A DNA stretch of 43,393 nt from Nitrospira sp. Its GTDB lineage: Bacteria > Nitrospirota > Nitrospiria > Nitrospirales > Nitrospiraceae. Positions 1 to 43,393 of the stretch are shown piece by piece. The notes under the pieces are model-generated. The model ran no database searches. It was given only the letters and a program-made list of their open reading frames with translations, and had not been told where the DNA came from. Where the stretch lies: contig JAHFEW010000033.1 in assembly GCA_023248215.1 (NCBI GenBank), positions 1 through 43,393 on the forward strand. The letters are read 5' to 3'. A program made the translations under genes and the position numbers. The number at the start of each line of letters is the position of its first letter. Positions within the stretch are counted from its first letter, which is position 1.

Positions 1-116
1 GGTGTAAGGTGGGTGGTGCACTCGACGCCATCAGGCTAGGCCGAGCGAGAAGAACTGTCAAGGTGGGCCGACCGGCAGACTTGAAAACACGTAGGCCACA
101 GGCGTAGGCGGGTGTT

Positions 117-614
117 CTAGGGTCGTTGTTTCGCTCGCAGCGCGGCCGCTTGTTGAACGCCGATGACCGGGAGGACCGTGGGGTCCAGCAACCCGACTTG
201 TGTCAGGAACGACCCTTGATCCCAATAAATATGTTCATGGGCGATCTTCCCGTTGTCAAACTTCATGACCACGACCGTCAGCAATTCGACCGGCTTCCCG
301 GTGGGCGGCACTCCCGGCAACATGAACTCCATCGGCACGTCGTGTGTAAAGCTGATGAGAAGTTCGTCCACGACCTGCTCGCTGCCGACCGTTCGCGAGA
401 GTCGAACGACCTTGGTATCGGCAGGCCATTTCCCCACAAACAGCTGCTCATAGAACCGGCGCACGGCCTGCCGATCCTCTCCGCCGGTGAGCGTCGGCAG
501 GTGCAATAGATAGGGCTCCGCTGTCATCGTCTGCATGGTCGCGTCCACATCCTTATCGACAAATTCATGCCTCACATGGGCATCAAACACATCGGCGAGC
601 GGTGACTGTTCCAT
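117..614 (-). CDS. SnoaL-like / NTF2-fold protein
   Basis: This 165-residue protein has the size and pattern of the SnoaL-like (NTF2 fold) family: an N-terminal helical region with FYEQLF, then strands carrying an HDVPMEF stretch, PPTGKPVE, and a closing MKFDNGKIAHEHIYWD strand pair. That last block is typical of SnoaL-like polyketide-cyclase relatives. The substrate cannot be told, because the fold serves isomerases, cyclases and non-enzymatic proteins. There is no signal peptide, so it is probably cytoplasmic. The ATG is supported by a purine-rich GAGAGGAGA ribosome site about 6 bases upstream. It lies downstream of the glycoside-hydrolase-like gene on the same strand with a 120-base gap, so co-transcription is possible. 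Family call fairly sure; function unknown. Confidence 0.8.
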   Translation of the reverse strand: MEQSPLADVFDAHVRHEFVDKDVDATMQTMTAEPYLLHLPTLTGGEDRQAVRRFYEQLFVGKWPADTKVVRLSRTVGSEQVVDELLISFTHDVPMEFMLPGVPPTGKPVELLTVVVMKFDNGKIAHEHIYWDQGSFLTQVGLLDPTVLPVIGVQQAAALRAKQRP

Positions 615-734
615 CAGGGATCTCCTCTCGTTGAGGGACCGGCACAGCCTTCAGCAGGGCCAAGGGAACGTTTCTTCTGTCAGACAAGACAAGCGGAGCA
701 CCACCACCTCTGCGCACGCATCACTACCCTGCGG

Positions 735-2186
735 TCACTGCTGAAGGCGTGAGTGATGGGAGCGCCTGACATACAGGACCGCGTCTCCTGCGAAGGGAGC
801 CACGAGCCTGACTCGTCCAGACGGCAGGCGTTTCTGCTCGACCTCTGTGCGATCGAGCTGTGGATTGAACCATTCCACCAGGAATGCACCGGAGAAATGC
901 TGGAGATCGAGCTCGATGCTCGCGGGATTCTCCGAGACGCCGCTGGAGGGCGCATAGATGAGATAGGCCTGACCCGGATCAACCAAACAATACCGGCTTG
1001 AGCAGAGGTCGCTCCGTGGAGTCATGATTTGGAGCGGGATGCGGTCCGCGTAACGTTTCGTCTGGCCGAGCGACAGCAGTACACCCTCGCGAGACTCTCT
1101 CACCTGCTCGTAATATTCGGGATGGGTCGCGGGATCGTACGGATCCATATAGATGGGGTTGAGCCCCCGCATAAAACTTTTCCACACCCAGTCACTGGTC
1201 CCTCCAACTCCCCACAGATGATCCGTATCATTGATGATGACTTTGCGCCCGTCATTGGGAGGTGGATCGTCTCGGTAGGCATACTCGGCCGTATAGGGAG
1301 CCGGGAGCGTCGGGGACACCGCCTCTGCCTTGGACGCCCAGAGGTCCTCTTCCCTATTTCCCCAGGGTGCACTGAACAGCACAGGATGTTGTTTCGGCTT
1401 GGTCGCCTCGTAGTCGTGAATCACCGCGACCAAATGCTCCTGCCATGGCACCGAAGTCGACGTGCTCTCGTTCGCAATTTCATAGACCACGTTGTCGAAG
1501 CGATTCACCGCATCCACCACATGGCGCACAAACCGTTCCTGCCATTCCGTCACAGCAGCACCCATCAGCTCATGGGTCTCGGTTCCTTCTCCATCTCCGT
1601 CGGGGTCCCCGTCTATGCCGTTGATGTTATTGGCCCGATGAAATGGATGGAACTCCCAGGGATTCTCCGGTCTGTCGGGTGACTTCCGCTCAATCCCCCA
1701 CCCTTGAAACAACATGACGGCGACATAGATGCCGTGTTGACCAGCCTCCTGCACTCGTGCCGCCAACCGATCGAAAAACACTGGATTCATTTGGCTCACA
1801 TCGAACTTTAACTTCCCGTCCAAGGCGAGCCCTGGTCCTGTCCGTAGGTACGGCAGAGGTTCCGAGAGCGCCTCCTCCTGACGCCAGAGCCGGAAAAAGT
1901 TTAAATGATACCGCTCTAGGAAATGCACATATCTGCTGTAGTCAAAGGGAACCTGTTCTTTATCCGAAACAGCGTCTTGCAGATTCCTCCAGGTATGGGA
2001 ACCGACGAGATAGACGACTTTGCCCGCCCCGTCGCTAAAGTACCGGGGGTTCACCGAATCGGCCCGGAGAGGTCCAACGGCCGGACCAATGGCCGTAACG
2101 GCAGACATCCTGACCTCGCTGCAGGCGAGGACCGTCAGTGAGAACACTATACTCGCGAGCCATTCGCATATGGTTCTGAAACGCAT
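735..2186 (-). CDS. Exported DUF4038-type glycoside-hydrolase-like lipoprotein
   Basis: This 483-residue protein starts with a hydrophobic signal segment ending in VLAC (Cys22), which suits a lipoprotein although Leu at -2 is not ideal. Residues about 45-400 look like the TIM barrel of the DUF4038/apiosidase-like (GH140-related) group: GSHTWRNLQD near 62, LNFFRLWRQEEA near 95, and VVYEIANES with a likely acid/base Glu at 240. An Asp-rich loop around 190-203 (GIDGDPDGDGEGTE) resembles a calcium-binding loop. The last 80 residues look like the beta domain called putative collagen-binding in this family (DLQHFSGAFLVEWFNP). The expected role is cleavage of a plant- or microbe-derived polysaccharide at the cell surface, but the substrate is not visible. 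There is no sugar transporter nearby. Confidence 0.72.
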   Translation of the reverse strand: MRFRTICEWLASIVFSLTVLACSEVRMSAVTAIGPAVGPLRADSVNPRYFSDGAGKVVYLVGSHTWRNLQDAVSDKEQVPFDYSRYVHFLERYHLNFFRLWRQEEALSEPLPYLRTGPGLALDGKLKFDVSQMNPVFFDRLAARVQEAGQHGIYVAVMLFQGWGIERKSPDRPENPWEFHPFHRANNINGIDGDPDGDGEGTETHELMGAAVTEWQERFVRHVVDAVNRFDNVVYEIANESTSTSVPWQEHLVAVIHDYEATKPKQHPVLFSAPWGNREEDLWASKAEAVSPTLPAPYTAEYAYRDDPPPNDGRKVIINDTDHLWGVGGTSDWVWKSFMRGLNPIYMDPYDPATHPEYYEQVRESREGVLLSLGQTKRYADRIPLQIMTPRSDLCSSRYCLVDPGQAYLIYAPSSGVSENPASIELDLQHFSGAFLVEWFNPQLDRTEVEQKRLPSGRVRLVAPFAGDAVLYVRRSHHSRLQQ

Positions 2187-2378
2187 TTCTCAGTGATTCT
2201 CCAACTGGTTGGTGGATTCAGAATAGCTTGGGCTAGGCATGCGAGTGTGGCAGGGATTCGATGTCCGGCCTGTAGCCTTCGTGAGCGCTTCAGCATACGC
2301 GCTCAGCCCCACGTGAGCCAAGAGCGGACAGGCGTCGGGTCGCTCGTATCGCTGAATTGGAAACACTCGAACGAGCCT

Positions 2379-2891
2379 CTATTGCACGTTGTTGGCCAGG
2401 ATAAAGAGCTCCTGCTCCAGCGTGCGAAAGAATTGCTGATAGGGCTCGGGGGACTCGATGGCCTTGAGATAATACGGCGCGCTGGCACGCACCACCAGTT
2501 GCGTGTCTCCGCGCGGCCGGACGGTGGCATTGAGGCGGACCAGATCGCTCCGGTGATAAAACGCCCCCCAACTCCGGAACTGCCTGCTTAGGATCAGGAG
2601 CCCGTCGTCTCGGTACGTATAGTAGGACGGATCGTCCAATTGCGGGGCTTCATAATCCTCGAACTTCTTGCCGGACACGATACCCAATGCTTCATCCAAT
2701 ACTTCGACGGCGAAACCTACATCTTGAAATGTCGAGACGACCGCCTGAATGGTTTTGAGACGGTCGGTGGTGTCGAACATCCGGCATCGGGCAGCACGCA
2801 CTTTGACCTGGCTGGCTTCGGACTGCCAGAGCTGATCGCGCGACTCCCATTGGTTCTCATGTCGCCATTCATAGGGCGAGCAGCCGGTTGC
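2379..2891 (-). repeat. Direct repeat copy 1 (about 513 bp) flanking the sensor kinase
   Basis: This stretch matches 6102-6613 in the same orientation. By eye there are about 20 substitutions plus one indel, roughly 96% identity, and nine of the substitutions fall in the 30 bases nearest 2379. The match ends sharply at 2891/6613, at the codon for the Gly-Cys of the lipobox. Together with copy 2 it brackets the hybrid kinase gene. Confidence 0.9.
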
Positions 2892-3153
2892 TTTCGCCTC
2901 ATCCAGATTCTTGGCATCGAGGATTTGCGTGAGGAGCGCTTCGCCCTCCTCAGGCGCCGGACTCTTGGCGTCCCAGTCGAGCGCGGGCGAGGGTGACGAA
3001 TCGTAGCGGTAGGTCTTGGCCGGCTTTTTCTTCTTGAACTGCGCCTGCGTCCCGACTTCCGGCCCGCATGAGGGTCTTCGCCTCGGGATGTTTATACGGC
3101 GCAGTCTGGTTGCCACCGGACGCATGCTTCTTGCTCTTTGTACTGCGGGCCAC
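2379..3153 (-). pseudogene. Chimera: DNA-methyltransferase N-terminus fused to a lipoprotein tail
   Basis: Reading from 3153, the first about 28 residues (MARSTKSKKHASGG..., ending KHPEAKTLM) are in one frame. The sequence resumes in the next frame as RPEVGTQAQFKKKKPAKTYR and on to DAKSPAPEEGEALL. Removing one base of the CCC run at 3063-3065 joins the two. This pattern recalls the N-terminus of site-specific adenine DNA methyltransferases of the type III Mod kind; that is recollection, not a search. At about 2891 the methyltransferase part stops at ...DEAKA and runs straight into TGCSPYEW, the mature part of a lipoprotein duplicated at 6102-6703. An open frame of 248 codons (ATG at 3125) spans the fusion, but without a signal peptide or catalytic motifs. 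It is most likely a non-functional recombination product, although a chimeric protein could be made. Confidence 0.6.
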
Positions 3154-3514
3154 GTCGCTCCCCCTGCTTATCTCTGTTCAGGCTGCGGCAGCATACCCTT
3201 TTACACACAGGACGACAATCGCAAGTTGCTCCTCTCGCGGCTGCCACAACATGGACTGGCTGAATGGTACGGAACGCGGTGGGGCTACTCTACCGCGAAG
3301 ATGGGGGTCTGATGGCGCATGGATCGAGATGCGCAGAATTCAAGCTTTCCCTTCCCGCCCCTGACCTCGGATTGCGTTTGCGGTTCTTGTCCTGAAGGAG
3401 TAGCCTTTTATCGACTTCGGCACCTCGGGGGGGACTCGATGGCCGACCTGCCTCTCTTCCAGATGATCCTCGCCGCCCTGTCTCTCACGCTTTTCATCTC
3501 GACTAGGAGCAACC
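3154..3514. other. Gene-free stretch upstream of the hybrid kinase
   Basis: These 361 bases lie between the divergent methyltransferase/lipoprotein chimera and the kinase gene. No convincing coding frame, RNA gene or terminator is seen; the short open frames here have no ribosome site or family resemblance. The kinase promoter presumably lies here, but no clear -35/-10 pair stands out. Confidence 0.5.
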
Positions 3515-6127
3515 ATGTCTCCTGAAGCCGTTGATTCGTCATCCTACGATGCGTGGCGAAAGGCGTTCGCGAGAGACCGCTTGCGTACCCTCTATTACCT
3601 CGGCCTGACGGCCAATCCCGTCTTTCTCCTATCCGACCTGCTGTTCTATCGGGATCACCTGTCGACGCTCCTCACGATCCGAGCCATCCTGGAGATGGGC
3701 TTTCTCCTGGTGTTCTTCACCCTGGTGCGACGTCGTTCCGCGGTACCTCCACAAGTGGCGCTAATTTTATGGGTGCTGATCGGCAATCTGTGTATTGCAC
3801 AGATGACGGTACACTTGGGAGGTTTTACCTCCGCCTATTACAATGGGTTGAATCTGGTCTTCCTTGCAGCGGCGGTGATCGTCCCGGTCTCCTGGACCAG
3901 TCACTTGGCGGCCCAAGTCACCACCCTCCTCTATTACTATGGGATCAATCTTCTCCAGCCTCTGCCTGCCGGAGCAGACGCTGCTGCGTTGCAGAATTCC
4001 TTCTTCCTCGTCTGGACCTGCGTGGCCTGTCTCTTCTCGGCCTACCTCTACGAGACTTTGCAGGTCGCGGAATTCCAGGCGCGGCTGGCCGAACGCCGGA
4101 CGCGGGAAGAACTGGAACTGTCCCATCGCAAACTGTTGGAACTCGACCGCTTGAAGGATCAGTTCTTTGCCAATATCAACCACGAGCTTCGCACACCACT
4201 CACACTCAGCCTGGGGGCGTTCACCACCCTGTTAAAAACTCCGTTGCCAAAAGAATCAGAGGCCGTGGTGCGGTCGGGCCTGCGGAACACTTCGCGTTTG
4301 TTGTTCCTGATCAATGAGCTACTGGAGCTCGCCCGGTTCGAAAGCGGACGGGCCGACCTTCGCACCGCTTGCGTCGACCTGGCCGCACTCATCACACACG
4401 TGGCCGCCAATTTTGAGTCCTCGGAACGGCGGCGGATCTTCATGGACGGTATGTCCACCCCCGTGCCGGCGCACGTGGACGTTCGCAAGATGACCAAGGT
4501 CCTCTCAAATGTATTGATGAACGCGTTTAAGTTCAGCGATCCAGAGCAGGGCAAGGTCTGGATCTCATTGGCGTCCGAGCAGAGACAGGTCTCCATCACC
4601 ATCCGGGATAACGGAATCGGCATTCCCGAAAATCAGTTCGAGCGTATTTTCGACCGGTTCACCCAAGTGGAGGGCCAGGCCACGAGGAGATTTGAAGGCA
4701 GCGGGATCGGGTTGGCGCTGGCGAAGGAAATCGTGACGCTCCATGGCGGGCAGATCGCCGTACAGAGCACCGTCGGGGAAGGATCGACTTTTACCGTGAC
4801 CCTGCCGCGGGGTAACGTGGATGCCGTCCCCATAGTTCCCATCGATGAAGAAGACGCGCCGGCGCCTCTTACCTCCGGGGAAGACCCGCCGATCGATGAA
4901 GACCAGGAATCGATGCGAGACGTGGCAAGTCGTGACCAGCCCGTGATTCTGGTGGTGGATGACAATGCCGATATGCGCGCCTACCTCACGCGCTTGTTGG
5001 CCGACGAGTATCGGGTGATCACCGCCGGTGACGGAGAGGACGCGTTGCAGAAGGCACGGCGGCTGCTGCCGGCGCTGGTGGTGGCGGATATCATGATGCC
5101 CATTATGAGCGGACATGATCTGTTGAAGGCGATTCGTTGCGATGACGCGCTTCGCGCGACGCCGGTTATTTTACTCACGGCGCGAGCGGGAACCGAAGCG
5201 CGCGTGGAGAGCCTGGAGGCGGGAGCAGACGACTATGTGAGCAAGCCCTTCAATGAGGAAGAACTCCTGGCGCGGATCAAAAATCAATTGCGGATTCATG
5301 GTCAGGAACGAGAGCTCGAAGCCAAGGCGACTCAGCTGCAACACCTGTATTCGAAGCTGGAAACCATCAACACAGAACTGCGCGAACTCAGCCTGCGGAA
5401 GTCCGAATTTGTGTCGATCGTATCCCATGACCTGCGAACACCACTGGCGGCCATCGGCGGATTCGTCGACAACTTACTGGACTGCATCGGCGGACCTCTC
5501 ACCGACAAACAGCGGAGGTATCTCGACCGAATCAAGAGCAACATCGGCCGGCTGGTTCGAATGATTAACGACCTGCTGGACCTGTCAAAAATCGAGGCCG
5601 GGACCATGCGGCTCGACTCCAAGACATTGGTGATCGCCGACTTGGCCGAGACGGTCGTGGACAATCTTCACATGCTGGCGCGGGAAAAACACCTTTCCTT
5701 GCGAGCGACCACCGCGGACAAGCACCTCGTCGTGCGGGGAGATCCGGACAAACTCACGCAGGTATTGACCAACCTCATTCAGAATGCCTGCAAATTCACA
5801 CCGCCCGGCGGCGAGGTGCGGCTCGACATCGATGCCGAGGAAGCCGGATTCGTCCGACTCTGCGTGGCCGATACGGGCTGCGGGATCCCGCCGGAAGAAG
5901 TGCCGCACGTGTTTGAGAAGTTCTATCGGGGGACCTCGTCCCATGGCGAAGCGCGAGGGGCCGGGCTGGGGCTGGCGATTGCCAAGCATTTTGTGGAACT
6001 ACAGCAGGGCCGCATCTGGGTGGAGAGTGCACCGGGGCAAGGCAGTCGATTTTATCTCACCCTTCCGCTGGCTCCGCGCGTGAATGCTGAGTTGGAAGAG
6101 GCTACTGAACGGCATTGGCCTGGATGA
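3515..6127 (+). CDS. Membrane hybrid sensor kinase, HK-REC-HK architecture
   Basis: This 870-residue protein begins with about six hydrophobic segments (residues 24-180), followed by a charged linker. A first kinase unit follows: HisKA with NHELRTP (His223), then ATPase boxes DNGIGIP (365-371) and GSGIGLALAK. A receiver domain covers about 477-595 (VDDNADMRAY, phosphoacceptor Asp525 in ADIMMP, Lys577 in SKPF). After a coiled linker comes a second kinase unit: SHDLRTP (His638), DTGCGIP (786-792), GAGLGLAIAKHF. No DNA-binding output is present and no response-regulator gene is adjacent, so it probably signals to an unlinked partner. The stop overlaps by 26 bases the 3' end of the convergent lipoprotein pseudogene. 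It lies between two 513-bp direct repeats, so mobility or loss by recombination is possible. The ATG is preceded by AGGAGC. Confidence 0.93.
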   Translation: MSPEAVDSSSYDAWRKAFARDRLRTLYYLGLTANPVFLLSDLLFYRDHLSTLLTIRAILEMGFLLVFFTLVRRRSAVPPQVALILWVLIGNLCIAQMTVHLGGFTSAYYNGLNLVFLAAAVIVPVSWTSHLAAQVTTLLYYYGINLLQPLPAGADAAALQNSFFLVWTCVACLFSAYLYETLQVAEFQARLAERRTREELELSHRKLLELDRLKDQFFANINHELRTPLTLSLGAFTTLLKTPLPKESEAVVRSGLRNTSRLLFLINELLELARFESGRADLRTACVDLAALITHVAANFESSERRRIFMDGMSTPVPAHVDVRKMTKVLSNVLMNAFKFSDPEQGKVWISLASEQRQVSITIRDNGIGIPENQFERIFDRFTQVEGQATRRFEGSGIGLALAKEIVTLHGGQIAVQSTVGEGSTFTVTLPRGNVDAVPIVPIDEEDAPAPLTSGEDPPIDEDQESMRDVASRDQPVILVVDDNADMRAYLTRLLADEYRVITAGDGEDALQKARRLLPALVVADIMMPIMSGHDLLKAIRCDDALRATPVILLTARAGTEARVESLEAGADDYVSKPFNEEELLARIKNQLRIHGQERELEAKATQLQHLYSKLETINTELRELSLRKSEFVSIVSHDLRTPLAAIGGFVDNLLDCIGGPLTDKQRRYLDRIKSNIGRLVRMINDLLDLSKIEAGTMRLDSKTLVIADLAETVVDNLHMLAREKHLSLRATTADKHLVVRGDPDKLTQVLTNLIQNACKFTPPGGEVRLDIDAEEAGFVRLCVADTGCGIPPEEVPHVFEKFYRGTSSHGEARGAGLGLAIAKHFVELQQGRIWVESAPGQGSRFYLTLPLAPRVNAELEEATERHWPG

Positions 6128-6613
6128 ACAGCACCTGCTCCAGCGTGCGAAAGAATTGCTGATAGGGCTCGGGGGACTCGATGGCTCTGAGGTAATACGG
6201 CGCGCTGGCACGCACCATCAGTTGCGTGTCTCCGCGCGGCCGGACGGTGGCATTGAGGCGGACCAGATCGTCCGGTGATAAAACGCCCCCCAACTCCGGA
6301 ACTGCCTGGTTAGGATCAGGAGCCCGTCGTCTCGGTACGTATAGTAGGACGGGTCGCCCAATTGCGGGGCTTCATAATCCTCGAACTTCTTGCCGGACAC
6401 GATGCCCAATGCTTCATCCAATACTTCGACGGCGAAACCTACATCCTGAAATGTCGAGACGACCGCCTGAATGGTTTTGAGACGGTCGGTGGTGTCGAAC
6501 ATCCGGCATTGGGCAGCACGCACTTTGACCTGGCTGGCTTCGGACTGCCAGAGCTGATCGCGCGACTCCCATTGGTTCTCATGTCACCATTCATAGGGCG
6601 AGCAGCCGGTTGC
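6102..6613 (-). repeat. Direct repeat copy 2 (about 512 bp) flanking the sensor kinase
   Basis: This is the partner of 2379-2891, in the same orientation. It carries the last part of the lipoprotein pseudogene and includes the last 26 bases of the kinase frame. It is one base shorter than copy 1 because of the deletion near 6270. Sequence beyond 6613 is the native signal-peptide region, so this copy is probably the original locus and copy 1 the derived one. Confidence 0.9.
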
Positions 6614-6703
6614 CACGCAGACCAGCGTCAGAAAGCAAGAGACGAGCCGGCATGTGCGGAAAGCTGCGAGCAGGCATGTCATGGCGGCAGATGTCGTACT
6701 CAC
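6102..6703 (-). pseudogene. Broken small lipoprotein gene (nonsense codon plus frameshift)
   Basis: A GTG at 6703, with AAGGA upstream, or the ATG at 6682 would start a good lipoprotein signal peptide ending VATGC. Five codons later comes TGA, where repeat copy 1 has CGA (Arg). Downstream, the frame reads AAQCRMFDTTDRLKTIQAVV and on to SWGAFYHR, where one C is missing near 6270 relative to copy 1. The tail LVRLNATVRPRGD...QANAVQ then lies in another frame. Both lesions disrupt the protein. It belongs to the same family as the genes at 6707-7144 and 7157-7822 (pattern R-A-x-x-R-x-F-D near the start, Q-D-x-G-F in the middle, QQFF near the end), and follows them in one minus-strand row, so it was probably the third cistron of an operon. 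Confidence 0.78.
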
Positions 6704-6706
6704 GCC

Positions 6707-7144
6707 CTAGTCCTTTGTCAGAAATAGCGAGTGCTTCACCGATGCAAAGAAGTTTTGGTGCACCTTGGGGTCTTCGATCGGCTTGTTGTTGTATATGGCA
6801 TTGGCGCGAATCATCGTCTTACCGTCGTCTTGTGGACGCACAGTGACCGTCACGCCGAGTACGTCGTCATAATTTGGCTCGGCGAATCTGGCCGCCGTCA
6901 CCAGACCCAACGGTTCATTGGCGCGTTCGATGATGAATCCCAAGTCTTGCAAGGCCGCGATGACGCCGCGCATGGCGACCGTGCGATCCTTAACCTCAAA
7001 CGTGCGGGTCTGTGCGCTTCGGATTTTCATTTGCGCATCGGTCGACGAAAAGAGCTCCTTGCGCGGTTCCGGCGCCGTACAACCGTACAGCATGAAGCAT
7101 CCCGTCAGAATCACACCTGCCCCGGCAACCTGTGTCCAGCTCAT
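6707..7144 (-). CDS. Small paralogous lipoprotein, family A member 1
   Basis: This 145-residue protein has a signal peptide with lipobox MLYGC (Cys22), predicting acylation and an envelope location; Lol sorting to the outer membrane is plausible because no Asp follows the Cys. The mature part has RSAQTRTFEVKDR, then ALQDLGFIIE, then a hydrophilic strand-rich end (TVTVRPQDDGKTMIRANA) and HQNFFASVKHSLFL. These blocks line up with the pseudogene at 6102-6703 and with the larger gene at 7157-7822, so all arose by duplication. The stop lies 3 bases before the GTG that could start the pseudogene, and its own start lies 12 bases after the stop of 7157-7822, so the row reads as one operon. Function unknown; no catalytic motif is seen. 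Confidence 0.8.
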   Translation of the reverse strand: MSWTQVAGAGVILTGCFMLYGCTAPEPRKELFSSTDAQMKIRSAQTRTFEVKDRTVAMRGVIAALQDLGFIIERANEPLGLVTAARFAEPNYDDVLGVTVTVRPQDDGKTMIRANAIYNNKPIEDPKVHQNFFASVKHSLFLTKD

Positions 7145-7156
7145 GAGTCCTCGCAG

Positions 7157-7822
7157 TTAAATCGTGTACGGCTCCAAGAAAACGGCCTTGGAGAGCTTCG
7201 CAAAAAATTGCTGGTAAATTTCAGGATCGCGGATCATTTCCATTTTCTGTTCACCGGGCGGGATGTAATTGCGGTCGGCCTGCCCCTCTCCCTTCCACAC
7301 CGCTCGATAGAACATGATCCGGACTTCCTGCCGCGAGCCGTCCGGATTCAACGGGCGCGTCACGATGGTCGCGGCGACCTTCTGGTGCAGGTCGACCGGC
7401 ATCATGACATTTCCGAGAGAGAGGAGCCACACCAAGAGCCGGTTGAGATACTGGTCATACTCGCGCGCGCTGCGCTCTTTCGCCGCGCGCAGGAAACCAA
7501 CTTCCCGCACGCTTTCTTCAACTTGAAAGCCGAGATCCTGCAACGAGGCGGCTGAGGCCGATAGTAACTCCTTGTCGTTCGCCGTATCGAAAAGGCGAGT
7601 TTGCATCGCCCGATTGGCGTTACTCTCTGGCGAGAGCTGGAATAACTCCGTCGGTTGCGTCTGCTGCACACAGCCACTGACCAAGGCCGGCAGTAGGAAT
7701 GCGAGTAAAGGCAGCGTCCATCTACCCGATGGAAATCCTGGGAGATGAACACCGGAGGCCCAGCCGGTTCCCGCGACATCGCTTGTACAGACTCTTCTCT
7801 TCAGGCTGTTCAAAATGGTCAT
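7157..7822 (-). CDS. Paralogous lipoprotein, family A member 2
   Basis: This 221-residue frame has a hydrophobic stretch WTLPLLAFLLPALVSGC, giving a lipobox with Cys51. The n-region before it is unusually long (about 35 residues). The only ATG, at 7822, lies inside a dispersed intergenic repeat (7807-7926), so the first dozen residues are repeat-derived and the annotated start may not be the ancestral one. No in-frame GTG is seen closer to the hydrophobic segment. The mature part aligns with its neighbours (MQTRLFDTAND, SLQDLGFQVEE, then YQQFFAKLSKAVFLEP) and adds an insert around 120-150 (NRLLVWLLSLGNVMMP) that may contact a membrane. The role is unknown; its position next to a BamE-like lipoprotein suggests envelope maintenance. 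Confidence 0.72.
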   Translation of the reverse strand: MTILNSLKRRVCTSDVAGTGWASGVHLPGFPSGRWTLPLLAFLLPALVSGCVQQTQPTELFQLSPESNANRAMQTRLFDTANDKELLSASAASLQDLGFQVEESVREVGFLRAAKERSAREYDQYLNRLLVWLLSLGNVMMPVDLHQKVAATIVTRPLNPDGSRQEVRIMFYRAVWKGEGQADRNYIPPGEQKMEMIRDPEIYQQFFAKLSKAVFLEPYTI

Positions 7823-7926
7823 CCAGCGAGGCCGAGTAAGCGAGAGCCCGAGGCATACGTTTTTGCGTACGTTGAGGAGGTGAGCGACGCGAGACCAAAG
7901 CTGGGGACCATTTTCAGCAGCCTATT
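7807..7926 (+). repeat. Dispersed intergenic element, copy R1
   Basis: This approximately 120-base stretch resembles 22741-22925. Shared blocks in order are TGTTCAAAA, GGTC-CCAGCG-GGCCG, AAGCGA, GAGGCATAC, CGTACGT-GAG, GACGCG, CAAAGCTGG, and TTTCA-CA-CCT. It lies between two minus-strand lipoprotein genes. Its far end abuts the stop codon of the BamE-like gene, and its near end supplies the ATG of the next gene. No open frame of its own is evident. It looks like a MITE- or REP-type element rather than a gene. Confidence 0.7.
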
Positions 7927-8323
7927 AGAATTGGGTGGAGTTGTAGGCAAAGTCCCGGACCTTTTTCTCTTCGTCGTACTTGATGATGGTGAGGGTGCGC
8001 TGACGCTGGGAGCTGGAGCGATCGCTGGAGTTGGTCCCCAGAATGATCAACCCGGCGTATGAGGAACTCGCGGTATCAACGCGATCGGTCGACACTTTGT
8101 CGTAAATCCAGACTTCACGGCGCCTATCGTCCGTGGTCACGATATTCGGCGAGCCCAAGAGTTCCGCCACCTGCGCGGCAGACATGCCGACATTGACCTC
8201 GCCTTGCACGCGCCCGACGCTCAGCCGGTCTTCCTTAATCTCCGCTTGCTTCCCACCGCAGCCGGTCCACCCCATCACGACACAGAGGCCCACCAGTACC
8301 AGTCCCCGTCGCACGTCTCTCAT
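7925..8323 (-). CDS. BamE/SmpA-like outer-membrane lipoprotein
   Basis: This 132-residue protein has a signal peptide with lipobox GWTGC (Cys22). The mature part has the BamE (SmpA/OmlA) pattern: VNVGMSAAQVAELLGSPNIV, a helix-turn followed by strand EVWIYDK, and a C-terminal strand LTIIKYDEEKKVRDFAY. Members of this fold scaffold the BAM complex or act as small envelope lipoproteins; the Ser-rich middle (SSSYAGLIILGTNSSDRSS) replaces the usual loop. It begins the minus-strand lipoprotein row at 6102-8323. With lolC/E and lnt elsewhere in the window, it adds to the envelope theme. The exact BAM role is not provable, since other BamE-fold lipoproteins exist. Confidence 0.75.
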   Translation of the reverse strand: MRDVRRGLVLVGLCVVMGWTGCGGKQAEIKEDRLSVGRVQGEVNVGMSAAQVAELLGSPNIVTTDDRRREVWIYDKVSTDRVDTASSSYAGLIILGTNSSDRSSSQRQRTLTIIKYDEEKKVRDFAYNSTQF

Positions 8324-8514
8324 CGCACGGTCTCCCTTCCTGTCGTCACTACAGCAAGATGCTCGACCGCCGGCCCATGTTACCCTGTCGCTACTCTCGA
8401 CGCAAAGGGAGGGAGATCTACCCTGGTAAGTCCTTCAGCCTGCGGGCCAGCAATGCGTGATGGCTGGACAATTCGAGAGAGGCCGCTACAATGACCTGAC
8501 GTGGAGGTTTGCGG

Positions 8515-9027
8515 ATGTCGATGCCGGATGAGATGCCGAGTGACGAGATTCAGGCGGCTTGGGGAAAGTTGGTTGAGCAGGTGCGCACGGGCGTTTTGTT
8601 GACCTTACGAAACGGCCATCCGTTCGGCTCACATGTCCTCTACATGTTCGGGGATGACTGGTCCCGCGTCTATCTCCACCTGAGCCGATTGGCGTTTCAC
8701 ACGCAGCATCTGTTGACGGATTCCCGCGTCAGCCTGTTCATTGCCGAGCCGGATAAGTCGGGTAAAAACCCCTTGGCCCTTCCACGCATCAACCTGCAGG
8801 GTGACGCCGTGATTCTGCCCCCGACCGATGAGTGGTATGAGACGGTGAAACAGCGCTACCTGGCGAAGTTTCCACAATCACAAATCATGTTCGGGTTCGG
8901 CGACTTTGCCTTGTGGGAACTGCGGATGCGCGATGCCCACCTAGTACTGGGATTTGGCCAGGCCTATCTGGCTCACTCGACTACTCCGGGACAGTGGCAC
9001 CATCAGAAACCGGGGAAAAAGACCTGA
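8515..9027 (+). CDS. PPOX/HugZ-like flavin-binding split-barrel protein
   Basis: This 170-residue protein follows the pyridoxamine-phosphate-oxidase-like split-barrel pattern seen in HugZ-type heme-utilisation relatives: TGVLLTLRNGHPFGSHVLYMF at the start of the barrel, VYLHLSRLAFHTQHLLTDSRVSLFI, then PRINLQGDAVIL, and a YLAKFPQSQIMFGFGDFALWEL block. The family binds FMN or heme in the cytoplasm; which one cannot be told here. A TTG at 8509 is also possible, but the ATG at 8515 has GGAGG seven bases upstream and is preferred. It diverges from the BamE-like gene across a 190-base region that must hold both promoters. No iron-uptake genes are nearby. Confidence 0.78.
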   Translation: MSMPDEMPSDEIQAAWGKLVEQVRTGVLLTLRNGHPFGSHVLYMFGDDWSRVYLHLSRLAFHTQHLLTDSRVSLFIAEPDKSGKNPLALPRINLQGDAVILPPTDEWYETVKQRYLAKFPQSQIMFGFGDFALWELRMRDAHLVLGFGQAYLAHSTTPGQWHHQKPGKKT

Positions 9028-9193
9028 TCCTCGTTACCTGCTCGGGCCTCTCTATCGCCAGCAATTCCTACTCCGCAGCTCTCTGCGCCCCTCCAAAGCA
9101 CTAGCTTCTCGGCCGAATGACGAATGGTGTCTCCGGAACGTGGCGCAGTACTCTGCGCAGGGTCACCTGAGCCCATCGAAAGGATTTCCCCAC

Positions 9194-9634
9194 ATGGTTC
9201 TCATTACCGCTCTGATTCTCGGGTACATGCTGTTGCTTTTCGGCCTCGCCATCGCCTCGCCAGGCATCGGATTTACAGGATCCCTCATCTCCCTCGTGCC
9301 GGACAACTGGCGGGATTGGGCGCATGTGCCGGCGTACGGGTTGCTGGCCTGGTTGGCCATCCAAGGCTTCCGCTTGCGCGGCTGGCCCATCCCCTATGCC
9401 GTGATCTCCGGCATCTTGCTGACGGTGGTGTTTGGGTTGTGGACAGAAGTGGCGCAGGGGTCTGCACCGGGTCGCGAAACCTCACTGCGCGACTTGCTGA
9501 ACGACACAGTGGGTGGAATGATGGCCGCCACGCTGGTTTTGTGGCAGTGCAGGCTTTCCCACTCTACCCGTGGCTTGATATTGATGCGGGCCGCGGGCCT
9601 GCGCCGCCTGATGAAAGGAACTTTCTCCAGATGA
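9194..9634 (+). CDS. VanZ-like membrane protein
   Basis: This 146-residue protein has about four membrane segments (roughly 4-25, 43-61, 69-92, 105-122) and the VanZ-like pattern: PDNWRDWAHVPAYGLLAWL after the first helix, then FGLWTEVAQGSAPGRETSLRDLLNDTVGG. The charged E, Q, R and D residues in that stretch are characteristic of the family. VanZ-like proteins are small inner-membrane proteins of mostly unknown role; the name comes from teicoplanin resistance, which should not be inferred. A longer in-frame opening upstream has no ribosome site, so the ATG at 9194 is used. The stop overlaps the start of the PilZ gene by four bases (ATGA), indicating coupled translation. Confidence 0.83.
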   Translation: MVLITALILGYMLLLFGLAIASPGIGFTGSLISLVPDNWRDWAHVPAYGLLAWLAIQGFRLRGWPIPYAVISGILLTVVFGLWTEVAQGSAPGRETSLRDLLNDTVGGMMAATLVLWQCRLSHSTRGLILMRAAGLRRLMKGTFSR

Positions 9635-9972
9635 ACGCTGCCTATCGTGAACGCGAAGCCAGACGCATTCCGGCTCAATGCCCCATTTATTATTCCAACG
9701 GCACCTTTCAGACGATCGGCGTGACCGAGGACATTACCACTTCGGGAGGGCGTATTCGCGGCCAAGAGCTGGTCAGTGTGGGGATGGAATTGGTGGTGAT
9801 CGTGATTCAGCCGACCCCTGACATTCCAATGTTGATCCGACGGGGCACTGTACGCTGGGCCAAAGGCAAAAATTTCGGTATCGCCCTCTCCGGTGTTCCA
9901 CCGCACTCGGAATCCGAACTCAAAGCCATGGCCAAAGTCATGCTTCCCGGACTCTGGTCCTGTCTGAACTAA
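9631..9972 (+). CDS. PilZ-domain protein (candidate c-di-GMP receptor)
   Basis: This 113-residue protein is a single PilZ domain. The arginine motif is RERE-ARRIPAQ (residues 6-15) and the second motif is DITTSGG (about 34-40), followed by barrel strands ELVVIVIQP, RRGTVRWAKGKNFGIAL. Both cyclic-di-GMP-contacting motifs are present, so binding is likely. It starts inside the stop of the VanZ-like gene, which points to a joint function at the inner membrane, perhaps c-di-GMP control of the VanZ-like protein; that link is inference. No GGDEF or EAL gene is in the window. The frame can be extended upstream through the VanZ gene, but that is a shadow. Confidence 0.85.
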   Translation: MNAAYREREARRIPAQCPIYYSNGTFQTIGVTEDITTSGGRIRGQELVSVGMELVVIVIQPTPDIPMLIRRGTVRWAKGKNFGIALSGVPPHSESELKAMAKVMLPGLWSCLN

Positions 9973-10102
9973 CGTCCGCTTCCCTATTCCCAGGAGGTTC
10001 CCTGCACCAGCCAACGCGGAAGAGACTCCACTCCTCAGAGCTTACACTTCTGACGGGACTCGCCTCACCTGTGACCCGTGAGGAGTCGACTGACGATCTG
10101 CC

Positions 10103-10225
10103 TCATTTCCGGTGCGAATGATCCAGCGGATGCCGCCCGCCGGCGAAAAACAGCTCCATCAGCACGAAGAACATCATCAGGAGCGCGCCGAGCCCGATTG
10201 CCACGGCCCAGTTTTCCCACGACAT
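10103..10225 (-). CDS. 40-residue single-span membrane miniprotein
   Basis: An ATG at 10225 preceded by CAGGAGG, seven bases away, opens 40 codons ending in TGA. The product begins MSWENWAVAI, continues with a strongly hydrophobic GLGALLMMFFVLMELFF (residues 11-27), and ends GGRHPLDHSHRK. That gives one membrane span with a His/basic tail. The ideal ribosome site and the clean topology argue for a real gene. It lies 58 bases after the stop of 10283-11227 on the same strand, separated by a GC-rich hairpin, and may be its partner or subunit. The His-rich tail could bind metal, but that is speculation. No known family is recognised. Confidence 0.65.
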   Translation of the reverse strand: MSWENWAVAIGLGALLMMFFVLMELFFAGGRHPLDHSHRK

Positions 10226-10244
10226 GATCGACCTCCTGTTAAAC

Positions 10245-10274
10245 CCCGGGAGCCGCACAAGTCCGGCTCCCGGG
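10245..10274. terminator. GC-rich 11-bp hairpin between two minus-strand genes
   Basis: A perfect inverted repeat, CCCGGGAGCCG (10245-10255) and CGGCTCCCGGG (10264-10274), is separated by an eight-base loop. On the minus strand the stem is followed by GTTT only, a weak U tract, so it could be a leaky terminator or an mRNA-processing or stability element setting the ratio of the two-TM protein to the miniprotein. Confidence 0.5.
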
Positions 10275-10282
10275 TTAACCGG

Positions 10283-11227
10283 TTATCTAGCCGAACGATG
10301 CAACTGCAATAGCGTCTCCATCTTCCATACTGGAATGGTTTCCACCTCGCCTTTTCTGCTACTGAGCGCCAACCCGCCGACAAAGAGCGCAATCAATCCC
10401 AGGCAGGCCAGCATCAGGTAGCCGCGGGAAACATCCGCTGACACACTCCTATGATGCGCCACCACGATGCGTTCGGACGGTATGCTCTCCAGCAGGGCCA
10501 GTTGTTCCGTCATGGCATCGGTACGGACGGCCGCGATCGTCGCGCTCGCGAGTTGAGTTTGCCGGGCGGCTTTCGCCTCGCTATAGTTTTCCTGCGCCTG
10601 TGTGACTTGGATGACGGCGCGACCGATCCGCTCCTGCACCGTCGCTGCCATTTGATCTTCCTCCTGACTCGCCTCGACGATCGACCGGCCAAGCGCGGCC
10701 TGCCTGGTCGCTTCGAACTGCTCATGCATGCGCTGCCCTGTCAGCTCTGCGGTCCGAATCAGGTTGGTGTTGAAGTCGCTCGTGTACTGATCGGCGGAGA
10801 GGATCCCGCTCATGATACCGCGGCGGGTCTGATTGACGACGGCCTTCCCCATGACGAACTGCATCCGTGCGTTATGGTCGGCTTCCTGTCCGAACGCACG
10901 CAACTCGGCCAGTACGAGCGGACTCAAGAGCGTGGTCGTCATCAGCTGATAGTCAGTTGACGCACGATTCAATTCCATGGCAGATGCGAATATGGCCGCA
11001 TTGGCGTGCCGGTCGAGTAACACATCGTCCACAATGGCCTGGCCCAGCGCAGGCTGCAACCACTGCATACCGTTGGATGTGTCACTGAAGGTTGCTGCGG
11101 TCATGGTTGGAGCCGACGGTGTCTGCCAAAATCCATCGGCCGCGGTGACCAGAAAATATCCCCCGAACAGCGTGGCGACCAATCCGATGGCCGCCATCAC
11201 ATCGATTAAGTCGTACTTCCGTCCCAT
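10283..11227 (-). CDS. Unknown inner-membrane protein with two terminal spans
   Basis: This 314-residue protein has a span near the N-terminus (residues about 9-30) and another near the C-terminus (about 267-289). Between them is a long, mostly helical, Gln/Ala/Arg-rich region, probably extracytoplasmic and partly coiled coil (for example QAALGRSIVEASQEEDQMAA). It ends with a basic tail. The ATG at 11227 has AGGAGG six bases upstream and is preferred over the frame opening at 11272. No family is recognised. The topology resembles sensor or scaffold proteins with a periplasmic helical bundle but without any kinase or GGDEF domain. The 40-residue miniprotein follows it. Confidence 0.7.
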   Translation of the reverse strand: MGRKYDLIDVMAAIGLVATLFGGYFLVTAADGFWQTPSAPTMTAATFSDTSNGMQWLQPALGQAIVDDVLLDRHANAAIFASAMELNRASTDYQLMTTTLLSPLVLAELRAFGQEADHNARMQFVMGKAVVNQTRRGIMSGILSADQYTSDFNTNLIRTAELTGQRMHEQFEATRQAALGRSIVEASQEEDQMAATVQERIGRAVIQVTQAQENYSEAKAARQTQLASATIAAVRTDAMTEQLALLESIPSERIVVAHHRSVSADVSRGYLMLACLGLIALFVGGLALSSRKGEVETIPVWKMETLLQLHRSAR

Positions 11228-11816
11228 GGTGTCCTCCTTCCTGCCTCGGACTACTCGGCGCGTGGCAAACATGCAGGGTGCCGTCGCGCCTGAGTCTGAT
11301 CAACACATCCTCTATCTCGTCTTCGCATAGTGATATTCTCCTCTTCTGTATGGTGGATTCCACAGCAGTGAAGTGATGGGCGTGGGAGGAGAGCGAGCGG
11401 CCTGGTTGTACTGCGCAATCGGTCCGCACCCGGTTGCATGGAATGGGAGTACGACCACCATCGGGAAGTCCTGCACACCTGCGAGACGTGAAATAATCAC
11501 GCAGGCATTCACTGCGATAGGGCAATGAGAACTGAAGAATGATGGGGCAGAAAGGACAAGACTGGCTTGGTCAGAGCGGCGGTCATATTCGCCACGGAAG
11601 ACCATGCGACCACCTGCAGAAAGGGTGGTACTGAGTGGATGCTACAGTCTACGCTTCGCACAAACAGCGGTCAATATGGCAGGAATCGAGAGCGGGCGCG
11701 GGTTGCCGCCTATCCTTTATCCGGCATCAGCTGAGATTGTCTTCCCCCATTTGGAAATGACATTTGATAGGATGTTAGCAGCCCCCGACTCCTTCGCTCC
11801 CGCAGGAGGTGCGTCC
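11228..11816. other. Gene-free divergent region
   Basis: These 589 bases separate the minus-strand two-TM gene and the plus-strand exported protein, so both promoters must lie here. Several short open frames exist, but none has a ribosome site with a plausible protein. No RNA gene or terminator was recognised. Confidence 0.5.
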
Positions 11817-12215
11817 ATGCAATCCGTCGCCCTTGTGGTCCTCCTCACTGGATGGTCGCTCATCGGCCAGCTTTCAGTGGCCGCTGCTCAGCCGTCGATT
11901 ATTCAACAGGGTGACGGCATGACGGGCACACTGGCGCCCTTGGGAGGGCACGAAGCCATCTATTCGGATGCTCACGGAAACAAGGGTGTCACACATCAAG
12001 GGTCCGGCCTCCCTTCCCACACCTTCAGCTCACCCCACGGCGCCATGCCCGGTACGGTCACACCATTCGGAACGCCGACTCCGCCCAATCTCCTCACACC
12101 GGCACCGCTGTTGCCAGTCCAGCCCAGAGGCATGGCCACGCCCCAGCCGCAAGCCCCTGCGTCATCCGGTTCTTCGGGCGGGGGCAGCTCGTTCAGCGGA
12201 CGGCCAGGACGATAG
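11817..12215 (+). CDS. Exported Pro/Gly/Ser-rich hypothetical protein
   Basis: This 132-residue protein has an ordinary signal peptide (MQSVALVVLLTGWSLIGQLS, then AAAQP, with likely cleavage near residue 25). The mature part is low-complexity: Gly/His-rich in the middle and Pro-rich (TPTPPNLLTPAPLLPVQPRG) before a Ser/Gly tail. No fold is recognisable and it is likely disordered in the periplasm or outside. The ATG at 11817 has GGAGG eight bases upstream; a longer frame from 11604 lacks a ribosome site and would bury the signal peptide. Function unknown. Confidence 0.68.
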   Translation: MQSVALVVLLTGWSLIGQLSVAAAQPSIIQQGDGMTGTLAPLGGHEAIYSDAHGNKGVTHQGSGLPSHTFSSPHGAMPGTVTPFGTPTPPNLLTPAPLLPVQPRGMATPQPQAPASSGSSGGGSSFSGRPGR

Positions 12216-12343
12216 CTGAGGGGGCCCTCACGAATTGGACCGTTCCGGTTCTTCCCAGAACGGGTCGCCATTCTCTATCTGCATCACAGTTGTTACGAAG
12301 AGCACGGTTGAATCTCTTCTGGTCTTTCGTTAAGTTACGCACA

Positions 12344-13978
12344 ATGACCATCTCCCGCGCACGCCTCATCCTGCTTGCCTGCGCGAGCGGTCTCCTCTAT
12401 CCCCTGTCGTTCCCAGCCTTCGACCTTGGTATGCTCGCCTGGTTCGCGCTGGTGCCCCTCCATGTTGCGGTCGAATATGTGTCGCCCAGCCGCGCCTTTC
12501 GGGTCGGATGGCTTGCCGGCGCACTCGCCTTCACTGGGTCCATGTTCTGGGTCATTACCGCCATGAACGTCTACGGCAAGGTGCCCCTCCCGATCGCAGC
12601 GTTGGTCATGTTGTTGCTGACGGTCTACCTCGGGCTTTATGTGGCCATCTATGCCGGCGGACTCGCTTGGATCAGAACGACGTTCCCGACCCTGGGCTTC
12701 CTGCCCGCACCCTTTCTCTGGGTCACATTGGAATTGGTCCGCACCTACTTTCTCTCCGGCTTGCCCTGGGCGCTCTTCGGGTATTCCCAATACCAATGGC
12801 TCCCGATCATTCAACTGGCCGACCATTTCGGCGTCTATGGCGTCTCATTCCTGCTGGTGCTGGTCAATGCTGCGCTCGCAGAAACGATTATCTGGAGCAT
12901 CAAAGCCTATCGCGGATTTCAAATTCGTTCCTTTCCCTGGCCCTCCTCCGTCGCCGCCGCAGCTGGATTCGGCGTGGCTTTGCTGTACGGCACCACGCTG
13001 TTGACCGCCGCAGAGCACACTCCCACCCGCACCTTATCTGTGGGGGTCGTGCAACCGAACGTCGAACAGGCGCAGAAATGGGATGTCGCGTTCCGGCAGG
13101 AAACCATGGAACGATACAATCGTCTCACCGCCGGATTGGGCGACGACATGGATCTCATTATCTGGCCGGAAGCCGCCACGCCGTTCGTATTTGAAATGGA
13201 ACCGCACTATCGTACCCTCGTGAGCGACATGGCACGCCGGGCCAGCGCTCCTCTGCTGTTCGGCAGCCCGGCATTGCGACGGTATCCCAACGGCCGCCCC
13301 TTCTTGCTCAACAGTGCCTACCTGCTCGCGACGGACGGTCAGATCCTCGGCCGCTACGACAAACAACATCTCGTCCCCTTCGGCGAATACATTCCGTTCC
13401 ACCACTCCCTGTTGTTCTTCCTCGACAAACTGGTGGAAGGGATCGGCGACTTCGAGGCCGGCCCAGGGTCGACGTTGCTCATGTTCAAACCACGCGAGAA
13501 GGTGCCTCCGATGGCGGCGGCGGCGACCGTCCCTGATTTCCACGTGAAATTCGGCGTGGTGATCTGCTACGAAGTAATTTTCCCCAACCTCGTGCGGCAG
13601 TTTGCGGCGAACGGTGCGGACTTCATGGTTACGATCACCAACGACGCCTGGTTTGGTCCCTCGTCGGCACCCTATCAACATTTCGGTATGGTGGTCTTCC
13701 GCGCGGTGGAAAACCGCGTCGCCTTCGCACGGGCGGCGAACACGGGTATCTCCGGCTTCATCGACCCCTATGGGCACATCTCGCAACAGTCTTCCATCTT
13801 CACACAAGAGGCCATGAAGGAGACGATAACCGTCGGCCATCAACAGACCTTTTACGCGCAATACGGTGATCTCTTTGCCTATGCCTGTGCTATACTCACC
13901 GCGCTTTTGTTCCTGACCGGCTATTTCTCGCACGACACAGAACCCGCCGGTGGTGAGCCGGCCGGTCGACCAGCCTGA
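12344..13978 (+). CDS. lnt: Apolipoprotein N-acyltransferase
   Basis: Lnt adds the third acyl chain to the N-terminal Cys of lipoproteins at the periplasmic face of the inner membrane. The 544-residue product has about seven or eight N-terminal membrane spans (to about residue 225), then a nitrilase-like domain with the catalytic triad: Glu276 in IIWPEAATP, Lys340 in [15 protein letters not shown], and Cys408 in VVICYEVIF. All three are intact, and NDAWFG and RAVENR are also family hallmarks. An upstream frame (12290) adds 18 residues without support. prfB follows after 18 bases and lies in the same direction. Lnt together with the Lol genes downstream serves the many lipoproteins in this window. 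Confidence 0.95.
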
Positions 13979-13996
13979 CAGAGAAAGGAACGTGCC

Positions 13997-15140
13997 ATGT
14001 TGGATGATGTCCCTACCCGTGTGCGAACCCTCGGAGAGCAGCTGGCTCAATTACGGGGGCATCTTTGACCTGGCTCGGATGACCGCTGAACTCAACGACA
14101 TCGACGCGAAGACCGCCCAACCTGACTTCTGGAAGGATACCCAGGCTGCCGCCAAGGTGAACCGCCGCAAAGCGACCCTCGATCGGGAGTTGAGCCGCTG
14201 GCGCGAGACCGAGCGTCGACAGAGCGACATTGAGGCACTGCTCGAGCTGGCGATGGAATCAGGCGACGCTGGACTTGAACAGGAACTCACCGGCGAACTC
14301 GCGCAATTTGAGAAGGCCGTCGCCCAGTTCCGCATTGAGTTGCTGCTCTCAGGTGAGCTGGATGGGAGCAATGCGATCTTCGCCATCCATCCGGGCGCCG
14401 GGGGTACCGAGTCGCAAGATTGGGCACAGATGCTCCTGCGCATGTATGTGCGCTGGGCCGAGCGAAAGGGTTTCAAGGTCGAGACCCTCGATCTCCTCGC
14501 CGGGGATGAAGCCGGCATTAAGAGCGCGACCCTGTCCGTGACTGGCCCCTATGCCTACGGCTACCTCAAGGCCGAAGCCGGGGTGCACCGCCTTGTACGC
14601 ATCTCCCCGTTCGATGCCAATAAGCGGCGACATACATCCTTCGCGTCGGTCTTCGTGTATCCCGAACTCGACGACGATGTCCAAGTGGTGATCGACGAGA
14701 AAGACCTCCGGATCGACACGTTTCGGGCAGGGGGCGCCGGCGGGCAGAACGTGAACAAAGTCGAGACCGCTATTCGCATCACCCACATCCCCACAAATAT
14801 CGTGGTGCAATGTCAAAACGAGCGGTCGCAACTGCAGAACCGCAACGGCGCGATGAAGATTTTGAAGGCGCGTCTGTTCGAAGTGGAGCAGCGAAAAAAA
14901 GAAGCTGAATTCAATGCCATCGTCGGCGAAAAGAAAGACATCGCCTGGGGCAGCCAGATCCGCTCGTACGTATTCCAGCCTTACCAGATGGTAAAAGATC
15001 ACCGGACGGGATACGAGGTCGGCCAGGTCTCCGCCGTGATGGATGGCGAGCTGGACGGTTTCATTGAAGCCTATCTCCAGAGAAAACTGACCGGCGGCAA
15101 GGCTCCGGAACCGGTCGCCGTGAAGGACGACGAACTCTAG
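13997..15140 (+). CDS. prfB: Peptide chain release factor 2, with programmed +1 frameshift
   Basis: RF2 recognises UGA/UAA and triggers peptide release. Translation starts at the ATG at 13997 (AGAAAGGAA upstream) with [20 protein letters not shown] and reaches CTT TGA C (14063-14069) after 23 codons. A +1 shift continues as [13 protein letters not shown] to 15140, about 380 residues in all. The downstream part has the RF2 specificity tripeptide SPF in [10 protein letters not shown] and the catalytic GGQ in [11 protein letters not shown]. An in-frame reading of the downstream frame from 13950 is open but lacks the native N-terminus. The frameshift lets RF2 regulate itself: high RF2 terminates at the in-frame UGA, low RF2 permits the shift. 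Confidence 0.95.
14054..14069 (+). promoter_or_regulatory. prfB programmed frameshift site
   Basis: The CGGGGG stretch (14054-14059) acts as an internal Shine-Dalgarno-like stimulator, followed by CAT and then the slippery CTT TGA C, with the in-frame UGA at 14066-14068. This closely matches the known RF2 frameshift site of other bacteria (AGGGGG-TAT-CTT-TGA-C). Confidence 0.93.
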
Positions 15141-15229
15141 CAGAGGACCAGCACAGCATGAAGCGTATCTCGTGAAGCGTCGTGCTCGAGATACGAGAGA
15201 CGAACGACGAGGGACGAACGACTACACCG
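15141..15229. repeat. Intergenic linker with palindrome and tandem motif
   Basis: Between prfB and lysS lies a 9-bp perfect inverted repeat, CGTATCTCG (15164-15172) and CGAGATACG (15187-15195). It is followed by a short tandem repeat in which GACGAACGAC occurs twice, separated by GAGG. No protein is encoded. Similar palindromic linkers occur at 17992-18104 and 27561-27658. Confidence 0.6.
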
Positions 15230-16711
15230 ATGGATGAACTCAACGATCAACGACAACAGCGCATCAAGAAACTCGATCAACTCCGGCAGCTCGGCGTGCA
15301 ACCCTACGGAACACGCTTTGAGGTCAAAGATCGCGCCGGAGAGCTGATCCGCCTGCATGGCGAAAAACCCAAAGAGGTGCTCGAGCAGGAGAAGATCGGC
15401 TGTACCATTGCAGGCCGGGTGGTGGGATTGCGCCGGTTCGGCAAAGCCGCCTTCGCGGTACTGCAAGACGGATCGGATCGCCTGCAGGTCTATCTCAAGA
15501 AGGATACGCTCGGTGAGCAAGCCCATCAGATTTCCGAGGGGTTGGATCTCGGAGACTGGATCGGGGTGACCGGCATCCTCTTCCGCACGAAGACCAACGA
15601 GTTTACCGTCGAGGTGAAGACCCTCACGTTCCTCAGCAAAGCGCTTCGTCCCCTGCCGGAAAAATGGCACGGACTTACCGACGTCGAGACCCGGTATCGG
15701 CAGCGCTATGTCGATCTGATCGCCAACCCGCAGCTCCATCAGATTTTCGCGTTGCGCAGCCGCATCGTCTCCGGGATCCGCGCGTTTCTGATTGAACGCG
15801 GCTTCCTGGAAGTTGAAACGCCGATGATGCATCCGATTCCCGGCGGGGCGGCGGCGAAGCCGTTTGTCACCCATCACAACGCATTGGGAACCGACCTCTA
15901 TCTCCGCATCGCGCCGGAGCTGTACCTGAAGCGGCTGATCGTGGGCGGCTTTCCGCGCGTATTCGAAATCAACCGTAACTTCCGCAACGAGGGTATCTCA
16001 ACGATTCACAATCCCGAGTTCACCATGCTGGAGTTCTACGTATCCTATGCCGACTATCAGGACTTGATCCTGTTGACGGAAGCCCTGTTCAGCCGACTGG
16101 CACAAGACATTCTCGGCACCACGACCATCGACTATCAGGGCACGCAGATCAATCTGGCTTCGCCCTGGCAACGGTGGTCCTACCATCAGGCGATTCTGGA
16201 AGTGAATAACCTGCCGCCCTCCGTCCTCACAAATCGGGACGAGGCCCTCGCAGCCGCCCAACGCCTGGGAGTCGAAGTATCCCCCAAAGAGTCCTTGGTG
16301 AATATTCTGAACGACATCTTTGAAGAGACCGTCGAGCCGCGCCTGCAGCAACCGACGTTCATCACAGACTACCCGATTGAGATTTCTCCCCTCGCGCGCC
16401 GTAAAGATGCAGATCCTTCCCTTACCGATCGCTTCGAGCTCTACATTGCGGGCCGCGAAATCGCCAACGCCTTCTCCGAGTTGAACGATCCACTCGATCA
16501 ACGTGAGCGCTTCGAGGCCCAGGCAGCGCAGCACGAAGCGGGTGACGAAGAAGCCCATCGGGTCGACGAAGACTTTCTACGCGCCCTCGAATACGGCATG
16601 CCACCGACCGCCGGCGAGGGCATCGGCATCGACCGGCTCGTCATGCTCTTCACGAATCAGGCCTCCATCCGGGATGTCATCCTCTTCCCGCAGCTCAGGC
16701 CGGAGAAGTAG
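15230..16711 (+). CDS. lysS: Lysyl-tRNA synthetase, class II
   Basis: LysRS charges tRNA-Lys with lysine. The 493-residue product has an N-terminal OB-fold anticodon-binding domain (about 50-150, including GRVVGLRRFGKAAFAVLQDG). A class II catalytic core follows, with motif 2 FEINRNFRNEG and motif 3 GEGIGIDRLVMLF near the C-terminus. SPLARRKDADPSLTDRFEL and AGREIANAFSELNDP are typical bacterial LysRS blocks. The ATG at 15230 is used because the frame can extend to 15182 only through the palindromic linker. The stop is separated from the GTG start of lolC/E by two bases, so the two are one transcription unit. Length is normal for bacterial LysRS. Confidence 0.96.
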   Translation: MDELNDQRQQRIKKLDQLRQLGVQPYGTRFEVKDRAGELIRLHGEKPKEVLEQEKIGCTIAGRVVGLRRFGKAAFAVLQDGSDRLQVYLKKDTLGEQAHQISEGLDLGDWIGVTGILFRTKTNEFTVEVKTLTFLSKALRPLPEKWHGLTDVETRYRQRYVDLIANPQLHQIFALRSRIVSGIRAFLIERGFLEVETPMMHPIPGGAAAKPFVTHHNALGTDLYLRIAPELYLKRLIVGGFPRVFEINRNFRNEGISTIHNPEFTMLEFYVSYADYQDLILLTEALFSRLAQDILGTTTIDYQGTQINLASPWQRWSYHQAILEVNNLPPSVLTNRDEALAAAQRLGVEVSPKESLVNILNDIFEETVEPRLQQPTFITDYPIEISPLARRKDADPSLTDRFELYIAGREIANAFSELNDPLDQRERFEAQAAQHEAGDEEAHRVDEDFLRALEYGMPPTAGEGIGIDRLVMLFTNQASIRDVILFPQLRPEK

Positions 16712-16713
16712 GC

Positions 16714-17991
16714 GTGGCGCTCCCTTATGAGATTTTCATCGGATTGCGGTACCTTCGCGCCAAACGCCGCAATCGCACCATCTCCTTCAACACGATCGTC
16801 TCCATCGCCGGGATTACGCTCGGCGTGGCTGCCTTGATCGGCACGGTCGGCATCATGACCGGGTTCAAGGAAGATATTCAGGCCAAGATTCTCGGCACGA
16901 CGGCCCACATCCTCGTGAATGACCGCATGAAAGAGTCGATGGTCGAGTATGAAGACCAGGTGAAGAAGGTCGCGGGCCTCCCCGATGTCGTGGCCGCCAC
17001 TCCGTTCATCTTCCGCCAAGTGCTCCTGACCTCCCCATCGGGCGTTCAGGGCATCATTCTCCGCGGGATCGATCCGGCGCGCGAAGGCACCGTCACGGAG
17101 CTGGCGCACAACCTCCTGGGTGGAAACCTGGACGAATTGTCACGGCCGATCAAAGTGACCATTCCTGAAAAGGAACGCGAACCCAACGGACCCGATACAG
17201 CCATGCGGCCAGGAATCATTCTGGGAAAAGAACTCTCAATGCGGCTGGGCGTCTTTACCGGCGACACCCTGAACGTCGTGTCCCCGGTCGGCCCGGTCAC
17301 GGGCGCCAGCATGACACCGAAGATCCGGCAGTTCGTGGTCGTCGGCCTCTTTCAATCCGGCATGTACGAATACGACTCCTCCCTCGCCTATATCGAGCTG
17401 GGCGAAGCGCAGAAGTTTTTCAACATGGGCGCCAGTGTGACGGGCATCGAGGTCAAGGTAACCGACGTGTTCCGCGCCGCGGACATCGCCCGCTCGATCG
17501 AACAGAATCTCGGCTTCACCTTCTGGGCCAGGGACTGGATGCAGATGAATCGCAACCTGTTCTCGGCGCTCAAACTCGAGAAGACGATGATGTTCCTGCT
17601 GCTGGTGCTGATCACCATCGTGGCCTCCTTCAATATCGTCAGCACCCTCACCATGATCGTGACCGAAAAACAACGCGAGATCGCGATCCTCAAGGCCATG
17701 GGGGCGACACGCAAGGGCATCATGCGCATTTTCATGCTCAATGGCCTGATTATCGGCTGTTCCGGCGCCGCGATCGGCGTCCCGCTTGGGTATGCGTTCC
17801 TCTGGCTGATCCAGACGTTTTGGACCTTCGATCCGACCGTCTATTACATCTCCCGCATTCCCGTCCACGTGCTGGGATCGGATGTGTTGCTCGTGGCAGG
17901 CTCGGCCATCCTGATCAGCTTTGTTGCCACGCTCTATCCATCGCTCCAAGCAGCCAAGCTCGACCCGGCCGCGGCATTGAGATACGAGTAG
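16714..17991 (+). CDS. lolC: Lipoprotein-releasing ABC permease, LolC/LolE family
   Basis: With LolD this permease extracts mature lipoproteins from the inner membrane and passes them to LolA. The 425-residue protein has the LolC/E layout: a first span (about 24-47, SIAGITLGVAALIGTVGIMTG), a large periplasmic domain, then three C-terminal spans (about 290-312, 338-362, 386-410). The coupling region REIAILKAMGATRKGIMRIF is diagnostic. GTG start. Only one LolC/E-type gene is present, so a homodimer (LolF-like) is likely, unless a second copy is elsewhere. lysS ends two bases upstream, and lolD follows after a 113-base palindromic linker. Confidence 0.93.
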   Translation: MALPYEIFIGLRYLRAKRRNRTISFNTIVSIAGITLGVAALIGTVGIMTGFKEDIQAKILGTTAHILVNDRMKESMVEYEDQVKKVAGLPDVVAATPFIFRQVLLTSPSGVQGIILRGIDPAREGTVTELAHNLLGGNLDELSRPIKVTIPEKEREPNGPDTAMRPGIILGKELSMRLGVFTGDTLNVVSPVGPVTGASMTPKIRQFVVVGLFQSGMYEYDSSLAYIELGEAQKFFNMGASVTGIEVKVTDVFRAADIARSIEQNLGFTFWARDWMQMNRNLFSALKLEKTMMFLLLVLITIVASFNIVSTLTMIVTEKQREIAILKAMGATRKGIMRIFMLNGLIIGCSGAAIGVPLGYAFLWLIQTFWTFDPTVYYISRIPVHVLGSDVLLVAGSAILISFVATLYPSLQAAKLDPAAALRYE

Positions 17992-18104
17992 CACCGACGG
18001 AAAGTATGAATGAGTGATCTGGTGAATTGGTGATTTCATGCCTGCGGTAGGACACCTTCGGCAATTACCAATCACAAGATCTCCCAATCACCATCACCAT
18101 ATTT
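17992..18104. repeat. Imperfect palindromic intergenic linker (lolC/E-lolD)
   Basis: This 113-base gap contains GTGATCTGGTGAATTGGTGA and, further on, ACCAATCACAAGATCTCCCA then ATCACCATCACC. The second set is an imperfect reverse complement of the first, so the RNA could fold back on itself. It encodes no protein and has no ribosome site for lolD of the usual kind. It resembles the other linkers at 15141-15229 and 27561-27658 in style but not in sequence. Confidence 0.5.
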
Positions 18105-18773
18105 ATGATTAACGTCGTCGATCTCTACAAATCGTTTCCGATGGGCGGGCGGGAGTTGGTGGTGCTCAACAACATCAACCTGCACATCCAGCGCGGCGAA
18201 CTGATCGCCATCATGGGAGCATCCGGAGCCGGCAAAAGCACGCTGCTCCAAATTCTTGGCACCTTGGATCGGCCCACGAAGGGAACCGTGTCGTTCGAAG
18301 GCCAGGACCTCTTCCAGCTCACCGAGCAGCAACAAGCCGAGTTCCGGAACAAACGCGTGGGATTCGTCTTCCAGTTTCACCATCTGCTTCCGGAATTCAC
18401 AGCCCTGGAGAATGCCTGCCTCCCGGCCATGATTCAAAAACGCGAGCTGGCGGATGTCGCGGGCGAAGCGACGAAGCTTCTGCGCGAGGTCGGCTTGGGC
18501 GATCGTCTCCACCACAAGCCCGGCGAGCTCTCCGGCGGCGAACAACAGCGGGTCTCCGTCGCGCGTGCTTTGATGCAGCAACCGGACCTCGTGTTGGCCG
18601 ACGAACCAACAGGCAACCTGGATACCCATACCGGCGATGCCCTGTTCGCGCTCCTCCGTCAACTGAACCGCTCGCGCGGGACGACCTTCGTCATCGTGAC
18701 CCACAACGACAAGCTCTCTGCCCAAGCCGACCGCATTGTATCCATGCAGGATGGGATGATCGTTTCAGGCTAA
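18105..18773 (+). CDS. lolD: Lipoprotein-releasing ABC ATPase LolD
   Basis: LolD is the ATPase that powers lipoprotein release. The 222-residue protein has Walker [10 protein letters not shown] (38-46), Q-loop [17 protein letters not shown] (88-103), signature LSGGEQQR (142-149), Walker [14 protein letters not shown] (161-173) and the H-switch VTHND. The [10 protein letters not shown] block separates LolD from general MacB-type ATPases. It follows the LolC/E permease on the same strand, which fixes its role. Length is typical. Confidence 0.94.
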
Positions 18774-18813
18774 GCCAGTCACCCACCGTTGATCCGATTC
18801 ATGCGGTGATTTC

Positions 18814-18842
18814 TTGACGACTTCCGGCTCTTTTCGTAGACT
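18814..18842 (+). promoter_or_regulatory. Sigma-70-like promoter for the TraF-like gene
   Basis: TTGACG (18814-18819) and TAGACT (18837-18842) are separated by exactly 17 bases, close to the consensus. The start codon is 40 bases downstream at 18882. This is the clearest housekeeping-type promoter in the window and suggests the gene is transcribed apart from lolD. Confidence 0.6.
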
Positions 18843-18881
18843 GCCCTATCGCACGACTGATCAGGGAGTCCGACACAATTT

Positions 18882-20021
18882 ATGAAGATGACGCTGTGCA
18901 TCCGGTTCGTTGCCGTTCTCCTGGCAATCCTCCTGCCGCTCCAGGCGGCGGCGGTAGAATTCGTCTTTGTGGGATCGCGACAAATGGGCATGGGCGGGGC
19001 CGGCGTGGCAACGACCACCGACGCCCTCGCGACCTATTGGAACCCAGCTGGCATGGCGATGAGCAAGAAGTTCGACATCCGGATCCAGGCCGGTGTCCAG
19101 GCCCTCGATCGAGGCGACGTGTTCGATACGCTCAAGGATATTAATAACTTGAATCTGAACGATACCTCTTCGGCCAATATTTCCCGGCTTCAGCAACAGA
19201 TCGCTCGCCTCAATAGCCCCAATTCGAACTTCACGGGTGCAGGCTCGGGCGGCCTCTATGTCAAGGGAAACGCCGGCGAGCATGCCCTGGGGTTCAGTAT
19301 CTCCGACGTCGCCACCGGCGGCGGATTCCTGCGTAGTCCCGCCAGCATTACCAACAACGGGAGCAGCGTCACGGTGAATGGCCAGATCGCCATGAACGGC
19401 CTGGAGGCAAGACAAGCGGTGGTGTCCTATGCCTACGCGTTCGCCGACCGGATGTTCTCCATCGGCGTCAGCGGTAAAGTCATCCAGGGCGCGGCCTATG
19501 CGGGCGCCACGAACATTTCCGGGGCCAGCGACAGCGTCAAGATCTTTGAGGACATCGGCCAAGCAAAGCTGACCACGGTCGTGGGCGTCGACGTCGGAGC
19601 GATGTTCCGGCCGACCTCCTGGCTGCGTGCCGGCATCGTTGCCAAAGATCTCACTAGTCCGACCTTTGATGCCCTGAATGGAACCAAATTCAAGATGCTC
19701 CCCCAGGTCCGAGCCGGCGTGGCATTCAACCCCTATAATTCTTTGACGTTAACGTCTGATGTAGATATCACGAAGAACAACACCCTCGTCCCCGGCCTGT
19801 ATAGCCAGGTGTTGAGCCTCGGGGCCGAGCAAACGATCCTCTCGGAACTGCTGTCGTTCCGACTCGGGACCTATAAGAACATGCAGGACGCCAAAACGCC
19901 GTTTATTCCGACGTTTGGATTCGGATTACGTATCAATGCCTTGCGCGTGGATATCGGCGGCGGGTATGATTTCAGAGACCAGGCCGGGCTGGCGTCCGGC
20001 TCAATTGGCATGATCTTCTAG
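18882..20021 (+). CDS. TraF-like outer-membrane beta-barrel protein
   Basis: This 379-residue protein has a signal peptide (cleavage after PLQAAA, about residue 24). It then has the pattern GSRQMGMGGAGVATTTDALATYWNPAGMA, which is typical of the TraF_2 / PorV- and OmpP1-like barrel families. Alternating strand patterns follow throughout, ending with an aromatic C-terminal residue (SIGMIF), as outer-membrane barrels do. Despite the family name, nothing suggests conjugation. Likely roles are a porin or an uptake protein for hydrophobic compounds; which one is not visible. It has its own promoter and follows lolD. Confidence 0.8.
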   Translation: MKMTLCIRFVAVLLAILLPLQAAAVEFVFVGSRQMGMGGAGVATTTDALATYWNPAGMAMSKKFDIRIQAGVQALDRGDVFDTLKDINNLNLNDTSSANISRLQQQIARLNSPNSNFTGAGSGGLYVKGNAGEHALGFSISDVATGGGFLRSPASITNNGSSVTVNGQIAMNGLEARQAVVSYAYAFADRMFSIGVSGKVIQGAAYAGATNISGASDSVKIFEDIGQAKLTTVVGVDVGAMFRPTSWLRAGIVAKDLTSPTFDALNGTKFKMLPQVRAGVAFNPYNSLTLTSDVDITKNNTLVPGLYSQVLSLGAEQTILSELLSFRLGTYKNMQDAKTPFIPTFGFGLRINALRVDIGGGYDFRDQAGLASGSIGMIF

Positions 20022-20116
20022 CAGGATCCCGGGTGAATTCCACCACAGAGCGGGACCCGGAATCGTCCACACAGCCTGCTAAATCGATCCTTTTTGATAC
20101 ACTTGCTGTACAAACG

Positions 20117-20722
20117 ATGACCCGACGACTGTTCTCGATACGCTGGTCCTTCTTCAGCCTTCTTCTGCTGGGAATTCTCGCCGGTTGCGGCGGTCTCCAG
20201 GAAATGTGGGAAGGCCCTGCAGCCCGCGGGTTTTATCCAAAAACCATGGCGATTCTTCCGATTTCTGGAAACTACGATAGTGCCCGGGAGGACGTGGAAG
20301 AAGTGGTGGCTAAAGTGTTGGTCAAGAGCCGCCGGGTCGAGAAAGTGGTCCCGCCCGACCAGGTCACCGACACATTTCAAACGACTAAAGACGCCTTCGA
20401 CGCACTGGTGACATACTTTTCTCGCATGGAAACGACCGGCCAATCGGATAAGGCCTCGGCGGTCAAGATCGGCCATGCCCTGGGAGCGGACTCGCTGCTG
20501 GTGGTCAAGGTCAATGCCTGGGAATACACGCGGGAGGAAGGGGATAACATCGCCCGAGTGGGCCTAAGCATGCGGCTCGTCGATGCCGTGAATGGCGCCA
20601 TTGTTTGGAAAGCGCGGCATCAAGTGCAAGAAAGTTATCTCTTCATCCGCCCAGACATGCGGGATCTCGCGACGAAGCTGGCGTCAGACATGATCAAATA
20701 TATGCCGCCGGAAAAACGCTAG
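20117..20722 (+). CDS. Lipoprotein with CsgG/GNA1162-like features
   Basis: This 201-residue protein has a signal peptide with lipobox ILAGC (Cys24). The mature part has KTMAILPISGNYDSAREDVEEVV, then a long helix-strand run with HALGADSLLVVKVNAWEY and VGLSMRLVDAVNGAIVWKARHQV. This resembles the nucleotide-free alpha/beta domain found in CsgG/GNA1162-type outer-membrane lipoproteins (ALGAD-LLV, LVD--G-IVW). It probably sits at the inner face of the outer membrane, with unknown partner. The ATG at 20117 is preferred because the longer frame from 20033 would put 28 residues before the signal peptide. It converges with the GAF gene across 26 bases. Confidence 0.72.
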   Translation: MTRRLFSIRWSFFSLLLLGILAGCGGLQEMWEGPAARGFYPKTMAILPISGNYDSAREDVEEVVAKVLVKSRRVEKVVPPDQVTDTFQTTKDAFDALVTYFSRMETTGQSDKASAVKIGHALGADSLLVVKVNAWEYTREEGDNIARVGLSMRLVDAVNGAIVWKARHQVQESYLFIRPDMRDLATKLASDMIKYMPPEKR

Positions 20723-20748
20723 CCCTATCCGGTCTGTTTCGATCCACC

Positions 20749-21798
20749 CTACCCTGTTGCCCCCCTGCGAAAGTTCTCGATGGCCAGCCCGAACTGATTG
20801 GAAAGACTGGCGAGCTCCAGCACATCCCAGTGGCTGAACGGCTTTCCGGTGCGTCTATTGACGACTTCCAGGATACCCACCGCCTGAACCCCCGCGCGGA
20901 CCGGAACGGACACGAGCGACGCCACAGGTATGGCTGCCTGCCACCCCTGCTGGGATACCAAGCGGGCATCCTGAGGCCCATGTGTGATCAGCACCGGCTG
21001 GCCCGTGCGATGCACGTTGGCGGCAATAGAAGACTGCAGCGCCGTCAAGGCGCCAGTTCGCTCTCCACTGACCGCGTATAGTTTTAACGTTCCGTCGTCG
21101 GCTCCCAGGAAGAGCGCACCCGCTTCCGCTTCGACCAGTCGAATCGCGGCATCCAACGCCCGCCGCAATTTCTCCTCCTCCGCCAGCGAGGAATTCAACA
21201 AATCGCTGACCTGTTCCATGTGCTGAATCCGCAAGATTTTCACGGCGTATTTGACGGTCAACTGGGCATGGTCCAGCGCCACGGCCAACCAGGGTTCGAT
21301 TGCCCTCAGCACCGTGAGGAGTTTGCGCGCGGTCAATCGTTGGGACGATCCGGTTTGGAGCATCACCAATCCTTCCATCCTGCCGATGCGATGCAGCCGG
21401 AAGGCGTGCAAGGGTCCGCTCACGACATGCGCCTGCTTCTCCGCTCTCGTCAGCACCTTGCGCCATTCGGCGGCGGCCGACGCATCGTCGCGACCAGCCT
21501 CGGCCAAACAGGTCATGTCGCGCGTCTGCTCGTCACGAACGTAGATGGCGATCGCATCTACTTTCGTCAGTTGCCAGAACCATTGCACAAAGACCGCCGA
21601 CAGGCCGATGGGCGAGCGGCCTTCTTCTTCGGAACTGCTAACGGTGTCGAGCAATCGCTGTTGCAGGGTTCGGATCAGGCGATCTTCGGATAACGGCGTA
21701 ACTTTACGGGATGAGGACTTCCGGCGCGGGGCGACCGATAGGGGTCGGGGCGTCTTTTTGCTGGTGGTTCGTCGGACCTTCCGGCGAGCTTCGGCCAT
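20749..21798 (-). CDS. Tandem GAF-domain protein
   Basis: This 349-residue protein starts with a basic, probably disordered tail (RRKVRRTTSKKTPRPLS), then a divergent GAF-like domain (about 60-180: VDAIAIYVRDEQTRDMTCL, GLVMLQTG). A clear GAF domain follows (about 200-345: AGALFLGADDGTLKLYAVSG, VLITHGPQDARL, LVSVPVRAGVQAVGILEVVNR). No output domain follows, so it may sense a small molecule and bind a partner. The ATG at 21798 has GAGGAG six bases upstream; the frame opening at 21822 is less likely. It is the last gene of the trp row, 67 bases or so after trpA, and could be co-transcribed. Confidence 0.85.
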   Translation of the reverse strand: MAEARRKVRRTTSKKTPRPLSVAPRRKSSSRKVTPLSEDRLIRTLQQRLLDTVSSSEEEGRSPIGLSAVFVQWFWQLTKVDAIAIYVRDEQTRDMTCLAEAGRDDASAAAEWRKVLTRAEKQAHVVSGPLHAFRLHRIGRMEGLVMLQTGSSQRLTARKLLTVLRAIEPWLAVALDHAQLTVKYAVKILRIQHMEQVSDLLNSSLAEEEKLRRALDAAIRLVEAEAGALFLGADDGTLKLYAVSGERTGALTALQSSIAANVHRTGQPVLITHGPQDARLVSQQGWQAAIPVASLVSVPVRAGVQAVGILEVVNRRTGKPFSHWDVLELASLSNQFGLAIENFRRGATG

Positions 21799-21889
21799 GG
21801 CATCTCCTCGTTGAAACATCAATCAGTGCAAGGCGGGGTATTAAACCGTTGATGAGAGAATAATCCGGGAGGGCGGCGCCACCGACCTG

Positions 21890-22690
21890 CTAGGCCGGCT
21901 GCATCGCCGCCTTGAGGGAGCGAACAAATGCACCCACTTCCTGAACGAGTCGGCCATCCTGTCCATGTTCTCCTACCAGACGGACAATGGCGCTGCCCAC
22001 GATGACGCCGTCTGCGACGTCAGCCACCCGCGCGGCATCGTCTGGTGTGGCGACTCCAAACCCCACGGCCACAGGCGTCTTCGTCCGCTTTCTGATTTTC
22101 GCGACGTTGTCACGCACCCCCGCCATGTCGTTCAGTTTAGCGCCGGTGATGCCGGTGATGGAAACATAATAGACAAATCCGCCGGACTCCTTGGCCACAT
22201 ACGCACGCCGGGCAGCTGTGCTGGTCGGCGCGAGCAGAAAAATTAGGTGGAGTCCAGCCGCGTCCGCTGGACCACGCAGGGGCCCAGCCTCATCCGGAGG
22301 CATGTCCGGCACAATCAATCCGTCCACGCCGGCCTCAACGGCCTTCTGACAGAACTCTGCTTCACCGAAGGCATGAATGTTGTTGTAATAGGCCATCAAG
22401 ACGATGGGAATCTGTGTCGAGGTGCGCAGATGTCGAACCGACTCCAGAATCATTCGGAGCGAGGTGCCGCTTCGAAGGCCGCGCTCGGCCGCCTTCTGAA
22501 TCACCGGCCCGTCGGCAATCGGATCGGAAAATGGCACTCCCAGCTCGATGACATCGGCGCCCGCGCGCTCCAATTCAAGCACCAATTGTTCCGTCTCCTG
22601 CAGCGACGGATCGCCCGCCATGATGTAGGTAATGAGAGCTTTCTCACCTTTCGCCTTCAGCCGATTCAATGTGTCATCCAAGCGATTCAT
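21890..22690 (-). CDS. trpA: Tryptophan synthase alpha subunit
   Basis: TrpA cleaves indole-3-glycerol phosphate and passes indole to TrpB. The 266-residue TIM barrel has the catalytic pair Glu49 (VIELGVPFSDP) and Asp60 (IADGPVI), and the conserved SITGITGAK loop and FGVATPDDA. Length is typical. A roughly 230-base spacer holding dispersed element R2 separates it from trpB, which is unusual because trpB and trpA are commonly adjacent or overlapping. The GAF gene follows. Confidence 0.96.
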   Translation of the reverse strand: MNRLDDTLNRLKAKGEKALITYIMAGDPSLQETEQLVLELERAGADVIELGVPFSDPIADGPVIQKAAERGLRSGTSLRMILESVRHLRTSTQIPIVLMAYYNNIHAFGEAEFCQKAVEAGVDGLIVPDMPPDEAGPLRGPADAAGLHLIFLLAPTSTAARRAYVAKESGGFVYYVSITGITGAKLNDMAGVRDNVAKIRKRTKTPVAVGFGVATPDDAARVADVADGVIVGSAIVRLVGEHGQDGRLVQEVGAFVRSLKAAMQPA

Positions 22691-22740
22691 ATCGATATAC
22701 CCATGCCTCTCGCTAGTCCCTCACAACTCTTCTTTGCAAG

Positions 22741-22925
22741 ATGTTCAAAAGGGTCGCCAGCGCGGCCGCAGCAAGCGAAGAGGTGAGGCATACTCCAGCC
22801 GTACGTCGAGCCTCTGAGGTTCACGACGCGCTGAATAAAGCGCGTCACGTTTGTGAACGCCGGCGAGACGGTGAGCCGGCAGTGTCTTGCGAGAACAAAG
22901 CTGGAGGCCGTTTCAACATCCTGCT
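22741..22925 (+). repeat. Dispersed intergenic element, copy R2, between trpB and trpA
   Basis: This about 185-base stretch shares its outer parts with 7807-7926 (TGTTCAAAA, CCAGCG-GGCCG, AAGCGA, GAGGCATAC, CGTACGT-GAG, GACGCG; then CAAAGCTGG and CATCCTGCTA). In the middle it has about 60 extra bases. The extra region can form GACGCGC...GCGCGTC flanked by GTTCAC...GTGAAC, and then GCCGGC...GCCGGC. The end abuts the trpB stop codon. It has no coding frame. Confidence 0.72.
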
Positions 22926-24114
22926 ACAGCGTCACACCTTTGATCCTGGCCACCTGCTGCACGTCCTTATCCCCGCGCCCCGATAAATTTACGATGACGA
23001 TCTGGCTCTTTTTCATTTTTGGCGCGGACCTCATCACCTCGGCGATGGCGTGGGCGCTCTCCAGCGCAGGCATAATCCCCTCCTCCCGCGCGAGCAGATC
23101 GAATGCCGCCAATGCCTCATCATCCGTCACGGACGTGTATTCGGCACGCTTCGTTTCCTTATAGTAGCTGTGTTCCGGCCCCACCGCCGCATAGTCCAAG
23201 CCCGCCGACACCGAATGTGTGAGATTCACCTGGCCATTGTCGTCCTGAAGCAGATAGGTCATCGTGCCCTGGAGTACACCGGGACGGCCACCCGCAAACC
23301 GGGCCGCATGTTTGCCGCTTTCGATGCCAAGGCCTCCGGCTTCCACCCCGACCATCCTGACCTTCTTATCCGGGACAAAGGCATGGAACAACCCCATGGC
23401 ATTGCTCCCGCCGCCGACGCAGGCGATGAGACAGTCGGGAAGGCGCCCTTCCGCGGCCAGAACCTGCTTGCGGGCTTCACGCCCGATCACGGATTGAAAA
23501 TCCCTGATCATCATCGGATAGGGATGCGCGCCAAGCACGGAGCCCAACACGTAATGGGTCGTCCGCACATTGGTGGTCCAATCCCGCATGGCCTCGCTGA
23601 TGGCATCCTTCAGGGTGCGGCTGCCGGCATCGACCCCCGTCACCGTCGAGCCGAGGAGCCGCATCCGAAAGACATTCAATGCCTGCCGCTGCATGTCCTC
23701 CGTGCCCATGTAGATTTCGCATTGGAGACCGAACATGGCGGCCACGGTCGCCGTCGCCACGCCATGCTGGCCCGCGCCCGTCTCAGCGATGAGACGGGGC
23801 TTCTTCATCCGGCGGGCGAGGAGCGCTTGCCCGATGGCATTGTTAATCTTGTGAGCACCGGTATGACAGAGATCTTCCCGCTTGAGATAGATCTTTGCCC
23901 CACCCAGGCGTTTCGTCAGCCGCTCGGCAAAGTAGAGGGGCGTCGGACGCCCGACATATTCTTTCAGGTAGTGCTTGAGCTCGGCTTGAAATCGCTTGTC
24001 CTTTCGGGTGCGTTGGTAGACCTCTTCCAATTCCAGCAATGCCGGCATCAGAGTCTCGGGCACATACCGACCACCGTAGGGTCCGAACCGCCCATGTCGA
24101 TCTGGTATCGCCAT
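22924..24114 (-). CDS. trpB: Tryptophan synthase beta subunit
   Basis: TrpB joins indole and serine with PLP to give tryptophan. The 396-residue protein has the PLP Lys89 in HTGAHKINN, and the phosphate-binding [20 protein letters not shown] and [11 protein letters not shown] near the start are typical of TrpB1. The start at 24114 (MAIPDRHG) has AAGGA with a six-base gap; the ATG at 24120 is too close to that site, and a TTG at 24144 is less likely. The stop codon is at the edge of the R2 element. trpF lies 47 bases upstream. Confidence 0.96.
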
Positions 24115-24161
24115 ATCCATTCCTTCAGCTGTTCGTAAAAGCAAAAGTATAAACGCTGAAA

Positions 24162-24794
24162 CTATGATGAGACAAGCCTGACGGCCTGCACGAAGGCCCG
24201 CACCTTCTCATGGTCCTTCTTGCCGGGACAGGCCTCGACCCCACTGCTGACATCGACACCGTACGGACGGACCTGTTGAATCGCTTCTGAGACGTTCTCC
24301 GGCGTCAGCCCACCGGCCAGCAGAATGGTAGCGGCTGACGCCGCTTCCGCGGCCAACGACCAATCGGCCACCTGTCCAGTGCCTCCATAGGCATCGGGCG
24401 AAAAGGCATCAACCAAAAATCCTCGCACGCCGGCCCGGCCTTGAAAGTCAGCCAATGCCAGGAAGGATCGGCGATCTTTGAGGCGAATCGCCTTGAGCAC
24501 GGGCCTTCCTAGCGCCTCGCAATAGGCTGCAGTCTCATCGCCATGCAGCTGCGCAAGGGCCAGGCCGCAACTGTCCATGAGATCGCACACCACTTTGGCG
24601 TCCTCATTCACGAACACCCCGACAGGCAGCACAAACGGAGGTAGTGTCTTCACGATTGCCCTCACGACTGCCGCCTCTGCACAACGAGGGCTCTTCTTGT
24701 GGAATACAAACCCGACTGCGTCGGCGCCGGCCTCGACCGCCACCGTGGCATCTTCGGCATTCGTGATCCCGCAGATTTTGACCTTGACTATCAT
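24162..24794 (-). CDS. trpF: Phosphoribosylanthranilate isomerase
   Basis: TrpF converts phosphoribosylanthranilate to CdRP by an Amadori rearrangement. The 210-residue barrel has catalytic Cys8 in [12 protein letters not shown], and an acid in [25 protein letters not shown] and [18 protein letters not shown] close the phosphate site. The start is three bases after the stop of the small lipoprotein gene, so it is coupled to it. Length is normal. Confidence 0.95.
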
Positions 24795-24797
24795 GAC

Positions 24798-25112
24798 CTA
24801 GCAGCTCGTCTTGCTCTTCTGCATACCGTAAAAACCGCGGTAGGACCACTGACAGGTCTGCCCTTTGCCGTTGAACGTCAGTCCGATCAGGTCCTGTCGT
24901 CCGTCCTGTTGAGGAATCGACCACTCGCAGACTTCACCGCCGTCCTTGAAGGAATGACATCTGGTTGGAATCCCCATCTCCTTGATTCGATCGTCTTTGG
25001 TACTCCCCATCCAGGAATCCCACTTGGGAGAGTACTCATGAATCTCTTGGTTGACGCAGCCGGCAACCGTCAACAACCCCGCCACCAGTCCGACAGAGAA
25101 CACCCTCTTCAT
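24798..25112 (-). CDS. Small Cys-rich lipoprotein inside the trp operon
   Basis: This 104-residue protein has a signal peptide with lipobox TVAGC (Cys19). The mature part has four more cysteines (in TRCHS, EVCEW, QTCQW and the C-terminal TSC), possibly two disulfides. It also has a short BamE-like hint (WMGSTKDDRIKEMGIPTRC, GEVCEWSIPQ, TFNGKGQTCQW), but this is too short to call. Its start overlaps the stop of trpC by four bases (ATGA) and its stop is three bases before trpF, so it is translationally embedded in the tryptophan operon. A role in tryptophan synthesis is not apparent. Confidence 0.78.
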   Translation of the reverse strand: MKRVFSVGLVAGLLTVAGCVNQEIHEYSPKWDSWMGSTKDDRIKEMGIPTRCHSFKDGGEVCEWSIPQQDGRQDLIGLTFNGKGQTCQWSYRGFYGMQKSKTSC

Positions 25113-25933
25113 GGCTTCTCCTTTTTTGTGTCGTCGCCAAACAGTTCTCGAATCTTCGCCCCGATATCCTGAGCCCTGATCAACGACTCTCCGATCAACA
25201 CCGCGTGGACCCCGGCCTCGACCAGCCGGACGACATCGTCCCGTTTGTGAATGCCGCTTTCGCTCACGATCAGCTTGTCCCCGGGAATGCGTTTCGCCAG
25301 TCGAAAGGTGACGCCGAGATCCGTCGAGAAGGTCTTCAAGTCACGATTGTTGATGCCGATCAACCGTACGTCCGGCAACCACTCCAACACGATATCCAAC
25401 TCCCGCTCCTGGTGTGTCTCCACCAGGACGTCGAGCGACAATTCCTTGGCCAAGGCCGCGAAGTCGATCAGTTGCCGTTTCTCCAGACCGGCGACAATAA
25501 GCAGCACCGCATCGGCGCCATAAGCCCGCGCTTCATAGAATTGAATGTCCGCGACCATGAATTCTTTATTCAGCGCGGGCAGGCCCACTTTCTGTTTGAC
25601 GTCGGCCAGGTAGTCCAAATTCCCTTGAAAATAGTCCTTATCCGTCAATACGGAGACGGCTGCGGCCCCATGTGTCCGATAGGCCTTCGCGATGGTCACC
25701 GGCTCGAACTGCTGCGCGAACTCGGGGCGTAGCAGTCCCAGGCTTGGCGAGGCCTTCTTCACTTCAGCGATGAGGGCCGGCTTCGTTGCAGTGCGCCGCG
25801 CATCGAGGGCCACAGCAAATCCCATCGTCGGCCCAGCGTCACGGATTTTGTTCTTCAGATCCGCGAGATACCCGCGGCTGTTCTTGTGCCGGATTTCGGC
25901 TTTTTTATGTTCGAGTATTTGATCCAGAATCAC
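25109..25933 (-). CDS. trpC: Indole-3-glycerol-phosphate synthase
   Basis: TrpC closes the indole ring from CdRP. The 274-residue protein begins MILDQILEHKKAEI from a GTG at 25933; the frame continues upstream to 26164 through trpD, but that part is a shadow. The catalytic Lys is in ALIAEVKKASPSLG (58-60). INNRDLKTFSTDL and VSESGIHKRDDV are conserved active-site blocks. Seven bases separate it from trpD. It overlaps the small lipoprotein start by four bases. Confidence 0.95.
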   Translation of the reverse strand: MILDQILEHKKAEIRHKNSRGYLADLKNKIRDAGPTMGFAVALDARRTATKPALIAEVKKASPSLGLLRPEFAQQFEPVTIAKAYRTHGAAAVSVLTDKDYFQGNLDYLADVKQKVGLPALNKEFMVADIQFYEARAYGADAVLLIVAGLEKRQLIDFAALAKELSLDVLVETHQERELDIVLEWLPDVRLIGINNRDLKTFSTDLGVTFRLAKRIPGDKLIVSESGIHKRDDVVRLVEAGVHAVLIGESLIRAQDIGAKIRELFGDDTKKEKP

Positions 25934-25940
25934 GATGACG

Positions 25941-26954
25941 CTACGCCTTTTTCGAAAATGCGATGAGTTTGTCCAGTTTATCCATGGCTGCACCAGCTTC
26001 GATTGCCCGTTGGGCCACCTGAAACCCTTCTTGCAGGGTCTTCGCCTTGCGCCCAGCCACCAGCGCCGGCGCCGCGTTGAGGCAGACAATGTCGCGTTTC
26101 GGCCCCTTCCGACCCCGAAGAATGTCACGAGTAATCGCGGCATTGTCCTCCGCACTGCCGCCAACCAGTTCCTTTGGATTGATCCGATGGAGACCGAACT
26201 CCGACGGATCGATAAGATAGCTCGAGACTACCCCGGCCTTGCCCTCTGAAATCCTGGTCCGATCCGTCAACGTGATCTCGTCCAACCCATCCATGCCGTG
26301 GACCACGAAGCAATGTTGCGCACCCAGGTGAACCAGGACCTTGGCCAGCAATTCCGTCAGCCCCGCATCGAACACTCCGACGACTTGCAGGCGAGCCCCC
26401 GCCGGGTTCGTCAGGGGCCCGAGAATATTCAACAAGGTGCGAATCCCCAGCTCCTGCCGCGGCGCAGCGCAATGTTTCATGGCGCTGTGGTAGAGCGGCG
26501 CAAAGAGAAACCCGATGCCCACCTCGTTCACGCAATCTGCGACCAGCTCGGGCGGGAGATCGATCGTGACACCCAGCGCCGCCAGCACATCGGCGCTGCC
26601 GCACTTGGACGACACCGACCGGTTGCCGTGCTTCGCGACCGTCAGGCCTGCCCCCGCCACGACAAAGGCCGCCGTGGTCGAAATGTTGAAGGTATGTGCC
26701 CGATCGCCGCCGGTCCCGCAAGTGTCCACGACCTGGGAATCGCCGACCCTGATCTTGGTGGCACGGGCACGCATAGCCTCCACGGAGCCGGCGATTTCCT
26801 CCACAGTCTCGCCCTTCATTCGCAGGCCCATGAGGTATCCCGCGATCTGCGCAGAACTCGCCGTGCCGTCCATGATTTCGCCCATGACCGTTTCGGCTTC
26901 CAGTTCGGTGAGATCGGCCCGGTCGGCCAATTTATGAATCGCGTCTTTGATCAT
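25941..26954 (-). CDS. trpD: Anthranilate phosphoribosyltransferase
   Basis: TrpD transfers phosphoribose from PRPP to anthranilate. The 337-residue protein has the PRPP-binding CGTGGD (79-84), the NISTTAAFVVAGAG stretch, KHGNRSVSSKCGSADVLAALG and the second metal-binding DEITL. Length and motifs are standard. It starts 42 bases after the trpG stop and ends seven bases before trpC. It is not fused to trpG, as it is in enterics. Confidence 0.96.
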   Translation of the reverse strand: MIKDAIHKLADRADLTELEAETVMGEIMDGTASSAQIAGYLMGLRMKGETVEEIAGSVEAMRARATKIRVGDSQVVDTCGTGGDRAHTFNISTTAAFVVAGAGLTVAKHGNRSVSSKCGSADVLAALGVTIDLPPELVADCVNEVGIGFLFAPLYHSAMKHCAAPRQELGIRTLLNILGPLTNPAGARLQVVGVFDAGLTELLAKVLVHLGAQHCFVVHGMDGLDEITLTDRTRISEGKAGVVSSYLIDPSEFGLHRINPKELVGGSAEDNAAITRDILRGRKGPKRDIVCLNAAPALVAGRKAKTLQEGFQVAQRAIEAGAAMDKLDKLIAFSKKA

Positions 26955-26996
26955 TCCAAGAACCGATGGCTGGCGGCGGAGCGCCGATGGTCGCGG

Positions 26997-27560
26997 CTAC
27001 AACTTCAGGAAGTTTCGCAGCAGCTCCTTGCCGGCGGTGGTGAGAATCGACTCCGGATGGAATTGCACGCCTTCGATGCCCAGCGTCTTGTGCCGCATCC
27101 CCATAATCTCGCCCTCGGCCGTTTCGGCGCTGACCTGAAAACAGTCGGGTAGCGTCTTGCGGTTCACGATGAGCGAATGGTAGCGGGTGGCCTCGAAGGG
27201 GTTGGGCAGATTGCGAAAGATCGTGCGGCCGTCATGGCGGATCATCGACGTTTTGCCGTGCATGAGACGTTCGGCGCGGATGACTTCTCCGCCGAAGGCG
27301 ACCGCGAGGGATTGGTGGCCGAGACAGACCCCCAGCAACGGCAATTTGCCGCCGAAGTATCGGATCGCGTCCACGGAGATACCCGCCTCTTTCGGCGTGC
27401 AGGGCCCCGGCGAAATGACCAGACGGCGCGGCTTGAGGGCTTCGATCTCCGGCAGCGAAATCTTGTCGTTGCGGTAGACCAGCACCTCTTCCCCCAACTC
27501 ACCGAAATACTGCACGAGGTTGTAGGTAAAGGAGTCGTAATTGTCGATCATCAACAACAT
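26997..27560 (-). CDS. trpG: Anthranilate synthase component II (glutamine amidotransferase)
   Basis: TrpG supplies ammonia from glutamine to TrpE. The 187-residue class I amidotransferase has the nucleophile Cys79 in LGVCLGHQ, the oxyanion [11 protein letters not shown] and the His-Glu pair in [11 protein letters not shown]. Because folate synthesis uses a near-identical subunit (PabA), it may serve both; no separate pabA is seen here. The start could also be the ATG nine bases later. A palindromic linker of 98 bases separates it from trpE. Confidence 0.95.
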
Positions 27561-27658
27561 GGTAATGCTCGGAGCTTATGGCAGATGGCTTATGGCGAAT
27601 GGCATGGACAGAAGGAGTCTTCCCGTCAGCTATATGCTATTCGCTATACGTTCTTCTT
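27561..27658. repeat. Palindromic intergenic linker (trpE-trpG)
   Basis: TATGGCGAATGGCAT (27591-27605) and ATGCTATTCGCTATA (27634-27648) are inverted repeats with two C/T differences, so the RNA would form a 15-bp stem including G-U pairs. The neighbouring AGATGGCTTATGGC repeats the same theme. No coding frame is supported. Confidence 0.6.
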
Positions 27659-29155
27659 TTATTCCAACCCTTGCTCGGCGAGTTCGATCGCCTTCATCAT
27701 CGCCCGCGCCTTATTGCAGGTCTCTTCGTACTCATGTTCAGGAATCGAATCGGCCACGATGCCGGCTCCCGCCTGGATATAAGCTTGGCGTCCCTTGATC
27801 ACGACGGTCCGAATGTTGATGCACAGATCCATGTTGCCGGAAAACCCGAAGTAGCCGACCGCGCCCGCATAGGGCCCGCGTCGCGTCGGTTCCAATTCTT
27901 CGATGATTTGCATGGCTCGAATTTTCGGTGCGCCGGACACGGTCCCGGCGGGAAAGCAGGCCCGCATGACATCATAGACCGACTTACCCTTCTCCAGTTC
28001 CCCCGTCACCTGTGACACGATGTGCATGACGTGGGAATAGCGTTCGACCTGCATCAGCGATTCCACTTTCACCGAACCACGCGCCGCGACCCGTCCCACG
28101 TCATTCCGTCCCAGATCCACCAGCATGACATGTTCGGCCCGCTCTTTTTCATCGGCCAGCAGCCGTCGTCCGAGTTCTTGGTCCTCTTCCGCAGTCTGGC
28201 CGCGACGACGCGTGCCGGCAATGGGGCGCAACGAGATGTGTCCGTCCTCGCAACGGACCAATGTCTCGGGTGAGGACCCCACCAGCTCCACCCCGGCCAC
28301 GCGCAAATAATACATGTAGGGCGAGGGATTGATCACCCGGAGCGCACGGTAGAGCTGGAACGGCGTCGTATGGATTTGCGTTTCCCACCGCTGAGACACC
28401 ACGGCCTGCACAATGTCGCCTGCGCGGATGTACTCCTTTGTTCGTATGACCATTTTCTCGAAGTCGGCCTTGTTCATATTGGGCGTGAAGGTGATCGGCT
28501 TCCGACGGCGTTTCTGCCGGGGCTGCCGCACCGGCCGTTTCAAGCGCGCAATCATCTTTTCAATCCGCGCGGTAGCATGGCGGTAGGCGTCGCGCATATC
28601 GCGTTCTTTCGTCGATTCCACGTAGGCGTTTGCGACCACCTTGATCTTCTGCGACACATTGTCGAAAATCAGCAACGTGTCGGTCAGCAAAAACGCGAAG
28701 TCCGGCATCCCGAGGCTGTCCTTGCGCAGGGTTGGGAGGTCCTCGAACGTCCGCACCATGTCGTAGCTAAAATAGCCGACGGCTCCCCCGACAAACCGGG
28801 GCAGTCCCGGCACCGTCACCGGCCGATATTCCTCCATCATTTCGTGCAGACGATCCAGCGGGTTGCCGCGACTTTGAATCCGCAGGCTTTTCTTCCCGCG
28901 AGTCAACCGCAGATCGCCCTTCTCTTCATGGATGACCGCCGAAGACCCACTCCCCAGAAAAGAATAACGCGCCCAGTTTTCTCCGCCGGCGACGCTCTCC
29001 AAGAGATAGGCTGTCGGCCCATGGTCGATTTTAGCGAACGCCGACACAGGCGTTTCATAATCCGCCAAAATCTCCCGGTACAGCGGAATCAGGTTGCCTT
29101 CCGCCGCCAGGGCACGAAACTCATCCAGCGTGAGTGAATACTGAGGCTTGTTCAT
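27659..29155 (-). CDS. trpE: Anthranilate synthase component I
   Basis: TrpE makes anthranilate from chorismate and ammonia. The 498-residue product has the N-terminal domain with the feedback motif YLLES (50-54), which binds tryptophan in regulated homologues. The chorismate-binding domain has RPIAGTRRRGQTAEED, LGRNDVGRVA, FPAGTVSGAPKIRAMQII and YAGAVGYFGFSGNMD. End-product inhibition is therefore likely. The ATG at 29155 (MNKPQYS) is used because the frame beyond it runs into the lysM gene. It starts 20 bases after the stop of the LysM lipoprotein. Confidence 0.96.
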   Translation of the reverse strand: MNKPQYSLTLDEFRALAAEGNLIPLYREILADYETPVSAFAKIDHGPTAYLLESVAGGENWARYSFLGSGSSAVIHEEKGDLRLTRGKKSLRIQSRGNPLDRLHEMMEEYRPVTVPGLPRFVGGAVGYFSYDMVRTFEDLPTLRKDSLGMPDFAFLLTDTLLIFDNVSQKIKVVANAYVESTKERDMRDAYRHATARIEKMIARLKRPVRQPRQKRRRKPITFTPNMNKADFEKMVIRTKEYIRAGDIVQAVVSQRWETQIHTTPFQLYRALRVINPSPYMYYLRVAGVELVGSSPETLVRCEDGHISLRPIAGTRRRGQTAEEDQELGRRLLADEKERAEHVMLVDLGRNDVGRVAARGSVKVESLMQVERYSHVMHIVSQVTGELEKGKSVYDVMRACFPAGTVSGAPKIRAMQIIEELEPTRRGPYAGAVGYFGFSGNMDLCINIRTVVIKGRQAYIQAGAGIVADSIPEHEYEETCNKARAMMKAIELAEQGLE

Positions 29156-29175
29156 ACCGTCACAGACAGCGAGAG

Positions 29176-29862
29176 TTACGGTTGGCTGACAATCAACTTC
29201 TGCCCCACGCTGATGCTGTCTTTCGTCAAATTGTTCCACTTGCGCAATTTATCGAGACCGACATGGTATTTCTGACCGATGCGGTACAGGGTCTCGCCGG
29301 AGCGCACCGTATGGGTATTGCTGGCTTCGGACGAGGGATCGGCGCCGAAGGCATCCAGCGCTGTCTGGTCCAGGCCGGGCGCGTCCTTGGCCGCATCCAT
29401 CTTCAACTCCGATGAGGCATCGGTTTTCAACACCTCATCGACCGCCGATGAAAAATCTCTCTTTGCTGCCGGCACGACCTTTTTCGCCTTGGACGGAATC
29501 GTGGTCAGGCGCTTCATGTCTTCGTGCGCCCGCTTTTCCAGCAGCGCGGCTTCCTTCATCGCCTGGGCCTCTTCTTGAATCTGAGCCGCCTGCTGACGCA
29601 CCGCTTCCACCTGGGCGCCGAGTTCTCGATTGCGCGCTTCGTACTCGCCGAGTTCGCGCTTGGTTCGTTTGACTTCACTGTCGAGTTCCGAACTTCTCTT
29701 TTCTTCCTGCGCCAGGAGACGCTGAAAGTTCAGACTGCGCGCCTTCTCGGCTTCGTATTTTTCCGACATCACGCATCCGCTCAGGGTCAGGCTGCCCAGT
29801 ACGAGCAACCCGATGGGAACCCCTACTGCGCGTCTCATCCGTCCGTTACGCTCGCTCATCAT
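29176..29862 (-). CDS. LysM-domain lipoprotein
   Basis: This 228-residue protein has a signal peptide with lipobox TLSGC (Cys30). Residues about 35-130 are heptad-rich coiled coil ([20 protein letters not shown]). After a linker comes a LysM domain at the C-terminus (about 183-226: [16 protein letters not shown], then GQKLIV). LysM binds peptidoglycan, so this would link the outer membrane to the wall. It has AAGGAG five bases before the ATG and is the first gene of the trp row. The promoter of the row should therefore lie upstream of it, at 29863-30102, where a divergent AAA+ gene also starts. Confidence 0.88.
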
Positions 29863-30102
29863 GTCGCTCCTTGGTTGCTGCCGATATCCATGGGACGCTT
29901 CCGAATGCGATCAAGACGACGATCTCGTGGTTCGTCCGCTTCGCCTTCGCGGCCTGCGAAAGTGGTAAGAATACGGTCCAAGACAGCGAAAGTCAAAGTG
30001 AAATGGGCCGGGTCTTCGTTTGACCCTCTCCCCACCCCTATGCTACCGTTCGTGCAAGATTTCCGATCCGCCTATTTTATCCAATCGGCAACCAGAAAGA
30101 CC

Positions 30103-31055
30103 ATGTCACCCAGCGCACAACCGGCCGCTTCTCGAACCCTCACCATTGAGGGCATCACCCTCCACTTGGCGCAACCCATGACGATAGGTCAGGAGTGGAT
30201 CGGGAACCGGGAAATTCTCAAACAGCTGTTGGCATGCTGGCTGGTCATCGATGAACGCGACCTGCCCCTGTCTCCGCGGATCACCGGCCAACCTGGTATC
30301 GGCAAGACTACCTTGGCGATGGCGGGAGCCCGCGAGCGGAAGCAGAACGTGTATGTCTTTCAGTGCACGGCGGACACGCGCCCCGAAGACCTCCTGATCA
30401 CGCCCGTATTGGCTGAATCCGGCACCATCAGCTACCATGCCTCGCCGTTGATCACCGCGGTGCTCACAGGCAGCATCTGCGTGCTGGATGAAGGCAACCG
30501 TATGAATGAAAAAAGCTGGGCCTCCCTCGCCCCGCTGCTGGATCACCGACGTTGCGTGGAATCGATCATCGCGGGAATCCTTATTAGGGCCCATGCGGAT
30601 TTTCGTTGCTGCGTCACGATGAACGAAGATGCCTCGACCTATGAGGTACCCGACTATATCCTGTCACGCTTGCAGCCGACGCTGGGCGTGGGATTCCCGG
30701 CGCGGGAAGACGAATTGGCGATTCTGAGCTACCATCTGCCCTTCGCTCCGGCGGAGATGCTGGCCATGACCGTCGAGTTTCTTCAGGAGGCGCATCAACT
30801 CAGTCTCGATTATTCGGTACGTGACGGCATCCACCTGCTGCAATACGCCTTGAAGCGTCGTGCGCAGGATCCGGCGCACCCGCTGGCGATCGATGCCGCC
30901 TGGCGGGAATCCCTCATCAAGGTCCTCGGCGAGGAGGCGCTCGATCTGCCGACTCAATCACGCCGGCGCAAACGCGCATTGGGCGATCAGGCCTTGCCGC
31001 AAGGCCTGGGCGATTTCTTTTTCGAAAGCGACGACCCTCTACACCCTGGCCGATA

Positions 31056-31056
<1 letters not shown>
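30103..31056 (+). CDS. MoxR-type AAA+ ATPase
   Basis: This 317-residue protein has Walker [10 protein letters not shown] (62-70), Walker [11 protein letters not shown] (125-134), sensor 1 VTMNED (171-176) and the arginine-finger region ILSRLQPTL. This MoxR/AAA_5 arrangement acts as a chaperone, usually with a von Willebrand factor A (VWA) partner. A long frame opens upstream, but the ATG at 30103 (AGAAAGACC upstream) matches the start of the recognisable domain. Its TAA overlaps the ATG of the next gene by one base (TAATG), so the two are coupled. No VWA gene is adjacent, and the next gene is unrecognised. Confidence 0.83.
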
Positions 31057-36262
<5,206 letters not shown>

Positions 36263-36529
36263 AAGACCTATCGAGGGTAACAGGGCCGGACAAAGTTATT
36301 GCAGTGTATGGTGGATTCTTGGATCAGCTCGGAGCCCGTGGTCCGAACTGCAAGACTTGTCCTAAGGCGTGAGAAAATGACCGGATACGGTCCTCTCGGG
36401 TCACTGTCATCCATCGGGTATACAATTAACACAGGCAGACACACGCATCAAGGGTTACAGCGATTCCACCCTCGCCGACATTTAATCACAATATCAGCCT
36501 CTTCTGCTGTTTCCTACAATGCATCGCCC

Positions 36530-37231
36530 TCATGGATTCCCCGTAGTTTGTCCCGAGGTGTCATCACGGATGATAAATGGATCGGTGTCCAGGGCCCTTT
36601 TCAGTTGTGCTGCGGCCTGTTCGGCTGCAGGTTCCGTCTGAAATTGACCGGCATAGACCCGATAGCGGCGGCCATTCGGCAGGTCGATGCCCACCACCTT
36701 GGAACCTGGGTAGCGCCCCTTCAGCCGTTCAACCAGGACGTGGGCATTGGCAGGATCGGCAAAGGAACCCACTTGCACTCGCAACACCCCTACCTCTCTG
36801 GCATTCCCCTGATAACTGATGACTCGGAGTTCAATGTCATCGGTGCCGCGTCCAAGCATCCCCATCGCCTGGGCACCCGCGTAGGATAAATCTAGAATTC
36901 TCCCACGAGCGAACGGGCCTCGATCGTTGATCCGCACAGTCACTTGCCGACCGGTGGTCAAGGATCGCACCTCAGCCACCGACCCTAGCGGCAACGTGCG
37001 ATGCGCCGCGGTCAGCTGATACATATCGTACACTTCCCCATTTGCAGTTCGGTTGCCGTGAAACCCGGGACCGTACCAGGAAGCGCTGCCCCGTTCGACA
37101 AATCCCAGCGGGTAACCGGGTGGATAGGACGGACGCACCGGGCTCCAGCCGGAGCAGCCGCTGAGCCATGCGGTGAGGAAAAGCAGGAGGGGGAAAAGAA
37201 GACGTCTGGTTTCTGTCCTCTTCTCCCCCAT
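36530..37231 (-). CDS. rlpA: RlpA-like septal-ring/peptidoglycan lipoprotein
   Basis: This 233-residue protein has a signal peptide with lipobox WLSGC (Cys26). A double-psi beta-barrel RlpA domain (about 50-135: ASWYGPGFHGNRTANGEVYDM, AAHRTLPLGSVAEV, VRINDRGPFARGRILDLSY) follows. A SPOR domain (about 145-220: LRVQVGSFADPANAHVL, YRVYAGQFQTEPAAEQAA) ends the protein and binds denuded glycan at the division site. In some bacteria RlpA is a lytic transglycosylase. The ATG at 37231 is preferred over a TTG at 37246 that would overlap the previous gene. Confidence 0.92.
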   Translation of the reverse strand: MGEKRTETRRLLFPLLLFLTAWLSGCSGWSPVRPSYPPGYPLGFVERGSASWYGPGFHGNRTANGEVYDMYQLTAAHRTLPLGSVAEVRSLTTGRQVTVRINDRGPFARGRILDLSYAGAQAMGMLGRGTDDIELRVISYQGNAREVGVLRVQVGSFADPANAHVLVERLKGRYPGSKVVGIDLPNGRRYRVYAGQFQTEPAAEQAAAQLKRALDTDPFIIRDDTSGQTTGNP

Positions 37232-37242
37232 GATGGGACGAA

Positions 37243-37653
37243 TCAAAATTCGTCGAGTGATTGGGTGCGCAGCACCCCGAGGGCCTTGGTGGTGTTAGAC
37301 ACGGTCAGCACCACGATGGCGCGTTTGCCTTCTCGTGACGGGGTGCAATAGCCGCACTTCACGTTGATGCGGGCTCTGGTCAGCGAATCGGCGACTTGCT
37401 TCAACGCGCCAGGCTTGTTCTCCAGACTCAAAATCAGGGCGGTCTCTTCGCGGAACTTGATCTTGGATTTTCTGAGCGCCGTCCGAGCTCCATCGACATC
37501 CGCCACGATCAACCGCAGCTTGCCCGGTCCGGTCACCTCAGGCGCGGAAAACGCCTTAATGTTGACCCCTGCAGCCCCGAGTACAGCCGCGACCTCGGCC
37601 AACACACCGGGTTTGCTCTGTCCACTCACTACAAATTGCGTCGTTGTCGGCAT
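37243..37653 (-). CDS. Tandem ACT-domain regulatory protein
   Basis: This 136-residue protein consists of two ACT domains (about 5-65: FVVSGQSKPGVLAEVAAVLGAAGVNIKAFS; 70-135: LILSLENKPGALKQVADSLTRARINVKCGY). Stand-alone ACT pairs bind amino acids and act as regulators. It has no catalytic domain, and its ligand is unknown. It is 11 bases upstream of rlpA on the same strand, and so is probably co-transcribed with it. Confidence 0.9.
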   Translation of the reverse strand: MPTTTQFVVSGQSKPGVLAEVAAVLGAAGVNIKAFSAPEVTGPGKLRLIVADVDGARTALRKSKIKFREETALILSLENKPGALKQVADSLTRARINVKCGYCTPSREGKRAIVVLTVSNTTKALGVLRTQSLDEF

Positions 37654-38322
37654 CGGCTCATCTCCCTCTGCTGAGTCAGTCCATCAGCCTGTGTGATTTC
37701 CACCTGTCCCCGTAGAGCCATTCTGCAGTTGCCCCCCGATATTACTGACGGTACGGGAGATCCCGCCAGGAACGAAGAGCTCTACTCCGGGAGCGGCTAT
37801 GGACAGAGCCCGCAGAATTCAGATACCCGTCGCCGCTCCACCGGCATCACCCGCTCATCGGTCGAGTGCGAGCAATCCTCCCACACTTGACCGGGCGGAT
37901 CAACTCAAAGATCACGATCGTAGATCCGCATTTTCCGCAGTGGAGCGGGCACGTACGTGAGCATCCTGGTGAATTCCTGTCGGTGACTCACCGCATCCAT
38001 CCCATCAGGCGGACCAAGAATGACCAGCCGCAATGTCCGCTCCGGGGGTCTTCTGAAAGCCGAACCGCTTCATGCAGCATTGAGGATCTCCCCGTCCCGA
38101 CAGACCGCAACGACTGCCCATGCGGCCAGACTCAGGCTCACAATCCCTTGTTCTTGGATATTCATGTGGGTCGAGCATTGGTTGGGCGATCGATTCCCTT
38201 AGCTGATTATATAATTACGTATTTTATCTTATGTTAGACCACCCCCGCCTCCATCACTTATTCAGTCCTTTCAAGGATGAGGCATGCGACGAGACACCTT
38301 GGAACGATACTCCGCAGAGGTC

Positions 38323-38355
38323 GAACATGTTCTAACTAGGGCCTTGCCTAGTTAG
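38323..38355. promoter_or_regulatory. Two adjacent palindromes upstream of ytxH
   Basis: GAACATGTTC (38323-38332) is a perfect 10-base palindrome. It is immediately followed by CTAACTAGG (38332-38340), a six-base gap and the exact reverse complement CCTAGTTAG (38347-38355). Both are operator-like. The second overlaps the motif shared with the hemerythrin gene. Confidence 0.5.
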
Positions 38356-38380
38356 AGATTTTCAGCATCTTGCTAGACTG
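38338..38380 (+). promoter_or_regulatory. Bipartite promoter-like motif upstream of ytxH
   Basis: AGGGCCTTGCCTAGTTAG (38338-38355) is followed after 16 bases by GCTAGACTG (38372-38380). The same arrangement with two and two differences lies upstream of the hemerythrin gene at 41502-41545. The distance to the ytxH start is 85 bases. It may be a promoter for an alternative sigma factor or a binding site. Confidence 0.45.
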
Positions 38381-38465
38381 AACGAAAGAACAACTGCCGG
38401 ATGCGAAGACGGAACAGCAATAACAACTCAATGTATTTTTGACGTAGAACGAAGGAGGTTGAGTA

Positions 38466-38792
38466 ATGCAGACACAAGATTCTTCCAACTGGTCGGCCTT
38501 TGTAGCGGGCGCATTCATCGGCGCCGGGGTGGCGTTGTTACTGGCTCCCCAATCGGGATCGGAGCTTCGCTCATCTTTGCGTGATTATGCCTCGAAGGCC
38601 AAAGACGAACTCGATGAGGCAGCCGAGCAAGGACGAGCCGTCTGGGATACCGCCGTCGAACGGGGTCAGGAATACGTCGAAGGCGGCAAGCAGACCCTGC
38701 GTAATGCGGGACGAGCCGCGCGCGATTTCGTCGATGAAACGATGCAGACGGCCGAGAAGACCGCTGCCGAAACAGTCTCCCGACGCGGATAA
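38466..38792 (+). CDS. YtxH-domain protein
   Basis: This 108-residue protein has an N-terminal span with the YtxH pattern (FVAGAFIGAGVALLLAPQSGSELRSSL, residues about 12-38), followed by an amphipathic, charged helical region (SKAKDELDEAAEQGRAVWDTAV, and on). YtxH proteins are small membrane-anchored proteins linked to general stress responses. The start has GGAGG eight bases upstream. It is 36-42 bases before the BON lipoprotein gene, so they may be one unit. Confidence 0.88.
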   Translation: MQTQDSSNWSAFVAGAFIGAGVALLLAPQSGSELRSSLRDYASKAKDELDEAAEQGRAVWDTAVERGQEYVEGGKQTLRNAGRAARDFVDETMQTAEKTAAETVSRRG

Positions 38793-38834
38793 TGTAGGCT
38801 TTGCTCTCACATAACTTGACGAAGGAGAATGGAC

Positions 38835-39137
38835 ATGATCAGCCATTTCGCACGTGTTCTGCTCGGAATTGCATTTCTCTCGGTAGTGGGGTGCCAGTCG
38901 ACCACAGGAAAGACTGCCGGGCGAACGCTTGATGACGCGACCATCACAGCAGCAGTACAGTCCAAGCTGTCCTCCGATCGGATCTCTAATTTTAGTCGCA
39001 TTGACGTGGACACCGAACGTGGTGTGGTGACTTTGAACGGCGTGGTGAAGTCAGCGGAGCAGAAGATGCGGGTGGCCGAACTGACCCGAGAAGTCAATGG
39101 TGTCAGAACCGTCAATAACAATTTGCAGATTCAGTAG
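38835..39137 (+). CDS. BON-domain lipoprotein (OsmY-like)
   Basis: This 100-residue protein has a signal peptide with lipobox SVVGC (Cys20). A single BON domain follows (about 35-98: DDATITAAVQSKLSSD, RIDVDTERGVVTLNGVVKS, VNGVRTVNNNLQI). BON domains associate with phospholipids and the envelope and are often osmotically induced. The ATG at 38835 is favoured because GAAGGAG is eight bases upstream; an ATG at 38829 is too close to it. Confidence 0.9.
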   Translation: MISHFARVLLGIAFLSVVGCQSTTGKTAGRTLDDATITAAVQSKLSSDRISNFSRIDVDTERGVVTLNGVVKSAEQKMRVAELTREVNGVRTVNNNLQIQ

Positions 39138-39241
39138 CAGTAGGGACAGGTCACCCTGATCACCCTGTTGAAAGGGAGATCCCTTTGACATCATCTTCGA
39201 GCCTACAGACCTCGAATGCAGCTTGCCAGGGGAGGCGACGT

Positions 39242-39646
39242 ATGGGAGCGCTGTTGCCCGTCGTCCTGTTATTCGGCATGGTTGCTTCACTGCCGGCTTG
39301 CAATACCACGAAGGCCACGGCGGACTCCATCGTCAAGTTCTCTTCTAGCACGTCTCCGGAATCACTGTTCACCGGAGATGGGGCCGTCCTGAAAGAGCAA
39401 CAAGTCATGCTTTATACGGCCGTCGTGGCGGACGCCTTACAAGAGGATATCGCGGGAGGGCGCGGCGAATATCTCGCGTCTTTACGCGTGCTACTGGATA
39501 TCCCAGCGGAACGTCAGGCGCAGTTCAACACTGTGGCTCAGGAGCATTACGCTTCGGTATTCCCTGCCCAAGGAGATGACCGTCGTAAAACCCTAGCCGT
39601 CCTGAGGCAACAGATCGCTAGATCGCGGGCTGAGGTCTTGCGCTGA
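39242..39646 (+). CDS. DUF3015-like putative lipoprotein
   Basis: This 134-residue protein has a signal peptide with lipobox SLPAC (Cys20). The second half has the DUF3015-type pattern (LQEDIAGGRGEYLASLRVLL, ERQAQFNTVAQEHYASVFP), but the conserved N-terminal part of that family is replaced by SSSTSPESLFTGDG. The ATG at 39242 has GGGAGG six bases upstream; a longer frame from 39185 is not supported. Function unknown; it lies between the BON and DUF4403-like lipoproteins. Confidence 0.75.
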   Translation: MGALLPVVLLFGMVASLPACNTTKATADSIVKFSSSTSPESLFTGDGAVLKEQQVMLYTAVVADALQEDIAGGRGEYLASLRVLLDIPAERQAQFNTVAQEHYASVFPAQGDDRRKTLAVLRQQIARSRAEVLR

Positions 39647-39739
39647 CCTCCTGTGGAGAGAGCCTGAAAAGCCTGAAGAGTGGATTCCGAGAAGCGCCGC
39701 ATTACGTTTTTTGCAATGTCAATGTCAGGGAGGCTTATT

Positions 39740-41215
39740 ATGAACTCCTGTCGCCGATCCATCATACCGGCGCTGCTGCCCATCGTTCTTTTCAGTGGCG
39801 CCTGCAGCCATACCATTCCACAGGCTTCGACGAAGCCTGTGCCGCCTCCCATCACCAGCGCAGTTCCCTCGTTCACGGCGTTGAACAAGGAGCAGCCAAA
39901 GGCGCCGCTCTCCCAAATGCCGTTGCAGATAAAAACGGACCTCACCCCGATTCAAACCGCGATTCGGAACGCGATACCGGAGCGGTTTACTGAAGCAGGG
40001 CATCCCCTGGAGAAGGATTTCCGGTGGACATTTGTCCGAAGCGGCGAACCCCAAGTCCGGATACAAGATGGCCTCGTGGCGATTCATGCCGAGTATAAAG
40101 GTGACATCGAAACACGGGGAGGGGTAAGGGCCTGCCGACTAGATCCAGTCTATTCCACTCTGGATGCCACGGGGAAAATTGTATTTTTACAGGATCGCGA
40201 ATCGGTCGCATTTGGTTTCGAACCTGCACAGGTGACAGTGGGACTCAAGCCGGAGAGCGACGGGCGCTGCAACATGTTTAATGTCCCCGTCAAAGATCAG
40301 CTTCCCGAATTGTTTGCCATATCGGAAGCGAAGACCGCTCTGGCTGAGGCCGTGCAGCCTGAAACATTTGGCATCCCCTTTCAACGCTTATGGGATGATC
40401 TCGAGGGACCGCTGTCTGTCCCGGTCTCGGCGATCAACACCCGGGCCTGCTTTTATGGAAACCCGAGGGAGGTGATGCTGGGTCAGCAAAAGGGGACGAC
40501 ACAGGACACGATTATTTCGGGAGTCGCGAGACAAATGCCCGTCATTACCTTTGAGCAAGCCTGCGCGGAAGCGCAACCGACCACAGCGCTCGTGTATTCA
40601 GGAACCCTGCCGCCTGACTCCAAGCCTTTCATGATACTGGCGAGAATTCCGCTGTCATATGCGAACCTTAGTCATCAGTTGCAAAGCAAACTGTTCCATC
40701 AGACGCTCTTTCTGGATACCGCTGGGGCAGAAACAGCCCTCATTGAACGCGTGACCGCGACAGATGCGAATGGCCGCATATTATTGGCGGTCGAGACGGG
40801 TGGCGACCTGAAGGGAACGATTTATTACTGGGGGACACCACGCCTGGATGACGGCGGGAAAAGTCTGTCGGTTCCAGATCTCCAAATGGCCAACGAATCA
40901 AAAACGGCGATTGATTCCATTCGTGTGGGATACTGGCAATCGGTAGATAGAGAACTGGAGAACAAATTGCGCCAAGCCGCCGCCACGGATCTCTCTGCTC
41001 AAGTAGATCGTATGAAACAGGCGATTACGGGGAAACATACGTCGGGGAATATGACAATGGATATCCTTGTGACGGGACAACAACCCGACCAAGCTCACTC
41101 GACGCCGCAAGCATTGGTTGCCACCATTTTATTGCAAGGAACCGCCAGTGCGAATGGTCACCTAATCGTAGAAGAAAGTGGAACGCGAGATCCTCTGAAA
41201 CGGGAAACCCGCTAG
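39740..41215 (+). CDS. DUF4403-like large lipoprotein
   Basis: This 491-residue protein has a signal peptide with lipobox FSGAC (Cys22) and a Pro-rich linker. The rest follows the DUF4403 pattern: LQIKTDLTPIQTAIRNAIP near the start, EADYKG-like IHAEYKGDI, then a second repeat of long strands, RIPLSYANLSHQLQSKLF, and a late VPDLQMANESK. Such proteins may form an extended lipid-contacting or barrel-like fold in the periplasm (inference). The ATG at 39740 has GGGAGG six bases upstream; the frame opens at 39680 without support. It is in the envelope/stress cluster. Confidence 0.77.
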   Translation: MNSCRRSIIPALLPIVLFSGACSHTIPQASTKPVPPPITSAVPSFTALNKEQPKAPLSQMPLQIKTDLTPIQTAIRNAIPERFTEAGHPLEKDFRWTFVRSGEPQVRIQDGLVAIHAEYKGDIETRGGVRACRLDPVYSTLDATGKIVFLQDRESVAFGFEPAQVTVGLKPESDGRCNMFNVPVKDQLPELFAISEAKTALAEAVQPETFGIPFQRLWDDLEGPLSVPVSAINTRACFYGNPREVMLGQQKGTTQDTIISGVARQMPVITFEQACAEAQPTTALVYSGTLPPDSKPFMILARIPLSYANLSHQLQSKLFHQTLFLDTAGAETALIERVTATDANGRILLAVETGGDLKGTIYYWGTPRLDDGGKSLSVPDLQMANESKTAIDSIRVGYWQSVDRELENKLRQAAATDLSAQVDRMKQAITGKHTSGNMTMDILVTGQQPDQAHSTPQALVATILLQGTASANGHLIVEESGTRDPLKRETR

Positions 41216-41286
41216 ACCGGGTCGGGAGCCGGGGCATGCATGACCTGGCGTGCTTCGGCTTCTCACCACCGACGGAAAGGCGTTCG

Positions 41287-41438
41287 ATGAACACCCTAGT
41301 TGCAATTTGCTGATCCTGCTTTTGATTGGTGCACTTCCCACCTGGCCCTATAGTCGTGAGTGGGGCTATTACCCCAGCGGCTTCACGGGCATTTTGGTGA
41401 TGGTCGTTGTGCTATTGGTAGTCACGGGACGCATCTAG
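41287..41438 (+). pseudogene. Frameshifted DUF3309 small membrane protein
   Basis: The GTG-started frame 41250-41438 ends LLILLLIGALPTWPYSREWG and on to the C-terminal LLVVTGRI, exactly the pattern of DUF3309, a 50-residue membrane protein. The natural start would be the ATG at 41287 (GGAAAGG upstream), which reads MNTLVAIC and then hits TGA at 41311. Inserting one base after GCAATT restores MNTLVAI-LLILLLIGAL. Either the gene is broken, the base was lost in assembly, or translation begins at the GTG and gives a different N-terminus. Surrounding genes are intact. Confidence 0.7.
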
Positions 41439-41470
41439 CCGCGCGGTCACCCTAGCCTTCACCCCTCACT

Positions 41471-41490
41471 CTATCACTTTCTATCACTTT
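41471..41490 (+). repeat. Two tandem decamers upstream of hemerythrin
   Basis: CTATCACTTT occurs twice in immediate succession, 11 bases before the motif shared with ytxH. It may be a binding site or a simple slip-generated repeat. Confidence 0.6.
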
Positions 41491-41501
41491 GTTTGACGAT
41501 T

Positions 41502-41545
41502 AGGGTCTTGCCCAGTTAGCACTCCACGTCGCAGCTGCTACGCTG
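41502..41545 (+). promoter_or_regulatory. Bipartite promoter-like motif upstream of hemerythrin gene
   Basis: AGGGTCTTGCCCAGTTAG (41502-41519) is followed after 17 bases by GCTACGCTG (41537-41545), and the start codon is 56 bases further. It matches 38338-38380 (16 of 18 and 7 of 9 bases). The inverted-repeat symmetry seen at 38332-38355 is not kept here, so the linear sequence rather than the palindrome is shared. Confidence 0.45.
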
Positions 41546-41601
41546 ATTTCTCACGAACAGCACAAGAGAGCCCACCATCGACTGTTGAGGGAGGCAGAGC
41601 C

Positions 41602-42030
41602 ATGACTGAAGAAAAAGACTCTGGGACCTTCGTGCAAGCCGGCGACATCACAAAAACGGTTCGTAATGATCATCGTCACATCCTCGCCTTATTTCAGCTG
41701 TACCTGAACGCTCCAGCCGATTCACGGCATGCCATTGTGGACCAAATTCTTCACCAACTTACTTCCCACCTTCAGATGGAGGAGGAGCTGCTGTATCGGG
41801 AAATTCGAAATGGTGGAGAACAGGGTCGACGACTCGTGCAGGAAGCATTGCTGGAGCATGAAGAAGTCAAGGCGATGATGAGTGAATTGCAGCAATCCGA
41901 AACCGACGACGATCAAGCGTTGGACGAATTTTTTGAAGACATGATGCAAACTGTCCGGGCACATTTCATCGCGGAAGAACGCGACATGCTTCCCTTGGTC
42001 GAGACATCATCGGTCCGGCAACCGCAATAG
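41602..42030 (+). CDS. Hemerythrin HHE-domain protein
   Basis: This 142-residue protein is a single hemerythrin-like four-helix bundle. Candidate iron ligands are in DHRHILALF (His24, His26), LTSHLQMEEELL (His56, Glu60), LLEHEEVKAMM (His86) and RAHFIAEERDMLPL (His121, Glu125). Such proteins bind O2 or NO or store iron. It has no other domain and lies after the envelope/stress cluster. The ATG has GGGAGG 12 bases before. Confidence 0.9.
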   Translation: MTEEKDSGTFVQAGDITKTVRNDHRHILALFQLYLNAPADSRHAIVDQILHQLTSHLQMEEELLYREIRNGGEQGRRLVQEALLEHEEVKAMMSELQQSETDDDQALDEFFEDMMQTVRAHFIAEERDMLPLVETSSVRQPQ

Positions 42031-42125
42031 TGGGACGCTTCGGTGCAACCTTTGCAACCATGGTTGAATCGCGATCGGGCCACCGGAGCGCGTCTCCATG
42101 CGCGAAAAAAGAAGGAGTTTGTTGA

Positions 42126-43229
42126 ATGCCCACATCACCGGTACGATTCGCTGTCGTTGGACTGGGACATATCTCTCAAGTGGCCGTGCTCCCGGCTTTT
42201 GCCCACGCGAAGGGTTCGGCTCGACTCACCGCGCTGGTGTCGGACGACGCCGTGAAACGCCGCGTCCTCGGCAAGCAATATGGCATCTCCCAGACATACG
42301 CCTACAAAGATTACGACAAGTGCCTGCGAAGCGGCGCGGTCGATGCGGTCTACATCGCGCTTCCCAATAGTCTTCACGCTGAGTATGCCGTGAGAGCGGC
42401 AAAGGCAGGCATTCACATCTTGTGCGAAAAACCCATGGCCGTCACCGCCGCTGATTGCCGCAAGATGATTCGCGCGGCCGAGCGCCATCGGGTCAAGCTG
42501 ATGGTTGCCTATCGTCTGCATTTCGAAGCCTGCAATCTCCACACTATTGCGCTCATCCAATCCGGTCGATTGGGTGAACCAAGACTCTTTCATTCGGTAT
42601 TTACTCAACAGGTTCGGCCTGGCGACATCCGACTGAAACAACGGCTGGGCGGCGGGCCGCTCTATGATATCGGTGTGTACTGCATCAATGCCGCGAGGTA
42701 CCTCTTTCAGGATGAGCCGGTGGAAGTCAGGGCCATGGCAGGACACGGGCGCGATCGGCGCTTCCAAAACGTGGCGGAATCGGTCAGCGCCATTCTGCGT
42801 TTTCCCCACGATCGCCTCGCCACCTTCGTTTGCAGCTTCGACGCGGCGGATACCGGAATGTACGAAATCATAGGAACCAAGGGCCGGGTGCGAGCGGAGC
42901 CGGCTTACGAATACGTCGGCGGCCTGAAGGCATCTATGACCATCGACGGAAAGACTCGCGTGCGCTCCTTCAAGCCCGGCGATCAATTTGCTCCGCAACT
43001 CATCCATTTTGCCTGCTGCGTTCGAGAGAATCGGCAACCTGAACCGAATGGAGCGGAAGGGCTCATCGACGTTCAGATCGTCGAAGCCTTGCACCGTGCG
43101 GCTCAGCAGCGACGAACGATCTCCCTGCGTCTTCCTGTCAAACACACCAGACCGAACGCCCGGCTACAGATGCATCGTCCACCGGTGCCCAAACCGAAAC
43201 AGGTACACACGCATACTCCGACATTGTGA
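42126..43229 (+). CDS. Gfo/Idh/MocA-family oxidoreductase
   Basis: This 367-residue protein has a Rossmann start with VGLGHISQVAVLPAF (glycine motif 12-14), the family's ALPNSLHAEYAVRAAKAGIH, the catalytic-Lys motif EKP in ILCEKPMAV (about residue 101), and the C-terminal alpha/beta domain with GGGPLYDIGVYCINAARYLF. The substrate (a sugar or sugar-like compound) is not visible. The C-terminus has a 35-residue basic tail (VKHTRPNARLQMHRPP...). It has GAAGGAG about nine bases upstream. Confidence 0.88.
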   Translation: MPTSPVRFAVVGLGHISQVAVLPAFAHAKGSARLTALVSDDAVKRRVLGKQYGISQTYAYKDYDKCLRSGAVDAVYIALPNSLHAEYAVRAAKAGIHILCEKPMAVTAADCRKMIRAAERHRVKLMVAYRLHFEACNLHTIALIQSGRLGEPRLFHSVFTQQVRPGDIRLKQRLGGGPLYDIGVYCINAARYLFQDEPVEVRAMAGHGRDRRFQNVAESVSAILRFPHDRLATFVCSFDAADTGMYEIIGTKGRVRAEPAYEYVGGLKASMTIDGKTRVRSFKPGDQFAPQLIHFACCVRENRQPEPNGAEGLIDVQIVEALHRAAQQRRTISLRLPVKHTRPNARLQMHRPPVPKPKQVHTHTPTL

Positions 43230-43393
43230 CGCTCTGAATCGATACTGAAACAACATCATGGCGTGGCAACGTCACTAGCCCGCATTATTCACGATGAGCG
43301 CAACCACGCTGGTTGAACAGCCGATCGGGCCTATCCGAACCTGTGAGTGGGAGGCGCAGGCCTGAGAATCGCGGGTTTTTCGCTCTGGCACGG

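Follow-up and report, generated by a model that had tools for sequence, protein, structure and literature searches.

A probable methyltransferase–lipoprotein pseudogene at a rearranged Nitrospira locus

Organization of the chimeric reading frame

The stretch of DNA analysed here (43,393 nucleotides, hereafter the window) is the entire contig C29 of a 199-contig draft genome with 3.93% contamination, which clusters with Nitrospira. It was compared with 28 other genomes of the genus and, for matches of the DNA-methyltransferase (MTase), with 175 genomes of the family. On the minus strand, the mechanically delimited ORF 2379–3125 encodes 248 aa. The initial annotation regarded this ORF as an MTase N-terminus fused to the mature part of a lipoprotein, with a frame that crosses the fusion from position 3125 without a stop, and this description proved to be correct: the similarity to the lipoprotein ends at the GCA codon at 2891 and that to the MTase begins there. 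At the junction (2889–2893, minus strand), the sense sequence of the MTase ends with GATGAGGCGAAAGCA and the lipoprotein part begins with ACCGGCTGC. The MTase-like share is smaller than had been supposed, as approximately 58 in-frame residues precede the 170 residues of the lipoprotein, while the first approximately 21 residues are read from the MTase gene out of frame; an internal ATG in another frame is the sole entry into the ORF, thus these residues are not MTase sequence. The “short homology” noticed earlier at the junction (GCAACCGGCTGC) is merely the last stretch common to the two lipoprotein copies of the window and not a microhomology between the parental sequences. The exact microhomology at the joint does not exceed about 3–4 bases (GCA/GGCA), where the MTase side was deduced from the relatives (...AAGGC[A/C/T]GCCGC...).

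The sequence ahead of the junction (2892–3153, minus strand) corresponds to about codons 1–88 of a Mod-type adenine DNA-methyltransferase gene, including the original GTG start at 3153–3151, a few bases upstream of which a Shine-Dalgarno-like GGGGGAG lies at 3164–3158 on the minus strand. The fragment shows 73–80% protein identity (E 1e-35 to 1e-38) and 79–83% DNA identity to the genes of four genomes of the genus (G004, G021, G020, and G002), where they form intact open frames of 791–1096 aa, and further intact genes were found in other genera of the family. The G004 gene (locus L040) encodes an N6_N4_Mtase domain (PF01555), the catalytic domain beginning near residue 160–190, and a BPTD_3080-family restriction gene lies behind it; the PADLOC models class this MTase as type III. 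The window fragment stops before this domain, and PF01555 is absent from the window ORF, for which no Pfam match was obtained above the cut-off. The one-base insertion proposed in the CCC at 3063–3065 (GGG in the sense strand, which is the minus strand) was verified by the intact relatives, all four of which read CTCATGCGGCCGGA, while the window reads CTCATGCGGGCCGGA with an extra G. Because of this insertion, which shifts the frame with respect to all intact relatives, the own GTG start of the MTase at 3153 is out of frame and leads into a dead end of 67 aa (2950–3153, minus strand).

Neither the remaining body of the MTase nor a second copy of it was found in the same genome, and no functional MTase was detected elsewhere in it, only distant MTase matches on other contigs. 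The cognate BPTD_3080-type Res gene is also absent, just a partial match of 39–52% being found on another contig. The MTase–lipoprotein fusion occurred in none of the 28 other genomes of the genus and was not seen among the MTase matches in the 175 family genomes, so a normal, conserved fusion family could be ruled out.

N-terminal stubs of the MTase recur in Nitrospiraceae. In four genomes (L067 in G142, L068 in G128, L074 in G072, and L076 in G052) an N-terminal stub of approximately 157 codons is joined to an HNH-nuclease gene, at the same position in each, and in G142 and G072 the two overlap by 4 bases (ATGA). An intact and strongly conserved stub occurs in G142, G072, and G128, with an omega of 0.04–0.07 at dS 0.7–1.0, and the dS of the HNH gene for the same three pairs is 0.6–0.9. 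In G052 the stub is frameshifted, and the HNH gene is disrupted in G052 and G128. Since the omega of the stub is low and the dS of the HNH gene is similar to that of the stub, the joint looks old and the stub appears to be under selection, possibly as a functional stand-alone module. A further form was seen in G097 (L082), where a large internal deletion has brought both ends of the MTase, N- and C-terminal, into one open frame of 215 aa. It is conceivable, though very unlikely, that the N-terminal region is a portable module that functions without the catalytic body, is kept as a stand-alone gene overlapping an HNH nuclease and is re-used in the chimera. For the window gene in particular this is improbable, because only a part of the module is there and that part is frameshifted. 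The coupling of such a conserved N-domain stub to an HNH nuclease could be relevant to how modular defence genes are understood.

The two lipoprotein copies and their family

The sequence behind the junction is, as had been noticed, a duplicate of a lipoprotein gene: positions 2379–2891 (copy A) and 6102–6613 (within copy B) are 96% identical over 513 bases, far above chance. Copy A (minus strand) contains the lipoprotein body from ATGC to NNVQ with the stop codon at 2379–2381. It has kept the A-T-G-C lipobox, but the sequence upstream of it is that of the MTase, and neither a signal peptide nor a hydrophobic signal segment is present. Four missense changes of copy A (Q35R, G86D, T102S, and Q165L) could be polarised against 15 orthologues, and the position of Q35R is nearly invariant across phyla. 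The initial annotation recognized the duplication but missed that copy B is also dead, as well as the probable origin from the joining of two alleles. Copy B (6102–6682, minus strand) has an intact signal peptide and lipobox (MTCLLAAFRTCRLVSCFLTLVCVATGC) and carries two lesions, a nonsense TGA at 6584–6586, which is the tenth codon of the body, and the loss of one base between 6270 and 6271.

The initial annotation also put forward the possible production of a 248-residue cytoplasmic chimera. If so, the lipoprotein domain would have been captured by the MTase promoter and would work in the cytoplasm as part of an expressed fusion, for which the frame open from the ATG at 3125 and the stop-free body of copy A, as opposed to that of copy B, may be cited. 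However, the native start and the Shine-Dalgarno-like sequence lead out of frame, leaving translation to an unrelated internal ATG (3125), and the MTase contributes just a piece of its N-domain from ahead of the catalytic domain. The fusion is conserved in no relative, nearly invariant positions such as Q35 are substituted in copy A, and a scan of 2300–3600 gave no sigma-70-type promoter match, although this last point is weak evidence. Thus, the frame is open as claimed, but the production of the chimera is unlikely and a functional fusion is highly improbable.

The substitution pattern is in line with the decay of the copies. The differences between A and B comprise five nonsynonymous and five synonymous changes (omega 0.29), while 3:33 were counted in two close intact pairs (omega 0.02–0.03; Fisher p 0.007 against A–B). 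The branch of copy A alone showed 3:2 (p 0.017), and the contrast was weaker against the more distant pair G009–G015 (p 0.04). With such small counts, this test provides no more than support. An intact lipoprotein gene was found in 24 of the 28 other Nitrospira genomes, and the conserved 170-residue mature domain present in the chimera is 78–90% identical to the genus orthologues. Neither an intact nor a third copy was found in the genome of the window, which seems to have lost this lipoprotein by duplication and subsequent decay of both copies. The protein appears to be dispensable, since two complete genomes, G020 and G021, likewise lacked a match at the threshold applied.

Pfam and NCBIfam yielded no family for the lipoprotein bodies, including no match to Pfam BamC, and a profile search against PDB sequences gave nothing credible. 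The structure model of the lipoprotein part of the chimera was low in confidence (pLDDT 65.6), therefore the paralogue Lipo2 was modelled instead (pLDDT 83.8). The model has a helix-grip fold resembling the N-domain of BamC, and its top Foldseek match was E. coli BamC (E 4e-7), while other helix-grip proteins reached equal or higher Z. Tandem paralogous lipoproteins stand beside a BamE homologue in the window (6707–8323) and at the loci L107, L110, and L113, and BamE-like neighbours of the lipoprotein were seen in Nitrospira and at a planctomycete, a Nitrospinaceae, and a deltaproteobacterium locus. On the basis of the modelled fold, these proteins are candidates for a BamC-like family outside the beta/gamma-proteobacteria, in Nitrospirota, Desulfobacterota, Planctomycetota, and Nitrospinota. 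No publication on BamC in Planctomycetota turned up in a search of the literature.

Allelic forms of the locus and probable origin of the chimera

The genes around the two copies were compared with those of two relatives. A glycoside-hydrolase-like gene (GH; DUF6298/apiosidase-like, 735–2186, minus strand) lies beyond the 3′-end of copy A, and as a GH gene also follows the lipoprotein gene in G009, it marks copy A as having the 3′ context of the resident gene. Between the two copies, a hybrid histidine kinase of 870 aa is encoded on the plus strand (3515–6127), whose only orthologue within the genus, at a threshold of 1e-250, was found in G015. The kinase frame ends inside the 3′-end of copy B with a 26-base convergent overlap, and a similar convergent overlap is present in G015. 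The order of genes is SnoaL-GH-Lipo-Lipo2-Lipo3-BamE in G009, where kinase and MTase are absent, and SnoaL-kinase-Lipo-Lipo2-Lipo3-BamE in G015, where GH and MTase are absent. The window, with SnoaL-GH-LipoA::MTaseN-kinase-LipoB-Lipo2-Lipo3-BamE, contains both forms end to end.

The intergenic region that separates the kinase from the MTase start (3149–3514, plus strand) is homologous to G015 (L045) exactly as far as the MTase start codon, which is all that is left of the MTase beside the G015 kinase. Since the similarity stops at this point (3149 in the window), the sequence comparison suggests that the MTase was the divergent neighbour of the kinase in the ancestor of the kinase-type form. 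In the approximately 50 bases between SnoaL and the kinase region of G015, no MTase or Res match was found as a remnant of the R-M genes. This search gave one short match in L042, upstream of another gene. The GH-like gene of G009 (L044, 7734–9106) and the SnoaL-like gene of G015 (L045, 5056–5545) each appear split into two frames, so the flank seems to decay in the relatives as well. A dispersed repeat of about 70 bases, 80% identical, was also seen in the window (7791–7858 and 22726–22793).

The tails of the two copies could be assigned to the two forms. At most of the sites in codons 161–170 that discriminate G009 from G015, the G009 state is found in copy A and the G015 state in copy B, and the 3′ flanks agree with this assignment. 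Within the body, 79 of the 80 sites separating G009 from G015 have the same state in A and B. The tails thus go back to two alleles, and the bodies practically to one.

Considering these results, the chimera is very probably a non-functional pseudogene that arose from a rearrangement joining two allelic forms of one locus. The GH-type form would have had a single lipoprotein gene followed by the GH-like gene, as in G009. In the kinase-type form the lipoprotein gene would have faced the hybrid histidine kinase, as in G015, and the other flank of the kinase carried the divergent MTase gene of an R-M system. The lipoprotein gene of a GH-type chromosome would then have received a block of the latter form. 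One side is continuous with homologous lipoprotein sequence, as would be expected of a homologous crossover within or close to this gene, and the other is an illegitimate joint between about codon 88 of the MTase and the lipobox. The outcome would be the doubling of the lipoprotein body, where the copy reduced to the body follows the MTase stub and the one with the signal peptide follows the kinase, and then the decay of both. The MTase may have been cut back in the same event, either through homology-facilitated illegitimate recombination or because a truncated circle was integrated by a single crossover; alternatively, it was fully integrated and lost its body in a later deletion. The crossover, its order, and the timing of this step are what we infer from the comparison. 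A counterpoint to the pseudogene is that the 248-aa frame is still open, which the frame of a long-dead gene need not be. A genome with the immediate pre-rearrangement state was not found among those searched.

The order of events could also have been different. A single integration might have taken place long ago in a lineage common to the window and G015 (GH-LipoA-[Res-MTase]-kinase-LipoB), with separate deletions in the two lineages and gene conversion between LipoA and LipoB thereafter. This variant, the strongest competitor as regards the sequence of steps, ends in the same chimeric pseudogene. In its favour, the window and G015 have in common the 3′ overlap of kinase and lipoprotein as well as the sequence as far as the MTase start, the GH is absent from G015, and MTase bodies have repeatedly been lost in the family. 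However, A and B differ by approximately 2% over the longest part of the body, while the genome of the window differs from G015 by approximately 17% there, thus continual conversion would be required, and no intermediate was found. We regard this order as possible but less than probable.

As the two halves of the locus fit the gene orders of two different relatives and the genome is a contaminated draft in 199 contigs, a metagenomic mis-join of co-occurring GH-type and kinase-type strains at the 96%-identical lipoprotein repeat, which extends over 513 bases, was also considered. The odd joint is, however, outside the repeat and its 3–4 shared bases at most would not suffice as an overlap for an assembler. 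Moreover, the copies differ by 4%, and their tails represent two alleles in a consistent order on one contig. Such an artefact is therefore unlikely, but a mis-join or an indel error in the draft retains some probability.

If the rearrangement took place as proposed, the locus is a clean example of R-M gene loss and of the end-to-end joining of alleles, by which chimeric ORFs are formed that annotation pipelines may call hypothetical proteins, and it shows that duplication can lead to the loss of a gene conserved as a single copy in most Nitrospira genomes. The chimera itself is mainly useful as a record of this rearrangement.

Comparison with known systems

The N-terminal part of the chimera corresponds to the Mod-like MTase (type III in PADLOC) that is the partner of the BPTD_3080-family restriction enzyme (NF046055), with which its first 88 residues share 73–80% protein identity, but it differs in being a frameshifted N-terminal piece that has neither the N6_N4_Mtase domain nor a Res partner. 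The 170-residue body, with 78–90% identity to the genus orthologues, is that of the BamE-linked helix-grip (BamC-like) lipoproteins of Nitrospira, Desulfobacterota, and Planctomycetota, while the signal peptide is missing, the N-terminus is foreign, and conserved residues are changed.

Homology-facilitated illegitimate recombination relies on homology at one end and usually 3–10 bp of microhomology at the other, and in the E. coli study most integrants contained a duplication resulting from single-crossover integration, not a deletion (PMC3240628). A displaced partial gene originating from such an event was proposed for the effector–immunity arrays of the V. cholerae T6SS (PMC5361080). The window resembles these products in that one side is homologous, the other is an illegitimate joint, and a partial gene is displaced, as judged by the two-allele synteny and the assignment of the tails. 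It differs from them in that the event, including the crossover itself, was reconstructed by comparison, and in that the exact microhomology, as suggested by the MTase relatives, lies at the lower limit, with at most 3–4 bases as against the usual 3–10.
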